Source: Erythrobacter sp.
GTDB lineage: Bacteria > Pseudomonadota > Alphaproteobacteria > Sphingomonadales > Sphingomonadaceae
Assembly (NCBI GenBank): GCA_027311945.1
Contig: DAICXZ010000022.1
Location: forward strand, 1 to 64,000
DNA: 64,000 bases
Direction: 5' to 3'
In this document: piece after piece, positions 1-64,000 of the stretch
Layout of the letters: every line of letters begins with the position of its first letter
Position numbering within the stretch: position 1 is the stretch's first letter
Translations under genes and position numbers: made by a program
Notes under the pieces: generated by a model
The model's database searches: none
The model's input: only the letters and a program-made list of their open reading frames with translations
Told to the model about the DNA's origin: nothing

Positions 1-621
1 GCGGTGCCACGCGAGTATCTGCGCCTCTAACCGGTCGACCTCGTTGGCTAGCGCCCTAAGTTGGGCAGCCAGGCTGTGTAGCGCTGACCGAGCATGAACA
101 GGCAGCTCTCCCTGCCGCTCATGCAACGCTTTGAGCATCGCGGTCACACCGCCGGCACCTACGCCGGTCACGATACCGTACTCAGCCAGGTGCCCTCGCA
201 ATGCGTTGATGAGCATGGTCCGCTGGCGCACCATCAGGTCGCGGCTCTTGTGAAGCATCAACACCGCCTGCTGTTCAGCGGTCTTTACCGCGACGAACCG
301 CATCGTCGGACGCGTCACCGCCTCGCAGATCGCTTCTGCGTCTGCTGCGTCGGTCTTCCCGCGCTTAACATAGGGCTTCACATAGGCGGGTGGCATCAGT
401 CGAACGTCGTGCCCCAGCTTTATCAGCTCGCGAGCCCAATGATGCGCCGATGCGCATGCCTCCATACCCACAAGGCAACTTGGAAGATCAGTGAAGAAAC
501 CGATTACCTCTGCTCGCCGGAGCTTGCGCCGGACTAGCACGGTTCCGTCGCCCCCGATCGCGTGCACTTGGAAAACACTCTTCGCCAGATCCAATCCGAC
601 GGTAACAATCTCCTGCTTCAT
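1..621 (-). CDS. IS110-family transposase, partial (3' end beyond window)
   Basis: Reading from ATG at 621 on the minus strand gives 207 codons without a stop up to the left edge. The product opens with MKQEIVTVGLDLAKSVFQVH, the typical start of the IS110 RuvC-like DEDD domain, followed by GMEACASAHHWARELIKLG and KTDAADAEAICEA, both family hallmarks. It catalyses site-specific transposition of its own element. It is not a copy of the IS110-type gene at 7731-8765, although both share the same motif order. Short inverted sequences (CGTGGAC / GTCCACG) lie between 636 and 695, just upstream, near the presumed element end. The C-terminal serine domain lies outside the window. Confidence 0.9.
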   Translation of the reverse strand, partial: MKQEIVTVGLDLAKSVFQVHAIGGDGTVLVRRKLRRAEVIGFFTDLPSCLVGMEACASAHHWARELIKLGHDVRLMPPAYVKPYVKRGKTDAADAEAICEAVTRPTMRFVAVKTAEQQAVLMLHKSRDLMVRQRTMLINALRGHLAEYGIVTGVGAGGVTAMLKALHERQGELPVHARSALHSLAAQLRALANEVDRLEAQILAWHR

Positions 622-702
622 CTGCCGACTCCTAGACGTGGACCTACAACGGCCGCATCATGGCACAACTAAGCTGATGCAGGGGCCGTCCACGCCATCA
701 CG

Positions 703-903
703 TCACAGGGTAAATCCTTCCGAACGTCCCCGAATGCCCTTCAGATACCCGTTCTTTGTAAGGATATTCACCACCTTCATCAGATGTGCACGGGATATTC
801 CATAAAGCTTCGATGTTTCCTCAATTGTTACCAGACGGTCGCCTGCTGAGGCTGCATACATGAGCACGCGCAGAGCATAGTCCGAAAATCCTGTCAGGCA
901 CAT
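703..903 (-). pseudogene. Truncated Rrf2-family regulator (NsrR/IscR-like)
   Basis: The 66-residue product begins MCLTGFSDYALRVLMYAAS and continues with TIEETSKLYGISRAHLMKVV, the winged-helix DNA-binding half of Rrf2 regulators of the NsrR type. It stops at RSEGFTL, where homologues go on to a dimerisation helix and the cysteine ligands of the iron-sulfur cluster (normal length about 140-150 residues). The cut coincides with the end of the neighbouring IS110 element, so insertion probably removed the 3' half. The remnant cannot bind a cluster and is most likely dead. The N-terminal identity is clear; NsrR versus another Rrf2 member is inference. Confidence 0.8.
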
Positions 904-1420
904 AGTTGCCCATTCGTATAAGAGTTGAGGGTAGCTCTATAGCAACTTCACCGAAAAAAGGAGTTTTCATCGAGCAGATACGCAGAGCAATATCTGCCTG
1001 GATCACGCCTGACACGGATTGCCGCTAAATTCCTGTTGGAATGTATCAAAATAATCAACGGGTCCTAGGCTTCCGGATCGTGTATCTTGGGACGCACAAG
1101 CAACCAATAACGAGAGACGCATATGGAAAGGCCCTATCCCGTTCTTGTCCGTGCCATCGGCGGTGCGAAACTGACCTCCGATGATGCCCGAAAGCTGCGC
1201 AATCGCATAATCGTGGAGCTTGGGAATTGTCGAACGTCGGTCATGGATACGGGCAGATGCCGGCAAACCGTTGAAATAGTCTTGGCATTTTTCGGACAAC
1301 CAATGAGACGCGCGTTTTTCAGATAATGTGGGCCTTTGAACATCCTCTGTCGGCGATGCGATAACGATAAGCTTGCAACCCAATCCATCCATACTTTTGA
1401 ATGAACTTGGAAGAAAGACC
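904..1420. other. Stretch without a convincing gene
   Basis: About 500 bases between the regulator remnant and the DUF2945 gene. The only open frame with a reasonable start is a 67-codon frame at 1123-1326 on the plus strand (MERPYPVLVRAIGG...). It resembles nothing I recognise and is overlapped by equally long open frames on the other strand, so it is not called as a gene. The segment probably holds the upstream region of the DUF2945 gene. Confidence 0.5.
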
Positions 1421-1633
1421 ATGGCAGAATTTTCTGTTGGAGATCATGTGCGCTGGAACTCTGAAGCTGGACACGTAACGGGGCACGTCACGAAGGTCCA
1501 TGAACGCGATTTCACGTATAAGGGACATCAGCGCCGGGCCTCCAAAGATGAACCGCAGTACGAGATCAAGAGCGACGAGACCGATCACATTGCGGCCCAT
1601 AAAGAGGAAGCTCTCACGCGGCTGACGAATTGA
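1421..1633 (+). CDS. DUF2945 (HVA1/TUDOR-like) small protein
   Basis: A 70-residue product with the pattern FSVGDHVRWNSEAGHVTGHV and, later, QYEIKSDETDHIAAHK, typical of the DUF2945 / hypervirulence-associated TUDOR-domain family. These are single small beta-barrel proteins, cytoplasmic, with no established function. The start at 1421 is chosen because GGAAGAAAG precedes it and the domain begins immediately. An upstream in-frame start at 1373 would only add non-conserved residues. It overlaps the next gene by four bases, which suggests translational coupling. Confidence 0.85.
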   Translation: MAEFSVGDHVRWNSEAGHVTGHVTKVHERDFTYKGHQRRASKDEPQYEIKSDETDHIAAHKEEALTRLTN

Positions 1634-2169
1634 ATGTGAATTTTGTTACTTTCGGCCACTCCGACAGATCTCCCGAGGCCGTGATCGAGATGCTTCGCGA
1701 AGCTACAGTTGACCTCGTGGCTGACGTTCGCGCATTCCCGCGATCGCGTGCAAACCCCGCTTTCAATATTGATCAATTTCCGGATTTCCTCTCGTCCTTT
1801 GGAATGGGCTATCAGCATTTTCCTGATTTGGGAGGACGCAGGACGAGGCAATCATCGGTGAATGAAGCAATTAATGCTTTCTGGCGCGTGAAAGGTTTTC
1901 ACAACTACGCCGATTATGCGCTCGGGGAAGCTTTTAAAACCTCACTTCAGAAGCTCGAACGTCTGGGGCGCGACACGATCGTTGCGCTTATGTGCTCGGA
2001 GGCAGTCTGGTGGCGCTGCCACCGACGGATTCTGTCGGATTATCTCTTAGCACATGGGCATCAGGTCGTTCATCTGATGGGGCGCAACCGCGAGCAACAA
2101 GCGGTCCTCAGCGATGGTGCGGTCATCAGGAGTGACGGTCATGTAGTTTACCCAAAGAGAACCGATTGA
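1630..2169 (+). CDS. DUF488 family protein
   Basis: A 179-residue product. FVTFGHSDRSPEAVIEMLRE, VDLVADVRAFPRSRANP and the C-terminal ALMCSEAVWWRCHRRILSDY are characteristic of the DUF488 family, whose conserved cysteine and arginines suggest an enzyme, although no reaction is established. Start choice: a TTG at 1630 overlaps the stop of the DUF2945 gene, and GTG at 1636 is the alternative. No RBS separates the two genes, so re-initiation is likely. The pairing with DUF2945 suggests one small transcription unit of unknown role. Confidence 0.85.
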   Translation: MNVNFVTFGHSDRSPEAVIEMLREATVDLVADVRAFPRSRANPAFNIDQFPDFLSSFGMGYQHFPDLGGRRTRQSSVNEAINAFWRVKGFHNYADYALGEAFKTSLQKLERLGRDTIVALMCSEAVWWRCHRRILSDYLLAHGHQVVHLMGRNREQQAVLSDGAVIRSDGHVVYPKRTD

Positions 2170-2367
2170 CCATTTCGGGGCAGTCGTTGCGAGCCAGCTC
2201 AGCTGCTCCCCAATAGGAGTGGCAATCAAAAGGTTCCCAACTTTCGCTTCGCATCGGGAACCTTCAAGGCCTTGAAAACGGATCTGCGGACTGGTTTTTT
2301 CGCCATATCTCGCAGTGACTTGAATTTAGGACTAAAAATACAAGCCGCAAAGGAGGAGGAGAGACCG

Positions 2368-3941
2368 ATGGATGAATATGCTCCGGTCCTTATCGTCGGA
2401 GGAAGTCTAGTCGGACTGACCGCTTCGGCATTGCTCGGCTTTCATGGAGTGCCTCACATTCTTGTCGAGCGGCATCGGGGAACGGCCATCCACCCCCCCG
2501 CGCCGCTTCCTTTCACCAGCGGACACTCGAAATATTCCGCAGTGTCGGATTGCAGGACGCGGTCGAAAAGGCGGCTGCCAAGGAATTCGTCCAAGACGGG
2601 GCGATCAACTCGGTCGACACGCTCGGGGGGCTGGAACTGGCGTCATTCTATCAGTCGTTCAATGAAGGCGTGGAGGAACTTAGTTCCACTCGCCGTTTGT
2701 TCATCACCCAGATCGGACTAGAACCCGTGCTGCGCGAACGCGCCGTAGAGCTCGGCGGCGAGCTGCGCTTCTCCACCGAGCTGACGCACTTTTCGCAGGA
2801 CGAGACGGGGGTGTTCGCAAGATTGCGTTCACGCGACGATGGTGAGGAAAAGCGCGTCCGCGCTCAATTCATGATTGCGGCGGACGGCGCGCACAGCCCG
2901 GTTCGGAAAGAACTCGGGATCCCGATGAGTGGTCGGGGCGAAATCACGCAATGCGCCACGATCTACTTCAAGGCGGATGTGCGCCCGCTGATAAACGGGC
3001 GAAATCTGAGCGTCGTCTACGTCAATCAGCCTCAGCTGCTGGCCTTCTTCCGGTTCTCGATAGCGGGCGATGCAGGCTTTCTGGCCGTCTTCGCATTGCT
3101 CGACGAACAGGGCCGACGCGTCCCGCTGCGCGAAGAGAATATCTCGTCGGACAACTGCGCGACGCTTGTGCGAGCCGCTCTCGGTGTGTCACCGGAATTT
3201 CCTGTTGAGATCGAGGATGTTCAACCTTGGACGGCAACCGCCGCGACCGCAGCATCCTTCCGGCAAGGCAATATCCTTCTCGCAGGCGATGCGGCGCATG
3301 TGATGCCGCCGACCGGCGGCTTTGGCGGCAATACCGGTGTTGCCGACGTTCACAACCTGGCCTGGAAACTGGCCATGGTGATTGATGGTAGGGCAAGTCC
3401 GGAACTGTTGGACAGCTATGACACGGAGCGCCGACCCATCGCGGATATGACGGTAGAGCAGGCCTATCGCCGATATGTCGAACGGGTCGACCCGTCGCTT
3501 CCGACAAGCGACCTTGCGCCGAACATTGCTGACACAGCCATCGAGCTGGGCGCGATCTACCGATCGCCTGCCGTCGCCGGGACCGTCCAAGGCGATGACC
3601 TGACCGAGGCGCCCGAACAAGCGATCGCCCGTCCCGGCACCCGGCTGCCGCACCATTGGCTGCAAGTGGAAGGCGGTGAGGTTTCAACGCTCGACCTTGT
3701 CGGCCGTGGCTTCACCTTGATTGCTGGGCCCGATGGAGGCGCCTGGATCGAGGCTGCCAGTCGGGTCGACGATCTCGACGCATATCGCATCGCAGAACGG
3801 GACATCGCCAAAGCCATCAGCCTCGCGGATCATGGCGCATTAATCATACGCCCAGATGGCGTGGTCGGTTGGCGATGCGACGAAGCCGACGACGAGACAT
3901 CGGCCTTGGCTGAAGTTCTGTCGCTATGGCAAGCGATGTGA
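2368..3941 (+). pseudogene. FAD-dependent aromatic monooxygenase, frameshifted
   Basis: Together the two frames give one flavoprotein hydroxylase of the PheA/TfdB class. An N-terminal Rossmann motif (VLIVGGSLVGLTASALLG) follows a start at 2368 with the strong RBS AGGAGGAGGAG. The DG motif (AADGAHSPVRKELG) and the FAD motif GDAAHVMPPTGGFGGNTG lie in the second frame. The frame changes at a run of seven C at 2493-2499: families of this kind read IHPRA...HQRTLEIF, which needs five C (or eight for an extra proline). Corrected length is about 523 residues, normal for the family. The gene is therefore either interrupted or carries a homopolymer sequencing error. It converges on the MFS genes. Its substrate, probably a phenolic, is unknown. 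Confidence 0.85.
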
Positions 3942-3978
3942 ACTGGTTTGGCCGCCGGGCTTCGCGGCAAATGGCGCT

Positions 3979-5208
3979 TTAACTTGCAGCCTGGCTCTTC
4001 TGCTGATCGGGCATCGGGCAGACAAGTCCGATCAGTGGCACGAACAGCATCGCACCGCCGGAGATCATCAGGGCCACGGCAACGCCTTGGGACTCGGCTA
4101 CATGCCCCCAAAACCAGCTTCCGAGCGCGATGCCGCCGAAGGTCAGGCTGCTGACCATCGCCACAACTCGGCCGACCGCCTCGAGAGGCGCCCACAGCTG
4201 GCCAGCGACCGAAAAACCGGAAAGCGCCTGAACCCAGCCCGCACCTGCGACCACGAGCAGGAATGTCATCGCGAAAAGACCCAGCTGAAGCGCCACGCCA
4301 ATGCAGCTCAGTCCGTATATAACGGCCGCCATGCGCACGAGCGTTTCCGCCTTGAACCGGTTGCGAAACCAGGTGCTTGTCGCTGCGCCGATCACGGCCC
4401 CCAGCCCCAGAGCCCCCAGCAAAATGCCGAACGTCGCGGAACCCTCGCCGAGAAGATCGCTCGCGACCAGAGGCATAAGTGCCCAGGCCGCCGCACCGGT
4501 GCAGGTGAACGTCACGGCACGCAACAATATGGTGCGGATTTCCGGAACCGCCCAGGCAATGCACAGACCATCGCCGATTGTGGCCCAGAACCCGGTGCGG
4601 GGTCTGGCGCTGGTGCCTTGCGGCTCTCCTCGCCAGCGCCACAACACTACTATAACCAAGAGGTAGCTCATGGCGTTGACGGTGAAGGCCGCTGAAGCCC
4701 CACCCAACGCGACAATGCCGCCGCCCAGCGCCGGACCGACACTGCGTGCGACATTGAACGCAAGGATGCTGAGCGCGACCGCAGCGGCAAGCTCCGCCTT
4801 CGAAACCGTGCTTCTCAGGGAAGCCGACAGTGCCGGGTTGAAACAAGCGACGCCGGCCGCGAGTACCGCCGTCAGCCCGATGATGGCGACGGGCGGCGCG
4901 GTGCCGGCCAATGCGAGGATCGCCAGCAATACCGACGCCGCAAACATGCCCGACTGGGCGGTGAGCATGATCATGCGGCGATCAAGCAGGTCTGCCCAGG
5001 CGCCTGCGGGCAACGCCAGCAGCATGATTGGAAGGTTGATGGCGGTCTGCACCAAGGCGACAATGTCAGCGGGCTGCCCACTTTCCGTCAGGTGCCAGGC
5101 TGCGCCGACGGACTGGATCGCATTCCCGAAATTCGACAACAGGCTTCCAGCCAGAATGAGGGCGAAAGCACGATGCCTCAGGGGCGCGAAAGTTGCTGTT
5201 GAATCCAT
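3979..5208 (-). CDS. MFS transporter, MFS_3 / EntS-like
   Basis: A 409-residue inner-membrane protein with about 12 hydrophobic segments. The opening FAPLRHRAFALILAGSLLSNFGN and the loop AGAWADLLDRRMIM are typical of the MFS_3 (EntS/YbdA-like) drug or siderophore exporter family. The start at 5208 is chosen from conservation. A GTG at 5274 would add 22 residues, and neither start has a good RBS. It lies upstream of, and convergent with, the frameshifted monooxygenase, and is a paralogue of the next gene on the same strand. Export of a small hydrophobic compound is inferred; the substrate is unknown. Confidence 0.85.
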   Translation of the reverse strand: MDSTATFAPLRHRAFALILAGSLLSNFGNAIQSVGAAWHLTESGQPADIVALVQTAINLPIMLLALPAGAWADLLDRRMIMLTAQSGMFAASVLLAILALAGTAPPVAIIGLTAVLAAGVACFNPALSASLRSTVSKAELAAAVALSILAFNVARSVGPALGGGIVALGGASAAFTVNAMSYLLVIVVLWRWRGEPQGTSARPRTGFWATIGDGLCIAWAVPEIRTILLRAVTFTCTGAAAWALMPLVASDLLGEGSATFGILLGALGLGAVIGAATSTWFRNRFKAETLVRMAAVIYGLSCIGVALQLGLFAMTFLLVVAGAGWVQALSGFSVAGQLWAPLEAVGRVVAMVSSLTFGGIALGSWFWGHVAESQGVAVALMISGGAMLFVPLIGLVCPMPDQQKSQAAS

Positions 5209-5376
5209 GAGGGGTGAATACCGTCGTTTCGCGAGAAAGTCCTCAAAACATGCGAACTGCCACGAATAGTTCACAGAACCGGGATAATGCTAGATGAGTG
5301 ATCGTCTTCGTGCCCCTGGAGCGGGAACCAGCGCTGCAAACTTGGCCTGTCCTGCAGTCAATTAGGTGCTGCTGAA

Positions 5377-7026
5377 TCAGCTCTGTCGTGCTGTGTCTGT
5401 CATAGGATCAGCCAGTTCCCGCGGAGACGTCTCGCGCGCGCCTGGAAGCGTGTTTGTTTGCCGTTCAATCAACCGGCGAACCATCGGCTTTTCAGGACCT
5501 ATATGCATGCTGAGGATGTCCGTCATATTCTGTGAATCCTCATTGGTTCGTCGCTGATTGTGTCGAATATAGTCCAGCCAAGTCGCGACATTGTAACGCT
5601 CAATCCATGTTTCGCTGTTCCCGAGATCACGCAGTAGGGTCCAGTGTCTCGCGCCGTCGCGCTTACGGATGCGCCGCCGTTCATCCATGACATTGAGGAA
5701 GCGCGGTATGTCCGTCGGGGCAATTCGATACTCGATTGTCACGACGATAGGTCCACTGCGCTCATCAACCGCGACCTCGGTCTCAGGCTCCGACCACTCG
5801 CGCAGCGCCAGGTCCAGATCGCGCGCGGACGCGAGGGGTAGAACGAAACCTGCCAGAAAGCTCAGCGCCAGAAAGCCTGTCGCTGTGAGCAACGAGATTT
5901 GCACGCCATAAGCATCCGCGATAATCCCGAACAGCCAAGCACCGACTGCTATTCCTCCAAATGCAGCCGTTTGATAAAGCGACAGTGCTCGTGCAACCAC
6001 CCATCGGGGTGCAGACAATTGCACTGATACATTGAAGGTCGACAAGGCCAACACCCATCCGGCCCCCGCCAAAGCGAGGGCCGGCACGGTCACGAGCACC
6101 GTCCTGCTCAATCCCGTTACCGCGCTTCCTGCCACCATGAAGGTAACCGCAATTCTTATGATCGTTTCAACCGTAATGCGACTACTCAGACGACGGACCA
6201 TGAGACCGCCACTGACCGCGCCGACACCGAATCCTCCCAGCAGCAGCCCGTAAGTGAGGGAATCGCCTGCAATGACTCCGCGCGCGATCAGTGGCATCAT
6301 CGCCGGGACCGCGCTCCCTCCAATACCAAACAGTAGGGACCGCGTAAGGACCGTGCGAATGTCAGGGGACATTGCGACGTAGTGCACACCCGCGACCATC
6401 GCGCGGCCGAGCGCCTCGCGAGGCAACAGCCGTTCGCTGCCAGGCGGTTTCCAGCGGAGGAGGATCGCGATCAATCCGACATAGCTGAGGGCGTTGACGA
6501 TAAAAGCAGCCGCGGCGCCTACCGCGGCGACAATAGCACCGCCAATCGCAGGACCAAAACTTCGCGCGATATTGAAGCCCATTGAATTCAACGCGACTGC
6601 GCTTGGCAGCGCCTCGCGAGGCACCATGTCGCCAACCGAAGCCTGCCATGCAGGACCATTTACCGCAGCGCCGCAGCCAAGCAGGAACGTGAAGCACAGC
6701 AGCAGCCATGGTGTAATCCAGCCGGCCAGAGTGACAGCTGCCAGCATCACCGAAACGACGAGCATGAAGCCCTGCGCCAAAAGCATTATCCGCTTGCGAT
6801 CATGATTGTCGGCCAGTGCCCCCGACCATAGTGCCAAGAGAAGGATGGGGAGTGCCGTGGACGTCTGGACCAATGCAACGATCTGCGGCGAGGCGGTGAG
6901 TGACGTCATCAGCCAGGAGGCACCGACGGCTTGAATTAGCCCGCCGAAGTTGGACACCAAACTGGCGCACCAGACAGCACGGAAGATGGGTATAGACAGC
7001 GGCGAGGTAGGGCGGGGTTCGACCAT
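5377..7026 (-). CDS. MFS transporter with C-terminal soluble extension (MFS_3)
   Basis: A 549-residue protein. Residues 1 to about 410 form an EntS-like MFS domain (SLVSNFGGLIQAVGASWLM; GALADNHDRKRIMLL). The last 130 or so residues form a cytoplasmic extension (VVTIEYRIAPTDIPRFLNVM ... ETWIERYNVATWLDYIRHNQ), the layout usual in longer MFS_3 proteins. ATG at 7026 is preferred to an upstream TTG at 7062. About 170 bases separate it from the preceding paralogue (3979-5208), so the two may be co-transcribed with this gene first. The start of a truncated PAP2 gene diverges from it. Confidence 0.85.
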   Translation of the reverse strand: MVEPRPTSPLSIPIFRAVWCASLVSNFGGLIQAVGASWLMTSLTASPQIVALVQTSTALPILLLALWSGALADNHDRKRIMLLAQGFMLVVSVMLAAVTLAGWITPWLLLCFTFLLGCGAAVNGPAWQASVGDMVPREALPSAVALNSMGFNIARSFGPAIGGAIVAAVGAAAAFIVNALSYVGLIAILLRWKPPGSERLLPREALGRAMVAGVHYVAMSPDIRTVLTRSLLFGIGGSAVPAMMPLIARGVIAGDSLTYGLLLGGFGVGAVSGGLMVRRLSSRITVETIIRIAVTFMVAGSAVTGLSRTVLVTVPALALAGAGWVLALSTFNVSVQLSAPRWVVARALSLYQTAAFGGIAVGAWLFGIIADAYGVQISLLTATGFLALSFLAGFVLPLASARDLDLALREWSEPETEVAVDERSGPIVVTIEYRIAPTDIPRFLNVMDERRRIRKRDGARHWTLLRDLGNSETWIERYNVATWLDYIRHNQRRTNEDSQNMTDILSMHIGPEKPMVRRLIERQTNTLPGARETSPRELADPMTDTARQS

Positions 7027-7155
7027 GTCGTTCCAGATGCCCGCTCGCCTCGATAAAGCCAAGGCTGCGGTCTACACCGGTTGCCACTGGTCTGATCAGT
7101 TGAGATAACCTTGGCGTTCGCAATGGTCTCGAGAGATGCGCTGGCCGGAACCTGA

Positions 7156-7386
7156 GTGGTCGAGGATGTCGCGGGACGAGGCGCCGCAGAAGATCGCCTT
7201 CCATGGCGCTACGTCCTCGCTATAATGGGATTTGCTCTCATGGGCTTTCTTGGTCTCGAGCTATGGTCCGAAGTCGATGAAGGAGAGGTGCAGGCGATCG
7301 ACAGCGCCGTTCTGTTCGGATTTCGCAATCCCACAGCTACGACTAGTCTGATCGGGCCGGATTGGATGGAGCAGGTGATGAAGGAC
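7156..7386 (+). pseudogene. PAP2-family phosphatase, N-terminal remnant
   Basis: From the GTG at 7156 the product reads PWRYVLAIMGFALMGFLGLE (first membrane helix), then DSAVLFGFRNPTATTSLIGP, matching the N-terminus of PAP2 / undecaprenyl-pyrophosphate phosphatase-like proteins (IDxAxLxxLRNPxDPxxPIGP). The phosphatase motifs KX6RP, PSGH and SRX5HX3D are missing because the IS3 left end begins at 7387. The frame then runs briefly into the element and stops at 7419. Only about 77 native residues remain, so the gene is inactive. The 3' part is not in the window. Confidence 0.75.
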
Positions 7387-7430
7387 TGTCCGCCGTCAGC
7401 GCCAATGGCACAGATTTGAGGTTGTGATTT

Positions 7431-7448
7431 AAGGAGGATTTGGGCTTC
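7431..7448 (+). repeat. 18-bp inverted repeat, left copy (pairs with 8804-8821)
   Basis: AAGGAGGATTTGGGCTTC here is the exact reverse complement of 8804-8821. The match extends a few bases on both sides with two mismatches, and a second shared block (GGACGCCTCCCGC, about 7475-7487) lies further in, matched in opposite orientation near 8781-8795. The pair flanks the IS110-type transposase gene, so these may be the ends of the inner element or an inversion scar within the IS3 leader. Confidence 0.8.
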
Positions 7449-7730
7449 GTCGTAGTGACGAAGGAACGAATCTATGGACGCCTCCCGCGCAAGGCGATTT
7501 CTCGATGTTGCTCCGGCATTGGATGCGTGAATCTATCCGGCCTATTGATTGAGGCAGACTTGCCCCTGGCCATGATGGGAATCCGCTCGTTTCAGTGCCT
7601 TTTAAGATGAGCGGCCTCGAAAGCCATCGTTCCTTGCAGGCTGTGAAGCGGCGGTCCGTGCCGTTACACCATCAAGTCTTCCACCTCGCATTCGTAACTT
7701 CTGATCAGACTGTGGCCCGCTTCCGAACGG
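7449..7730. other. Non-coding 3' part of the IS110-type element
   Basis: About 280 bases downstream (minus strand) of the IS110-type transposase. It holds no open frame of note. The sequence is probably the long non-coding end that IS110-family elements carry, from which bridge RNAs are transcribed in some members. I cannot confirm such an RNA here. Confidence 0.4.
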
Positions 7731-8765
7731 TCAGGCCATTTTGTAGTTTTCGCCGCTTCGCAACATCGCCCAAGCCATGCGTGCGGTCTTGTTCGCCATC
7801 GCGACGAGTGTCTTGTTGTGGCCCGCCCTCGATTGCAGTTCCTGCGCCCATTTTGAACGTCGGTCGTCATGCTTAGCGACCCGCAGCAACGCGGACCGTG
7901 CACCATGTATTAGCTGGCGCCTCAGGTAATGATTGGCTCTCTTCCCGATACCACCGAGCCTTGGCTTTCCGCCGGTCGTATATTGGCGCGGCACCAGCCC
8001 AATCCAGGCAGAAAGGGCTCGGCCCGATGCGAAATGTCGGCCATCATCAATTGCGGCGACTAGGGAGGTTGCGACAATCGGCCCCACTCCGGGTAGTGTA
8101 GTCAGGCGTTTGCAACGCTCATCCTCCCGGCAAATCTCAGCAAGCATGTCATCGAGGGCTGAGACCTTGGAGTCTAAGCCGCGATACTCCTCGGCCAGCT
8201 TCAGAAACAGGTTTTTCGCCAGGTCCGACAGTTCGGCAGTCTCGATCATCTTGTCGATCTGACGCCGGAATCGGGATGCACCTACCGGCATGACGACACC
8301 ATATTCCGCCAAAAGGCCGCGAGTGTGATTGATCAGCGCTGTGCGCTGCACGATCAGTCTGTCGCGCGTTCGGTGTAGGGCTTGCAGATCCTGCTGCTCG
8401 ACACTCTTCAACGGCACGAACCGCATCGTCGGCCTGTTAGCAGCTTCAAAAATGGCTTCGGCATCGACCGCATCATTCTTCGAGCCCTTCACGAATGGCT
8501 TCACGAAACGTGGATGGATTAGGTGTACCCTGTATCCCAGCTCCTCGAATACCCGCCCCCAATGGTGCGAACTGGCGCAAGCCTCCATCGCGACCGATTG
8601 CGGTTGCAACTTGGTCACCGCATCGGGCAACTTTGCCCTGCTGACCTTACGCGAAACCACTTCGCCATCGCCAGTGATCCCATAGATATGAAAGGACTGT
8701 TTGCCCAAATCGATTGCCAATATTTGAATGTGATGAACTCCTCTTGCCGGTTGCTGCTGCAACAT
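7731..8765 (-). CDS. IS110-family transposase
   Basis: A 344-residue product, the usual length for the family. The N-terminal DEDD domain reads LAIDLGKQSFHIYGI and SVAMEACASSHHWGRVFEEL, then KNDAVDAEAIFEAANRP. The C-terminal Transposase_20 domain has LTTLPGVGPIVATSLVAAI and ALSAWIGLVPRQYTTGGKPR. ATG at 8765 is chosen because upstream in-frame codons read antisense through IS3 orfA. It lies inside the IS3 element in the opposite orientation and is intact, so it may be active. Confidence 0.93.
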   Translation of the reverse strand: MLQQQPARGVHHIQILAIDLGKQSFHIYGITGDGEVVSRKVSRAKLPDAVTKLQPQSVAMEACASSHHWGRVFEELGYRVHLIHPRFVKPFVKGSKNDAVDAEAIFEAANRPTMRFVPLKSVEQQDLQALHRTRDRLIVQRTALINHTRGLLAEYGVVMPVGASRFRRQIDKMIETAELSDLAKNLFLKLAEEYRGLDSKVSALDDMLAEICREDERCKRLTTLPGVGPIVATSLVAAIDDGRHFASGRALSAWIGLVPRQYTTGGKPRLGGIGKRANHYLRRQLIHGARSALLRVAKHDDRRSKWAQELQSRAGHNKTLVAMANKTARMAWAMLRSGENYKMA

Positions 8766-8801
8766 GCTCGGCCCGATTGCGGGAGGCGTCCATCCCATAA
8801 G

Positions 8802-9188
8802 ATGAAGCCCAAATCCTCCTTGAAAAAATCGGCGCCGAAGGCCCCAGCTGAGCGGGTGGTGAAGGACATACGGCGTGCGACGCGCCGGCACTTCTCTGCA
8901 GAGGACAAAATCAGGATCGTGCTGGAGGGGCTGCGCGGCGAAGACAGCATCGCCGAGCTGTGCCGCAAGGAAGGCATCGCCCAGAGCCTGTATTACACCT
9001 GGTCGAAGGAGTTCATGGAAGCGGGCAAGCGTCGTCTGGCCGGCGATACCGCCCGAGCTGCGACCACCGGCGAGGTGCACGATCTGCGCCGCGAAACCCG
9101 TGCCCTGAAGGAATGCGTGGCCGACCTGACGCTGGAAAACCGTCTGCTCAAAAAAAGCATGATCGCGGATGGGGGCGACGAAGAATGA
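8802..9188 (+). CDS. IS3-family transposase orfA
   Basis: A 128-residue DNA-binding subunit. The helix-turn-helix region reads FSAEDKIRIVLEGLRGEDSI and AELCRKEGIAQSLYYTWSKE, followed by a leucine-rich coiled coil (LKECVADLTLENRLLKKSMI) used for multimerisation. It starts at the ATG at 8802, whose first codons lie within the 18-bp inverted repeat at 8804-8821. It ends in an ATGA overlap with orfB, so the two are translationally coupled here and a classic A-stretch frameshift is not obviously needed. Confidence 0.93.
   Translation: MKPKSSLKKSAPKAPAERVVKDIRRATRRHFSAEDKIRIVLEGLRGEDSIAELCRKEGIAQSLYYTWSKEFMEAGKRRLAGDTARAATTGEVHDLRRETRALKECVADLTLENRLLKKSMIADGGDEE
8804..8821 (-). repeat. 18-bp inverted repeat, right copy (pairs with 7431-7448)
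   Basis: GAAGCCCAAATCCTCCTT, the reverse complement of 7431-7448. It coincides with codons 1-7 of orfA, an odd place for the tip of another element, so either orfA was rebuilt by the insertion or the repeat belongs to the IS3 element itself. Confidence 0.8.
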
Positions 9189-10165
9189 GGTATCCCGCAT
9201 CTGAGAAGCTCGAGATCATCAGGATCGTCGAGCAGTCGCATCTGCCCGCCAAGCGGACGCTGGACCAGCTCGGCATCCCCCGCCGGACCTTCTATCGATG
9301 GTATGACCGCTACCTCGAAGGCGGGCCGGAGGCGCTAGAGGATCGGCCATCGGCGCCGAGCCGGGGGTGGAATCGCATCGGCAACGATATCCAGCAGCAG
9401 ATCGTCGAGATGGCGCTGAACGAGTCCGAGCTATCGCCCCGCGAGTTGGCTGTGCGCTTTACCGGCGAGAAGCGCTACTTCGTGTCGGAATCGACGGTTT
9501 ACCGGCTTCTGAAAGCCCATGACCTGATCACCAGCCCGGCCTTCATCGTGATCAAGGCGTCCGATGCGTTCCACACCAAGACGACGCGGCCGAACGAGAT
9601 GTGGCAGACCGACTTCACCTACTTCAAAATCATCGGTTGGGGCTGGGTGTATCTGTCGACCGTGCTCGACGACTTCTCCCGCTATGTCATCGCCTGGAAG
9701 CTTTGCACCACCATGCGCGCCGGGGACGTCACCGACACGCTGGAACTGGCGCTTGAAGCCTCGGGCTGTTCGTCAGCCAGGGTCGTGCAAAAGCCCAGGC
9801 TGCTCAGCGATAATGGTCCGAGCTACATCGCCGAGGAGCTGGCCCAATGGATCGGTGCCAACGGTATGAGCCATGTCCGCGGCGCCCCGATGCATCCCCA
9901 GACCCAAGGCAAGATCGAGCGCTGGCACCAGAACCTCAAGAACCGGATCCTGCTGGAAAATTACTTCCTGCCCGGCGATCTGGAGACCCGGATCGAGGCC
10001 TTCATCGACCACTATAATCACCGCCGATATCACGAAAGCCTCGGCAATGTGACGCCCGCCGACACCTACTTCGGCAGGGCAGACGCCATCATCCAACAGC
10101 GCGAAAGGATCAAACGGAAGACCATCGAACACCGACGCTTGCAGCACCGCAAGCTCGCCGCTTAA
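9185..10165 (+). CDS. IS3-family transposase orfB (DDE integrase)
   Basis: A 326-residue catalytic subunit. An N-terminal HTH_21-like region (LPAKRTLDQLGIPRRTFYRW) precedes the rve integrase core. The DDE residues are visible in MWQTDFTYF, LLSDNGPSY and QTQGKIERWHQNLKNRI. The C-terminal HYNHRRYHESLGNVTPADTY is the standard IS3 tail. It overlaps orfA by four bases and appears intact. Confidence 0.95.
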   Translation: MRYPASEKLEIIRIVEQSHLPAKRTLDQLGIPRRTFYRWYDRYLEGGPEALEDRPSAPSRGWNRIGNDIQQQIVEMALNESELSPRELAVRFTGEKRYFVSESTVYRLLKAHDLITSPAFIVIKASDAFHTKTTRPNEMWQTDFTYFKIIGWGWVYLSTVLDDFSRYVIAWKLCTTMRAGDVTDTLELALEASGCSSARVVQKPRLLSDNGPSYIAEELAQWIGANGMSHVRGAPMHPQTQGKIERWHQNLKNRILLENYFLPGDLETRIEAFIDHYNHRRYHESLGNVTPADTYFGRADAIIQQRERIKRKTIEHRRLQHRKLAA

Positions 10166-10239
10166 TATCAACCCCAGGACGAGGCCCGCGCTCCGCTAAT
10201 CAACGCCGCGATCTGCGCCAAATGTTCTGACGACAGACA

Positions 10240-10961
10240 GTCGTGAAGTAGTTCTGCTGGAGGCGCAGTCGCGGGTTCTGGCCCGTGTTGCAGGGGAAGA
10301 AGTGTCGCGCTTTATCGAAGCCGAGCACCGGGCTCACGGCGTTGACATCCATATCGAAGCGCTCGTCGAAGAGCTGCACGGTGTTGACGGGCAAGTTCGC
10401 GGGGTGATGCTGGCATCGGGCGAATATGTGCCATGCGATCTTGTCATTGTCGGGATTGGGATCGATCCGAACGTCGCCCCTTTGCTGGCAGCAGGCGCTG
10501 ACGGCTCGAATGGCGTCGATGTGGACGAGTTTTGCCAGACCAGCCTGCCGCACATCTATGCGATCGGCGACTGTGCCGCCCATGCGAACTCTTTTGCAGG
10601 AGGCAAGCACCTGAGGCTCGAAAGCGTGCAGAATGCCAACGACATAGCCATTACGGTTGCCAAGTCGGTGTGCGGAACACCGGAACCCTATTGCGCGGTG
10701 CCTTGGTTTTGGTCGAACCAGTACGATCTGAAGTTGCAGACCGTGGGACTGAATGTAGGGTATGATCAGACAGTCGTGCGCGGCGAGCCTTCGCGCCGGA
10801 AGTTCTCGGTAGTGTATCTGCGGCAGGGACAGGTAATCGAGCTCGACTGCGTGAACGCAATCAAGGACTATGTTCAAGGCCGCCGTCTGGTAGAGGAGAG
10901 CGTCGTGGCCGATCCAAAACGTCTGGCCGATGAGGAGGCGTCGCTCGGGAATGTGCGATGA
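10240..10961 (+). pseudogene. Ferredoxin reductase (FAD/NAD), N-terminally truncated
   Basis: The reading frame runs straight out of the IS3 right end: [20 protein letters not shown], then [18 protein letters not shown] (FAD-binding) and [20 protein letters not shown], the C-terminal domain of ferredoxin/rubredoxin reductases of the BenD/RubB/ThcD type. About 150-170 N-terminal residues, with the first FAD-binding fold, are missing. The gene would have supplied electrons from NADH to a ferredoxin for a cytochrome P450 or dioxygenase. A GTG at 10302 could start translation, but the product would lack the FAD dinucleotide motif and is almost certainly non-functional. Confidence 0.85.
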
Positions 10962-11064
10962 AATTGGTAGACCGATCTGGCCGATGAGACAGGGGTAATG
11001 CTGCGGGTATTATTTCAAAGATAATGAATAAAATGGCTATAAAACATATAGATGTGTTTTTAAA

Positions 11065-11086
11065 TCGAATCCCTCCCTCTCCGCCA
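11065..11086 (+). repeat. tRNA-Ser-like 3' end, probable attachment site
   Basis: The segment 11065-11086 ends in CCCTCCCTCTCCGCCA and is preceded by TCGAAT. It looks like the T-arm 3' strand, acceptor strand and CCA of a serine tRNA, but the rest of the tRNA is absent. An integrase gene begins about 115 bases downstream. The 16-base core recurs exactly at 13499-13514, which suggests attachment-site copies bounding a small island. Confidence 0.65.
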
Positions 11087-11109
11087 ATCCTTTTCAAAGG
11101 CCGCAGTTT

Positions 11110-11138
11110 CCCTGAAGCCCCAGCATTTCAGGGGTTTT
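11110..11138 (+). terminator. Possible rho-independent terminator
   Basis: CCCTGAA at 11110-11116 pairs with TTCAGGG at 11127-11133, followed by a short T run ending at 11138. The stem is short. It may end transcription entering the island. Confidence 0.45.
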
Positions 11139-11199
11139 TAACGTCCTTGCTGCTACATTTCTTGCTACACATAGTGTCGTTGCAGGGGATGATTTTCGC

Positions 11200-12111
11200 A
11201 TGAAGGCGGTCAAAGGCTACCGCTACCTGTATCGGCGCGGGGATCAGTTGTGTTTCCGCCGACGAGTGCCGTTGAACGCCCGTTCCGCGTTCGATGGCAA
11301 GGAGGAGGTGCAAAAGTCTCTAGGCACAAGCACCATCGCAGAAGCCCGGCACCTTCTAGCGATTGAAGTGGCAACCTTCGACAAGATGATTGCTGATGCT
11401 GCCGGGAAGCCTGTTGCCGATGCAGTGCGGCAAATCGTGCCGAGCAAGAAGCCCAGCGCGATAGAGATGGAAGAAGCGGTTCGGAAATGGCTATCCGAAC
11501 GTGTCGAGCGGGGCATGAACAGCGAGTTGGCCTCGACCAGTCCCGATGACGTGCAGCAAGTGTGGGATGGCCTTCAGGTCCAAGTCGAAAACGTGAAGCA
11601 AGGGATTTGCGCCTACACCGGCGCACGTGTGAATGAGATCACCCAGCTTAGAGCGGAAGATGTCAAAAACGAAAAAGGCATCTGGACAATCTACATCACG
11701 CCCGAGGCGGGAGGGGTCAAGGACGGCACGGCGCGCACCGTGGCCTTGCACCCTCACCTTCTGGAGCAGGGGTTCCATCGCACTATTGCAGGGAAGAGCG
11801 GCCCACTTTTTTACGATCCCGCTCTCCATCGGGGAGGAAGCGAGGGCAACCCCCAATACAAAAAGGTAGGCGAGTTTCTGGCGCGGTGGGTTCGTGAGGT
11901 GGGCGTAGACGATCCGAATGTCCCACCAAATCATGGTTGGAGGCACCGCTTCAAAACAGAGGCGCGCCGTGTGGGAATGGACGCGGAAACGCGCGATGCT
12001 ATACAAGGTCACGCTCCAAGGACCGAGGGTGAAGGCTACGGCAACATGCCAATCGAACCGATCTGGGCGGCAATCAGAAAGCTGAACCGGTATAAGATTG
12101 GCGGACCTTAG
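11200..12111 (+). CDS. Tyrosine integrase, internally deleted
   Basis: The 303-residue product starts with MKAVKGYRYLYRRGDQLCFR, the N-terminal signature of DUF6538-type phage integrases. Catalytic residues are visible: Arg143 in YTGARVNEI, His245 and Arg248 in HGWRHR, His271 in IQGHA and Tyr280 in GEGYG. Homologues are usually 400-500 residues with a core-binding SAM-like domain before the first Arg. Here residues 120-136 jump from an N-terminal linker to the catalytic domain, so an in-frame deletion of roughly 100-200 residues seems to have removed that domain. DNA binding and recombination are probably lost. It sits next to tRNA-derived repeats, as integrases do. Confidence 0.8.
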   Translation: MKAVKGYRYLYRRGDQLCFRRRVPLNARSAFDGKEEVQKSLGTSTIAEARHLLAIEVATFDKMIADAAGKPVADAVRQIVPSKKPSAIEMEEAVRKWLSERVERGMNSELASTSPDDVQQVWDGLQVQVENVKQGICAYTGARVNEITQLRAEDVKNEKGIWTIYITPEAGGVKDGTARTVALHPHLLEQGFHRTIAGKSGPLFYDPALHRGGSEGNPQYKKVGEFLARWVREVGVDDPNVPPNHGWRHRFKTEARRVGMDAETRDAIQGHAPRTEGEGYGNMPIEPIWAAIRKLNRYKIGGP

Positions 12112-12202
12112 GCAGCATAGCTTCCCAAGGTCCCTAACATTTGACGCACTTCTAAATGTGTCGCCGAGGGCAATGCTTCGTTGTGCAACGGGTTGCATCG
12201 GT

Positions 12203-12772
12203 TCATCTGCCCACTGCCGCCCTTGCCGCTTCCTCGGCCCCATACGCACCGGCATCTAGTAGTTTCTCATAGACATCCATTGCCCTCGTCCGAAGCGGGC
12301 CGTCGTTACGCTGCAACGCTATGGCCACCTGAACAAAGTCCCCGTCAATGAACCCCCGATGCCTTCCTCCGTGCTGGCCCACGATGAGGTCAGCAACACG
12401 TTCGGTGACATACATCACGGGCTCATCGAAGCCGGGATAGAGTAGCAAAGACTGGAGGCCGTCCGCGAACCTTCCGGTTAGAGATGCCTTCAAAACTGAC
12501 GGATTTTCCGCGATTGCCACGATTAACTCACGTGTGAAGTCGTCGGGCACAAGCGTGTCTTTCCTATCGACTGCCGAGGAAATTGCGTGGGCTTGATCTC
12601 CGTCAGCGCGAGAAACATGCTCCATGAGAAACGTATGCGCTCGCCTTCGCAGAGAGGGCTCATTCTCACGCCAAGCAGCAGCGGCAGAAAACAATCGTCC
12701 CGTGAGGTGCGAGGAAACGCCATCGTCGAGCATCGCTGCCATTGCGTTCGCGATCTCGCTGTCAGGTTCCAC
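12203..12772 (-). CDS. Helical protein of unknown function, probable C-terminal fragment
   Basis: A GTG-started 189-residue product with no family I can name. It is strongly helical (ASLTGRFADGLQSLLLYPGF; DEPVMYVTERVADLIVGQHG) and looks like HEAT/ARM-type repeats from the end of a large protein. Stop codons interrupt the frame just upstream, and no RBS precedes the GTG, so the N-terminal part seems to be lost. Its position inside an integrase island would fit a phage-defence or island cargo gene, but that is inference. Confidence 0.5.
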   Translation of the reverse strand: MEPDSEIANAMAAMLDDGVSSHLTGRLFSAAAAWRENEPSLRRRAHTFLMEHVSRADGDQAHAISSAVDRKDTLVPDDFTRELIVAIAENPSVLKASLTGRFADGLQSLLLYPGFDEPVMYVTERVADLIVGQHGGRHRGFIDGDFVQVAIALQRNDGPLRTRAMDVYEKLLDAGAYGAEEAARAAVGR

Positions 12773-13153
12773 TAGGATAACGGAAGTGATCTTCTTCGAT
12801 CATCCTCAAGGTGTGAAACCCGACAGCCTGTTAGTGAAAGCGGCAGCGCAGCAACTCGACCAGTGGCACGGGCGCTTCAGGACGATCTTGCAGGGCAATG
12901 AAAAAGCAGCATCACCACAGCCGTCATCGCTGCCCTCACAGGACGAAGCAACGCAACCGGGCTCATTCGGCAGACGGCGCGGTCTGATAGCACCAAGCTG
13001 ACATCGAAAGCTTGCCATGCTCGCCAGTGCGGGCTTCAGCAATGCCAGTTTTCCGCCATTTACAGCCTGATCTTGCTCCGGCGATTTGCTTGGAACTCGT
13101 CCGGTGCTAACCTCCGCTACCGGGAAACGAAGTATTCAAGGCGGTAGAGCGCA
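12773..13153. other. Stretch without a convincing gene
   Basis: About 380 bases. A plus-strand open frame reads EVIFFDHPQGVKPDSLLVKA and runs to the stop at 12999-13001, but no start codon or RBS fits it and it begins inside the antisense gene. It may be another decayed fragment. A modest inverted repeat (CAAGCT / AGCTTG) lies near 12992-13015. Confidence 0.4.
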
Positions 13154-13405
13154 ATGGGCACAAGTGCGGCATGGACGCCGGAACGGCGGGCGAAGCAGGC
13201 GGAGAACATCCGCCGATGGAAGCCGTGGAAGAAGTCCACTGGTCCCCGCACGCCAGAAGGCAAGGTTCGATCCAGCCGCAATGCGGACCGGGGCGTCGCG
13301 GCGATGGAAGCTCGCATCCTTGAAGCGCGGTTGCGGGTCCGAAGCGAGTTCGCGGCGTCCGCCGAAGATATGCTCCCCAGCATGATTGTCTCTCGCATCA
13401 TCTAA
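13154..13405 (+). CDS. Small basic protein of the mobile-element-associated WTPERR type
   Basis: An 83-residue product. AWTPERRAKQAENIRRWKPW and KKSTGPRTPEGKVRSSRNAD match a common small alphaproteobacterial protein found in prophages, islands and plasmids. The core resembles an AP2/HNH-associated or DNA-binding basic motif, but the function is not known to me. The ATG at 13154 fits the family start. Its presence supports this region being an island remnant. Confidence 0.7.
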   Translation: MGTSAAWTPERRAKQAENIRRWKPWKKSTGPRTPEGKVRSSRNADRGVAAMEARILEARLRVRSEFAASAEDMLPSMIVSRII

Positions 13406-13413
13406 TAGGGCCG

Positions 13414-13514
13414 TTGCTACATTTCTGGCTACACACGGCCCATGCGGTATGGCATCAATGCTTTGAAAAACGGGGCTTTTTGATATGTGGCGCTTTCTCC
13501 CTCCCTCTCCGCCA
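13414..13514 (+). repeat. Repeats matching the integrase-proximal region
   Basis: Two sequences shared with the left side of the island are found here. TTGCTACATTTCTGGCTACA at 13414-13433 resembles CTGCTACATTTCTTGCTACA at 11150-11169 just upstream of the integrase. CCCTCCCTCTCCGCCA at 13499-13514 is identical to 11071-11086. The two blocks occur in the opposite order from the left side, so this is not a simple direct repeat. It may be the scar of a second integrated element. Confidence 0.55.
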
Positions 13515-14108
13515 CTTACTTTTCTACAGCGTTGAATGTTGGGATTTCTTTAGGTGGCTTAATGTCCGCCCTTTTTTAGCCCATGCAACGCGATCCCTTG
13601 GTTTGATCGCCGTAATCGGTGTCGAAACCGCTTACCCAGCTTCACCGCTTCCATGTCTGCTTGGACGATGAGATCGAAGGGCTCGCTCACGAGCCTGTGG
13701 CCGAGCCGCAGCCGGGCACCGAAACTGGAGATCTCCTGCTTCATTGTTGCCGTGCTCGGAACCGATCCAGTCGCCGACGCAGAAAGGCGGCGGGACCCTT
13801 TGGCCCAATCATAGGCCCCGCTAATCCGCGCCAGGTTCGACATCGCGCCGGCGACCTGCGCAGGATCGTCAACCTGCCACCCGAGGAACTGGAACGCGCG
13901 ACGCTTGATGTCGTCGCGCCGAACTACGGGGCGACCGAGGACCAGGTTTCCCTCGCGGTGTCGCGTGCGCTCGGCGGGTAGGCTGCGGTAGGGACGATGT
14001 GCGCTAGGCTGCGTGTTTGCCCCGGCAGTAGGCGTGCCTGCCCACATCGCGGAGAACGCCTTCGGGCTGGAGGACGGGCTTTGCCCTGGTCCCCGCAGCC
14101 CGCCAACG
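13515..14108. other. Gene debris
   Basis: About 590 bases with two overlapping coding-like fragments. On the plus strand 13855-13981 reads RRIVNLPPEELERATLDVVA ending in AVSRALGG, similar in style to the C-terminal winged-helix region of DUF3320-type helicases. On the minus strand 13559-13890 reads NLARISGAYDWAKGSRRLSA and FGARLRLGHRLVSEPFDLIV, which I do not recognise. Neither has a believable start or full length. Decayed island cargo is the likeliest explanation. Confidence 0.4.
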
Positions 14109-15725
14109 TCAGACTCGATATGTATCGCGAATAATCTGTGCCGCCCGTTCTCCCACGACGGCGCAAGGCGCCTGGAGGTTGCCGGTCGGGACGGTGGGAA
14201 AGATTGATCCATCGGCAACCCGCAATCCTTCCACGCCCCGCACCTTGAGGCTCGCATCCACCACCGCCAGATCGTCGCGGCCCATCCGTGCTGTGCCGCT
14301 CTGGTGCCAGTAAGTCACAGCGGCGTCGCGCAGGAAGCGATAGTCGGTCGGGTTACCCTCGCCCGGAATCGCCTCTCGTTTGACGAACGGCGCAAATGAA
14401 GCAGCTGCGCCCAGGTCGCGGCAAAGTTTGACGCAGGCCCTAGCCGCCTCGACATCGGCCGGATCGGACAGCATGTTGGGATCGACGATCGGCGCCGCGT
14501 GCGGATCGCTCGAAGCGAGCCGCACATGGCCCCGGCTTTGCGGGTGGGCAAGCCCGCCGAACATCGTCCAGCCATGCTCCGGGACGCCCAGGGCGGCGGT
14601 GCGCTCACTCGGTACGGGAAATTCCACCTGGCACAGCAGCAGGTCGGGCGCGGTCAGATCGGGCCGCGATTTCCAGTACAGTTTGGCCTCGCTCCCGCTG
14701 TTGCGCGGGGCCAGCGGCTGGCGGTATTCCCAGGTGCAGCAGAAGGCGACATGATCCTGCAGGTTCTGGCCGACGCCGGGGATGTGCTCGACCACAGGAA
14801 TGCCGAGCCGTGCGAGCTCACCGCGCTCTCCCAGTCCCGACAGCATGAGCAGCTTTGGCGTGTTGATCGCGCCGGTCGAGACGATCACCTCGCTTCCCAC
14901 CCCGATCGACCAGATCTCGCCTGCCCGCTCGATCTCGACACCCGTTGCGCGGCGCCCATCGAAGAGAATGCGCCGGACCAGTGTGTCGGTCAGTATGGTC
15001 AGATTCGCGCGGTCCGCATAGGGTCGAAGATACGCCCGGTAGAGCGAATGGCGGCGACCGTCGCGCACCAGCATGTCAGAAATTGCGGCACCACCTTCGC
15101 CCTCCATCATGCGGCCGTTGGGGCTGCCGAAACGCGGGATGCCGAGTTCTTGCGCAGCATTTAGCAGCGCGCCCGCAATGGGGCTGGGATCGGCAGCAGG
15201 CTGAACCCAGACGGCGCCGTCGCTACCCCGGTAATGCGGGTCGGGCGCACCCTGCCAGTTCTCGATCCGGCGATAGATCGCCCGGACCGCGTCGGCTCCC
15301 CAGCCGGGATCGCCGGATATGGCAGCATAATGGTCCCAGTCGCTGCGATGGCCGTGCGCCCAGACCATGACGTTGACGCTGGATCCACCGCCGAGGCCCT
15401 TGCCCATCGACATCGACAGCGCGCGGCCATCGAGATGCGGGTTGGGTTCAGCCTGGAAGCCCCAATCGCGCTCGCTGCCCAGATTGGTCGGCCACAGGGC
15501 CGGGTCGAGCACGCTTTCGGCCTCGTCATCGCCGCCCGCTTCGATGAGGAGTACCTGGCAGTTGGCGTTCTCGGCGAGGCGTCGAGCGATAACCGAACCG
15601 GACGATCCTCCGCCGCAGACGATGAAATCATAGGACGGCTTCAAATTGGCATTGAGTCGTTTCTGGTTCTCGCGAGCGCGGCGTTCGAAATCGGCGATGT
15701 CGGTAGGGGTGGCTTGATGGTTCAT
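14109..15725 (-). CDS. GMC-family oxidoreductase (choline dehydrogenase-like)
   Basis: A 538-residue FAD enzyme that oxidises an alcohol to an aldehyde or ketone. The FAD fold motif (CGGGSSGSVIARRLAE) is at residues 37-52, with an N-terminal extension of about 30 residues before it. GMC signature 1 (GKGLGGGSSVNVMVWAHG), signature 2 (STGAINTPKLLMLSGLG) and the C-terminal catalytic region (TYWHQSGTARMG, PTGNLQAPCAVVGERAA) are all present. ATG at 15725 follows AAGGATAG. It is about 100 bases downstream of the alpha/beta hydrolase on the same strand and could share its promoter. The substrate is unknown; it is a distant paralogue of 38406-40001. Confidence 0.9.
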   Translation of the reverse strand: MNHQATPTDIADFERRARENQKRLNANLKPSYDFIVCGGGSSGSVIARRLAENANCQVLLIEAGGDDEAESVLDPALWPTNLGSERDWGFQAEPNPHLDGRALSMSMGKGLGGGSSVNVMVWAHGHRSDWDHYAAISGDPGWGADAVRAIYRRIENWQGAPDPHYRGSDGAVWVQPAADPSPIAGALLNAAQELGIPRFGSPNGRMMEGEGGAAISDMLVRDGRRHSLYRAYLRPYADRANLTILTDTLVRRILFDGRRATGVEIERAGEIWSIGVGSEVIVSTGAINTPKLLMLSGLGERGELARLGIPVVEHIPGVGQNLQDHVAFCCTWEYRQPLAPRNSGSEAKLYWKSRPDLTAPDLLLCQVEFPVPSERTAALGVPEHGWTMFGGLAHPQSRGHVRLASSDPHAAPIVDPNMLSDPADVEAARACVKLCRDLGAAASFAPFVKREAIPGEGNPTDYRFLRDAAVTYWHQSGTARMGRDDLAVVDASLKVRGVEGLRVADGSIFPTVPTGNLQAPCAVVGERAAQIIRDTYRV

Positions 15726-15829
15726 GATACTATCCTTCGACCGGACAAAGCTCCGCCATTGTGCGCAAGGCGGCAAAGCCCGCCGACGCACATCGGAAAT
15801 CCGGATTATGGTTCGTGGGGTAGGGGAAC

Positions 15830-16618
15830 TTAGTTGGCTTCACCCGGGGCTTGGCGGGCTGCTTCATCGATCACGTCGGCGACCACCCTGGGCTGGGTCA
15901 TGAAGACCGCATGGCTGGCCGCGACCTCGGTCACCTTCGCGCCGATGCGGTCCGCCATGTCGTGCAGCATGCGCTGGTCGAACGCGCGATCATCGGTGGC
16001 GATGACCGCCCAGCTCGGTTTGCTGCGCCAGGCGGCATTTTCGAGCACGGTGCCGAACACCGCCATGTTGATGGGAACCTGCGAATCCCTCAGGAACGCG
16101 GCGTCGGCCTCGGTAGCATCGGCGGCAAAGCCCGCGCGGAAGTTCTCGGCCTTGATGAAACCGAAGCCGTCATTGTGCGTGTCGATGACGAATTCGGGCG
16201 GCGTAGTGTAGCCGTCGTATTGCTGCGCCGTCGTCTCTCCGGCATCGGGCGAAAGTGCGGAAACGTAAACGAGCGCGCTGACCTTCGGGTGTACGCCTGC
16301 TTCGGTGATGACCGTTCCGCCCCAGCTGTGCCCGACCAGCACGGCCGGACCGTCTTGGCGATCAAGTGCCCTCTTGGTCGCAGCGACGTCGTCGGCCAGC
16401 GAGGTTAGCGGGTTCTGGACGATGGTCACACGGTATCCCCGCGCGGTCAGCTCGTCATAGACACCGCGCCAGCCCGATCCATCGGCGAAGGCACCATGCA
16501 CGAGAACCACGTTGCGCGATTGACTATGGGGCTCGTCCGGAGTGGATTTCTCTGTCGATTGCGCAGCGGTGGACACCGAAAGCGCAAGCATGGCCGCGAT
16601 GATTGGTCTGGTAGTCAT
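15830..16618 (-). CDS. Secreted alpha/beta hydrolase
   Basis: A 262-residue product with a short signal peptide (MTTRPIIAAMLALSVSTAAQ), then HGAFADGSGW (oxyanion region) and the nucleophile elbow GHSWGG. The late TEVAASHAVFMTQP supplies the likely catalytic histidine. Proteins of this type are esterase-like hydrolases of the periplasm with undefined substrates. It diverges from the DUF305 operon, and each direction has a copy of the motif GGAATAA-N15-GTCT, so joint control by an ECF sigma factor is likely. Confidence 0.85.
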   Translation of the reverse strand: MTTRPIIAAMLALSVSTAAQSTEKSTPDEPHSQSRNVVLVHGAFADGSGWRGVYDELTARGYRVTIVQNPLTSLADDVAATKRALDRQDGPAVLVGHSWGGTVITEAGVHPKVSALVYVSALSPDAGETTAQQYDGYTTPPEFVIDTHNDGFGFIKAENFRAGFAADATEADAAFLRDSQVPINMAVFGTVLENAAWRSKPSWAVIATDDRAFDQRMLHDMADRIGAKVTEVAASHAVFMTQPRVVADVIDEAARQAPGEAN

Positions 16619-16650
16619 AGGTCACGTCTTTCGTAGTTGCGATCCACGAG

Positions 16651-16676
16651 AGACAAGCAAGGCGCGTAATTATTCC
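16651..16676 (-). promoter_or_regulatory. Candidate ECF-sigma promoter for the hydrolase
   Basis: On the minus strand GGAATAA (16676-16670), 15 bases, then GTCT (16654-16651), 32 bases before the ATG at 16618. It has the same boxes and spacing as the divergent copy at 16734-16759. ECF sigma factors recognise -35 boxes of the GGAAT type, and an ECF gene is encoded in the adjacent operon. Confidence 0.6.
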
Positions 16677-16733
16677 CTCGGCCCAAATTAAATCGCGCTG
16701 TTTTGCCGACCGAAAGAAAATTTTCAGGCCGCT

Positions 16734-16759
16734 GGAATAATCGAGCTCCGTCGCTGTCT
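16734..16759 (+). promoter_or_regulatory. Candidate ECF-sigma promoter for the DUF305/ECF operon
   Basis: GGAATAA (16734-16740), 15 bases, GTCT (16756-16759), 33 bases before the ATG at 16793. Identical in boxes and spacing to the minus-strand copy at 16651-16676. I saw no other copy of GGAATAA with this spacing in the window. Autoregulation by the ECF factor at 18718 is inferred. Confidence 0.6.
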
Positions 16760-16792
16760 ACTCACCATGGCTAAACATGGGGTGATCATGAC

Positions 16793-17227
16793 ATGACGTT
16801 CGAAAGAGGTGCCAGCGCCGTACTGGCCATCTGCATTATGGCTGCCGCGTCCACCCCGGCCTCGGCAAAGGAAGCCGGTCATCATTCCGCGATGGCGGAT
16901 GCATCGACCTCTCGGATATCGCCGGAAGCTGCCGCTTTCCTCGCCGAAAACGAGCGGGCGATGGAGCGCATGATGGAATTGATGCACGCGGTGCCGACCG
17001 GGGACATCGACAAGGACTTCGTCACCATGATGATCCCCCATCATCAGGGCGCAATCGACATGGCGCGCGCCGTGCTGCGGTCGAGCCGCAATGAGGCGGT
17101 CAGGCGTCTCGCGCAGGAAATCATCGTCACCCAGGAAGACGAGATCCGGGCGATGCGGCTGGCGATCGGAATTCACGCAATCCCCGCCGCTTCGTCGGCC
17201 GGCGGTACAATCGGGCAGGGCCGCTGA
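16793..17227 (+). CDS. DUF305 periplasmic protein
   Basis: A 144-residue product with a signal peptide (AVLAICIMAAASTPASAKEA). The DUF305 core contains FVTMMIPHHQGAIDMARAVL, with the His-His pair typical of this ferritin-like helical family, and ends IIVTQEDEIRAMRLAI. DUF305 proteins often occur with copper or other metal-handling genes, but their chemistry is not settled. It is first gene of an apparent four-gene operon; the beta-propeller gene starts two bases after its stop. Confidence 0.9.
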   Translation: MTFERGASAVLAICIMAAASTPASAKEAGHHSAMADASTSRISPEAAAFLAENERAMERMMELMHAVPTGDIDKDFVTMMIPHHQGAIDMARAVLRSSRNEAVRRLAQEIIVTQEDEIRAMRLAIGIHAIPAASSAGGTIGQGR

Positions 17228-17229
17228 CC

Positions 17230-18693
17230 ATGCACCGACCTTTTCACGCCCTCCTTCTCCTTGTCGGCTCCGCTCTCGCCCCGTTGTCGATAGCGGCCGC
17301 GGGACAACCGCCGCGTTCCGCCACAGCGCCGAATGTTGCGATCAGTGCGAGAGATCGGATCTATGCGGCCGACCAGTTCTCGAACACGGTGTCGGTCATC
17401 GATCCGGCGACCAACAGCCTGCTCGGTGTGATCCGGCTGGGCGATCCGTTGCCTGCGAACCTAAGCCCGCTCTATCGCGGCCAGCTTCTCGTCCACGGTC
17501 TCGGCTTCGCGCCGGATGGAAAGACGCTGGCGGTAGTGTCGATCGGCTCCAATTCGGTCACCTTCATCGACACCGCCACGAATGAGGTGAAAGCCACCAC
17601 CTATGTCGGACGCTCTCCCCACGAGGCCTTCTTTACGCCCAACGGCCGCGAGCTGTGGGTCACGATCCGGGGCGAAGACTATATCTCGGTTATCGACACC
17701 ACGAGCTTTGCGGAGACGAAACGCATTCGCGTGCCGGCCGGCCCCGGGATGCAGATTTTCTCCCCGGATGGCGAATATGGCTATGTGTGCTCGTCCTTCA
17801 CCGCCGAGACGGTCGCGATCCGGCTGGCCGATCACCAGATCGTCGGACGGATCAAACAGGACTCGCCCTTCTGTCCGAATATCGCAGCGAGCCCCGACGG
17901 GACGCAGGTCTGGCTGACACTGAAGGATATTGGGCGCGTCATGGTCTTCGATGCGCGGCCACCCTTCAACGTCATTCGCACGATCGACACCGGCCCGCTC
18001 ACCAACCACGTCAACTTCGCGCAGACGCCTGGCGGAACATTCGCCTATGTCACCATCGGCGGGCTCAACGTGGTCAAGGTGTTCCGCACGGACACCTTCG
18101 AGCAAGTAGCGGCGATCCCGGTCGGCAAGCTTCCGCATGGCCTCTGGCCTTCGGACGATGGCAGCCGCATCTATGTCGGTCTGGAGAATGCGGACGTGGT
18201 CGCGGCGATCGACACAGCGAGCAATCGCGTGGTCGCGGAAATCCCGGTGGGGCAGGCGCCCCAGGCCGTCGTCTACGTGCCCGATGCTGTGCCTGTAGGC
18301 GCTGGGACCACCGGGCTGACCCCTCTCGGTATCGCGGCGCAAGCCGTTCATCTCACGCTCGATAATGTCGGTTCATCATCGGGTTCGCCGTCGACGAGCG
18401 TGACACTCTTCGACCAGGGATTGACGCAGGTGCTGCAGGCGGCAGTCGCCGGACTGGAGCCGCGCAAGCCGTATGTCCTTGCGCTGACAGAGCAGCCGGA
18501 TGGCAGCGGAGCGATCGAGCCACTTGCGAGCTTCACGACGAACCCGGCTGGCTCCGCGGTGGTCAACGCCGTAGGGCCGATCCGGCAGGTCGTGCGCGAT
18601 GCATCGGGTGATCGATCGCGCTTCCTCGTCATCGTGTCAGGCTCTATAACCGAACACGGGCCGCCCGTTCAGGTGCAATCGCGCGCGTCGTGA
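17230..18693 (+). CDS. YncE-like beta-propeller protein
   Basis: A 487-residue exported protein. The signal peptide covers about the first 25 residues. At least six YVTN/YncE blades follow (for example TVSVIDPATNSLLGVIRLGD, VTFIDTATNEVKATTYVGRS, VVAAIDTASNRVVAEIPVGQ) up to about residue 350. The last 120 residues form a separate beta-rich domain (VHLTLDNVGSSSGSPSTSVT; ASFTTNPAGSAVVNAVGPIR) that looks fibronectin- or CHRD-like. It is probably periplasmic or surface scaffold with no catalytic motif seen. It is co-transcribed with DUF305, the ECF sigma and its anti-sigma. Confidence 0.88.
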   Translation: MHRPFHALLLLVGSALAPLSIAAAGQPPRSATAPNVAISARDRIYAADQFSNTVSVIDPATNSLLGVIRLGDPLPANLSPLYRGQLLVHGLGFAPDGKTLAVVSIGSNSVTFIDTATNEVKATTYVGRSPHEAFFTPNGRELWVTIRGEDYISVIDTTSFAETKRIRVPAGPGMQIFSPDGEYGYVCSSFTAETVAIRLADHQIVGRIKQDSPFCPNIAASPDGTQVWLTLKDIGRVMVFDARPPFNVIRTIDTGPLTNHVNFAQTPGGTFAYVTIGGLNVVKVFRTDTFEQVAAIPVGKLPHGLWPSDDGSRIYVGLENADVVAAIDTASNRVVAEIPVGQAPQAVVYVPDAVPVGAGTTGLTPLGIAAQAVHLTLDNVGSSSGSPSTSVTLFDQGLTQVLQAAVAGLEPRKPYVLALTEQPDGSGAIEPLASFTTNPAGSAVVNAVGPIRQVVRDASGDRSRFLVIVSGSITEHGPPVQVQSRAS

Positions 18694-18717
18694 CAGCGAA
18701 ACGATAGGGAGAAGGCC

Positions 18718-19248
18718 GTGCAGGATATGATGGCTCTTGTCGAACCGCTGATCCCCTCGCTGCGGCGCTATGCGCGCAGTCTGCTGCGCGATCAGAGTGC
18801 TGCCGACGATCTCGTGCAGGATTGCCTCGAGCGCGTAATCAGCCGTTGGCACCAGCGCCGGACTGATGGCAACACGCGCACGTGGGTCTTTACCATTCTG
18901 CATAATCTCGCGATCAACCGGCTCAAGCAGGCGGCCCGCCGCGGAGTCCATGTCACGGTGGAGGACGTCGATGAAGCCGCATTCGCGACCGCACCCGCTC
19001 AGGAGGACCGGTTGCATCATCGGGCGATCGTCGATGCGCTATCGTTATTACCCGAAGACCAACGCAGCGTGTTGCTACTCGTCTCGGTCGAGGACCTATC
19101 CTATGCAGAGACGGCGTCAGTGCTCGACATACCGATAGGAACGGTCATGTCCCGGCTTTCCCGCGCCCGTCATCGTCTGGCGCAGTCGATGGCCGATGGT
19201 CCGGGCCAAACCGCTACGGCGGCCACTGTACTGAGGAGCGTCAAATGA
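18718..19248 (+). CDS. ECF-type RNA polymerase sigma factor
   Basis: A 176-residue product. Sigma region 2 is at about residues 10-75 (RRYARSLLRDQSAADDLVQD, TRTWVFTILHNLAINRLKQA), and region 4 at 105-160 (ALSLLPEDQRSVLLLVSVED, YAETASVLDIPIGTVMSRLS). There is no long C-terminal extension. GTG at 18718 is chosen for its RBS GGAGAAGG; ATG at 18727 is possible. It overlaps the anti-sigma gene by ATGA. It likely reads the twin promoters at 16651-16759, inferred from context. Confidence 0.92.
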   Translation: MQDMMALVEPLIPSLRRYARSLLRDQSAADDLVQDCLERVISRWHQRRTDGNTRTWVFTILHNLAINRLKQAARRGVHVTVEDVDEAAFATAPAQEDRLHHRAIVDALSLLPEDQRSVLLLVSVEDLSYAETASVLDIPIGTVMSRLSRARHRLAQSMADGPGQTATAATVLRSVK

Positions 19249-20024
19249 GCCGTCCAATCTCAGAGGACGATCTTCACGCCTTCGTGGACGGAGCATTGTC
19301 CGACAGCCGCCGCGCGGAGGTGGAAGCCTATCTCGAAAGCAATCCCGAGGTGGCGGAGCGTTACGCGCAGTTCGGCGCACAACGCGAAGCCCTGCGTGCG
19401 GCACTCGGCCCCATTGCGGCCGAGCCGGTGCCGCCGAACCTCAATCTGCGCCATCTGGTGGCGACCCGCCGCCGACCGAACCGGTCCGCCTGGCAATCAG
19501 CCGCGGCAGCTTGCCTCCTTTTGCTGGCCGGTGGAGGCAGCGGGTGGATGCTTCGCGGAATCGGAATGGAGCAAACCACTGGCATTAACGCCCTCGCTCA
19601 CGAGGCGTCCTATGCCTATGCGGTATTTGGTTCGGATAGCGGCCGCCCCGTCGAGATCGCGGCGACGGACAGCGACGCGCTGTTGGGCTGGGTCGAAAAA
19701 CGCCTCTCTGAGCCAGTCTCTTTGCCGGACCTTTCCGGGGCCGGTTACCAGTTCATCGGCGGTCGTGTCGTTGCTACCCAGAATGGCCCGGCGGGCCTGC
19801 TGATGTACGATGACGCGGAGGGCACACGCATCGCCATTCTGATGCGGCCGATGGTGCGGCGCGACGAGAATGCCCCCATGGCCCAACATCGCGAAGGCGA
19901 TGTGGTCGGCTATGCCTGGGCAGACGACGGTATGGGCTACAGTCTTGTCGGCGGTCTCGACGTCGCCGAAGCGCTGCATCCGATCGCCGATGAAGCACGC
20001 CGGCAACTTTTGGCGAGTACATGA
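19245..20024 (+). CDS. Membrane anti-sigma factor
   Basis: A 259-residue product. The N-terminal anti-sigma helices (EDDLHAFVDGALSDSRRAEV, residues 7-26) lack the Cys of zinc-binding ZAS domains. One membrane segment lies at about 83-103. The periplasmic part (160-255) reads LPDLSGAGYQFIGGRVVATQ and VVGYAWADDGMGYSLVGGLD. It should hold the co-encoded ECF factor inactive until a periplasmic signal arrives. The same periplasmic domain recurs in the sulfotransferase fusion at 61617-63089. Confidence 0.88.
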   Translation: MSRPISEDDLHAFVDGALSDSRRAEVEAYLESNPEVAERYAQFGAQREALRAALGPIAAEPVPPNLNLRHLVATRRRPNRSAWQSAAAACLLLLAGGGSGWMLRGIGMEQTTGINALAHEASYAYAVFGSDSGRPVEIAATDSDALLGWVEKRLSEPVSLPDLSGAGYQFIGGRVVATQNGPAGLLMYDDAEGTRIAILMRPMVRRDENAPMAQHREGDVVGYAWADDGMGYSLVGGLDVAEALHPIADEARRQLLAST

Positions 20025-20106
20025 CGCTGTGCACCGCCTCTTACAGCGCGCAACCCGCATGGATTGAATGCCACAGTCGTAACCTTCAGCAACCGGAGCA
20101 AAAAAC

Positions 20107-20937
20107 ATGGCTTTCGTGACAACCGATAACGGCGTCGAAATCTTCTACAAGGACTGGGGACCGAAGGACGCCCAGGCGATCATGTTCCATCACGGGTGGC
20201 CGCTCAGTTCAGATGACTGGGATGCGCAACTCATCTTCTTCACAAACAAGGGTTACCGCGTCGTCGCTCATGACCGGCGCGGCCATGGGCGGTCGTCGCA
20301 GGTTCCCGACGGCCATGATATGGATCATTATGCGGCCGACGTTGCTGCTGTGGTCCACGCACTCGACCTGACCAATGTCGTCCATGTCGGCCATTCCACC
20401 GGCGGCGGCGAGGTCGCACGCTATGTTGCGCGGGCTGAGCAAGGCCGGGTGAGCAAGGCGGTCCTCATCGGTGCCGTCCCTCCGATCATGGTCAAGACAG
20501 ACGAATATCCCGGCGGACTGCCGATGGAAGTGTTCGACGGGTTTCGCAGCTCGCTCGCGGCAGATCGCGCCAGCTTCTATCGCGAAGTGGCCGCCGGCCC
20601 GTTCTACGGCTTCAACCGCCCCGGCGTGCAGCCGCTTGAGGCAGTGATCGACAACTGGTGGCGGCAAGGCATGATGGGCGGAGCGAAAGCGCACTACGAC
20701 GGGATCAAAGCGTTTTCCGAAACCGATTTCACCGAGGATCTCAAGGCGATCGATGTGCCGACACTGATAATGCATGGCGACGATGATCAGATCGTCCCGA
20801 TCGACAACAGCGCCAAACTGGCGATCGACCTTCTGAGTAGCGGCGAACTGAAGGTCTATCCGGGCTTCTCGCACGGCATGGCAACCGTGAACGCGGACGT
20901 CATCAATGCAGATCTGCTGGCCTTCATCAAAGGATGA
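20107..20937 (+). CDS. Alpha/beta hydrolase, non-heme chloroperoxidase type
   Basis: A 276-residue cytoplasmic protein without a signal peptide. FHHGWPLSSDDWDAQLIFF and AHDRRGHGRSSQ precede the nucleophile elbow GHSTGGGEVARYVARAEQGR. The acid and histidine lie in MHGDDDQIVPI and YPGFSHGMATVNAD. This is the cofactor-free haloperoxidase/perhydrolase family; the physiological role is usually an esterase or perhydrolase activity. RBS CGGAG precedes the ATG. It is 82 bases after the anti-sigma gene, so it may belong to the same stress regulon. Confidence 0.9.
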   Translation: MAFVTTDNGVEIFYKDWGPKDAQAIMFHHGWPLSSDDWDAQLIFFTNKGYRVVAHDRRGHGRSSQVPDGHDMDHYAADVAAVVHALDLTNVVHVGHSTGGGEVARYVARAEQGRVSKAVLIGAVPPIMVKTDEYPGGLPMEVFDGFRSSLAADRASFYREVAAGPFYGFNRPGVQPLEAVIDNWWRQGMMGGAKAHYDGIKAFSETDFTEDLKAIDVPTLIMHGDDDQIVPIDNSAKLAIDLLSSGELKVYPGFSHGMATVNADVINADLLAFIKG

Positions 20938-20968
20938 TGTGCGGTGGTGAAAACCCGAGGCATGGCGG

Positions 20969-21535
20969 ATGACTGACAGCGATCACCTCGTGCGATGCGA
21001 ATGGGCTGCCAGCGATGCGGACCTGCGCCGCTATCACGACAGCGAATGGGGCGTTCCCCAGCACAATCCGCGCATGCTGTGGGAGATGCTGATGCTTGAA
21101 GGCTTCCAGGCCGGATTGGCGTGGGTGATCATCCTGCGCAAACGCGCGGCATTCCGTGAGGCCTTTGCCGGGTTTGACCCGGCAAAGGTCGCTGCCTTCG
21201 ATGAAGCCGATGTCGCAAGGCTGATGGCCAATCCGGGTATCGTGCGCGCCCAGGCGAAGATCCGCGCCACGATCGCGGGCGCGCAAATCTACTGCGACAT
21301 GCGCGATCGGGGCGAAGCCTTCGACGAGTTCTGCTGGTCATTCACCGATGGAAAGACGATCACCAATCCGGGCACAGAATGGATCGCCAGTTCGCCCCTG
21401 TCCGAAGCTATATCGAAAGAAATGAAGCGGCGCGGCTTCAAGTTCGTCGGGCCGAAGATAGTCTATGCCTGGATGCAGGCTGTGGGCATCGTCAATGATC
21501 ACGCGCGAGATTGCTTCCGCCGCGAGCAGGTGTAG
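20969..21535 (+). CDS. tag: DNA-3-methyladenine glycosylase I
   Basis: A 188-residue base-excision repair enzyme removing 3-methyladenine from DNA. RCEWAASDADLRRYHDSEWG carries the N-terminal zinc-binding Cys and His, and VNDHARDCFR the C-terminal His and Cys of the zinc snap. The core GFQAGLAWVIILRKRAAFRE is the HhH-type fold of TagI. It is normal length for the family. It follows the hydrolase by 31 bases on the same strand. Confidence 0.95.
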   Translation: MTDSDHLVRCEWAASDADLRRYHDSEWGVPQHNPRMLWEMLMLEGFQAGLAWVIILRKRAAFREAFAGFDPAKVAAFDEADVARLMANPGIVRAQAKIRATIAGAQIYCDMRDRGEAFDEFCWSFTDGKTITNPGTEWIASSPLSEAISKEMKRRGFKFVGPKIVYAWMQAVGIVNDHARDCFRREQV

Positions 21536-21545
21536 GTGCCGTCGG

Positions 21546-22454
21546 TCACCCGGCCCGGGCTGATCGGGCAAGCTCGCGCGCCAGGTCCACGAACACCTTG
21601 AAGGCGGCAGGCGGATTGCGCCTGCTGGGATAATAGAGGCAAAGCGGCGATAGCGGGGGCGTCCAGTCTTCCAGCATCCGCACCAGCCGCCCCTCATCCA
21701 GGTCCCGCCGCACGTCGGATTCCATGAAATAGCCGATACCTACGGACTCCAGCACCGCCATGCGTGCAAGGCTGGCCTCGTCCAGTGTGATCGGGCCTTG
21801 GACATCTACCTGCACCGGCTGGCCTTCGGCTTCGAACTGCCAGCGATAGAGCGCACCATTGGGCAGGCGCGTGCGAATGCAGGCGTGGGCAAGCAGGTCG
21901 GAAGGGACGGCCGGAGTGCCGCGCCCGTCGAGGTATTCCGGCGTGGCGACAACCGCAATGCGCCGGGGCGGGCCAAGCGCAATCGCGATCATATCCGAGG
22001 GGACGAGCGACTGGCTGCGCACGCCGAAATCGAAGCCGTCAGCGACCACGTCGACCAGATTTCCCTCGGTAACCAGATCTATGTGCACATCGGGAAAGCG
22101 GCGCGTGAATTCGATCAGCAGCGGCGCCAGAATTTCACGCCCGGCCGTGGCAAAGGTGTTGATGCGCAGCGTTCCCGAAGGCTTCTCCTGCTGTGAGCGG
22201 ACCGTGTCGAGCGCCTGGTGGATGTCTGTCAGCGCAGGCGTCACCTGATCGACGAACCTGCGTCCGGCCTCCGTCAGCGAAACGCTGCGGGTGGTCCGGT
22301 TGAACAAGCGCACTCCCAGCTGCCCTTCCAGCTTGGCGATCGCGTTGCTCAGCGCGCTGGTGGACATGCCGAGTTCCAGCGCGGCGGCGCGGAACGATCC
22401 CTTGCGGCTGATCGCCAGCACGGCATCGAAGTCGGAGAGGTTATAGGCGCCCAT
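21546..22454 (-). CDS. LysR-family transcriptional regulator
   Basis: A 302-residue regulator. The N-terminal winged helix reads [20 protein letters not shown] and [20 protein letters not shown]; the effector-binding domain begins about residue 90 ([20 protein letters not shown]). ATG at 22454 fits the family start, and an upstream frame to 22511 adds unconserved residues. It diverges from the SnoaL/SDR pair at 22583, its most likely target. The stop lies 10 bases from that of tag, convergent. Confidence 0.92.
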
Positions 22455-22582
22455 TATCCTGCTTATCGAAACTGCACGTCCTCTTTTGTCCCACTTACTG
22501 CGATTTATCAAAAGCCCTAATTCTTCAACCGACGCTGATCGCAGCGCCGCCGAATTCCAACGCCTCTACAAGGAGACACCAA

Positions 22583-22912
22583 ATGTCCATCGAATTACCA
22601 AGCCCGATCGCGGCCTATTTCTCCGCCGACAAGAAGGCCAACGCTCACGCGATTGCCGAATGCTTCACGCAAGAGGCCGTCGTGATCGACGAGGGCAACA
22701 CCTACACCGGGCGCGACGCAATCCGCCAATGGATGGCGAATGCTTCCACCCAGTACACGTACACGGTGGAGCCCTTCACAATCGTGGAGGATGGCGGCCG
22801 CACGGTGGTAACCAGCCATCTGGTCGGCAATTTCCCCGGCAGCCCGGTCGACCTGCGCTATTTCTTTGTCCTCGACGAAGACAAGATTGCCGAACTGGAG
22901 ATCGTACCATGA
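22583..22912 (+). CDS. SnoaL/NTF2-like protein
   Basis: A 109-residue single-domain protein with the NTF2-fold pattern ([40 protein letters not shown]). Such proteins are small cone-shaped barrels, often isomerases or ligand-binding partners of redox enzymes. AAGGAG precedes the ATG. It overlaps the SDR gene by ATGA, so both are made together, probably under the divergent LysR regulator. Confidence 0.88.
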
Positions 22913-23688
22913 GCGAACTCCTTACCCTGAAGGGAAAGCGCGCGCTCGTGACCTCCGGCACTCGCGGTGCCGGAGCGGCTACGGTCGCGCTGTTCCTGCA
23001 ACTCGGAGCCCGGGTGCTGACGACGGCCCGCTCGAAGCCTGCGGACATGCCGGACAGTATTTTCGTGGCAGCCGACCTCACCACGGCGGCAGGGTGCGAG
23101 ACGGTCGCCTCCGTCGTGGAGGAACGGCTCGGCGGGGTGGACGTCGTGGTGCACATGCTGGGCGGATCGTCGGCGCCTGCCGGCGGCTATGCCGCGCTTG
23201 GCGACGAGGAATGGCAAAGGGAACTGGACCTCAACCTGTTCCCAGCGGTCCGGCTCGATCGGGCGCTGCTGCCCGCGATGGAAGCGCAGGGGTCGGGCGT
23301 GGTGATCCACGTCACCTCGATCCAGCGCGAACTCCCGCTACCTGACGCGACGACCGGTTATGCGGCGGCCAAGGCGGCCCTGTCCACCTACAGCAAGAGC
23401 GTATCGAAGCAGGTCTCGCCCAAAGGCGTTCGCGTTGTCCGCGTCTCGCCGGGCTGGATCGAGACCGAATCCTCGGTCGAGCTGGCTGAGCGGCTGGCAG
23501 CGGAGCACAAGGTGGACGTGGAGCAGGGCAAGCAGATGATCATGGATTCGCTGGGCGGAATTCCTATCGGTCGGCCGTCGAAGCCGGCGGAAATCGCCAA
23601 CCTCATCGCTTTCCTCTCATCCGACCTTGCCGGAACAATTACCGGCACCGAATACGTAATCGACGGGGGCACCGTGCCCACGGCTTGA
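22909..23688 (+). CDS. Short-chain dehydrogenase/reductase
   Basis: A 259-residue SDR. The nucleotide-binding region is [20 protein letters not shown], a Ser replacing the first Gly of the usual TGGxxGIG. The active site Ser is in [10 protein letters not shown] and YAAAK gives the Tyr-Lys pair. The C-terminal part [15 protein letters not shown] is classical. It reduces or oxidises a small carbonyl compound with NAD(P)H; the substrate is unknown. It starts inside the stop of the SnoaL-like gene. Confidence 0.92.
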
Positions 23689-23765
23689 TACATTCGGGGT
23701 GCAGTTGGGGGAGTGGGCCGTGGCTGCACCACCGATGTCTTTGATGGAAACGGATCGCTACAGAT

Positions 23766-24785
23766 ATGGACGTGTTCGCAAACTCCGCAGCGCTGGCTGC
23801 CCTGCTCCTGTCAGGGCAGGCACCCCAGCAACAAACGCCGGCCGCGCCGCAACCGGTAGCCTGCCTTGCCGTGCCCGGCGCGGGGGTTGACGCGCTGATG
23901 GCGCGGATCGCGCCAGCCGATCAGGCGGTCACGGAAGTCTTCGCGGGTGTCGGGGCGTCGGACATTACCGACCACCAGCTTACACCGGCGGAGCGCGCGC
24001 TTGTGCGTGAAGTCCTGGCGGGCCTTCCGCAGCTGCATCGCGACATCCTGCACCATCACTTGCGACGACTGAATTTCCTCGATCTGCAACCCGGCTCAGG
24101 TTCGGCGTTGACCCGGGTGGTGAATCCGGGCGACGCCAGTCTGCAATTCGACATCACCTTGAAGGCCAGCCTGCTGCACGACAGCCTGACGGATTTCCTC
24201 AACACCAAGGAACAGCGACTTTTCGTAGACGACGGCTCGGGGTTCTCGATCGGGTTCGATGCCGGTGACAGCGATGCGCTGACTTACATCCTGCTCCATG
24301 AGACCAGCCATGTCGTCGACCAGGTCTTGCAGTTGACCGCCAGCCCCGCGAACCGCTTCGGAGCGGGCATCTGGGAAGACCCGCGGATACTCGCCATGCC
24401 CCATGCGGACAGCCTGGCAGCGCGTACGCCCTTCCGGCGGCATCCCCCAGTCCCTGGCCGCCATGCTCCAGCCTACTACCAGTCGTTGAGCAACAGTCCC
24501 TTCGTGTCCTTTTACGCCACGGCGGCTGCGTCGGAAGATCTGGCCGAAGCGTTTGCGTGGGAGCAATTGCACACGAGTCAGGGGCAGCGCCTAACCCTGA
24601 CGGTGCGCGATAGTGAAGGCTTGCCCCTCTTCGCTTATGCGCCCTTGGAGACAGAACCCGCTCGAAGGCGCTTCGCCCAAGTACAGACCTTCATTGCGCA
24701 GTATGAACAAGCTTGCCGGGTTGCCTCTTCGAGGATGCGCTCGGGCTTGCCGAGCGCAGATGAAACGACCGGAGGTCGACTTTGA
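23766..24785 (+). CDS. Exported HExxH protein, putative zinc metallopeptidase
   Basis: A 339-residue protein I cannot assign to a named family. The first 20 or so residues (MDVFANSAALAALLLSGQAP) resemble a signal peptide without basic residues at its start. The segment YILLHETSHVVDQVLQL holds an HExxH zinc motif at about residues 180-184. A later acidic stretch (AAASEDLAEAFAWEQLH) could supply a downstream glutamate ligand, as in gluzincins. FVSFYATAAASEDLAEAFAW is the usual look of peptidases that guard a Glu after the motif. No RBS is obvious before the ATG. Confidence 0.6.
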   Translation: MDVFANSAALAALLLSGQAPQQQTPAAPQPVACLAVPGAGVDALMARIAPADQAVTEVFAGVGASDITDHQLTPAERALVREVLAGLPQLHRDILHHHLRRLNFLDLQPGSGSALTRVVNPGDASLQFDITLKASLLHDSLTDFLNTKEQRLFVDDGSGFSIGFDAGDSDALTYILLHETSHVVDQVLQLTASPANRFGAGIWEDPRILAMPHADSLAARTPFRRHPPVPGRHAPAYYQSLSNSPFVSFYATAAASEDLAEAFAWEQLHTSQGQRLTLTVRDSEGLPLFAYAPLETEPARRRFAQVQTFIAQYEQACRVASSRMRSGLPSADETTGGRL

Positions 24786-25137
24786 AAGCAAAATTAAGCG
24801 TTCAGACCGGGGTATGTCAGTGGGTAGAAAAGGCTGAATCACAAATTGAAGGACTATAAATTCAACCATCGATAGGCTTGGATCGAATGCCTCCGTCTTC
24901 GGCAGCAGCGATTCTGGTAATTTCAGCCAAATTGTTACATCGCCGCCGAAGGGCAGCGACATTTCAATCTCGCATGCCATCTCATCGACTGCCAAACCTA
25001 CAAGACCCGTCACTCGGCCACTGTGGCCGAGTGACGGAATCTTCTTGCCCTAGTTGTCACCGGGGAAGGGAAATGTTTGGCAAATCGGAGACGAGTTGCG
25101 ATGCGGCTGACAGCATCCGGCATCAGGCTGCGACGCC
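24786..25137. other. Intergenic stretch with a palindrome
   Basis: About 350 bases between convergent genes. It holds no likely gene. The only notable structure is a near-perfect palindrome at 25009-25035. Confidence 0.6.
25009..25035. repeat. 27-base palindrome
   Basis: GTCACTCGGCCAC and its exact reverse complement GTGGCCGAGTGAC are separated by a single T. No T run follows on either strand, so it is not a typical terminator; it could be a protein-binding site or a cruciform-forming sequence between the convergent genes. Confidence 0.75.
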
Positions 25138-26403
25138 TCAGGGTTTTTGAAGTTGCATCGAGTCTAACAGCTCGCCTGTCGCATCGTAGGCGCGATAGAC
25201 CAGGTCCGTTCCGGCGACGTCGATGATCTGATAGGCCTGCGTGCGTTCGGCCGTGCGGCGCGCCCAGGCGAGGTCGGCAACCTCGTACATCTTCGGACCC
25301 GCCACCGAGACGACATAGGTCGCCCCGGCATCGTCGGCGCTCGGGCCGTCCGGTCCGATTGCGCCGCGCGCATAGCCGTGGTCGTGCCCCTGCAGTACGA
25401 GGTCGACGCCGTACTTGTCGATCAGCGGCTTGAGCGCCGCACGCACCTTCGGGTTGTCGCGATCAGGGTCGCTGGAGAACAGCGGGAAGTGCAGGAAAAT
25501 CACGGTCCAGCGGTTGGGGTTGTTGCTGAGCAGGTCGTCGAGCCAAGCCACCGTTGCCGCGCGCTCGGCTTCGTTGCGGTCAAGCTGCGGCGCGTCGATC
25601 GAGATCAGGCGCAGACCCTGATAATCGGTATACCAATACGTTTCGAGCGCCTCGGGCACCGAGGAGGGACCGTTCTCGGGCAGGGTGAACTGCCGCCGCC
25701 ACTGGCCATTGATCGACGATCCTGCGCGCGCATTCTGGTCCTTCACATATTCGTGGTTGCCCGGTGTCGGCATCTGCGGCGTCTGAGCATAGAGGAACCC
25801 GCCGGCGGCAAACCACTCGCCCCATTCGCGGTCCGAATCGTGATGGTTGATGAGGTCGCCCGCGTGGATGGTGAAGGCTGCATCGCCTGCCGTGCGGAAG
25901 GCCATGCGCAGCGTGCGCGAGGCCTCCGACAGAACCTGGTTCTGCATGTCACCCATGTAGATGAACCGGAACGGCCTGGCCTCGACGGCGGCGGTGCGGA
26001 ACTGGAACCATTCGGACCAGCGCGTGCCGTCGCCCACGCGATAGGCATAGACCGTATCGGGTTCGAGCCCGGTCAACACCGCCGAATGATAGGCGGCGGA
26101 GAAGGCCGGGTCTTCCTCTACCGCGAAGGTGGCATCATCGGTGATGGCCGCCTGCGTTGCGGGGTCTTTCACGAAGTCGGGGCCGGGGGTGGCGCGGGCA
26201 TATTGCACCAGCCCGGCAAGGCCCGGTGCGCTGCGCCAGGTGATCGCCATCTCATGCGCCGTATCGGCGGTGAGGTTGAGAACGATGCGCTCGGGCTGGG
26301 CCGTGGCCGGAGCAAGCACCGGGGTGTGTGCGTCCTGCGCCGCCACGGGGGCGGCGCAGGTTGCGAGAAGGGCGGCGGCGAAGAGAGCTTTACGAATGAT
26401 CAT
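25138..26403 (-). CDS. Purple acid phosphatase-like metallophosphoesterase
   Basis: A 421-residue secreted enzyme. The signal peptide is MIIRKALFAAALLATCAAPV. An N-terminal fibronectin-like purple acid phosphatase domain (AHEMAITWRSAPGLAGLVQY) is followed by the dimetal site motifs IYMGDMQNQ, IHAGDLINHHD, PGNHEY, LHFPLFSSD and QGHDHGYARG. It should release phosphate from organic phosphate esters outside the cytoplasm. ATG at 26403 is preferred for the signal peptide; an ATG at 26415 overlaps the stop of the TonB receptor. The two are thus one operon, suggesting a receptor for a phosphorylated substrate. Confidence 0.9.
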   Translation of the reverse strand: MIIRKALFAAALLATCAAPVAAQDAHTPVLAPATAQPERIVLNLTADTAHEMAITWRSAPGLAGLVQYARATPGPDFVKDPATQAAITDDATFAVEEDPAFSAAYHSAVLTGLEPDTVYAYRVGDGTRWSEWFQFRTAAVEARPFRFIYMGDMQNQVLSEASRTLRMAFRTAGDAAFTIHAGDLINHHDSDREWGEWFAAGGFLYAQTPQMPTPGNHEYVKDQNARAGSSINGQWRRQFTLPENGPSSVPEALETYWYTDYQGLRLISIDAPQLDRNEAERAATVAWLDDLLSNNPNRWTVIFLHFPLFSSDPDRDNPKVRAALKPLIDKYGVDLVLQGHDHGYARGAIGPDGPSADDAGATYVVSVAGPKMYEVADLAWARRTAERTQAYQIIDVAGTDLVYRAYDATGELLDSMQLQKP

Positions 26404-26414
26404 GATCGGTTCCA

Positions 26415-29400
26415 TCAGAAGATCAGGTTGAAGCCGAGCGAGATCGTCCGCCCGTTCTTGATGTAGGCGCGGCTCGCCCCTTCGCCGCTCGACACGGTCT
26501 GCCAGTAGGTGTGCGAGTCGAAGAGGTTCTGCACCTGCACCTGCACCGACGACTTCTTGAGGAAGCTCCGGCGGAAGGTCAGGTCCACGAAGCTGTAGGC
26601 CTGCTCGTAGGGGTCGTTGCCGAAGTCGTTGATGCCGGCCATGAACCGCGACTGGTAGTTCCACGCGCCATAGATTTCCCAGCCCTTGCGTTCCCAGAAC
26701 ACCTGGAGGTTGGCGATCGTCTCAGGCGTTTCCATCAGCGGGAGGGTATAGCCCTCGGGGTGCCACGAGAGCCCCGTTGCCGCTTTCGACCGTTGCAGCG
26801 TCACGTTGCCGCCCACGCCGAGCGAGCCGAGAACGCCGGGCAGCCAGTGCAGCAGCTGCTGGCCGCTGATTTCCACACCGTAAACCTCGGCCCACTTGCC
26901 GTTGTTGGGCATGGTGATCGCCACCCCTTCCGGATTGATGTTCTGGCCCGCCGTCCCGTTGCGGATGTTGCTGGAGGACGAGCGGAACAGGAAGTTCTCG
27001 ATGTCCTTGTAGAACACCGCAATCGAGTAAGCCCCGGTGGTGCCGTTGTAGCGTTCGAGCGAGATATCGAAGTTGGTCGACCGCAGCGGCTTGAGATCGG
27101 GGTTGCCCATCTCGATGCCGGTCAAAATCCACTCGCTGGTGGGGTTCTGCACACCGTTGCCATCGGGATCACGATCGTAGGAGTATTCGCGGGCCGAACT
27201 CATGCGGGCGATATCGGGCCGGGCAAAGCTGGTCCATATGGCGCCGCGCAGCTTGGTCTTGCGGTCGATGTCGTAGTTGACGTGAACCGAGGGCAACCAG
27301 TTGGTGAAGCTGGTGCGGTCTCGGGTATAGCGCTCGCCGTTGACCGGATCGGTGTTCCACGCGTCGATGGTGTTGCGCGTGTTTTCCATGCGCACACCGG
27401 TGATGATCTGCGCCCGCCCGACATAGGCGGTGCCCATCAGGTAGGCCGAGATTACTCTTTCTTCGAAGGTGAAGCTGTCCTCGTCGGAGATTTCGGCCTG
27501 CGAGGGATCGACCGCGAAGCCATCGAACAGGCTGCTTTCGCCGTTCTCGGCGCGTTGCAGCTCTGCCATCATGGCGTCGTTGTCGAGCGTGGTGCCAAGG
27601 CGATAGTCGCCGGTATAGGCGCCGCCGAACAGGCTGGTGATCTCTTCACCATAGAGGTCGGAGAAATCGGCCATAGTGCCGTTGGCATTGAGGTCGAGGA
27701 ACGAGCCTTCATAGGTTTGGCGGCGCGAGTTGTAGTACTTGGCACCGGTGCGGATCGTGTCGAGAAAGTCTGAACCGATTTCCCATTCGAGGTTGGCCTG
27801 GCCCTGCCAAAGTTTCTCGCTCGATCCGCCGATTTCGCCTTCCAGACCGCTGAAGTCGTATTCCGACGGGTCCTGCACCCCGGCAAGGCCTGCCGAGTTC
27901 AGCAGCCACTTGGGGTAGCGCGCATCTTCCGCCGCCGAGAACAGCACGCCGCGATTGCCGAGCCAGCCATACTTGTCGCTGCGGAATTCCAGCTCGTAGC
28001 CGTCGTCGAGGTTGTCTTCGGACTGCGAGTAGGAAACGTCGTAGTCGATCGTCACCGCATTGAAGCGCGAGACGCCGCCGAAGTTGGCCGAGGCGAGACT
28101 GCCGGTCTCGTTCGAGCCTTCCCAGAACCGGCGCAGGCGGAAGCCCGCCGGATCCCAGGTGCCCGACTTGCCGACCAAGCTGTAGGTCGAACGGGCCGAG
28201 CGGTCGGCATCGGTGATAACGCCGTCCTTGTCGCGGTCGACGATCTGATCGGTGGTGTAGCCATAGATCCGGCCCAGCGTATCGTCGAAGCCGACCACAT
28301 TGTCGTCAGGCTGGACGAGGCTCGTATCGTCGCTGTCGACCTGCGAGAGGCGGGTCGAATTGCGGCTGGTGTCGTTGCGGAAGTTCAGACGGTTGAGAAA
28401 CTGCGTCTTGCGGAACTTGTTGTACTGTCCGCGCACATGGAGGTCGTGGTTGTCCGAGCGGAAATCGAGGCTCGAGTTCACACCCCAGCGCTCGACCTCG
28501 GTCTCGCCAAAGCCCAGGTCCATGCCGCGCAGCACGAAGCGGTTGGGATCCCAGCCCAGCGTCTCGCTGTCTTCATACCAGGTGTCGGGCTGGTTATCGC
28601 CGTCAACGCCGTTCTGTTCGAACCGCGATTGGCGGCGGCTCCAGCTGCCCGAAACGAACAGGCCGAGCTGGTCCGAAAACTGGCGCGAGGCTGCGCCCGA
28701 GAACTGGCCGCTCAACGGATTGTCGTACTTGTCGATCATGCTGGCTTCGCCCGAAAGGCGCAGATAAGTCGGGTCCTGATCAAAGGCAGTGGGGGTGGAG
28801 ATATCGACCGAACCGCCCAGCGCATCGCCGTCCCGATCGGGGGTGAGCGTCTTGAAAACCGTGATTTCCTTGATCCCGTCAGGCGGAAGCACCGACAGGC
28901 GCACGCCGCGATAGAACACATCGTCGCGCGAGCCGGCGCCTCCGAGGCGGACCCCGTTGATCGAATAGTTGTTCAACTCGGTCGACAGGCCGCGCACGGT
29001 AATACGGTCGCCTTCGCCGGTGGTGGCATCGCGCACCGCGTTGACGCCGGGCAGGCGGGCGAGCGCTTCGGAAACGTTGTTGGCGGGCAGGTCGCCCATG
29101 TCATCTGCGCTCACGGTGTCGGAAATGACATCGGAATCGCGCTTCTTGCCGAGCGAGGCCTGCACCGCTTCGAGATAGCCGGTGACGATGATCTCGCCGC
29201 CTTCGCTCGGCTCGTTATCCTGCGCAGGGCTGGACGTGGCACGCGCCGGTGCCGCGGCGACGGGCTGAGATGCCCGCGTCGCAGCAGCCTCGGCGAGCGT
29301 GACGATGATCGTGCGGCCCTGACGGCGCGTTGCCACACCCGCACCCGACACGATGCGAGCGAGAGCTGCATCGGGCGTCATCCGGCCCGAGATCGCGCGG

Positions 29401-29621
29401 CTGGTGCGGCCACGCAGCACGTCGGACGATGCGGCGACCTGAATGCCGGTGACGCGCGAATATTCGCGCAGAGCGCTGGCGAGATCCTGGGACGGAATTG
29501 CGAAGCTGTAGGCGCTTTCGCCCGCAGCGTAGGCCGGAGCCGAGGCCATGAAGAGCGGAGCTATGGCACACGAAAGCGCGAGCGCCGAAATACTGGCGCG
29601 ACCAGATTTGAAACGAAGCAT
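26415..29621 (-). CDS. TonB-dependent receptor with STN signalling domain
   Basis: A 1068-residue outer-membrane transporter. The signal peptide ends at APAYAAGES. An STN domain (YSFAIPSQDLASALREYSRV) occupies about residues 35-105, as in FecA-type transducers that signal to FecR. The TonB box region GGEIIVTGYLEAV precedes the plug (SEALARLPGVNAVRDA), then the beta-barrel, ending in the aromatic-type NLIF. RBS AGGGA precedes ATG 29621. It lies downstream of fecI-fecR-like genes and overlaps the phosphatase gene. The related receptors of sphingomonads and caulobacters take up many substrates other than iron chelates. Confidence 0.92.
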   Translation of the reverse strand: MLRFKSGRASISALALSCAIAPLFMASAPAYAAGESAYSFAIPSQDLASALREYSRVTGIQVAASSDVLRGRTSRAISGRMTPDAALARIVSGAGVATRRQGRTIIVTLAEAAATRASQPVAAAPARATSSPAQDNEPSEGGEIIVTGYLEAVQASLGKKRDSDVISDTVSADDMGDLPANNVSEALARLPGVNAVRDATTGEGDRITVRGLSTELNNYSINGVRLGGAGSRDDVFYRGVRLSVLPPDGIKEITVFKTLTPDRDGDALGGSVDISTPTAFDQDPTYLRLSGEASMIDKYDNPLSGQFSGAASRQFSDQLGLFVSGSWSRRQSRFEQNGVDGDNQPDTWYEDSETLGWDPNRFVLRGMDLGFGETEVERWGVNSSLDFRSDNHDLHVRGQYNKFRKTQFLNRLNFRNDTSRNSTRLSQVDSDDTSLVQPDDNVVGFDDTLGRIYGYTTDQIVDRDKDGVITDADRSARSTYSLVGKSGTWDPAGFRLRRFWEGSNETGSLASANFGGVSRFNAVTIDYDVSYSQSEDNLDDGYELEFRSDKYGWLGNRGVLFSAAEDARYPKWLLNSAGLAGVQDPSEYDFSGLEGEIGGSSEKLWQGQANLEWEIGSDFLDTIRTGAKYYNSRRQTYEGSFLDLNANGTMADFSDLYGEEITSLFGGAYTGDYRLGTTLDNDAMMAELQRAENGESSLFDGFAVDPSQAEISDEDSFTFEERVISAYLMGTAYVGRAQIITGVRMENTRNTIDAWNTDPVNGERYTRDRTSFTNWLPSVHVNYDIDRKTKLRGAIWTSFARPDIARMSSAREYSYDRDPDGNGVQNPTSEWILTGIEMGNPDLKPLRSTNFDISLERYNGTTGAYSIAVFYKDIENFLFRSSSSNIRNGTAGQNINPEGVAITMPNNGKWAEVYGVEISGQQLLHWLPGVLGSLGVGGNVTLQRSKAATGLSWHPEGYTLPLMETPETIANLQVFWERKGWEIYGAWNYQSRFMAGINDFGNDPYEQAYSFVDLTFRRSFLKKSSVQVQVQNLFDSHTYWQTVSSGEGASRAYIKNGRTISLGFNLIF

Positions 29622-29745
29622 GTTTATCCCTGTCCTTGTGCTTGAAGGCATGGGGATGACGCTGGGCAACATAAAAACCCGACAAAAAAGTTTTGTTACA
29701 ATTACGTGAAATTATTGCAGGTTTCTGCCGGCTTTTTGTCGACCT

Positions 29746-30723
29746 TCAGGAGCGTGATACAAGCAGTTGTTCTCCGGTGTCTTCCCAGCGCAGGCCATAT
29801 ATTAAAGCGAGCGTGTCGAGCACTTCGCGCGGGCGATCGAGCTGAAACCTTCCCGAGATCCGCAGCGCGCCCAGTCCGGGGTCGGCGAGCATGATCGGCC
29901 GGTCCGTGCTGCGGTTCACCTGTTCGACCAAGTGGTCGAGCGGAGTATCTTGCGCATCGAACCATCCGTCGATCCAGCCGGGCTGGGCACCCTCAACGTC
30001 GTCGAGGGTGCGCACGCGCGAACCGGCTATTGCTACGCCTGCGCCCGCTGGAACACGCCATTCGCCATTGCCCGCCGCGACGTTGACTAGCCCGCGAAAG
30101 ACGCGGACCTCCCGCTCTCCGTCGTTTCGCAGGTTGACGTCGAAGGCCGTCCCCAGCACCGAAACGCTGGCATCGCCGATATCGACGGTAAAGCCTCGCA
30201 GACGTTCATGCGCGACATCGAAATAGGCCTGACCGTGCGCAATGGTAACGGTGCGCGACCATGGCGTGATGCGCACTGCAAGCCGCGTCCCCCCGCTGAG
30301 ATGCAGGCGCGATCCGTCGGCCAGGTCGACGATCCGGTCCTCGCCGCGGGGTGCCGCATATTCGGCCGTAGGGCTCAAGGCACCCTGAGTGAGAATTGCC
30401 AGCGGCAGGAAAAGCGCGAGTGCAACAACAGCTAGCCGGGCAAAGCGCGCGAAAACCGCCATCGCGTCGGGCTCGGCGTCTCCTGTGGCTGAAGTCTCGA
30501 TATGTTCGTTGTCGTTGCTCGGAAGGCCGGATTCGAGCGCCTTGACCAAGCCATCCGACTGCCACACCGATACGAGGCGCGCATAGGTTTCGAGGTGCAG
30601 GGGGTCCTGCGCAATCCAGCGGTCGAATTCCGCCGCATCTTGGCTGTCGAGCATGGGGCGGCTCATCTTCTCGACCCAACCCGCTGCCTGACTATTCAGG
30701 TCTGCCGTATCCAGCAGCATCAT
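29746..30723 (-). CDS. FecR-family sigma regulator
   Basis: A 325-residue inner-membrane sensor. The N-terminal cytoplasmic FecR/DUF4880 region (AAGWVEKMSRPMLDSQDAAE, FDRWIAQDPLHLETYARLVS) precedes a membrane helix (FARLAVVALALFLPLAILTQ). The FecR domain follows (VDLADGSRLHLSGGTRLAVR; VSVLGTAFDVNLRND), and the C-terminal secretin-like part ends at ISGRFQLDRPREVLDTLAL. It should relay the signal from the STN receptor to the sigma factor. ATG at 30723 overlaps the sigma stop; ATG at 30732 is also possible. Confidence 0.92.
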   Translation of the reverse strand: MMLLDTADLNSQAAGWVEKMSRPMLDSQDAAEFDRWIAQDPLHLETYARLVSVWQSDGLVKALESGLPSNDNEHIETSATGDAEPDAMAVFARFARLAVVALALFLPLAILTQGALSPTAEYAAPRGEDRIVDLADGSRLHLSGGTRLAVRITPWSRTVTIAHGQAYFDVAHERLRGFTVDIGDASVSVLGTAFDVNLRNDGEREVRVFRGLVNVAAGNGEWRVPAGAGVAIAGSRVRTLDDVEGAQPGWIDGWFDAQDTPLDHLVEQVNRSTDRPIMLADPGLGALRISGRFQLDRPREVLDTLALIYGLRWEDTGEQLLVSRS

Positions 30724-31181
30724 CCATCCCATCCCGGCCGGTCGATGCCGGCCTTTTCCATTGCCCGCCGCAGATCGAGCAGCCCGCGGGTTATATGCTT
30801 TTCCACCGCCTTCGGGCTAAGCGACAGGGCTTCGCCGATCGCCTGGCAGCTTTCCTGCCCCAGACGGCGACGGACCAGTACCTCGCGCCGCAATCTCGGC
30901 ATGCGGTTCAGACACCGCTGAAAAACCTCCACCGCCCGGCGCGAGTCCATCACCCGGTCGAGCGAAGGAGCGTCGCCATGAATTTCCAGATCGGTTTCGA
31001 GGCCGTAACGGCTGTCGCGGCGATATCTGTCCACCAGCAGATTGTCCGCGATACGGAAGCCCAGCGCGAACAGACTGCCGACCTTCTTGTCGCGGGTGAT
31101 CGCGACAAGTCGCGCGAGTGTTTCCTGCGCGATATCCTCCGCAACATCGATACTGGCGCCGCGCGCACGCAGATAGCGCAC
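30720..31181 (-). CDS. FecI-type ECF sigma factor
   Basis: A 153-residue product from GTG 31181. Region 2 reads RYLRARGASIDVAEDIAQET and ALGFRIADNLLVDRYRRDSR; region 4 reads RCLNRMPRLRREVLVRRRLG and AIGEALSLSPKAVEKHITRG. The homologous frame continues upstream (RDESSRIPDWAQVQTGL), without an ATG, GTG or TTG before an in-frame stop near 31300. The start is therefore uncertain: the first helix of region 2 may be lost, or a CTG may be used. It drives expression of the receptor operon, as FecI does for fecA. Confidence 0.85.
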   Translation of the reverse strand: MRYLRARGASIDVAEDIAQETLARLVAITRDKKVGSLFALGFRIADNLLVDRYRRDSRYGLETDLEIHGDAPSLDRVMDSRRAVEVFQRCLNRMPRLRREVLVRRRLGQESCQAIGEALSLSPKAVEKHITRGLLDLRRAMEKAGIDRPGWDG

Positions 31182-31644
31182 GAGACCCGTCTGAACCTGA
31201 GCCCAGTCGGGAATCCGCGAAGATTCGTCCCTGCAGTGCGCTGAGTTCTCGAGTTGCGGCAGAAGTTGGCCCCGATATGATTGGCTTGATCGGTGCCGCT
31301 AGCTCCTGATCATGACAAATAGGTGACCGGGACGATTGCATTTGCCGGCTTCGGCAGAAGGCGTCGCTTCGGATGGTTCGCGTCCATTCACGCAGACACC
31401 CCCAATCAGTTTGCTCGGCGGTCTTCGGGTCAACCTCGCACGCCATCATATTGACCCGCTCACCGGCAACGCCTGCCGTTTAGCGGAAGAGGTCACGACG
31501 GCGCTGTTCTCGCCCTCGTCGACAGGGCGCGGCAAATATATCGGGCAGTTGGCGCGCTGGAACCCGGCTGGCGACTGCAGGAGTTAAATTGCTCACTGGC
31601 CGACCCACTGGCGCGCAAGGGCGACTTATCCCATCTGTTCGCGC
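31182..31644. other. Intergenic stretch
   Basis: About 460 bases. The part next to the sigma gene continues its reading frame to about 31300. The rest has no convincing gene; open frames here run antisense to neighbours or lack starts. No clear Fur-like box was noticed. Confidence 0.5.
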
Positions 31645-32886
31645 CTATTGCCCGCCCGCAAGAAGATAGCCGATCATGACCAGGCCGGTGGCGATCAGCG
31701 CGAGGTTCAATGAGCGCCAGCGCCCCGCACCCTGCCACATGCCCGCAAAGGCCTTGCTCAGGCGCAGAGTGGCGCTGCGTTCGCGCCCGATCCGCAGCGA
31801 ATAGATCGCCGCGCCCGATAGCGCGAGCCCTGTCAGCAGCAGGCCGAACAGGAACCACAGGGCCTTGGTCCAGTAGCCGCCGAAGGTGCCGAAGTGCAGC
31901 GGATCGGCCATCTCGCTGATCCGCTGGTGCAGCGAGAGGTCGCGCCCGTCGGTGATCAGCCTGACCCGGTTGTTGCGCACATCCACCCACACCGCATTGG
32001 CGCGCGGGCGGACGAGCACGGCGGAAAACTGGCCCTGCAATTCCAGCATAGGGTTATCCGCAGCAGGTAGCATGGCCGCTTTCACGCGCAAATTCGGATG
32101 GGCAGCCAGCCCGGCGGCGAAAGCAGCGGCGAGGTCGGCCTCGGCCAATGGCGCGCTGACCTCGGCCGGTTCGAATGCCGTTTGCGGCGGCGCATCAAGG
32201 CCTAGGCTTTCGGCCAGATACCACAGACCGGTCAACGCGATGAGGGCCACGAACCACAGCGACCACACGCCAGCCAGCCGGTGAAAGTCGCCCCACCAGG
32301 TGCGGGCATCGCGGCGGCGCAGCGGCTTGGCAAAGCCGCGCCACCAGCGTTTATAGACCACGAAGCTCGTCACCAGACTGATCATCAACAGGATCGACAG
32401 CGAGGAGACGATCGGCACGCCGATCTTGGTCGGCAAATTGAGGTGGCGGTGCAGATTGCGCAGCACCCGCGCCGCGCCCACCCATGGCCCGGTGCCCTGA
32501 ACGGCGCCGCTGGTGGGATGGGCATAGAGGAACCCCGGTTGCCCATCGGCAAATTCCACCGTTACCCGCGCCGCAAAGGCGGCGGCGGGCGGGGCTTCGA
32601 TGATCGATACGGCGCTCACGCCGGGATGGGCGGCGGCATTTTGCGCAATCTGCGCCCAAGCGACCGGCCCTGACACGCTGGCAGGGTCCACGCGAAAGGC
32701 TGGCTGGGCCAGCCAGTCGATTTCCTGGCTGACCACTGCCAGCGTGCCGGTGAACAGGATGAAGGCCATGAACAGGCTCAGCTTCAGGCCCACCCACTGG
32801 TGAACCTGCCACCAGACCCGCGCCGCCTTGGGCGCGGACTTCGCGCGCGGGACCCGATCATCCGCGCCGAGCCGCGCCGTTGCCAT
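31645..32886 (-). CDS. PepSY-domain membrane protein (iron-uptake associated)
   Basis: A 413-residue inner-membrane protein of the PepSY_TM (PiuB-like) family. It has a first helix at WWQVHQWVGLKLSLFMAFIL, a periplasmic PepSY region, a central WWRGFAKPLRRRDARTWWGD FHRLAG-type helix, and two further helices near the C-terminus. Members accompany siderophore receptors and are thought to help reduce or release imported iron. Its ATG overlaps the receptor stop (ATGA), so the two are co-translated. It is likely part of a Fur-regulated unit. Confidence 0.88.
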   Translation of the reverse strand: MATARLGADDRVPRAKSAPKAARVWWQVHQWVGLKLSLFMAFILFTGTLAVVSQEIDWLAQPAFRVDPASVSGPVAWAQIAQNAAAHPGVSAVSIIEAPPAAAFAARVTVEFADGQPGFLYAHPTSGAVQGTGPWVGAARVLRNLHRHLNLPTKIGVPIVSSLSILLMISLVTSFVVYKRWWRGFAKPLRRRDARTWWGDFHRLAGVWSLWFVALIALTGLWYLAESLGLDAPPQTAFEPAEVSAPLAEADLAAAFAAGLAAHPNLRVKAAMLPAADNPMLELQGQFSAVLVRPRANAVWVDVRNNRVRLITDGRDLSLHQRISEMADPLHFGTFGGYWTKALWFLFGLLLTGLALSGAAIYSLRIGRERSATLRLSKAFAGMWQGAGRWRSLNLALIATGLVMIGYLLAGGQ

Positions 32887-35003
32887 CAGAACGAATAGCC
32901 CAGTTCGAGGAACACCGAGCGCGGCTCGCCGGGGAAATGGCCGGTGCGGTCGATGAAGCCCGAGGCGGCATAGGTGGCATCGAACAGGTTATCCACCCGC
33001 AGCATCGCCCGGTAAGGCCCGGTCTCGTAAATCAGCGAGGCGTCGAAGATCATGTAGGGATCGACCCGCTGGCCGCTGATGCTGATCCGGTCGGAAACAT
33101 AGTCGCCGCCGAGCGCCGCCGCGAGGCCGAGTTCGGGAAACTGGTAGCGGGTCCAGAAGCCCAGCGTATGTTCCGGCGCATTGGCGAAGCGGTCACCCAC
33201 ATTGTTCGAAAAGCCGCCGCCGTCGTTGTTCTCGGTAATCCGCGTGTCGTTGTAGGCATAGGCGAGGGTGAGCACCCAGTCGGGGGTGATGTCGGCGGCG
33301 AGATCGAATTCGATCCCCTTGCTGGTGATTTCGCCGATGGCCAGCAGATCGTCCACGCCGTCTTCACCCACATCGCCCAGCGGATCGGCCTGGAGGATAT
33401 TGGTGCGGCGGATCTGGTAAGCCGACAGCGAGGACTGGATCCGCCCGCCAAACAGCGCGGTTTTCACCCCGGCTTCAAAGATGTCGCCCGCAGTGGGCGC
33501 GAAGGGACCGCCCGCCAGCACGTCCTGGGAGGAGGCATCCTGCGGCTCGAAGCTGGTGGCATACTGGCCGAACAGGCTCACCTCGTCGGTTACGCGGTAG
33601 ACCACGCCTGCGCGGTAGGTCGTTTCGCTATCTTCAAACACCGTGCCGCTGGCATCGTCGCGGAAACTGTCGCGGCGGATGCCGCCGACAAGGATCAGGT
33701 CGCCCAGGGTCAGTTCGTTGAGCAGGTAGAACCCGGTGCGTTCGGCATCGGTCAGCGTGATCGTATAGGCACCCTGATTGTAAGTCGCCGGATCGGACTG
33801 GCCATAGACCGGGTTGAACAGGCTCAGCGGGCTGGGCAGGCCTGCCGTCACCACATTGCGCCCCCGCAGCGAGCGGCCCTGGAAATACTCGTCGCCGGTG
33901 AAGTGATCGAAGCCGAGCAGCAGCCGGTTGCTCACCGTGGCAGAAATATCCTGTGCCCACACCGCATTGCCGCCGAAGGACCACGATTCCTCGGTGCGCT
34001 GCTGATCGCGGAATTCGCGGATGGTGGAATCGATCTCCCCGTCGCCATCGGAATCGAACAGGCCGCGCGGCTCGTGATAGTTCTGCACTTCAGTCGCCTT
34101 GTTGTAGCGCACCGTGGCATCAAGGGTGAGGCCAGCCACCGGCTCGGCCTCGATCCGGCCTTGCACCACATCGGATTCGAGGTTGAGGAAGTCGGTCGGC
34201 TCGTTGTGGTTCCATTCCCGGTCGGTCAGGAATTCGCCGTTATCGTCCACCGGCACGCCGCGCAGGCGGTTGGCATCGAGCTCCTGGTCGTAGTGGGTGG
34301 CTTGCAGAATGACCGTGAACGGGCCGGGATCGTAGGAGACGCCGCCATCGGCGATCAGCGTGCGCGAACCGGCGTTGGTGCGGAAGGTGCCGCGATCTTC
34401 GTAGAACACCCCGCCGCGCGCGGCGAAATCGCCGCCGAGCGGTGCGTTGATTTCCGCCGAGCCGCCGTATCGCTCCTCGTTGCCGACGATTGCACGCACT
34501 TCTCCGCTGAAGCCGGCGGTATCGGGGCGCTTGGTCACGTAGTTGAACAGGCCGCCGGGCGCGCCGGGGCCATAGAGCATCCCGGTCGGGCCTTTCAGAA
34601 ACTCAACCCGTTCGATGTTGAAAAGCTGCGGCACGGCAAAGCCGGCATAGGGATCGCCCCGCAGGCCATCGTAGAAAATTTCCTCCTGCCGGAAGCCGCG
34701 CGCCGTCACCCCGGCGTAGCTGAAGAAGCTGACCCCGGAGATGTTGCGATAGAGATCCTGCGCATCGCGCGCGCCCTGATCCTCGATCAGTTCGCGCGTG
34801 ATGGTAGTGACGGAGAGCGAAGATTCGAGCGGATCGGTGGGCAGCTTGCCGCTGGTCACCTCTTCAGCGCGATAAAGCTGCTGGGCGCGGCCTGTAACGA
34901 CGATCGTGTCGTCAGCAGCGGGATCCTGTTGCTGCGCGAAGGCGGGCGAAGCAGAAAGGGCGGTGGCGAGCAAGAACGCGCGCGCGGGCGATGAGTGACC
35001 CAT
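32886..35003 (-). CDS. TonB-dependent siderophore receptor
   Basis: A 705-residue outer-membrane receptor. The signal peptide is MGHSSPARAFLLATALSASP, followed by the TonB box DDTIVVTGR. The plug domain reads SSLSVTTITRELIEDQGARD and VEFLKGPTGMLYGPGAPGGL, the siderophore-receptor signature. The barrel ends RSVFLELGYSF with the C-terminal Phe needed for outer-membrane insertion. There is no STN domain, so it does not signal. ATG at 35003 has GGGAG upstream; an in-frame start at 35033 would extend beyond the signal peptide. It imports a ferric siderophore of unknown identity. Confidence 0.93.
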   Translation of the reverse strand: MGHSSPARAFLLATALSASPAFAQQQDPAADDTIVVTGRAQQLYRAEEVTSGKLPTDPLESSLSVTTITRELIEDQGARDAQDLYRNISGVSFFSYAGVTARGFRQEEIFYDGLRGDPYAGFAVPQLFNIERVEFLKGPTGMLYGPGAPGGLFNYVTKRPDTAGFSGEVRAIVGNEERYGGSAEINAPLGGDFAARGGVFYEDRGTFRTNAGSRTLIADGGVSYDPGPFTVILQATHYDQELDANRLRGVPVDDNGEFLTDREWNHNEPTDFLNLESDVVQGRIEAEPVAGLTLDATVRYNKATEVQNYHEPRGLFDSDGDGEIDSTIREFRDQQRTEESWSFGGNAVWAQDISATVSNRLLLGFDHFTGDEYFQGRSLRGRNVVTAGLPSPLSLFNPVYGQSDPATYNQGAYTITLTDAERTGFYLLNELTLGDLILVGGIRRDSFRDDASGTVFEDSETTYRAGVVYRVTDEVSLFGQYATSFEPQDASSQDVLAGGPFAPTAGDIFEAGVKTALFGGRIQSSLSAYQIRRTNILQADPLGDVGEDGVDDLLAIGEITSKGIEFDLAADITPDWVLTLAYAYNDTRITENNDGGGFSNNVGDRFANAPEHTLGFWTRYQFPELGLAAALGGDYVSDRISISGQRVDPYMIFDASLIYETGPYRAMLRVDNLFDATYAASGFIDRTGHFPGEPRSVFLELGYSF

Positions 35004-35043
35004 TGTTGTGACTCCCTGATTAGTGGCGCGCAAATGACGGTAA

Positions 35044-35106
35044 TGCGAACCAAATGCAATTGCAAAAACTATGCAATGAGACGTTTATTGCAATTGACTC
35101 GCATTT
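35044..35106. promoter_or_regulatory. Candidate Fur operator region
   Basis: Two AT-rich, partly palindromic segments lie between the divergent receptor and reductase genes: AATGCAATTGCAAA (35053-35066) and TTGCAATTGACTCGCATT (35088-35105). Both resemble the TGC/GCA-flanked Fur boxes of alphaproteobacteria. Iron control fits the receptor, and the shared placement suggests that the reductase is regulated too. The site is a pattern call only. Confidence 0.45.
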
Positions 35107-35259
35107 GTATCATGGGTTAGCCGCCTCCCCGCAACAGGGAGCTATCAACCAAGTGCACTGCTATCGCTTTCTCGCCGCCGCCAGCTTGCTGGCCGTTGTT
35201 CCTCGCGCTGCGCTGGGCACTGGTCTGGCGATTTCCACAAGACAGGAGCTCAAGACAGC

Positions 35260-36072
35260 ATGAACGACATGGTTCACCAGTGTTTTGCCATGGAGCCCAC
35301 GGGCGCACTCAGCGTTGAGGAGGTGCGCTGGGTGCGACACTGGAACGAGGGGCTGTTCAGCTTTGCGATCAGCCGCCCCGCCACTTTCCGCTTCCGTTCG
35401 GGTGAATTTGTCATGCTCGGCTTGCCCGATGCGGGCCGACCTTTGCTGCGCGCCTATTCGATCGCCAGCCCGGCCTATGCCGAGGAAGTGGAGTTCCTCT
35501 CGATCAAGGTGCCGGGCGGGCCGCTCACCTCGCGATTGGCGCATATCCGCGCGGGCGACCAGCTGTTCCTTGGCCGCAAGCCAACTGGCACGCTGGTGGC
35601 CGATGCGCTGCTGCCGGGAGGCCGACTGTTCCTGCTTGCCACCGGCACCGGCCTTGCCCCCTTCCTCAGCCTGATCCGCGATCCGGACAGCTACGATCGC
35701 TTCAGCGAGGTCGTGCTGGTCCATTCGGTGCGGCGTGTTTCCGATTTGGCTTACCGCGACGAACTGGAAGGCCAGCTAGCGGGGGATCCGCTGGTGCAGA
35801 ACGAGGCCCTGCTGCAATTTCACTATGTGCCCACCGTAACCCGCGAGCCGTTCCGCACCACCGGACGTATTGGCGACCTGATCGCCGATGGCCGCCTGTT
35901 TCACGGCCTGACTGGCGAGGCCCGCTTCGATCCTGCGCAGGATCGGGTGATGCTGTGCGGATCGATGGCGATGAACCGCGAAATGGCTGCCATGCTCGAT
36001 GGCATGGGCTTTGCCGAAGGGGCCAACAACAGACCCGGCTCATACGTGCTGGAGCGTGCCTTTGTGGATTGA
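35260..36072 (+). CDS. fpr: Ferredoxin-NADP+ reductase
   Basis: A 270-residue flavoprotein. The FAD motif RAYSIASPAYAEEVEFLSIK is followed by LTSRLAHIRAGDQLFLGRKP and the NADP-binding LLATGTGLAPFLSLIRD; the C-terminus is SYVLERAFVD, as in bacterial FPR. It passes electrons between NADPH and ferredoxin or flavodoxin and may help to release iron by reduction. AGGAG precedes the ATG. It diverges from the siderophore receptor operon across a probable Fur region. Confidence 0.92.
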   Translation: MNDMVHQCFAMEPTGALSVEEVRWVRHWNEGLFSFAISRPATFRFRSGEFVMLGLPDAGRPLLRAYSIASPAYAEEVEFLSIKVPGGPLTSRLAHIRAGDQLFLGRKPTGTLVADALLPGGRLFLLATGTGLAPFLSLIRDPDSYDRFSEVVLVHSVRRVSDLAYRDELEGQLAGDPLVQNEALLQFHYVPTVTREPFRTTGRIGDLIADGRLFHGLTGEARFDPAQDRVMLCGSMAMNREMAAMLDGMGFAEGANNRPGSYVLERAFVD

Positions 36073-36172
36073 CCGGATGTGCCGTCGCGGCGGTTGCCAC
36101 GACAGGGTGCCACGGCGTTTCCACTCGCAGAAGGACGCCTATTTTTGTAGGCGCTTGTAATCATTGAAAAAC

Positions 36173-36247
36173 TGGCTGGGGCGGCAGGATTCGAACCTGC
36201 GAATGGCGGCACCAAAAGCCGCTGCCTTACCACTTGGCGACGCCCCA
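36173..36247 (-). tRNA. tRNA-Gln (TTG anticodon)
   Basis: On the minus strand a 75-base cloverleaf: acceptor TGGGGCG pairs with CGCCCCA, the D arm is GCCAAGTGGTAAGGC, the anticodon stem GCGGC/GCCGC encloses loop TTTTGGT with anticodon TTG, and the T arm has GGTTCGAATCC. The encoded CCA ends at 36173. No partner tRNA lies nearby. Confidence 0.97.
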
Positions 36248-36305
36248 GCAGCGCTCGCGGAAGGGGTGCCATATAGCGGCCCCGACCGCGTGCGCAAGCC
36301 ACAGC

Positions 36306-37175
36306 TCAGACGTCGGCGCGTTTGCGTACCGGATTAAACAGGGTGCGGTCCTCAACCTTGTCGAAATCCGCTGCCGAGTGCCGCTCCGGCAGCGCCTGCG
36401 TATTGACCAGTCGCCCGCGGATCACACCGGGGCGCGCATCGATCGTCTTTACCCAGCGGCCGACGTTCTCGAACTCGTGCAGTTGCAGGAACTTGTCCGC
36501 GCCGTTGTAGGCCCCGTGGTAAAGGTTGCCGAGCCAGGTGTAGGCAGCGATGTCGGCAATCGAGTATTCGCTGCCGGCGAGGTATTCGGTCTCGCCCAGC
36601 TGGTTGTCGGCCACCGAGAAGAGGCGCTTGGTCTCCATCGCATAGCGGTCGATCGGGTATTTGTAGCGCTCGGGCGCGTAGACATAGAAGTGCCCGAAGC
36701 CGCCGCCGATGAACGGCGCGCTGCCCATCTGCCACATCAGCCAGTTGAACACCTCGGTGCGACCCCGGCCCGCAGCAGGCAGCAGGAAGTCATACTTCTC
36801 GGCAAGGTGCACAAGGATCGAGCCGCTCTCGAACACGCGTACCGGATCCACGCCCGTGCGATCCACCAGCGCGGGAATCTTCGAGTTGGGGTTGATGTCG
36901 ACAAAGCCCGAACCGAACTGTTCGGCCTCGAAAATCTTGATCATCCAGGCGTCGTATTGGGCCTCGACGTGGCCAGCTTCGAGCAGTTCCTCGAACATGA
37001 TCGTGGCCTTCACCCCGTTAGGCGTACCCAGCGAATAGAGCTGGAACGGATGCTCGCCGACCGGCAGCTCCTTTTCCTCGCGCGCGCCGGCGGTGGGGCG
37101 GTTGATACCGGAGAACTGGCCGCCGTTCTCGGCGTCGGAGGTCCACACTTCGGGCGGAGTATAGGTATCGGACAT
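36306..37175 (-). CDS. yghU: YghU-type glutathione transferase
   Basis: A 289-residue nu-class glutathione transferase. FQLYSLGTPNGVKATIMFEE starts the thioredoxin-like domain after a 45-residue extension; INPNSKIPALVDR and RVFESGSILVHLAEKYDFLL bind glutathione. The C-terminal helical domain (YLAGSEYSIADIAAYTWLGN) is typical. YghU binds two glutathiones and acts as a disulfide-bond oxidoreductase or peroxidase. ATG at 37175 with GGGAG is chosen. Upstream in-frame codons continue only as the antisense of the topoisomerase gene. Confidence 0.93.
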   Translation of the reverse strand: MSDTYTPPEVWTSDAENGGQFSGINRPTAGAREEKELPVGEHPFQLYSLGTPNGVKATIMFEELLEAGHVEAQYDAWMIKIFEAEQFGSGFVDINPNSKIPALVDRTGVDPVRVFESGSILVHLAEKYDFLLPAAGRGRTEVFNWLMWQMGSAPFIGGGFGHFYVYAPERYKYPIDRYAMETKRLFSVADNQLGETEYLAGSEYSIADIAAYTWLGNLYHGAYNGADKFLQLHEFENVGRWVKTIDARPGVIRGRLVNTQALPERHSAADFDKVEDRTLFNPVRKRADV

Positions 37176-37322
37176 CGGCTTGTCTCCCACAGGGTCAAGT
37201 GTTGTCCGGCTAGATGGTCTGCTGCTGGCGGCTGCGCAAGCCAAGCATTTCTTGACGTAGCTGAGGGACGAGCTTTCAGGCACGGGAACCGGCAGGGCGC
37301 CGTCGGGGTTTGAGACTTTGTC

Positions 37323-38342
37323 ATGGCCACCAAGCCCTCCCGCATAGTCCACGTCGATGACACCATGCCTGGCATCACGAGGCGCCGCGCGGGGAGGGGC
37401 TGGGCTTACTACGATCCGGTGGGTGCGCTGATTGCCGACCGGGCAGAGCGCGGGCGGCTCAACGCCATTGCCTTGCCGCCAGCATATAGCGCGGCGTGGT
37501 TCTGCCCTATGCCCAACGGTCATCTGCTCGCCACCGGTGTGGATGCGCGCGGGCGCAAGCAATATCGCTATCATCCCGAGTTTCGCAGCTGGCGCGAGGC
37601 GGAGAAGTTCGATGCCTGCCACGCGTTCGGACTTGCGCTGCCGAAGCTGCGCAAGCGAGTGGAGGAGGATCTGACGCAACGTGGCTTCACCCGTGAGCGG
37701 GCGATTGCCTGCGTGGTGCGGCTGCTTGATCTTGGCGCGCTGCGGATTGGCAATGCGGCCTATGCGCGCGCGAACAGGAGTTATGGCGCGACCACGCTGG
37801 AGCATCGCCATGCCGAGGTTCACGGGCAACGGATCAGGCTCGCCTTTCGCGGCAAGTCGGGCAAGGATCGCGAAGTGGCCTTGAGTGACCGCGCGCTGGC
37901 GACCTTTGTGCGCCGCTTGCACGATCTGCCCGGCCAGCGACTGTTCCAGTGGCGCGATCCCGATGGCACCTGCCACGATGTGACCTCCGCCTGCGTCAAC
38001 GAGTATCTGTCTGAGACGATGGGCGAGGGCTTCACCGCCAAGCACTTCCGCACCTTTCATGCGAGCGCGAAAGGTCTGAGCTTGCTTGCGCATGCCAAGG
38101 AAGTGCTGCCGATAAAGGCCGTGATCGGCGAAGTGGCCGAGCATCTCGGCAATACGCCTGCGGTCACTCGCAAAAGCTATATCCATCCCGCCGTGATCGA
38201 CCTCGTCGCAAGACAGGAGGAATGGCGCGCAACGCTCGAAATGCCGCGCACGACCCGCTGGCTCACCCGCGAGGAGCGGGCGCTGATCGCGCTGCTGGAG
38301 GGTGCCCCGGCTGCCGAGGTTCTGCTCGCCAATGCGGCCTGA
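37323..38342 (+). CDS. DNA topoisomerase IB
   Basis: A 339-residue poxvirus/eukaryote-type enzyme found scattered through bacteria. The N-terminal clamp domain has RKQYRYHPEFRSWREAEKFD. The catalytic pentad is visible: Arg in GALRIGNAAYARANRSYGAT, Lys in GKSGKDRE, Arg in KHFRTFHAS, then a His at VAEHLGNT and the nucleophile Tyr in TRKSYIHPAV. It relaxes supercoils without ATP through a 3'-phosphotyrosine link. The length is normal. It diverges from yghU across about 150 bases and is followed by a GMC oxidoreductase. Confidence 0.94.
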   Translation: MATKPSRIVHVDDTMPGITRRRAGRGWAYYDPVGALIADRAERGRLNAIALPPAYSAAWFCPMPNGHLLATGVDARGRKQYRYHPEFRSWREAEKFDACHAFGLALPKLRKRVEEDLTQRGFTRERAIACVVRLLDLGALRIGNAAYARANRSYGATTLEHRHAEVHGQRIRLAFRGKSGKDREVALSDRALATFVRRLHDLPGQRLFQWRDPDGTCHDVTSACVNEYLSETMGEGFTAKHFRTFHASAKGLSLLAHAKEVLPIKAVIGEVAEHLGNTPAVTRKSYIHPAVIDLVARQEEWRATLEMPRTTRWLTREERALIALLEGAPAAEVLLANAA

Positions 38343-38405
38343 CCCATCAGCCGCCCCTTGCCGCGTGCGGCTACATGCGGCAATGCAATCGTAACGGGAG
38401 TTACG

Positions 38406-40001
38406 ATGACCAGAGAGACAGACATTATCGTTGTTGGCGGCGGTTCGGCAGGCTTGCCGCTGGCCGTGCGGTTGGCCCAGGCGGGCAAGCGCGTTACCCT
38501 GATCGAGGCTGGCAGCGGCAAGTTCGATCTGCGCTCGAAGGTGCCTGCGTTGATGAGCGGGATTGTCCACACGCCGAATTTCGACTGGATGTACAAGGCC
38601 GAACCCGACCCGAGCGTCGGCGGCAGGCCCGACGTCTGGCCTGCGGGCAAGCGGCTCGGCGGTGGCAGTGCGATCAACGGGATGATGTTCATCCGGGGTG
38701 CCGCCTGGGACTATGACCATTGGGCGCAGCTCGGCGCGAAGGGCTGGGACTATGAGAGCGTGCTACCGTTCTTCAAGCGGCTCGAAGACAACGAGCGCGG
38801 GATGGACCAGTGGCGCGGAACCGGCGGCCCGATTGCCGTTTCCGATGTGCGTTCACGCTATCCGGTTACCGACCGCTGGATCGAGGCGGTCGAGGAGGCG
38901 GGTTATCCGCGTTCGAGCGACCTCAACGGCGAACAGAGCGAAGGGGTGGACTATATCCAGCTGTCGCAGCGCAACGGCCTGCGCTCGCCCACAACAGGCT
39001 ATCTGAAGAACCGTCCCAAAACGCTCGACATTCGCACCGAGGCGCAGGTGCTGCGCGTGAACTTCACCGGCAAGCGCGCCACCGGCGTGACGATCCGCTG
39101 CATGGGCACAGAGCAAGTGCTGGAGGCGAGCGAGGGCGTGGTGTTGTCGGCGGGCGCGCTTAACACGCCGCGCCTGCTGATGCTGTCGGGCATCGGGCCT
39201 GCCGCGCATCTGGCCGACCATGGCATCGAGGTGCTGGCTGATCGGCCAGGGGTGGGGCAAAACCTGCAGGAGCATTCGGCGGTCCACCTCGTCAACGAGG
39301 TTTCGGCCCACACGCTCAACAACGATGCGCGCGGGCTTTCAGGGGCGAAATCGGTGCTCGGCTTCCTCGCCAAGCGCAGCGGTGCGCTTACCACCGGGAT
39401 CGGCCATGCGCAGGCCTTCGTGAAGACGCGCGAAGAGCTGCCCGCGCCGAATATCCAGCTCGCCTTCTCGGCCTTTGCCTTCGATATCACGCCCGATGGC
39501 AACCTCGCCCTGCGCGAGGGCAGCGCGGTCACCACGCTGGTGGGCCTGATGCGCCCGGCCTCGCGCGGCACGATTACCCTTGCCGCCAACGACGCCGATG
39601 CGCCGCCGGTGATTACGCACCAGCTGCTCGGCGATGACGAAGACCGCGCGCAGCTGGTCGAGGGGCTGGAAGTGGCGCGCAAGGTGATGGATCAGGCCGC
39701 CATGGCCGGGCTTGTCACCAGCGAGGTGCGCCCAGGGCCGGACTTTGCCGATGCAGCAAGCCTGTCGAGCTATCTCGGCCTTGCCACGATCCCGATGTAT
39801 CACCCGGTTGGCACGGCGAAGATGGGGGCGACAGACGATCCGCAGGCCGTGGTTGGGCCGACATGCGCGGTGATCGGGGTGGAAGGATTGTTCGTGGCCG
39901 ATGCCTCGATCATGCCCACGATCCCGCAGGGCAACACCAATGCCACCAGCATCATGATCGGCGAACGGGCGAGCGATCTGATCCTGCGCGCACTGGCCTG
40001 A
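38406..40001 (+). CDS. GMC-family oxidoreductase (BetA-like)
   Basis: A 531-residue flavoenzyme. The FAD motif is DIIVVGGGSAGLPLAVRLAQ near the N-terminus; the signatures GKRLGGGSAINGMMFIRGAA and SAGALNTPRLLMLSGIG follow; the catalytic His is in MYHPVGTAKMGA, and the tail PQGNTNATSIMIGERASDLI is canonical. It oxidises an alcohol; choline or a terpenoid/glycol substrate cannot be distinguished. The start at 38406 follows GGGAG closely. It is a distant paralogue of 14109-15725. Confidence 0.93.
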   Translation: MTRETDIIVVGGGSAGLPLAVRLAQAGKRVTLIEAGSGKFDLRSKVPALMSGIVHTPNFDWMYKAEPDPSVGGRPDVWPAGKRLGGGSAINGMMFIRGAAWDYDHWAQLGAKGWDYESVLPFFKRLEDNERGMDQWRGTGGPIAVSDVRSRYPVTDRWIEAVEEAGYPRSSDLNGEQSEGVDYIQLSQRNGLRSPTTGYLKNRPKTLDIRTEAQVLRVNFTGKRATGVTIRCMGTEQVLEASEGVVLSAGALNTPRLLMLSGIGPAAHLADHGIEVLADRPGVGQNLQEHSAVHLVNEVSAHTLNNDARGLSGAKSVLGFLAKRSGALTTGIGHAQAFVKTREELPAPNIQLAFSAFAFDITPDGNLALREGSAVTTLVGLMRPASRGTITLAANDADAPPVITHQLLGDDEDRAQLVEGLEVARKVMDQAAMAGLVTSEVRPGPDFADAASLSSYLGLATIPMYHPVGTAKMGATDDPQAVVGPTCAVIGVEGLFVADASIMPTIPQGNTNATSIMIGERASDLILRALA

Positions 40002-40127
40002 TGTCACCAGCTTGCCCCGCGCGCGACGCGAAATAGTCACCAAGTGCAATAAAGCTGTCATCATAATCAGCTTGAGCGGGGCTCATGTGATGCGGGCGAA
40101 TCGCCCCGCGCCAAATGGGTTTGTTTT

Positions 40128-40571
40128 ATGCGCTTTGGTTTCTGCCTGCTTGCTGCCGTTTTTGCTGCTGCTCCCGGTGCCGCCTTCGCGGGCGAGCTTT
40201 CGGGCAGTGTGATTGACGCGCGCGGCCTGCCGGTGGCGGGGATCGAGGTTTCGCTGGGCGATAGCGACCAGCTTACGCAGACTGATGGTGAGGGGCGCTA
40301 TACCTTCGCCGATGTTGCGGCGGGTGAGGCCAGCCTTGCCGTACGCAAGGCCAATGGCGACGTGCAGCGCGCCTTTGCGCAGGTCGCCGCCGAGGGCGTG
40401 ACCCGGCGCGATGTGTTCCTTGTTTCGGCTGGCGCGCTGTCGGCTGTGCTCGCTCCGGCCCAGCCGGAAGCCGATGTTGACCTTAGCGAGACTCTGCGCC
40501 TTGCCGACCAGATGGTTGACGCTGTCCGCGGCGAACGGGCTGCCTGGCGCTGGAACGACCGCGAGGCCTGA
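40128..40571 (+). CDS. Exported carboxypeptidase-regulatory-like domain protein
   Basis: A 147-residue product with a signal peptide (FCLLAAVFAAAPGAAFAGEL). The mature part starts with ELSGSVIDARGLPVAGIEVS and LTQTDGEGRYTFADVAAGEA, the transthyretin-like CarboxypepD_reg domain. The last 50 residues are unrelated and helical. It is periplasmic or surface exposed, and the role is unknown. No operon partner lies close. Confidence 0.8.
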   Translation: MRFGFCLLAAVFAAAPGAAFAGELSGSVIDARGLPVAGIEVSLGDSDQLTQTDGEGRYTFADVAAGEASLAVRKANGDVQRAFAQVAAEGVTRRDVFLVSAGALSAVLAPAQPEADVDLSETLRLADQMVDAVRGERAAWRWNDREA

Positions 40572-40675
40572 GCGCCTCCTCCCCGCATCTCCCAAACGGC
40601 AGGCAATGGACAGGCGCGGCCAAGCGTCCTAGTCAGGCAACAAGTTTCAATTGTTGCCACATGGATGCCTGCCTC

Positions 40676-42340
40676 ATGCGCCTGCTCGCCAAAGCCCTCC
40701 TGCCGCTGACCCTTGCTGTCGCTGCCTGTTCCTCGGGCGGGGAGCCGGCCGAACAAGGTGGCTACGACATGCTCGCAAGCCGCGCGTCGATCGTGCCGGT
40801 CGAGATGGAGGTCGACACCTCCTACCTCACCGACGAGGAGAAGCAGGTCGTCAACAAGCTGATCGAAGCGAGCCAGCTGATGAGCGAGATCTACCTGCGC
40901 CAGCGCGGTGCCGATCTGCCTGCGATGCGTGAGGAGATCGCGGCTACCGACGATGGCGACACGCTCGAAATGTTCGACCGCAATTTCGGCCCGTGGGATT
41001 CGGTGGCGGATAACAAGCCGTTCTATGGCGATGCCGAGTGGCCCGAAGGCGCTGGCTTCTATCCCGCCGACCTCACCCGCGAGGAATTTGACGCCTACCT
41101 CGCAGCGCACCCCGACCAGAAGGATGCGCTGATGAGCCCCTACACGGTGGTGAAGCGTGCCAAGAACGAGGACGGGGAAGATGGTTTCGTCGCCGTGCCC
41201 TATTCGGTCGAATATGCCGAGTGGCTGAAGCCCGCCGCCAAGCTGCTGCGCGAAGCGGCCGACATCACCAGCAATGCCAGCCTCAAGAAGTTTCTCTCCT
41301 TGCGCGCCGATAGCTTTGAATCGGATGACTATTTCGAAAGCGAAATGGCCTGGATGGATCTTGAGGGCACCCCCATCGAAGTCGCCATCGGGCCTTACGA
41401 GGTCTACACTGATCGGCTCTACGGCACCAAGACCGCGTTCGAGAGCTTCGTGACGCTGCGCAACCCGGAAGAGAGCGCTGCGCTGCGCCGCTATGTCGGC
41501 TATCTGCGCGATATGGAGGGCAACCTGCCCATCGCGGATGAATACAAGAACTTTGCGCGCGGGTTCGAAAGCCCGATCTCGGTTGCCGATCAGGTGCAGG
41601 GCGGGGGCGATAACGTGCCCGGCGTGCAGACCATCGCCTTCAACCTCCCCAACGACGAGCGCGTGCGCGAGGCCAAGGGCGCGAAGAAGGTCATCCTGGC
41701 CAATGTGCTGGGCGCCAAGTTTGACCGCATCCTCGACCCCATCGCCGATGTCGTGCTGAGCGCGGATCAGGCCGCGCTGGTCAGCCGCAAATATATGACG
41801 CTGTTCACGCTTTTCCACGAGTTGAGCCACTCGCTCGGGCCGGGCACGATCACCGTCGATGGCCGCGAGACCACCGTCAATGCCGAGCTGAAAGAACAGT
41901 ATTCGGCGCTGGAGGAGAGCAAGGCCGACGTCATGGGCATGTATAACCTGCTCTACATGATGCAGCGCGGCGAGCTGCCCGAGGCGGAGAAGGAAGAACT
42001 GCTGGCGACCTACTTTGCCGGGATCTTCCGCTCGGTGCGGTTCGGCATCGAGGAGGCCCATGGCAAGGGCTCGGCGGTGCAATATGGATACCTGCTCGAA
42101 AAGGGCGCCTTCGCCTGGGACGAGGACGCGGGGCATTACACCATCGACATGGCCAAGCTGGAGACGGGCCTGCGCGACCTTTTGGCCGAAGAGCTGATGT
42201 TGCAGGCCAAGGGCGATTACGAGGGCACCAAAGCCTTCTTCGCCAAATATGCTCACCTTGACGAACATGCGCAGCGCGTGATCGCCGGGATGGACGAGAT
42301 CCCGGTCGATATCCGCCCGATCTACCCGCGCTCGATCTGA
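40676..42340 (+). CDS. M49-like zinc peptidase lipoprotein
   Basis: A 554-residue product. The signal and lipobox are MRLLAKALLPLTLAVAACSS with the lipidated Cys after LAVAA. The metal site appears as TLFHELSHSLGPGTITVDGR (HExxH) and EESKADVMGMYNLLYMMQRG, whose Glu after the spacer is the third ligand, as in dipeptidyl peptidase III (M49). M49 enzymes normally have HExxxH; here it reads HELSH, as in shorter bacterial members. It may release dipeptides at the outer membrane. ATG at 40661 would place five residues before the signal peptide. Confidence 0.75.
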   Translation: MRLLAKALLPLTLAVAACSSGGEPAEQGGYDMLASRASIVPVEMEVDTSYLTDEEKQVVNKLIEASQLMSEIYLRQRGADLPAMREEIAATDDGDTLEMFDRNFGPWDSVADNKPFYGDAEWPEGAGFYPADLTREEFDAYLAAHPDQKDALMSPYTVVKRAKNEDGEDGFVAVPYSVEYAEWLKPAAKLLREAADITSNASLKKFLSLRADSFESDDYFESEMAWMDLEGTPIEVAIGPYEVYTDRLYGTKTAFESFVTLRNPEESAALRRYVGYLRDMEGNLPIADEYKNFARGFESPISVADQVQGGGDNVPGVQTIAFNLPNDERVREAKGAKKVILANVLGAKFDRILDPIADVVLSADQAALVSRKYMTLFTLFHELSHSLGPGTITVDGRETTVNAELKEQYSALEESKADVMGMYNLLYMMQRGELPEAEKEELLATYFAGIFRSVRFGIEEAHGKGSAVQYGYLLEKGAFAWDEDAGHYTIDMAKLETGLRDLLAEELMLQAKGDYEGTKAFFAKYAHLDEHAQRVIAGMDEIPVDIRPIYPRSI

Positions 42341-42358
42341 CTTCTTTGCGCTTGAGCT

Positions 42359-42473
42359 CGTCATTGCGAGGAGCCGCAGGCGACGCGGCAATCCATCTCC
42401 CCGATGTCTGCGCTTCAGGAAAACGTTGGAGATGGATTGCTTCTCCCGGACTAAGTCCGGGATCGCAATGACG
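42359..42473. repeat. REP-like inverted repeat element
   Basis: A 115-base element with ends CGTCATTGCGA and TCGCAATGACG, an inner pair (GCAATCCATCTCC / GGAGATGGATTGC) and a small hairpin (CCCGGACT / AGTCCGGG). Elements with CGTCATTGCGAGGAGC ends occur in many copies across diverse bacterial genomes. It lies between the convergent lipoprotein and DUF3817 genes. Confidence 0.8.
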
Positions 42474-42481
42474 AAGGTGGA

Positions 42482-42784
42482 TCAGGCGCGGGAAAGCTGT
42501 TCCTGACGGCGCGCGATCAGCGGGTCGTTGAGGAAGGTGCCGGTCGGGAACAGCGCGAAGACGAAGGTGCGCAGCCATTCGGCAATGGTGAACCCCTTGC
42601 CGGGCAGGCACACTGCCATGGCCGCGAGATAAGCCAGCCAGGCCACGCCGTGGGCCATGCCGAAGGGCCGGATCAGCGCATCGTAGCCAAGCCCGTATTT
42701 CAACGGCATGGCGACGAGGAACAACAGGATCGTGGTGATCCCCTCGATAAAGGCGACGACGCGGAAGGCCTGCAGCATCTTCAT
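42482..42784 (-). CDS. DUF3817 membrane protein
   Basis: A 100-residue protein with three hydrophobic helices (FRVVAFIEGITTILLFLVAM; GMAHGVAWLAYLAAMAVCLP; EWLRTFVFALFPTGTFLND). Small DUF3817 proteins contain this pattern and are inner-membrane proteins of unknown function. It starts five bases after the ilvE stop, so both are likely co-transcribed. Confidence 0.88.
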   Translation of the reverse strand: MKMLQAFRVVAFIEGITTILLFLVAMPLKYGLGYDALIRPFGMAHGVAWLAYLAAMAVCLPGKGFTIAEWLRTFVFALFPTGTFLNDPLIARRQEQLSRA

Positions 42785-42789
42785 GGCAA

Positions 42790-43890
42790 TCAATCCAGCT
42801 TCATGACCCAGCCGTGCGGATCGGCGGCCTTGCCGCGCTGGATATCGACCAGCCGCTGCTTGAGGCGGCCGGTCAGCTGACCGGGGCCGCCAGTGCCGAT
42901 GGTGAAGTTGTGCTCGCGCCCGGCGACGGTGCCGACCGGGGTGACGACGGCTGCGGTGCCGCAGGCGAAGGTCTCCACCAGGTGGCCCGAAGCCGCATCG
43001 GCCTGCCACTGGTCGATCGAATAGCGCTCCTCACGCACGGCGAGCCCCTCTTCGCGGGCGAGCGTGATCAGGCTGTCACGGGTGATGCCGGGCAGGATCG
43101 TGCCCGATAGCGGGGGGGTGATCATCGAGCCGTCGTCGAAGACGAAAAACAGGTTCATGCCGCCCAGTTCCTCGATCCATTTATGCTCGGCGGCATCGAG
43201 GAACACCACCTGATCATGGTGCAGCGCGAAGGCCTCCTTCGTGGGCACGAGGCTGGCGGCATAGTTGCCGCCGCACTTGGCTGCGCCCGTTCCGCCCGGC
43301 GCGGCGCGGGTATAGTCCGACACCCAGACGCTGACCGCCGGAGCGCCCGACTTGAAATAGTTGCCCGCGGGCGAGCAGATCACGAGGAACTTGTATTGCT
43401 TGGCCGGGCGCACGCCGAGGAAGTGCTCGTTGGCGAACATGAAGGGCCGGATATAGAGTGAGCCGCCCTCGACCGGGGGGAACCAGTCCTTGTCGGCCTC
43501 GACCGCGAGGCGGACCGCTTCGACGAAGGTTTCTTGGGGCAACTCGGGCATGGCAAGCCGGTGCGCCGAGGCGTTGAAGCGGCGCGCGTTCTCCTCAGGC
43601 CGGAACAGCGCCATGCTGCCGTCGTCGAGGCGATAGGCCTTCAGTCCCTCGAAGATTTCTTGCGCATAGTGCAGCACGCTCGATGCCGGGTGCAGCGGGA
43701 TAGCCTCCAGCGGGCCGACCTTGGCGTTGTGCCAGCCGTGCGCCTCGTCCCAGTCGATCGAGACCATGTGATCGGTAAATACGGTCCCGAACCCCGGCTC
43801 GGCGATGCGCGCTTCGCGCAGGTCGTCGGGGGTGGGGGCCGGATGGGCCAGGGTCTCGAAGGCAATCGGGCTTTCGGCGAGCGTCGCCAT
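42790..43890 (-). CDS. ilvE: Branched-chain amino acid aminotransferase
   Basis: A 366-residue PLP enzyme of the larger (class IV, mitochondrial-like) type. EIFEGLKAYR and RFNASAHRLAMPELP are family motifs; the PLP lysine is in AAKCGGNYAAS; the phosphate-binding region is FACGTAAVVTPVG. It interconverts leucine, isoleucine and valine with their 2-oxo acids. ATG at 43890 follows GGACCACAT. DUF3817 is downstream. A small RNA/peptide gene with its own hairpin terminator lies upstream in the same direction. Confidence 0.95.
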   Translation of the reverse strand: MATLAESPIAFETLAHPAPTPDDLREARIAEPGFGTVFTDHMVSIDWDEAHGWHNAKVGPLEAIPLHPASSVLHYAQEIFEGLKAYRLDDGSMALFRPEENARRFNASAHRLAMPELPQETFVEAVRLAVEADKDWFPPVEGGSLYIRPFMFANEHFLGVRPAKQYKFLVICSPAGNYFKSGAPAVSVWVSDYTRAAPGGTGAAKCGGNYAASLVPTKEAFALHHDQVVFLDAAEHKWIEELGGMNLFFVFDDGSMITPPLSGTILPGITRDSLITLAREEGLAVREERYSIDQWQADAASGHLVETFACGTAAVVTPVGTVAGREHNFTIGTGGPGQLTGRLKQRLVDIQRGKAADPHGWVMKLD

Positions 43891-44054
43891 ACTATGTGGT
43901 CCTTGCTGTGGAAGGGCTGCTAATGACAGAAAATTACGTCAATGCAAGATTAGAAGAAATTTTCCATCCAATTGGCTTGTGTCAGCGCATTGTCTAGCCT
44001 GTTGGAGCAAGGATTTGAAGGGGCGCTCTGTGGAGCGCGCCCGGGCACAAATGA

Positions 44055-44090
44055 GAAGGGCTGCTTCGACCTCAGCCGAAACAGCCCTTC
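44055..44090 (-). terminator. Hairpin terminator after the small frame
   Basis: Arms GAAGGGCTG (44090-44082) and CAGCCCTTC (44063-44055), loop of 18 bases, then TCATTTG. The T-tract is weak, but the stem is strong. It would end a transcript starting near 44240 and running towards ilvE, or act as a leader attenuator. Confidence 0.5.
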
Positions 44091-44139
44091 GCATGGTCAG
44101 CGGCCGGAAGTGCCGCCCACAAAGCCTCTACCGCGGTGT

Positions 44140-44199
44140 TTAAACCAGATAGTGCCTCGTGCGGAAACTAACCGACCTCCCTGCTGAACCATGAGACAT
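44140..44199 (-). CDS. Possible 19-residue small protein with a perfect SD
   Basis: The ATG at 44199 is preceded at the optimal 7-base spacing by a 15-base segment (44215-44201) with the core AAAGGAGGTGATCC, complementary to the entire 3' end of 16S rRNA. The frame gives MSHGSAGRSVSFRTRHYLV and stops at 44140. An alternative ATG at 44192 opens a 31-residue frame (MVQQGGRLVSARGTIWFKHR ... TSGR) ending at 44097, closer to the hairpin. Which frame is translated, or whether the RNA works as such, is not decided. It could also be a regulatory leader for ilvE. Confidence 0.4.
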   Translation of the reverse strand: MSHGSAGRSVSFRTRHYLV

Positions 44200-44443
44200 C
44201 GGATCACCTCCTTTCGCGCTATTAAGCCAACACCCAAAACCGTTTCACCGGGGGCGAAGACCGCGATAACCGCTGGCCTTGTGTCCTTTGTGAATCGTGC
44301 TGCAGCGCAAGACAAGCCTTGAATTTATCTTTTTCACAGTCAGAATAGGTCGCCTGCGCAAAGCTGGGTTATTTGACGGTTTTATGGCAGCTTGGAAGGG
44401 ACTGCTTAGCCTTCCCAGCCCCGAAGCGTTTGCGCCCAGCGAA

Positions 44444-45043
44444 CTACCTTCTGCACTCTTCCACCACCCGTGTGACCTCGGGCCAGGCGGGCAGGTAGTA
44501 AGCGGGGGCCCCGCTCACCAGCGCGGCAAAGCGGCCCTTCGAAAATGCCATCGCATCGAGCAGCGGATCGCGAGCCGAGACCACATAGCGGGCATAGCTT
44601 GGGCCGCCCGGCAGGTTTGCAGGATCAAGCGTGCGGTCCATGCTTTCTGTACGGAGCAATAGCGTTCCGCCGCTCGCCCTGGGCGCATGCATCAGCACCT
44701 GTCCGGTCGCCTTCACGCATTCCAGCCCGAACAGCGGATTGGCCGGATCGGTGCCGAACTGGGCCAGCACGCCAGTGGGAATGAGCCGGAACGACCAGTC
44801 CCCCGGCGTCTGCGGCGCGTCCATCCAGTTGTCGTAGACGGGCGTGACCGCTTGGGTCGGCGCAGCGGTCGGTTGCGGCCGGGGCGCAGGAGCCGGGGCG
44901 GGCGCTGCCACCGGCGCCGGCGGGCTCGAGACGCAGCCGCCGAGGCTCAGGCTGAGGGCTGCCAGAATGACCAGTCCCGCGCCACCCAGCGCGAGGCGGC
45001 GGGCGGCTTTGCTATGAAGGGGGCGGATCGGTCGGTCGGTCAT
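44444..45043 (-). CDS. Proline-rich lipoprotein
   Basis: A 199-residue product. The lipobox lies in LAALSLSLGGCVSSPPAPVA (lipidated Cys), followed by a Pro/Ala-rich linker of about 35 residues. The folded part reads VYDNWMDAPQTPGDWSFRLI and LFGLECVKATGQVLMHAPRA, similar to small beta-rich domains of sphingomonad envelope proteins that I cannot name. It is anchored in the inner or outer membrane. ATG at 45043 is chosen as the start of a standard lipoprotein signal; two in-frame upstream starts exist. Confidence 0.7.
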   Translation of the reverse strand: MTDRPIRPLHSKAARRLALGGAGLVILAALSLSLGGCVSSPPAPVAAPAPAPAPRPQPTAAPTQAVTPVYDNWMDAPQTPGDWSFRLIPTGVLAQFGTDPANPLFGLECVKATGQVLMHAPRASGGTLLLRTESMDRTLDPANLPGGPSYARYVVSARDPLLDAMAFSKGRFAALVSGAPAYYLPAWPEVTRVVEECRR

Positions 45044-45130
45044 CAAGCGCATCTCCGGACGCAGAGTATTTTCGTCCGCACGCAGCTTCGCTCTTGGCAA
45101 GCGCGCGCGGTGCCTCCTATCGCTGCCCGC

Positions 45131-45919
45131 ATGGCCGAGCGCAAGACATCTCGCATGAGGATCGATCAGTTACTGGTGGAGCGGGGGCTGGCCGAAAGCC
45201 GCACCCGCGCCGCCGCGCTGGTCATGGCGGGACTCGTGTTCCGGGTGGACGACAAGGGCGGCGATAGCAGGATCGACAAGCCGGGCCAGCAGCTCCCCGT
45301 CGACACAGCCCTTAGCGTGAAGGGCAAGGATCATCCGTGGGTGGGGCGCGGCGGGATCAAGCTCGATCATGCGATCAAGCACTTCGGGCTCGACCCGGCG
45401 GGTGCGGTGGCGATGGACATCGGTTCCTCGACCGGTGGGTTCACGCAGGTGCTGCTGCACCATGGCGCGGCGCATGTGTTCGCGGTCGATGTCGGCACCA
45501 ACCAGCTCGACTGGAAGCTGCGGCAGGACGAGCGGATCACCCTGCTCGAACAGACCAACGCGCGCGAGCTTAACGCTGCCCAGATCGACCGCCCGTGCAA
45601 CTGGGTGGTCTGCGATGCGAGCTTTATTGGCCTGGCCAAGGTGCTGGAAGTGCCCTTGGCGCTGGCGGCGGCGCAATGCCGGCTGGTGGCGCTGATCAAG
45701 CCGCAGTTCGAGGTCGCGCGCGGGGAGGTCGGCAAGGGCGGGATCGTGCGCGACCCGGCGCTGCACGATCGGGTGTGCCGCGAGGTGTGCGACTGGCTCG
45801 AAAGCAGCGGCTGGACGATCGAGGGAATCTCCCCGAGTCCGATCACCGGCACCGAGGGCAATGTCGAATTCCTCGTCAATGCGTACCGCGATGGCACGAA
45901 AGGCTCCGATTCCGACTAA
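45131..45919 (+). CDS. tlyA: TlyA-type rRNA 2'-O-methyltransferase
   Basis: A 262-residue protein. The N-terminal S4 RNA-binding domain reads RIDQLLVERGLAESRTRAAA; the FtsJ-like SAM domain has MDIGSSTGGFTQVLLHHGAA, the acidic DVGTNQLDW and ALIKPQFEVARGEVGKGGIV with the catalytic Lys. It 2'-O-methylates cytidines of 16S and 23S rRNA and is often annotated as hemolysin A. ATG at 45131 or 45155 is possible. Confidence 0.93.
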   Translation: MAERKTSRMRIDQLLVERGLAESRTRAAALVMAGLVFRVDDKGGDSRIDKPGQQLPVDTALSVKGKDHPWVGRGGIKLDHAIKHFGLDPAGAVAMDIGSSTGGFTQVLLHHGAAHVFAVDVGTNQLDWKLRQDERITLLEQTNARELNAAQIDRPCNWVVCDASFIGLAKVLEVPLALAAAQCRLVALIKPQFEVARGEVGKGGIVRDPALHDRVCREVCDWLESSGWTIEGISPSPITGTEGNVEFLVNAYRDGTKGSDSD

Positions 45920-46006
45920 ACTGGCTCAAACGGCGGGTTGCAGGCGGCAGACACACGCGGCACAACCCTGCGCGGACTATCTGTCCGAATCGCAAACGGG
46001 GGAACG

Positions 46007-46561
46007 ATGAATCGTCTTGCCAGCCCGGCACAGTTGCGCGCCAGCCTCATGCGCTGGTCACTGTTTCTTGTCCCAGCGGTTTTGCTGCTGGGATTCATGT
46101 CGGGCCAGTTGGCGGGAAGCGGCGATGGGAACCCTTGGTTCACGCAGCTCACCAAGCCCGGAATGTATCCGCCACCGGCCGCTTTCGGTATCGTCTGGTC
46201 GATCCTCTATGTGCTGATGGGGCTGGCCGCTGCCGGGGTGTGCTCCGCCTTCGGATCGCGCTATCGCAACGGCGCGATCATCGCTTTCGTGGTGCAGCTG
46301 TGCCTCAACCTGCTGTGGTCGCCGATGTTCTTCCTGTGGCACAATATCACCGGGGCGCTGGTGGTGATCGTGCTGCTCGACGTGGCGGTGGTGGTGACGA
46401 TCTACCTGTTCCTCAAGGTGCGGCGCTGGGCCGGGCTGCTGCTCTTGCCCTATCTTGCGTGGATCCTGTTCGCCACGGCGCTTAACCTCCAGTTCCTGCA
46501 GCTGAACCCCAATGCGGCGGAGCTTGACCAGGGCAGCGCGGTGCAGCGGATCGAAATGTAG
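46007..46561 (+). CDS. tspO: TspO/MBR-family membrane protein
   Basis: A 184-residue protein with an N-terminal cytoplasmic helix and five membrane helices. WFTQLTKPGMYPPPAAFGIVW holds the conserved tryptophan and the KPxxxPP motif of the family (cut here), and LCLNLLWSPMFFLWHNITGA the fourth helix. TspO binds and may degrade or export tetrapyrroles, and affects photosynthesis gene control in Rhodobacter. GGGGGAAC precedes ATG 46007. The gene stands alone between tlyA and ubiK. Confidence 0.92.
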   Translation: MNRLASPAQLRASLMRWSLFLVPAVLLLGFMSGQLAGSGDGNPWFTQLTKPGMYPPPAAFGIVWSILYVLMGLAAAGVCSAFGSRYRNGAIIAFVVQLCLNLLWSPMFFLWHNITGALVVIVLLDVAVVVTIYLFLKVRRWAGLLLLPYLAWILFATALNLQFLQLNPNAAELDQGSAVQRIEM

Positions 46562-46608
46562 CGACGCAGCATCTTGCGCATCGCGCGCGCAGGGATCATT
46601 TAGACGGC

Positions 46609-46854
46609 ATGCAGAGCCAGAACCCGATCATCGCCGACTTCGTCAAACTCGCCAATTCCGCTGCGGGCACGCTCGCCGGGATGAGCCGCGAGGCGCGGGA
46701 CAATGCGCGCGAGAAGATGAAGGAAACGCTCGGCGGGCTCGACTTCGTCAGCCGCGAGGAGTTCGACGCGGTGAAGGACATGGCCGCCAAGGCCCGCGAA
46801 GAAAACGATGCTTTGGCGGCGCGGATCGCGGCGCTTGAGGCGAAGCTCTCGTAG
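46609..46854 (+). CDS. ubiK: Ubiquinone biosynthesis accessory factor
   Basis: An 81-residue product of the UbiK/YqiC (BMFP) family: a short N-terminal region (QNPIIADFVKLANSAAGTLA) with an amphipathic helix and a C-terminal coiled coil (DFVSREEFDAVKDMAAKARE) ending in ALEAKLS. It binds membrane lipids and the Ubi proteins to assist aerobic ubiquinone synthesis. Length is normal. Confidence 0.9.
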   Translation: MQSQNPIIADFVKLANSAAGTLAGMSREARDNAREKMKETLGGLDFVSREEFDAVKDMAAKAREENDALAARIAALEAKLS

Positions 46855-46940
46855 TAGCATTCGGAGCCGCGTCAGACGGCTTTTGTTGCAGCGCAAAACG
46901 TGCTCTGATGCTTGCCTGTCAATCAGAGAGCTCAGTCTGC

Positions 46941-48908
46941 ATGCGTCACTTCGCCCGCCTCCTTTTCACCGCCTCTGTCTTCGTTGCTGCGATCGCACCT
47001 GTCGCCGCGCAGGATAGCGCTTTTGGTGGCCAATCCGGCCCGGACCTGTCGATAGCGGCGATCGAACCTGACGGTGCGGCGGCCGACATTGGGCTTGCGG
47101 GCCAACAGCCGGTCGACATCGCTCGCTATCTGCTCGCCAGCGGTGCTTCCGAGGCCCGGCTCTCGCCCGACGGGCAGACCATTGCCTTCATCCAGCGTCT
47201 CACCGGCCAGCCCGAGCTGTGGGTACTGCCCGCCAGCGGTGGGCAACCGCGCCAGCTGACCTTCGCCACCGGCGTCACCATGTTCCGTTGGCTGCCCGAT
47301 GGCTCGGGCCTGTTCTATGCCGCCGACCGCGACGGCAACGAGCAGCCGGGTTACTTCGCGATCAGCCTCGACGGCACGCGCGAACGCTCAATCCTGCCGG
47401 CCGCCGACGGCGACTTTCGCAGCTTCGCCGGTTTTGCCGATGACGGCAGGTTCGTCTATTCCTCCACGCTCAGGAACGGTCTCGACTACGATATCTATCA
47501 AGCTGAACTGCAAGGAAATTCCAGAATCGTATACGAAGGCCGCTATGGCACCATCGCGCAGTCGGTTTCGCCTGACGGGCGCTATGCCATCGTCGCCGAG
47601 ACGGTGGGAGAGGATGCCGACAACCTCTCGCTGCTTGACCTTGCCAGCGGCGAACTGACCACCATCGATGCGCCCGCCGTGGAAGACCGCGCCAGCCACA
47701 CGCTGGGAGAGTTCGAATGGCTGCCGGATAGCTCGGCTTTCTACATGTCCAGCAATTCGGGGCGCGAGTTCGGTGCGCTCACCATGGTCAATCCGTCCAG
47801 CCTTGCCAGCACGGTCATCGAAGCGGGCGATGCCGATGTCAGCGATATCGCCTTGTGTGGAGGCGGGCTCGCCTATGTCGTCAGCCGCGACGGGTTCGAC
47901 AGTCTCTGGTACAACGACGGTGACGGGCCGCAGGGCGTCGCAGGCCTGCCCGAAGGCACCTACGATATCGATTGCTCCGCCAGCAGCCTGCTGGTGCGCG
48001 TGAACGGCTGGGCAACGCCAGGCGATATTTACGTGGTCGACACAGGAGACCTGAGCGCGCGCCAGGTCTTCGCTTCCACCTTCGCGGGCGTCGATCCCGC
48101 CAGCCTCGTGCGCCCGCAGGTTGTGCGCTATCCGGCGCGCGACGGGGTCGAGCTGCAAGGCCTGCTCTATCTTCCGCGCGGCGCCGGGACGGGGGCCGAT
48201 GCTCCGCCGGTGGTGTTCGATGTTCACGGCGGGCCCTCGGGCCAGTCATCGCCCACGTGGGATGCGACCTCGCAATACCACGCCGCGCGCGGGGTGGCGG
48301 TGTTCTTGCCCAATGTGCGAGGCTCGACCGGGCTGGGGCGCACATATTCGACGCTCGACGACCGCGAGCGGCGGCTCGATTCGGTGCGCGATCTGGTCGA
48401 CCTCAAGGCCGCGCTCGCTGCCGATGGACTGATCGACGGGGACCGGGCGGCGGTGATGGGCGGCTCTTACGGTGGCTACATGGTCAATGCCGTGCTGTCT
48501 GAATATCCCGATGCCTTTGCCGCCGGGGTGTCGCTCTATGGCGTTGGTAACTGGATCACCGCGCTTGAGGTGGCTTCGCCCGCGCTGAAGGCCAGCGACC
48601 GCATCGAATATGGCGATATCACAGAACAGCGCTGGCGTGATTTCTACGGCAAGATGAGCCCGGTGTTCCGCGCCGACCGCATCGCCGTGCCGGTGCTCTA
48701 TTCGCACGGTGCGATGGACCCGCGGATCGACATCTCTGAAACCGAGGTGATGGTCCAGGCCCTGCGCGGCAACGGGATCGCCGCAGAATTCATCCGCATC
48801 CCCGACGAGGGCCACGGTTGGCGCAAGCTTGCCAACCAGCTGTTCTACTACCGCGAGCAGGCGCGTTTCCTCGAACAGCAACTTGGCGTGAGCGAGCCGA
48901 CTGAATAG
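46941..48908 (+). CDS. Exported S9-family prolyl oligopeptidase-like peptidase
   Basis: A 655-residue protein with a signal peptide (FTASVFVAAIAPVAAQDSAF). A beta-propeller of TolB/WD-like blades (ARLSPDGQTIAFIQRLTGQP) covers residues 60-360. The C-terminal catalytic domain has Ser about 509 in GGSYGGYMVNA, Asp about 593 in GAMDPRID and His about 625 in DEGHGWRK. It cleaves peptides, probably dipeptidyl or acylaminoacyl type, in the periplasm. ATG at 46941 is preferred because it directly starts the signal peptide. Confidence 0.93.
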   Translation: MRHFARLLFTASVFVAAIAPVAAQDSAFGGQSGPDLSIAAIEPDGAAADIGLAGQQPVDIARYLLASGASEARLSPDGQTIAFIQRLTGQPELWVLPASGGQPRQLTFATGVTMFRWLPDGSGLFYAADRDGNEQPGYFAISLDGTRERSILPAADGDFRSFAGFADDGRFVYSSTLRNGLDYDIYQAELQGNSRIVYEGRYGTIAQSVSPDGRYAIVAETVGEDADNLSLLDLASGELTTIDAPAVEDRASHTLGEFEWLPDSSAFYMSSNSGREFGALTMVNPSSLASTVIEAGDADVSDIALCGGGLAYVVSRDGFDSLWYNDGDGPQGVAGLPEGTYDIDCSASSLLVRVNGWATPGDIYVVDTGDLSARQVFASTFAGVDPASLVRPQVVRYPARDGVELQGLLYLPRGAGTGADAPPVVFDVHGGPSGQSSPTWDATSQYHAARGVAVFLPNVRGSTGLGRTYSTLDDRERRLDSVRDLVDLKAALAADGLIDGDRAAVMGGSYGGYMVNAVLSEYPDAFAAGVSLYGVGNWITALEVASPALKASDRIEYGDITEQRWRDFYGKMSPVFRADRIAVPVLYSHGAMDPRIDISETEVMVQALRGNGIAAEFIRIPDEGHGWRKLANQLFYYREQARFLEQQLGVSEPTE

Positions 48909-48970
48909 CTGACCCGCATGGGAACGGAGGTTTCGGTGGGAAGTTGTTCGGGCGAAAGGTCTTTTTGCCC

Positions 48971-49246
48971 ATGTTCACCCAGCTTGATCCTGCATTGCCG
49001 GTCTTCGTCGAAGGGAAAGGTAAGGGCTTGGCGCTCGCTGTGATCGACTATGGTCCGGAGCATAACCTGATCTGGGTCACGGCCATCGATTCGAGCGGCG
49101 AGATCTGGTGTGCGCCCAACCCCAGGGTGCGGATGCAGGCCAACTGGACGATGGGCCGTAAGCGTTCTGCCCCCGAGATGGCCCATCTCTCGAAAGCCAA
49201 CGATGCCTGCAACTGCGCCGAGCAGGACGTCCTGATGCGGCTCTAA
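48971..49246 (+). CDS. Conserved hypothetical protein
   Basis: A 91-residue protein without a signal peptide or recognised domain. NLIWVTAIDSSGEIWCAPNP and VRMQANWTMGR form a compact core, and the C-terminus carries three cysteines in all, including DACNCAEQDVL. ATG at 48971 follows a GAAAGG. It lies between the S9 peptidase and recO and may be a lineage-specific gene. Confidence 0.7.
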   Translation: MFTQLDPALPVFVEGKGKGLALAVIDYGPEHNLIWVTAIDSSGEIWCAPNPRVRMQANWTMGRKRSAPEMAHLSKANDACNCAEQDVLMRL

Positions 49247-49286
49247 AAACCTTGCGCCCGCGCGCGCCGGGGATAGGGCTGGCACG

Positions 49287-49886
49287 GTGAAACTGCGCAC
49301 CTCCGCCATCCTCGTTGCCGCCCGTGCTCATGGCGAGACCGCCGTGATCGCGCGGCTGCTGACCGAGGAACATGGCCTTGTCGCTGCCTATGTCGCGGGC
49401 GGTCGCGGGCGGCAGTTGCGGCCCGTGGTGCTGCCGGGTAACCTCGTGGCGGTCGAGATTTCGGCTCGTTCGGAAAGCCAGCTGCCTTTTGCCCGGCTCG
49501 AACTGCTTGCCAGCCGAGGGCCGTGGCTGGTCGAGCCGCTTCCTGCCGCCGCCATCGCCTGGGCCACCGCGCTCACCGCCAGCGCCTTGCCCGAGCGCCA
49601 TCCGTACCCTTCGATCCATGCTGCGCTGGAGGCTCTGCTGGACGCGATCTGCCATGCCCCCTCGGCGCGCGGCTGGGCCTCGGCGCTAGTGGGGTATGAG
49701 GCGCTGGTGCTGCGCGAGCTGGGCTATGGCGGGCGGGTCGAGCGGCCCGAGGGCGACTTGGCCGCGGTGCTGGCGGCGATGGATGCGCTCGGCCCGCCGA
49801 TCGAGCACTACCTGCTTGCGGGCACGCGCGGCGATGTTATGGCCGCGCGCTCACGCCTCAGAGACTTGCTGGAAAGAATACAATGA
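49287..49886 (+). CDS. recO: DNA repair protein RecO
   Basis: A 199-residue protein. The N-terminal OB fold reads [20 protein letters not shown] and [20 protein letters not shown]; the helical part has [20 protein letters not shown]-like features. It is somewhat shorter than the 240 residues usual in gammaproteobacteria and lacks the C-terminal zinc cysteines. It anneals single strands and loads RecA in the RecFOR pathway. It overlaps leuB by four bases. Confidence 0.9.
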
Positions 49887-50938
49887 TGATCGCTTGCTTG
49901 CCCGGTGACGGTATTGGCCCCGAAATCATGGCCGAAGCGCTGCGCGTGCTGGCCGCGCTCGATCTCGGCATCGAGACCGCCATCGCCGACGTCGGCGGCG
50001 CTGCCTACAAGAAGCACGGTCACCCGCTGCCGCCAGAAACGCTTGATCTCGCGCGCACAAGCGATGCGGTGCTGTTCGGCGCGGTGGGCGATCCGACTTG
50101 CGACAACCTTGAACGCCACCTGCGCCCCGAGCAGGCGATCCTCGGCCTGCGCTCGGCGCTTGGCCTGTTCGCGAACTTGCGCCCGGCAACGATGTTCAAG
50201 GGCCTTGAACACATGAGCGCGCTGAAGCCCGAAGTGGCGAGCGCCATCGACATGCTGATCGTGCGCGAGCTGAACGGCGATGTTTACTTCGGCGAAAAGG
50301 CCCAGCGCGTGCTCGAAGACGGGCGGCGTCAGGGCTTCGACTTCATGTCCTATGCCGAGGACGAGGTGCGCCGCATCGCGCATGTCGCCTTCCGTGCCGC
50401 GCAGGGCCGAAAGGGCCGCCTGTGCAGCGTCGACAAGGCCAATGTCCTCGAAACCAGCCAGCTCTGGCGTGACGTGGTGATCGAGGTCGCCGCCGAATAC
50501 CCCGATGTCGAGCTCAGCCACATGTATGTCGATAACGCGGCGATGCAGCTGGTGCGCAACCCCGGCCAGTTCGACGTTATCGTGACCGGCAACCTGTTCG
50601 GCGACATCCTGTCCGATCAGGCGAGCATGTGCGTCGGCTCGATCGGCTTGCTTGCGAGCGCCGCCCTAGGTGAACGCCAGACCGAAAAGGGCACCTTCGG
50701 CCTTTACGAGCCGATCCACGGCAGCGCGCCCGATATTGCCGGGCAGGGCAAGGCCAATCCGATGGCGATGATCCTGTCGCTGGCCATGCTGCTGCGCCAT
50801 TCGCTGGGGCTGGAAGAGGCCGCCGTGCGGATTGAAAAGGCGGTGTCGCAAGCGCTGGCCGACGGCATCACCGGCGCCGATCTGGGCGGCTCTGCGGGCA
50901 CCACCGAAGTGGGCGACGCGGTGCTTGCGCGGCTCTGA
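49883..50938 (+). CDS. leuB: 3-isopropylmalate dehydrogenase
   Basis: A 351-residue NAD-dependent enzyme of leucine synthesis. [20 protein letters not shown] starts the fold; [14 protein letters not shown] and [12 protein letters not shown] bind substrate; [28 protein letters not shown] (split here) contains the metal-binding aspartates; [20 protein letters not shown] binds NAD. ATG 49883 overlaps the recO stop, with a second ATG at 49886. leuC and leuD are not in the window. Confidence 0.96.
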
Positions 50939-51030
50939 GGTACTATTACTGAGGAACCGGATCGACCCTTTGCCCGTTCCTGAGTCATAATCGCCGCAAA
51001 CACTTGCGGCTCCATACTCAGGAGCGAACC

Positions 51031-51216
51031 ATGGAATTTATCTTCGGCGTAGTCGTGCTGTTGCTCGACATTTGGGCCATCGTGAACATCTTCTCCAGCT
51101 CGACCACGACCCTCAGCAAGGTGCTCTGGACCATCGGCATCATCGTGCTTCCGATCGTTGGCTTCATCGCATGGTTCCTGTTTGGACCGAAGTCGGGCTC
51201 GCGCGCTATCGCGTAA
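51031..51216 (+). CDS. Small membrane protein with PLD N-terminal-like domain
   Basis: A 61-residue protein made of two membrane helices (FIFGVVVLLLDIWAIVNIF; VLWTIGIIVLPIVGFIAWFL) ending FGPKSGSRAI. The pattern with W-x-G-P/FGPK is that of the PLDNc_N domain found before phospholipase D-type nucleases, here on its own. AGGAG precedes the ATG, and a strong terminator follows 25 bases after the stop. Confidence 0.85.
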   Translation: MEFIFGVVVLLLDIWAIVNIFSSSTTTLSKVLWTIGIIVLPIVGFIAWFLFGPKSGSRAIA

Positions 51217-51240
51217 GTCGATAGACCAACCTAACCAAAG

Positions 51241-51274
51241 GGCCGGTGCCGCATTGCGCGGTGCCGGCCTTTTT
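51241..51274 (+). terminator. Rho-independent terminator
   Basis: GGCCGGTGCCGC (51241-51252) and GCGGTGCCGGCC (51258-51269) form a 12-base-pair stem with two G-U pairs, followed by five T. It terminates the small membrane protein gene and lies head to head with the stop of the PMT gene. Confidence 0.92.
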
Positions 51275-51280
51275 CGTGGC

Positions 51281-52564
51281 TTAGCGCCAGCCCTCGAACC
51301 ATGCCCAGAGCAGGAACGACTGGTTGCTCGCCAGCTCAGCGCCGCTCAGCACCGGATACCAGAATGCGAAGGCCACCAGCGCACCCAGTGTTATGCCTGC
51401 CGCCACGATCCGCGCGCCGCGCTGCCACAGCTGCTCGACCGCCAGCGCCAGGGCCGCAGCAAGGAATATCGAGGGCAGGAAATAGTGAAAGTAGAACTGC
51501 ACCGGCTTGGGCGCGATCATCCATAGCGCCATGCTGATGAGGTAAAGCAGCGCCACGCCGAGGCAGTCGCGCCGACCCTCCTTCAGGCCCGCCCACAGGC
51601 ACCATCCCAGCGCGGGCACACCGGCGATCATCGTTACCGGGTTGCCGATCAGCATCACGCCGCGCTGCGCTCCGTCGATCACCTCGTAAAGATACCAGAT
51701 TGCGCGACTGTTCGCGATCCACTGCCACCAGAGGCTTTGGTAAGGGTGCGGCTTAAGCACTTGTTGTTGCAGGTCGAGCATATGGCGATGGAGCGCCACG
51801 ATCCCCTCGCCGGTTGGGCCCGGATCGGCAAAAGCGCCATAGGGCTGGAAGGCCAGCCAGTAGACCACCAGCGGCCACACACCGAGCCACACCGCCGCTT
51901 CCCACAAGGCCATACCGCGGATCGGCGGAAAGCGTGTGGCCGTCAGCGCCTGCCAGCCTGCCGCATGCACGCGAACGGCAAGGAAGGTCAGCCCCGGCAG
52001 CACGGCCAGCGGCACCGCGTTCCATTTGCAGGCCATGGCCGCGCCCAATGCCGCGCCGCCAATCAACAGCCGCCAGCGCGCGGTCTCGTTCTGCCGCCAT
52101 GCGCCCACCACCATCCAGGTCGCCAGCATCACGAACGAGACCATGAACACGTCGAGCATGGCGATGCGCGACTGGATGAACAGCACGAAGTTGGTGGCCA
52201 CGAACAGCCCGGTCAGCACGCTCGCGGTGCCCGCACGCCCGGTCAGCCACATCGCGCGCATCGTGGCGAACAGCGCCAGCGTGCCGAACAACGCCGCCAG
52301 CGCCCGCCAGCCGAACGGACTATCGCCGAACAGCCAGATCGAGAGCGCGATCAGCTCCTTGCCCAGCGGTGGGTGCTCAAGGTTGAGCACGTTCGACAAG
52401 TCGAGGAAGCGGCGCGCCGCCGGAAGATAATGGACCTCGTCGAAATAGGGCGCGGACGGAATCTTTATCCGGATCAGCACCAGCGCGAGGAACACGAGGG
52501 CGATCAGGCCGTGCCACAAGATCGGATCGCTGGAGCGATGGGGTGGGGCGAGCAGCCGTCTCAT
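51281..52564 (-). CDS. PMT/GT39-family mannosyltransferase
   Basis: A 427-residue membrane glycosyltransferase with about ten helices. The catalytic loop reads IPSAPYFDEVHYLPAARRFL (DE motif); NLEHPPLGKELIALSIWLFG matches dolichyl- or polyprenyl-phosphate-mannose protein mannosyltransferases. It would transfer mannose from a lipid carrier to exported proteins. ATG at 52564 is chosen; upstream in-frame residues are unconserved. It faces the sulfhydrylase gene in divergent orientation. Confidence 0.9.
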   Translation of the reverse strand: MRRLLAPPHRSSDPILWHGLIALVFLALVLIRIKIPSAPYFDEVHYLPAARRFLDLSNVLNLEHPPLGKELIALSIWLFGDSPFGWRALAALFGTLALFATMRAMWLTGRAGTASVLTGLFVATNFVLFIQSRIAMLDVFMVSFVMLATWMVVGAWRQNETARWRLLIGGAALGAAMACKWNAVPLAVLPGLTFLAVRVHAAGWQALTATRFPPIRGMALWEAAVWLGVWPLVVYWLAFQPYGAFADPGPTGEGIVALHRHMLDLQQQVLKPHPYQSLWWQWIANSRAIWYLYEVIDGAQRGVMLIGNPVTMIAGVPALGWCLWAGLKEGRRDCLGVALLYLISMALWMIAPKPVQFYFHYFLPSIFLAAALALAVEQLWQRGARIVAAGITLGALVAFAFWYPVLSGAELASNQSFLLWAWFEGWR

Positions 52565-52640
52565 TATTTCGGCGAATAAGAGGGCCGCGCGCCAAGGGCA
52601 ATTGGCAAATCCGCCGCATGCCCGTAAACGGCGGCGCGAT

Positions 52641-53849
52641 ATGAAGAAGACCACCGGACTAGATCGCAGCCAGACCAGCTCCTGGCGCCCCGCCACCCGC
52701 GCCGTGCGTTCAGGCACCTGGCGTTCGGAGCATGGTGAGACGAGCGAGGCGCTCTATCTCAACAGCGGCTATTCCTACGACAGCGCGCAGGAAGTGGCCG
52801 ACCGCTTTGCGGGCGAAGCCGAGGGCATGGTCTATTCGCGGTTCCAGAACCCCACGATTGCGATGCTTGAAGAGCGTATCGCGGCGATGGAAGGGGCCGA
52901 GGCGTGCAAGGTGCAGGCCTCGGGCATGGCGGCGATGACCACCGCGCTGCTGTGCCAGCTGTCGGCGGGCGATCATCTGGTCGCGGCCAAGGCGGCCTTC
53001 GGCTCGTGCCGGTGGATCTTGTCGAACGTGCTGGCCCGCTTCGGGATCACCCACACGGTGGTCGACGGGCGCGACAACGCCGCCTGGGAGGCTGCGATCC
53101 AGCCCAACACCAAGGTGTTCTTCTTCGAAACCCCGGCGAACCCCACGCTCGATGTGGTCGACCTCAAGTTCGTCTGCGGGCTGGCCAAGGCACACGGGAT
53201 CACTACGCTGGTCGACAACGCATTCGCCACCAGCGCCTTGCAGCGCCCGCTCGAATTCGGGGCGGACCTCGTCGCCTATTCGGCCACCAAGCTGATGGAC
53301 GGGCAGGGCCGCGTGCTGGTCGGCGCGGTCTGCGGCTCGAACCAGTTCATCCACGAGGTACTCTCGCCGTTTCAGCGCAACACCGGGCCGATCTGCGCTC
53401 CGTTCAACGCATGGGTGGTGCTGAAGGGGCTGGAGACACTGTCGCTACGCGCCTTCAAGCAGAGCGAGAACGCGCTCGAAGTGGCGAAGTTCGTCGAGGG
53501 GCGCGGGGTTAAGGTGCTTTATCCCGGCCTGCCGAGCTTTGCCCAGCACGAACTGGCGGCGAGCCAGATGGACGCCTTCGGGCCGATCTTCAGCTTCGTG
53601 ATGCCGGGCGGGCGCGAGCAGGCCTTTGCCGTGCTCGATGCGATGCAACTGGTCGATATTTCGAACAATATCGGCGATTCGAAGTCGCTCGCCTGCCACC
53701 CGGCCAGCTCCACGCATCACTCCATGGGCCCCGAAGGCCGGGCCGACATGGGCGTTGATGAGGGCATGATCCGGATCAACATCGGCCTCGAAGACCCGCT
53801 CGACCTGGTCGACGATCTTGGCAGAGCGCTGGAAACTGCAGGCGTTTGA
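52641..53849 (+). CDS. metZ: O-succinylhomoserine sulfhydrylase
   Basis: A 402-residue Cys/Met-metabolism PLP enzyme. YDSAQEVADRFAGEAEGMVY and YSRFQNPTIAMLEERIAAME bind substrate; the PLP Lys lies in VAYSATKLMDGQGRVLVGAV; the C-terminal ACHPASSTHHSMGPEGRAD is typical of MetZ and related lyases. It makes homocysteine from O-succinylhomoserine and sulfide. MetY or cystathionine synthase is less likely from the length and motif pattern. Confidence 0.9.
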   Translation: MKKTTGLDRSQTSSWRPATRAVRSGTWRSEHGETSEALYLNSGYSYDSAQEVADRFAGEAEGMVYSRFQNPTIAMLEERIAAMEGAEACKVQASGMAAMTTALLCQLSAGDHLVAAKAAFGSCRWILSNVLARFGITHTVVDGRDNAAWEAAIQPNTKVFFFETPANPTLDVVDLKFVCGLAKAHGITTLVDNAFATSALQRPLEFGADLVAYSATKLMDGQGRVLVGAVCGSNQFIHEVLSPFQRNTGPICAPFNAWVVLKGLETLSLRAFKQSENALEVAKFVEGRGVKVLYPGLPSFAQHELAASQMDAFGPIFSFVMPGGREQAFAVLDAMQLVDISNNIGDSKSLACHPASSTHHSMGPEGRADMGVDEGMIRINIGLEDPLDLVDDLGRALETAGV

Positions 53850-53865
53850 TCGCCTGCATCGATAA

Positions 53866-55287
53866 ATGTGTGGTGCGGGTTTGCTGAAACTCGCATATGT
53901 CGCGCTATCAGCCATTGGCAAAGTTCCACCACACGTGCCCAACATTCCAGACTTTTACGCCTGCCTCTTCGAATCCTGCCACGATGCAATGGTGGCGAAG
54001 CAAATCGATGGCACCATCATCGGCTGGAACGCGGCTGCCGAGCGTCTGTTCGGCTATTCGGCTGGCGAAATGATCGGTCGTTCGACCCGGGATTTGCTGC
54101 CCGACGACCTCCTCGACGAGGAAGATAATATTCTCGCGCGCATCGGTCAGGGCGAGGTGGTCGGCCAGTTCCTGACCAAGCGGCTGCACAAGGACGGCAC
54201 GCTGCTGGATATTTCGGCCACGGTTTCACCGGTTTGCGACAGCCAGGGCAAGATCGTCGGTGTGAGCAAGATCGCGCGCAATGCCGGGCCTTATCTCGAA
54301 AACCAGCGCCGCATTCGCGAGGCCGACTTGCGCTTCCGTATGATGGCCGACAGCATCAGCCAGCTGGCGTGGATGGCGAACCCGGATGGCAACATCTTCT
54401 GGTACAACCAGCGCTGGTACGATTACACCGGCACAGATTTCGATACCATGCAGGGGTTCGGCTGGCAGACGGTTCATCATCCCGATCATGTCGAGCGGGT
54501 GACAGCACGCTATCGTGAGAGTCTCGCGGCCAAGGAACGCTGGGAAGATACCTTCCCCCTGCGCGGCAAGGACGGGCAATACCGCTGGTATCTGTCGCGC
54601 GCGCTGCCCGTGCGCGGCGAGGATGGCGAGGTGCTCTACTGGTTCGGCACCAATACCGACATCACCGAACAGCGCGAGCAGGCCGAGCAGATCCGCGTGC
54701 TGCTGATGGAAGTGAACCACCGCTCGAAGAACATGCTGGCGATCGTCCAGGCGCTGGCCCGCCGCACCGCGCCCGACGATGTCGGCTTCGTTGCCCGGTT
54801 CGAAGAGCGGGTGCGCTCGCTGGCAGTCAACCAGGACATCCTCGTTCGGCGCGAATGGCGCGATGTGCCGGTGCTCGAACTGGTGCAGCAGCAACTGCGC
54901 TTCGTGGAGACGGCCCCCGGCGGCCTGATGCTCGAAGGTCCGACCGTCTCGCTCAAACCGCGCGCGGCCGAAGTGATCGGCATGGCCTTGCACGAGCTGG
55001 CGACCAATTCGCTGAAGCACGGCGCGCTTTCGTGCGACGGCGGCAAGGTCACAATCGGGTGGGACATGCGCGGTGCAGGTAATGACGGCCCTGCGGGGTT
55101 CTCCATGTTCTGGCGTGAGGAGGGCGGCCCCCCTGTGGCCGCTCCGCAGCGAACCGGTTTTGGCACCAGCCTGATCAGCGACATCCCGAAACGCTCGCTT
55201 TCGGCAGAGGTTACGCTCGAATACCCGCGTGAAGGCGTGCGCTGGGACCTTTCCTGCGGGCCGGAAGTGATCGTCGGGCAGGGCTGA
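53866..55287 (+). CDS. PAS-domain HWE-family sensor histidine kinase
   Basis: A 473-residue soluble kinase with no membrane helix. PAS 1 spans about residues 30-145 (KQIDGTIIGWNAAAERLFGY) and PAS 2 about 160-275 (MANPDGNIFWYNQRWYDYTG, RWYLSRALPVRGEDGEVLYW). The HWE phosphoacceptor is in LLMEVNHRSKNMLAIVQALA, the N box ALHELATNSLKHGAL and the WRE in FWREEGGP; the tail VEFLVNAY is absent. Such kinases act in light, redox or general stress signalling. The ATG at 53866 is only one of several; the gene follows metZ by 16 bases. Confidence 0.92.
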   Translation: MCGAGLLKLAYVALSAIGKVPPHVPNIPDFYACLFESCHDAMVAKQIDGTIIGWNAAAERLFGYSAGEMIGRSTRDLLPDDLLDEEDNILARIGQGEVVGQFLTKRLHKDGTLLDISATVSPVCDSQGKIVGVSKIARNAGPYLENQRRIREADLRFRMMADSISQLAWMANPDGNIFWYNQRWYDYTGTDFDTMQGFGWQTVHHPDHVERVTARYRESLAAKERWEDTFPLRGKDGQYRWYLSRALPVRGEDGEVLYWFGTNTDITEQREQAEQIRVLLMEVNHRSKNMLAIVQALARRTAPDDVGFVARFEERVRSLAVNQDILVRREWRDVPVLELVQQQLRFVETAPGGLMLEGPTVSLKPRAAEVIGMALHELATNSLKHGALSCDGGKVTIGWDMRGAGNDGPAGFSMFWREEGGPPVAAPQRTGFGTSLISDIPKRSLSAEVTLEYPREGVRWDLSCGPEVIVGQG

Positions 55288-55359
55288 GGCCTTGTGCGCG
55301 CGCAACATTGGTGGCGAAGCTCTTGCTCCCTGCGGCAAAGCCGTTAGGCTGCGCGCACG

Positions 55360-55776
55360 ATGACCGATGCCATGCTCCACTCGCTGTTCCAGCATGCCGC
55401 CACCACCAACGGCGTGACCGTACGCGTGGCGGTCAGCTTCATGCCCGAGCAATCGCGGGTGGAAGCTGCGCGCTGGTTCTGGGTCTATCACATCCGCATC
55501 GAGAACCACCGCGAGGAGACGATCAAGCTGCGCACCCGCCACTGGCGCATTTCCGACGCTGACGGAATGGTCAACGTGGTCGATGGCGAGGGTGTGGTCG
55601 GCGAGACGCCCGTGCTCGCACCGGGGCAGACGCACGACTATGTCTCTGGCTGCGAACTGAGCACGCGCCATGGCGCGATGGAGGGACACTATGCCTTCAC
55701 CCATGCCGATGGCTCGCTGTTCGAGGTCGCTATCCCGCATTTCGTGCTCGAAGCGCCGGCCGAAAGCGCGCACTAG
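55360..55776 (+). CDS. apaG: ApaG protein
   Basis: A 138-residue protein with the ApaG fold: FWVYHIRIENHREETIKLRT, RHWRISDADGMVNVVDGEGV and LSTRHGAMEGHYAFTHADGS contain the conserved residues. ApaG belongs to a family with roles in Co2+ resistance or Mg2+ efflux, and binds pyrophosphate in some species. Length is usual. Confidence 0.94.
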   Translation: MTDAMLHSLFQHAATTNGVTVRVAVSFMPEQSRVEAARWFWVYHIRIENHREETIKLRTRHWRISDADGMVNVVDGEGVVGETPVLAPGQTHDYVSGCELSTRHGAMEGHYAFTHADGSLFEVAIPHFVLEAPAESAH

Positions 55777-55824
55777 AAGGCTTGCCCGGCCGCACTCAGC
55801 GGCATAGACCGCCTGCCCGAGACA

Positions 55825-56613
55825 ATGAAACGCACGCACCTGCCCCTGAACGCCCTGCGCGTATTCGATGCCGCCGCGCGGCACCTCAGCTTCACCCGCG
55901 CTGCCGATGAGCTGGCGGTGACGCCTGCCGCCGTCGGCCAGCAGATCCGCGCGCTGGAAGACGTGCTCGGCGTGGTGCTGTTCCGCCGCACCAGCAAGGG
56001 GCTCGAACTGACCGAGGAGGCGCAGGCCGGGCTCGAACCCTTGCGCGAAGGCTTCCTCCGGTTCGAAGAAAGCGTCGAGGCGATGCAGGCCGGGCAGGGC
56101 TCGTCCACCTTCGCCATTGCCGCCCCGCGCGAGTTTTTCGCCCAGTGGCTGGCACCCCGGCTGGCTTCGTTCCGCGCCGCCAACCCTGAGGTGCGTTTTG
56201 CGCTGGCGGGCGACGAACATGCCGATTTCACCGAGGCCAACCTCGATCTGGCGATCCGGCTGGTGGAAGGGCCGGGCGAACTGGAGGGCATCCAGCTTGC
56301 TCCGGGCGAGCGGGTGGCGGTGGCCGCGCCGGGCGGGCAGGAAGGCTGGATCAGCTGGCCCGGCTTCGAACCGGAAGACGATGCGCGCGTGGTGCTCCAG
56401 GCTGGTAATGCCGGGCAGGCGCTGTCGGCGGCGCTGGCGGGCATGGGCGCGGCGCTGATGCCGCTGCCGCTGGTGGCCGAGACGCTGGCGAGCGGCGCGC
56501 TCGTGGCGCAGGGTAAGGCGCAGAGCTGTCGCCGGGCGTTCTGGCTGGTCGCTCCGCGTCCGCAATGGCGGCAGAAAAAAGTGCGCGCACTGGTCGAGCA
56601 CCTCACCGCCTGA
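55825..56613 (+). CDS. LysR-family regulator (GcvA-like)
   Basis: A 262-residue regulator. The HTH reads PLNALRVFDAAARHLSFTRA and LFRRTSKGLELTEEAQAGLE; the effector domain begins with TFAIAAPREFFAQWLAPRLA. It is shorter than the usual 300 residues, with a compact second half. The target is unknown: neighbours are apaG and the PPC-like gene downstream. Confidence 0.9.
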   Translation: MKRTHLPLNALRVFDAAARHLSFTRAADELAVTPAAVGQQIRALEDVLGVVLFRRTSKGLELTEEAQAGLEPLREGFLRFEESVEAMQAGQGSSTFAIAAPREFFAQWLAPRLASFRAANPEVRFALAGDEHADFTEANLDLAIRLVEGPGELEGIQLAPGERVAVAAPGGQEGWISWPGFEPEDDARVVLQAGNAGQALSAALAGMGAALMPLPLVAETLASGALVAQGKAQSCRRAFWLVAPRPQWRQKKVRALVEHLTA

Positions 56614-56705
56614 CTCCGCAGAAGTCCTCAGGGTTTCAATTGCCAGCAAGGTGGCGGTTGCTTAAGGCAATCTCCCGAATTGCGCCGGATAATGGAGACA
56701 ATACG

Positions 56706-58022
56706 ATGCGTGCAGGTTTTGTCATGGCGGCACTGCTCGCCAGCGCGGCGATAATCATGCCGGCCGCGGCGCAAGAAGCGCGCAATCTCGATCAGGAACA
56801 GAGCGACAGCCGCGTCTTCAACGGTGCCTATGATGGCAAGCCGGTATTGTTCGAACTTTCCGTTCCGTCTGGCGAGTCGCTGCGTGTCGACGTTATCTCC
56901 GATGGTGATTTCGATCCTGTTTTGCGCATTTACAACGCCGAGACCGGCGATCTGATCGTCGAGAACGACGATGGCGGCGAAGGCCTCAATTCGCGCGCGA
57001 TTGTCTCTGCCGATGAGGCCATGCGCCTGCGCATCGAGGTCAACGCCTTCTCGGCTGAAGAGGCCGCAGAACAGGTGGTGGAAGCGGTTGTGGGCGATGA
57101 GGTCGTCGAACCTGGCGATGGCGGCTTTGTTGCTCCGCGCAGTTTCGATCTCAAGCTGACCTCGCTCGATTACGAAGCGCAAAGTGTGCGCGAGGTTGGC
57201 TGGAATGCAGAGGAAAAAGGCCAGATCTTCGGCGGCGAAGAGCACCTGTTCACCTTCACCGGCGAGGAAGGCCTGCTGCTCGAAGTGGCGATGGTGGCCG
57301 ATACCGACATCGGCAACGAACTCGATCCCTATCTCGCACTGCGCGATGCCAGCGGCCAGACCGTGGCCGAGAATGACGATGGCGGCACCGATCTCAATGC
57401 GCTGCTCCGCTATGTCATGACGAGTGACGAGACCTACACCATCGTCGCCACCGGCCTCAGCGACAGCGTCGGCGGCTATAGCCTGCGCGTCGGGCCGCGG
57501 CGCGAACCGGTGGTTCAGGCACCGCTGCAGGTGGTGGGCATCGACGACACTGCGACCGGGCGCGTTGGCGCAGGTTATGAGAATGGCGATCTGGACCCCG
57601 CTTCGATCCTCTACGAGCTGTCGGACAGCGCGCTGGCCGCGATTCGCAGTGATGGCTCTGGCGGAATCACCGTGCGGATGACGAAGGCGGTAAGCGACGA
57701 TCCCGATTTCGCCAATGGGCTCGATCCGTACCTCGAACTGGGCTTTGAAACCCCGCTGGGCTTTGCCGTGGTGCAGACCGACGATGATGGCGCGGGTGAC
57801 CTCAACGCCATGATTCCGGTCGACCTGTCGGTGCTCGCTGCCAGCGCAGAGCTGCTCGACGCATTGCGGATCAGGGTCAGCGGTTTCGGCGAGTCGGCGG
57901 GTGAATATGTGCTCACCGTTTCCGAAGGCCTCGATCCGGTCGAGGCCGAGTACGAGGACTATGTAGAAAGCTCGCTCGTACCCGGCGCCGCACCGGCCAT
58001 CGCGGTGTCCCTCGACAAGTAG
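56706..58022 (+). CDS. Exported protein with three PPC-like repeats
   Basis: A 438-residue secreted protein with signal peptide FVMAALLASAAIIMPAAAQE. Three repeats share FDPVLRIYNAETGDLIVEND, LDPYLALRDASGQTVAENDD and LDPYLELGFETPLGFAVVQT, each followed by a D/G-rich turn, as in bacterial pre-peptidase C-terminal domains, which often bind calcium. No catalytic domain is present, so it may be a binding or surface protein. GGAGA precedes ATG 56706. Confidence 0.8.
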   Translation: MRAGFVMAALLASAAIIMPAAAQEARNLDQEQSDSRVFNGAYDGKPVLFELSVPSGESLRVDVISDGDFDPVLRIYNAETGDLIVENDDGGEGLNSRAIVSADEAMRLRIEVNAFSAEEAAEQVVEAVVGDEVVEPGDGGFVAPRSFDLKLTSLDYEAQSVREVGWNAEEKGQIFGGEEHLFTFTGEEGLLLEVAMVADTDIGNELDPYLALRDASGQTVAENDDGGTDLNALLRYVMTSDETYTIVATGLSDSVGGYSLRVGPRREPVVQAPLQVVGIDDTATGRVGAGYENGDLDPASILYELSDSALAAIRSDGSGGITVRMTKAVSDDPDFANGLDPYLELGFETPLGFAVVQTDDDGAGDLNAMIPVDLSVLAASAELLDALRIRVSGFGESAGEYVLTVSEGLDPVEAEYEDYVESSLVPGAAPAIAVSLDK

Positions 58023-58497
58023 GGCACAGGTGCTGAGCCGGCAGCAGCAGAGCGCTTTCCGGCTGGTCAATGTCCGAAGGTTCCACCTCTGGTGGGCAGG
58101 GGCGGGCTAGTCACGAGCAGCAGGCTGCATGGCCCCATCGCGAAGCAATGCAAGGCCGTGGATCTGCTCTGTCCTCGGTGGTTGCATCATGGATCGCGCC
58201 AGCAGGTGCCGCGATCACGCTCGCAACCTACAGACATTTTCTGAATGCAGTTCACCTGGCTTGTCGGCTTTCGGAACGGTGTAGCGCGATCGAATGCGGT
58301 TTTTCCGATGCGAAACAACCGCTTGCGGCCTTGGCCAAATCGGTTGGTGAAGATAATTTCTTCTTTGCAAATTGTAAAAACTTGTGAAGCATGATATTGA
58401 AAGTGCAGGTAGTTGAATTATGCAAGTGACTGACGCGTATGATAATAAGCACAAGCCGGCCGTGAGGGCTCCTGACGGCCGGGGGGAGAGTGAAACA
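58023..58497. other. Intergenic stretch
   Basis: About 470 bases with no convincing gene. An ATG at 58420 could lengthen the next protein by 26 unconserved residues. The centre is AT-rich and is probably the promoter region of the LuxR-like gene. Confidence 0.5.
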
Positions 58498-58824
58498 ATG
58501 CCGGACGATGATACCCAGCAGGAAAGCTGGGGTTTTGCACGGGGCGATGATGACCCGGCGAGCGACCTGGAAGCCGTAACCGACGAGGCCCTCGAGCGAG
58601 TGCGCGGGCTCAGTCCGCAATCGCGCCACCTTCTCGACCTTGTACTGGATGGATGCGGCATGGCGGACATTGCCGCAAAAATGAGCCTTTCAGCCGATGG
58701 GGCCGAAGAAAGACGGGCAGCGCTGCTTGCCGAACTCGGTGTTCCGTCGCTTACCGACGCGATCCGGATCGGGATTTGTGCGGAGTATCATCAGTCAAAG
58801 GATAGGTTTGTATCGCCTGATTGA
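58498..58824 (+). CDS. LuxR-type HTH protein
   Basis: A 108-residue protein. The C-terminal 60 residues (LSPQSRHLLDLVLDGCGMAD, MSLSADGAEERRAALLAELG) form a LuxR/GerE-type helix-turn-helix; the N-terminal part is acidic and unstructured, with no receiver domain. ATG at 58498 has GGGGGGAGAG at ideal spacing. Its 3' end overlaps the convergent gene at 58751-59251 by 74 bases. Confidence 0.75.
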   Translation: MPDDDTQQESWGFARGDDDPASDLEAVTDEALERVRGLSPQSRHLLDLVLDGCGMADIAAKMSLSADGAEERRAALLAELGVPSLTDAIRIGICAEYHQSKDRFVSPD

Positions 58825-59251
58825 GCTCATACTCCATGATCAGGCATTCCATGATTGCCGAGAGCAGGGCTTGAGCGGCCGTCGAGGCCACGGCCTTGCC
58901 GATCGCGCCACCCCGGAACAGGCGAACACTGACCATAGCCCCCTTGTTGCTGCGATGAATTTCCAGCTCTGGGCTTGAACCGAGCAGCAGCGTCGCTGCA
59001 CAGTCGAACTGGTGGGCGCTGAGCAGGGCTTCCAGGCAGGCTTCGGTGTCGCCGTTCAGGGTTTTGATCTGGAAGGCCTTGGGTGCCAGAAGGCACAGGT
59101 GGTAGGCCAGCCGCAGGATACGCTCGAGAGAGCCTTTATCCAGCCCTTCGTCGCTCAGCGAAGTGGCGACCGTTTGCACCCTGCTGATCCAGATCTCTGG
59201 CAGCAAAGGTTCCACACCCTCGACATCGCAGCTGTCCATCCGCCGCCCCAT
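58751..59251 (-). CDS. Hypothetical helical protein
   Basis: A 166-residue protein without a recognised family. It is mostly helical (LERILRLAYHLCLLAPKAFQ; ACLEALLSAHQFDCAATLLL) with a small hydrophobic segment (AVASTAAQALLSAIMECLIM). Coding signs (GC-rich third positions, no stops) favour it over the opposite frame outside the overlap. The start could be 59251 or 59239. It overlaps the convergent LuxR-like gene, so transcripts may interfere. Confidence 0.55.
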   Translation of the reverse strand: MGRRMDSCDVEGVEPLLPEIWISRVQTVATSLSDEGLDKGSLERILRLAYHLCLLAPKAFQIKTLNGDTEACLEALLSAHQFDCAATLLLGSSPELEIHRSNKGAMVSVRLFRGGAIGKAVASTAAQALLSAIMECLIMEYELNQAIQTYPLTDDTPHKSRSGSRR

Positions 59252-59472
59252 CCCTTGTTGTCATCTGTCGCCCGAATGTCGCCAAAGGCGCACCTTTCGC
59301 GAACCGCGTCCGGGGGTGCGCTTACGTCAAAAACTGCTATTTTTCTGTTCTGTCGCGAAAACAACGCGTTCACCACAGAAGCTCATGACGCGCGCTTCGC
59401 TATGACGAAGCACAAGGCGTTGCAAGAGATTTCGCAGGGGGGAGTAGAAACTATTGCTCCTTGTTAGCTTTA

Positions 59473-60684
59473 TCAGTCGCCGCGAGCAGGCCTTGGCCCG
59501 GTGCCGGGGTCGTGGTCGAAAGGCTGGGCGAAGCGGCTGCGGTCATCGTTTTCGGCGGTGACAGCCTCTTCCTCGCCTGCTGCAATGCGGGCCTGCTGGG
59601 CACGGCTCGCGCTGATGTAGTCGCGCGGCATGTAGTTGCCCTCGTGACAGGCATATTCGAAGAACTGGTAGTCCTCGTCGCGACTCCACGAGAGGCGAGT
59701 GGTCCATGGCTGGGTGTACACCTCGGGGTCTGAGTAGGTCAGTTCGTGGACGATCTCGTCGGGCCCGACCATGGTCAGCCGCTCGACCGTCATCGCTTGG
59801 TCGCTCATCGGCACGGTGTTGAAAGCGGGCACGGTGGTGGTGCCGGTAAACTGCGTCGCCATGTTGAGCGGGCTGGCCGAGCGTTCATAGGAATCGCGCG
59901 TGGCGCTGTCGCCCGAGACGATGTTGGTGGTCTCGATCACCAGCGTCCTGCCTTCCCACCAGCCGCGCGAATTGCCCATCCACGCCTCGACAGGCTTGTC
60001 CCACCGTGCCGCCTGCGCCGCTTCCTTGCTGTCGTAGATCTTCACCACCCGTGTGCCGAGCATCTCCAGCACGATGGTCATCACGCCGGGGCTCTGGAAG
60101 ATGCGGATGCCGTTGTTGTAGCGGAACGGGTACATCGAAGCCGGAAACCCGCGCGAAACGCAGCGGTCCCAGCTGTCGAAGTCGCTCACCCAGTCGTAGC
60201 CCTGACCCGGCACCCAGCCAGAGCGGCCTTCCTTGAACAGCGCCATCGCCTGCGGAGTGAGCGCGGGCAGCTGGCCATCGGCGGGGCTGACCAGCATCGC
60301 GGTGCGCTTGCCGAAGCTGGTCGACTGGAACCACGCTTCCAGCCCCTCTGTGCCCGCAGTGCCGATGCCGGTTTCGGTCGCCTCGGCGAAGTTGCCGTCG
60401 TTCCCGCGCGCGGCGGCGAGGCGGCGTTCGAACTCCTCGTCGTTCACCCACTGGCGCATCCCGTAGGCGGCGGGGCGCTGGAACAGGATATAGCCAGTGT
60501 TGATATTCTCAATCGGCCAGGTGCCGGTGAAATCATAGTCGCCCCATGATGTCTTCGCCGGTTCGTAGTCGGTGGGGACGGCCGGCAGCTCGGTGAGGTC
60601 GGCGGGCCGCTCCTGCGCCGCGGCGGGAACGGTGAGCGCAAGTGCGGACGCGGCACACAGGACGGCGGCAAGGCGGCTGATCAT
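59473..60684 (-). CDS. Exported protein of unknown function
   Basis: A 403-residue product with signal peptide MISRLAAVLCAASALALTVP. No known domain. The mature part has GDYDFTGTWPIENINTGYIL and repeated WxxG/aromatic-rich segments (DSWDRCVSRGFPASMYPFRY, NSRGWWEGRTLVIETTNIVS). GDxxFTGTW and WWEGRTLVIETTN are also seen in many sphingomonad and caulobacter exported proteins of undefined role. RBS GGGGAGAG precedes the ATG. Confidence 0.8.
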   Translation of the reverse strand: MISRLAAVLCAASALALTVPAAAQERPADLTELPAVPTDYEPAKTSWGDYDFTGTWPIENINTGYILFQRPAAYGMRQWVNDEEFERRLAAARGNDGNFAEATETGIGTAGTEGLEAWFQSTSFGKRTAMLVSPADGQLPALTPQAMALFKEGRSGWVPGQGYDWVSDFDSWDRCVSRGFPASMYPFRYNNGIRIFQSPGVMTIVLEMLGTRVVKIYDSKEAAQAARWDKPVEAWMGNSRGWWEGRTLVIETTNIVSGDSATRDSYERSASPLNMATQFTGTTTVPAFNTVPMSDQAMTVERLTMVGPDEIVHELTYSDPEVYTQPWTTRLSWSRDEDYQFFEYACHEGNYMPRDYISASRAQQARIAAGEEEAVTAENDDRSRFAQPFDHDPGTGPRPARGD

Positions 60685-60855
60685 TCGATACTCTCCCCAG
60701 AGGCTTGCCGGCTGTTGCGCCAGGCACAAATTGATTTTGTCCATTTCTAGTGGCGTTTGTCCGGCGCGGCAATGTTTGTTTCGCCTTAGGCGTCGGGCAG
60801 CGAGTTGCGCTCTGCTGCGGTCGGCCTTGCGGTCGCCCGAGACGACCGGTGTTTC

Positions 60856-61539
60856 TCACTCGGCATCCTTGCGAGCCTCAGCTTCCGTGGCGCGCAGCGC
60901 ATCGACCTCGGCGGCGATCAGGTCGACCAGCGCGCCGCGGTTTCGCTCGGCCTGTTGCATGAGGTCGGTCAGCACCTCGGCGCGGATGCGTTCGTAGACC
61001 GCGTTGCCGGGGCGCAGGTGCGCGGAGTATTTCTCCGGCCGCCGGTTCTTCAGGAAAAACATCACGAGGTTCTCGTTATGCTTCGCACCGTGGACGACGA
61101 TGTCGCCATTGGCGAGCACATGCTCGTGTGGCACGCCCTTGATCGCACGCTCCATGGCGGCAGCCTCGATCCGGTCGACCCCGCGATCGACGGCGGCTTC
61201 CCAGGCGGCGGCAAAGCCTTCGGCGCCGGGCTGCTGGCGCAGCTTGTAAAGCGCCTCGAGCGAGACCCCGATATGCATGGCCGCGCGGGCGACGATCCCG
61301 GTGGCGGCGAGCATGGCGATGAAGTCGCGCTGTTTTTCGGGTGTGATTGAGTTCCGGCGCGGCTGCTTGTGAAGATAGGGCACAAAGTCGAGCAGCGGAT
61401 CGTCCGGCGCGGGGAGCGGGCCGGGGGCGGTCATATAGCTGGTGCCCTGACGCGGCGTAGCCCGCTGGTGGCCGTTGGGCGCGGGAGCGTCAGGGGCAAA
61501 CGGCTGCGAGCGAGCGGGCTTTTTCGGAGACTCGGACAT
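60856..61539 (-). CDS. Terminase-small-subunit-like HTH protein
   Basis: A 227-residue protein. After a 65-residue disordered, Pro-rich start comes NSITPEKQRDFIAMLAATGI and ARAAMHIGVSLEALYKLRQQ, a helix-turn-helix of the type used by phage terminase small subunits, then a helical part (EAAMERAIKGVPHEHVLANG). No other phage genes lie nearby. Its 5' end and upstream sequence are duplicated at 63411-63640. It is 77 bases from the sulfotransferase gene on the same strand. Confidence 0.65.
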   Translation of the reverse strand: MSESPKKPARSQPFAPDAPAPNGHQRATPRQGTSYMTAPGPLPAPDDPLLDFVPYLHKQPRRNSITPEKQRDFIAMLAATGIVARAAMHIGVSLEALYKLRQQPGAEGFAAAWEAAVDRGVDRIEAAAMERAIKGVPHEHVLANGDIVVHGAKHNENLVMFFLKNRRPEKYSAHLRPGNAVYERIRAEVLTDLMQQAERNRGALVDLIAAEVDALRATEAEARKDAE

Positions 61540-61616
61540 CTGCCAGTGTGGAGCAGATGTGGCGGAGTGTAGGAAAGGCCTGTTTCAAACAATCAGCTTC
61601 GGGCCACTCATCGCAG

Positions 61617-63089
61617 TCAGGAATTGTCCGCCAGGTTCTCGGCGAGTTCCTGCAACCTTGGCGCGTCCACTTCGCCAACCAGTGCAAGGGCAACCGAGCC
61701 CTCTTCCCAGTACGCCACCGTCATGCCGTGGTTCACTTCGGTGGCAGGGAGTTCGCTGATCGAGGTTTCCTCCTCCGCAGCGAAGAGCGATATCTGTTCG
61801 TCTTCTTCCGTCACCACGCTCATCACCACCGAGGTGCCGAGATCGGACGGATAGAGCTGGGTATCGGTCACGGTCCACTCCCCAGGGAGTTCGGGAAGCA
61901 CGACCCCCGTGGCATCGAGAATCTCCTGGCGGTCGACGGCGCCGTTCTGAACTTGCGATGCCATTTTGGCGCGTGCCTTGCTTGCTTCGTAAGCTTCCTG
62001 CGCTTCATCAACCAGAGACGATGCGCTGGCAGGATGGGAAACGCCGATTTCAGCCTCATTCGCGATCCAGCCCGAAGCGAATACCGCAAGGATAGCGGCA
62101 GCCTTGGCCCACCGATTGCGCGAGCGGTTGTCGTTCGCGGCAGAGGTTGCCTGCACCCTGGCCGGTTCAGCAGCCGCTTGCTCGCTCGCGGATTGAGCCG
62201 ACCAGTTCTCGCTGTAATAACGGGCAAAAAACGGGTCGAGATTGCGGTCGATGTAGTCGTCGACAAAGGCGATGTCTTCCGCCGTCAGATAATCGACGTA
62301 GCCACCGACCTTTCCGCGGCGAACCTTGAAGCTTTCCGGATTGTTCGGATCGGCAGGGCGAAGGCGCTCGTGCTTGAAGCTGTCCTGCAACTCAGCCTTG
62401 CGCATGTTGCGGAACGAGCCCTTTTCGACAATCTCATCGACCAGTTCGGCGCTCGGATCGGGCAGGCCGAAGAACTTGGCAGAATCCCGGATCACCTTTC
62501 GCGGATCGCTCTGCATATCCTCGTAGGTGATCCAGAGAAAGTCGCGCGGCACGGACCGCGCCTGCGCCCAGGCGTTGTAAAACGCCACGATGGCATCGAT
62601 GCTGCCCTTCTCACAACGCAGATAGGTCGAGATGTCGCAATCGATCACCTTCATCCTGTTCTTGGCGTCAAAGTAGTAGGAAACCAGAACGTCGCGAGGG
62701 TCGCGGGTGAGCAGCAGCACCTTCTTTCTGCGATAGAACGACTTGTTCCACTCGACATCGCGCCCGAACTTCAGATTGGGATAATCATCGTGCGTAAACC
62801 CGATGTTCGGGATGCCGGGCGAGAGCTTCCAGAAATGCTGAAGCTCCATGGGATTATCGACCTTGAGGCCGAACTGCGCACAGGCCATGCTCCCGAACAT
62901 GGTGCGAAACCATGTCCGACCGGACTTGGGATAGGAGAGGACATAGCCATCCCTCGCCCAGGCGCTCGCCGAACGGCGCATTGCCAGCAATATGCCCTTG
63001 TTCTTGATCGAGCGCGGCAGCAACACCTCACCTGCGGAAAAGGCGAAGTCCCGGAACATCGTGCGTAATGTCATCTGACTGATTCCCAA
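61617..63089 (-). CDS. Sulfotransferase fused to a membrane anti-sigma-like sensor domain
   Basis: A continuous 490-residue frame. Residues 45-290 form a PAPS-dependent sulfotransferase: PSB loop SYPKSGRTWFRTM (52-64), 3'-phosphate loop LTRDPRDVLVSYY (127-139) and the C-terminal RRGKVGGYVDYLT (257-269). A linker (295-325) leads to one membrane helix (RWAKAAAILAVFASGWIANE, 327-346). Residues 398-487 (VLPELPGEWTVTDTQL; VAYWEEGSVALALVGEVDA) resemble the periplasmic domain of the anti-sigma factor at 19245-20024. The sulfotransferase would stay cytoplasmic and the sensor periplasmic. The carbohydrate, lipid or peptide acceptor is unknown. I have not seen this arrangement described. Confidence 0.85.
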   Translation of the reverse strand: MGISQMTLRTMFRDFAFSAGEVLLPRSIKNKGILLAMRRSASAWARDGYVLSYPKSGRTWFRTMFGSMACAQFGLKVDNPMELQHFWKLSPGIPNIGFTHDDYPNLKFGRDVEWNKSFYRRKKVLLLTRDPRDVLVSYYFDAKNRMKVIDCDISTYLRCEKGSIDAIVAFYNAWAQARSVPRDFLWITYEDMQSDPRKVIRDSAKFFGLPDPSAELVDEIVEKGSFRNMRKAELQDSFKHERLRPADPNNPESFKVRRGKVGGYVDYLTAEDIAFVDDYIDRNLDPFFARYYSENWSAQSASEQAAAEPARVQATSAANDNRSRNRWAKAAAILAVFASGWIANEAEIGVSHPASASSLVDEAQEAYEASKARAKMASQVQNGAVDRQEILDATGVVLPELPGEWTVTDTQLYPSDLGTSVVMSVVTEEDEQISLFAAEEETSISELPATEVNHGMTVAYWEEGSVALALVGEVDAPRLQELAENLADNS

Positions 63090-63410
63090 TCCTGTTGAGC
63101 GATGGGCTGGCCGATGCCCCCGGCCATTTAAATCCTACGCTAATGTAGCGAAGGCCATACTCAGGAGGACCGGTTTGGCAAGCGGAGCCGGTGCCAAGTC
63201 GGCCTGATTGGTAGCTTGAAACGCTATCCGGTCACTGCCGGGGGCATGGGTTTGCAAAAGTGTGCCACTTAGAGACGTTTAGCGTAAAGTTCGTCGGCGG
63301 CCGAGTCTCGAAATTCCAACGTCCTTTTGTGCGATGATCGCCCGAAGCCGGCGTTGGTTTTGTTGCCAGGAGCTGCCGCCTTCTCCGGAAAATCGCCGCT
63401 GTTGGGGTGT
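63090..63410. other. Intergenic stretch
   Basis: About 320 bases upstream of the sulfotransferase gene. No likely gene. It has no obvious promoter motif that I trust; the right part leads into the duplicated sequence. Confidence 0.4.
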
Positions 63411-63602
63411 CATTCCGGGCGTGATCGAGTTTCGGCGCGGTCGCTGGTGGGGCTCGCGAGCACAGGCGAACTGCGGATCGTCCGCGGCGGGCGGCGAGCC
63501 GGGCGCGGTCATATAGCTTGTGCGCTGACGCGCTGGTGGGCGCGGGGGGGTGTCAGTAATGGGTCGCTGTGGGCGAGCGGGCTTATTCGGGGACTCGGAC
63601 AT
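63411..63602 (-). pseudogene. Degraded duplicate of the terminase-like gene 5' end
   Basis: From the ATG at 63602 the frame reads MSESPNKPARPQ, RQRTSYMTAPG, DDP and RPRRNSITPGM, matching the first 70 residues of the protein at 60856-61539 with small deletions. The 40 or so bases upstream, including ATCTGCCAGTGTGGAGCAGA, are also the same in both places. Similarity ends around 63411 and the frame then drifts to a stop at 63279. It is a broken copy on the other side of the sulfotransferase gene. Confidence 0.8.
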
Positions 63603-63745
63603 CTGCCAGTGTGGAGCAGATTTGGGGGTTTGTAGGAAAGGGGCTTTCTCTGCTGCTAACTGCCACCTTCCCCCTGTCGTAACAAGTTGACGCGAGGATT
63701 CACCTTGAGTTAGGCGGAAAAGTGGCACGCAAAAAACAATTGTAG

Positions 63746-64000
63746 TTAGCTCGCGGAAGTCGTTGTAAAACGGCCGTATAGCTCTTCGCAGAGCGAAGTT
63801 ATAATTCGTTGAGTGCCATTGACTATACTGGCAAGCCAGCCGATCTTCCGCATGGCCCAATCGAACCAGAAGCTCAGCGCGATAATTGCGATCATCAAAG
63901 CGGTCGCAAGACCTAGTGCCGAACCACTGCTCTGGGGCTTGATCACAACACAATACAGCAGAATATTGCCAAAGGCGAAGGTAAAGAGGCTTGTGCGCCC
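63746..64000 (-). CDS. Membrane protein, partial (5' end beyond window)
   Basis: The minus-strand frame is open from the right edge to the stop at 63746, 84 codons. It has two membrane helices (SLFTFAFGNILLYCVVIKPQ; ALGLATALMIAIIALSFWFD) and a cytoplasmic or periplasmic tail (IVNGTQRIITSLCEELYGRF). A GTG at 63946 is an internal candidate start, but coding-like sequence continues upstream. No family recognised. Confidence 0.5.
   Translation of the reverse strand, partial: GRTSLFTFAFGNILLYCVVIKPQSSGSALGLATALMIAIIALSFWFDWAMRKIGWLASIVNGTQRIITSLCEELYGRFTTTSAS

Follow-up and report, generated by a model that had tools for sequence, protein, structure and literature searches.

A predicted sulfotransferase joined to an anti-sigma-type periplasmic domain in Erythrobacter and its relatives

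In anti-sigma factors, a module made of a membrane helix and a periplasmic domain links the state of the periplasm to the release of a sigma factor, and sensors of this type are treated as inputs to transcription. The systems closest to the gene studied here are pairs of an ECF sigma factor and a membrane anti-sigma factor, one of which lies in the same stretch of DNA (18718-20024) and others at the loci we refer to as L008-L018 and L137-L149. They share with our gene a membrane helix and a homologous periplasmic domain, but carry a cytoplasmic sigma-binding domain where our gene encodes a sulfotransferase, beside which no ECF gene was found. On the enzyme side, the comparison is with soluble Sulfotransfer_1 enzymes (the SULT family and stand-alone proteins in genomes G102, G164 and G280), which have the same catalytic domain with its cofactor segments. 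Two further systems bear on the periplasmic side. RsiV and RsiP of Bacillus, according to one account, receive their site-1 cut from signal peptidases and then undergo intramembrane proteolysis, the usual signal-peptidase site being A-x-A and that of RsiP V-Q-S (PMC8844934); like our gene product, they have a signal-peptidase-type motif just outside the membrane. RseB and MucB, as another account describes them, are proteins in their own right and bind RseA and MucA at the periplasmic part of each (PMC7400510). An enzyme-fused anti-sigma sensor like the one reported below is not described in the titles and abstract openings among the matches listed for anti-sigma fusions, Sphingomonadales or Erythrobacter sulfotransferases and COG5662, a search with most subscription journals outside its scope.

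The gene lies in what we call the window, the whole stretch of 64,000 nucleotides of Erythrobacter sp. DNA that was analysed (contig DAICXZ010000022.1 of assembly GCA_027311945.1); its features, together with those of the comparison pair, are collected in Table 1. An earlier, sequence-only reading had proposed that one frame joins a sulfotransferase, a membrane helix and a periplasmic domain, and this is borne out by the profile match and the modelled helix described below and by three full-length relatives. Of the two candidate start codons, the ATG is the likelier real start, giving the shorter protein, because the position of Met6 is the first residue of the orthologues L021 and L022 and a stand-alone relative in L086 opens with a similar-looking stretch.

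Table 1. Positions in the window of the fusion gene, its parts and the sigma/anti-sigma pair used for comparison
Feature	Coordinates	Strand	Basis or remark
Whole fusion gene	61617..63089	minus	490 codons open from TTG 63089; 485 aa from ATG 63074
Predicted PAPS sulfotransferase domain, residues 49-285 (PF00685)	62235..62945	minus	Profile match and YPKSGRTW, RDPRDVLVSYY and RRGKVGGY segments
Membrane helix, about residues 323-343	62061..62123	minus	Helix in structure model
A354-S355-A356, signal-peptidase-like [AV]-x-A motif in the juxtamembrane periplasmic stretch	62022..62030	minus	Conserved in 30/30 rows
Periplasmic anti-sigma-type domain, residues 356-490 (~135 residues)	61620..62024	minus	Profiles and model
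ECF sigma factor of comparison pair	18718..19248	plus	Overlaps start of the anti-sigma gene
Anti-sigma factor with related C-terminal domain	19245..20024	plus	Profile match 19716-19985

The enzyme half matches PF00685 (Sulfotransfer_1) with 91.9 bits, above the curated cut-off of 22. Its three signature segments, which we take to be the PAPS-binding cofactor loops, align with solved SULT sequences and are largely invariant in the four orthologues, and an APS kinase, for PAPS, is encoded in the window's genome; the predicted activity is that of a PAPS sulfotransferase. That this enzyme stands in for the usual anti-sigma N-terminus, as had been supposed, agrees with the family searches, in which no anti-sigma N-terminal family (zf-HC2-like or other) in Pfam or NCBIfam matched the whole fusion at E values up to 1. 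A linker of about 35 residues leads from the sulfotransferase domain to the membrane helix, which is weakly hydrophobic; the best hydropathy window spans residues 332-350, with a charge of +3 before it and -3 after it. The protein would be oriented with its enzyme in the cytoplasm and its C-terminal domain in the periplasm.

The periplasmic domain is modelled as a long helix, a short helix, six strands and a C-terminal helix. Its likeness to the window's anti-sigma factor is not seen by pairwise BLASTP (E 6.7) and comes out with profiles. A 20-row domain profile run against the whole genome at E values up to 10 found two places only, namely the fusion (E 6.6e-63) and the C-terminal part of the anti-sigma gene (E 3e-4). 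In hhalign, a profile built from seven enzyme fusions gave an alignment of 156 columns with the anti-sigma protein (E 2.5e-5, probability 75%) and an E of 5.5e-4 with the part of that protein after residue 105 alone, scores that none of 150 background proteins matched in either case. The fusion's domain is 29-37% identical to the eleven anti-sigma members of alignment A2, and a conserved core is common to enzyme fusions and anti-sigma factors. The C-terminal domain of the fusion thus belongs to the anti-sigma periplasmic family, as the first inspection had suggested. General databases return little for it: no Pfam or NCBIfam family exceeded its cut-off for the periplasmic part, PDB sequence profiles gave no match up to E 10, and the C-terminal fragment alone met the NCBIfam antisigma model at E 0.12. 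DUF4245 matched weakly in 9 of 20 domain members (best E 2.7e-4), the window's member scoring 15.7 bits against a cut-off of 30.1. The comparison protein itself is called an anti-sigma factor because of weak family matches, all below cut-offs (zf-HC2 E 0.0038; NCBIfam PRK13920 E 5e-9), and because the ECF sigma gene overlaps the start of its gene.

Both fold searches with the modelled domain placed RseB/MucB, periplasmic proteins that regulate ECF anti-sigma factors, at the top, and the model, built on an alignment of four related sequences, appears to fit the MucB_RseB_C fold of a six-stranded sheet with a C-terminal helix. The likeness is one of fold only, a relation by sequence having been rejected as non-significant against background. 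For instance, the PF17188 model searched against the genome at E values up to 10 gave a single chance-like match elsewhere (E 2.65) and none to the fusion, and hhalign of the domain against E. coli RseB gave E 0.05, within background: the RseB score of 17.8 with alignment A5 was reached by 8 of 120 background proteins and that of 18.9 with alignment A2 by 13 of 120, four being domain carriers each time. The RseB/MucB C-terminal domain (PF17188) is found on a separate protein, whereas in the fusion the similar fold would sit on the membrane protein itself. If the fold likeness is right, it offers a first structural idea for this domain, and a function that is separate in E. coli and Pseudomonas may here be built into the anti-sigma protein.

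A search for the architecture in other genomes, scanning one genome per species, found the whole fusion at 67-69% identity in Qipengyuania pacifica, Q. qiaonensis and Aurantiacibacter rhizosphaerae (L021-L023; G404 and G510, taken as the same species as L022 and L023, were counted once). Across the comparisons, dN/dS was 0.03-0.09 for the enzyme half and 0.06-0.19 for the periplasmic domain, values quoted for these two domains only, the short linker and helix having given no dS in several comparisons. Between the two Qipengyuania genes (L021 and L023) the figures are 0.064 and 0.060, and the linker is only 50% identical. A lost stop codon or an assembly fusion is therefore ruled out, given the intact fusion in three other species and the purifying selection on both halves; nor were relatives seen with the two parts in separate adjacent genes, and the three close stand-alone sulfotransferases are without the domain. 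In the window's genus, the fusion is present in 2 of 40 genomes (the window's own and one apparently of A. rhizosphaerae); another 8 of these 40 carry the domain on a Methyltransf_24 enzyme, and no genome among them has both.

Comparison of the called neighbours of the window's gene, L021, L022 and L023 found no common operon for the sulfotransferase fusions, the sole cross-match being a weak aminotransferase-like pair in L021 and L023 (29% identity, on different sides). The neighbours of Methyltransf_24 fusions are kept within a genus, not between genera. On either side of the window's gene, at 61335-61578 and 63413-63641, lie the two copies of a direct repeat; they are about 245 bp long and, with gaps, 75% identical. 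The upstream copy resembles a decayed 5' end of the 60856-61539 gene, and the repeat may be a trace of the cassette's arrival. The 60856-61539 gene and another at 59473-60744, both coding-looking, on the minus strand and downstream of the fusion, have no Pfam match at E 0.01.

Across 397 genomes of the bacterial family, the domain profile found 61 places in 52 genomes. Their N-termini were assigned by short sequence patterns, backed for many of the sequences, though not for all, by a full reading. They are anti-sigma in 32 cases, of which 11 were missed by the pattern and relabelled (L008, L018, L088 and L092 after full reading, the other seven by their likeness to L008 and the 50 residues that precede the domain). 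Enzymes account for 20 Methyltransf_24 fusions (including L085, counted here while ending at a contig edge), 3 FkbM methyltransferases and the window's sulfotransferase; the rest are 3 copies of an unclassified protein of about 400 residues, 1 unclear case and 1 fragment, and the Methyltransf_24, FkbM and unclassified families were each tested on one representative. The copy at L079:5936-6919 (G156) has no recognisable N-terminus and was left out of the fusion count; it and the fragment L095 (G363) are possibly decaying genes. Anti-sigma factor and enzyme fusion occur together in 4 of the 52 genomes. The domain was also found in 16 of 296 genomes at the level of the order, one of them outside the family, and in 65 of 385 at the level of the class. 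Outside the family, all 23 places read, which were picked as best-scoring or for long open frames, look like anti-sigma factors, each with a sigma-factor match in its locus.

The idea that the sensor usually sits behind an anti-sigma N-terminus is therefore upheld by these counts, in which anti-sigma is the commonest partner, and by the genes around it. A sigma-factor match was present in 31 of the 32 anti-sigma loci (26 on the same strand and within 1.5 kb upstream) and in none of 36 enzyme-fusion loci, including all four sulfotransferase fusions, over an extent of at least 7 kb in 17 of the 36 and some 3.5-4.5 kb in the others. Among 13 anti-sigma loci with longer flanks (L137-L149), 7 have as the next gene a member of one GMC oxidoreductase-like cluster, of which three were scanned, and 3 a member of one 2OG-Fe(II) oxygenase-like cluster, of which one was scanned; in 2 loci a glycosyltransferase lies beside the sigma/anti-sigma pair. 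As to the partner of about 400 residues (L077:5696-7423, L078, L062), one representative had no supported Pfam, NCBIfam or PDB match; a CDPG-like resemblance was dropped, as no family model supports it. At L081, an FkbM-methyltransferase fusion and a separate sulfotransferase gene (PF13469, E 2.7e-14) adjoin one another (4145-5005 and 5196-6509).

In the domain tree, from which L095, L120 and L024 are left out, the sulfotransferase sensors nest within those of Methyltransf_24 (98/95), and sensors from FkbM fusions fall among anti-sigma sensors. In AU tests, trees that kept Methyltransf_24 together as one clade without the sulfotransferase sensors (p 0.227), or that derived every enzyme fusion from one origin (p 0.101), were not rejected. 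However many times the domain was captured, it is found with four different N-terminal partners besides anti-sigma, and the presence of the module on a Methyltransf_24 enzyme, an FkbM methyltransferase and the unclassified protein argues that it has been re-used. A tree of the sulfotransferase part, disturbed by two long outgroup rows, did not separate fused and stand-alone sets with full support.

Our best reading is that an anti-sigma sensor module has been re-used as the sulfotransferase's membrane anchor and likely input. Stated in full, with a probability that we put at roughly 0.5, the periplasmic domain controls a membrane-anchored, cytoplasm-facing envelope-glycan sulfotransferase, so that a periplasmic signal would control sulfation. 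The enzyme would face the cytoplasm, where PAPS is made, while being held at the membrane, and the periplasmic domain would report the state of the envelope. The output of the sulfotransferase and methyltransferase fusions would be the enzyme itself, not a sigma factor, which would make these fusions a short cut with sensor and enzyme in one chain. The state of the RseB-like domain may decide how the enzyme sits at the membrane and so change its place or activity, either through altered conformation or partners, or through a cut at the A-x-A motif, after which intramembrane proteolysis would free or destroy the enzyme.

It is possible, if somewhat doubtful, that the module is a tether only, anchoring the enzyme or docking it on an envelope-assembly partner and sensing nothing any more. 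The enzyme partners do vary in kind while anchor and domain stay constant, and the lack of sigma-factor matches in the enzyme-fusion loci suits this view too. However, a bare helix would be enough for anchoring, yet the whole domain is kept under the selection described above, along with the core that it has in common with anti-sigma factors.

The clipping route draws on the stretch between helix and domain. In all 30 sulfotransferase and Methyltransf_24 fusions this stretch has A (28) or V (2) in the first place of the motif and A (30) in the last, and all 30 have a Gly-Trp near the end of the helix. In the window's protein the motif comes about 13 residues after the Gly-Trp, within a stretch rich in alanine. 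The six other fusions show it less regularly, and a similar motif occurs in some anti-sigma relatives and not in others. By analogy with RsiV and RsiP, such a motif would allow clipping by signal peptidase, which is suggestive only. The same regularity could mean that ordinary signal peptidase always cuts here, leaving a membrane-bound enzyme and a free, independently working periplasmic protein. We regard this as unlikely, as the motif lies some way past the hydrophobic core and the 61 places in 397 genomes include no clear stand-alone periplasmic form (beyond L079, without a recognised N-terminus, and one fragment).

As regards the substrate, a search of the 397 family genomes with the sulfotransferase part gave relatives at E 1e-30 or better in 6, the window's own included. 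Three of them (G102, G164, G280) are stand-alone proteins, 63-68% identical to the sulfotransferase part, that end before the membrane helix. Those in G102 and G164 have AT3, AT3-SGNH, DegT and PF02719 nucleotide-sugar genes around them, to which G164 adds a Wzz-type gene; that in G280 adjoins an AT3-SGNH acyltransferase gene, and a DegT gene is close by. Upstream of the window's fusion, on the minus strand, an OpgC-like acyltransferase gene (PF10129, E 4e-10) covers 63746-64000 and continues to 64957 in the contig. Given this polysaccharide-gene neighbourhood and the OpgC-like gene, an envelope polysaccharide or glycolipid precursor is the most likely substrate by gene association; in L021-L023, the nine neighbours of the fused genes that were scanned lent a glycan no further support. 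A membrane carotenoid, to which the anchor would bring the enzyme, is an improbable substitute: sulfated carotenoids, and an extract activity suggesting a sulfotransferase, are reported for Erythrobacter flavus (PMC6627997), but the stand-alone relatives adjoin acyltransferase and polysaccharide genes, and of 40 genomes in the window's genus 2 have the gene. Finally, that the protein is still an anti-sigma factor with its sulfotransferase part serving as a sigma-binding decoy is very hard to credit, for its C-terminus is homologous to anti-sigma factors but no enzyme-fusion locus has a sigma match, the cofactor loops are present and the enzyme half is strongly constrained.

The sharing of one sensor by a sulfotransferase and methyltransferases marks it as a portable module, which may provide a fast, post-translational route from the state of the envelope to its chemistry. 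Furthermore, the differing enzyme contexts offer a comparison from which the signal of the anti-sigma domain might be worked out. Tentatively, and with less assurance than for the window's gene, we suggest that this bacterial family has its own kind of one-protein signalling, in which an RseB-like sensor and helix from ECF anti-sigma factors are placed on at least four protein families, most or all of them envelope enzymes, and, through conformation or regulated clipping, control them directly without passing through transcription. Overall, the fusions hint at a route, little noticed so far, by which external signals would act on enzymes directly.
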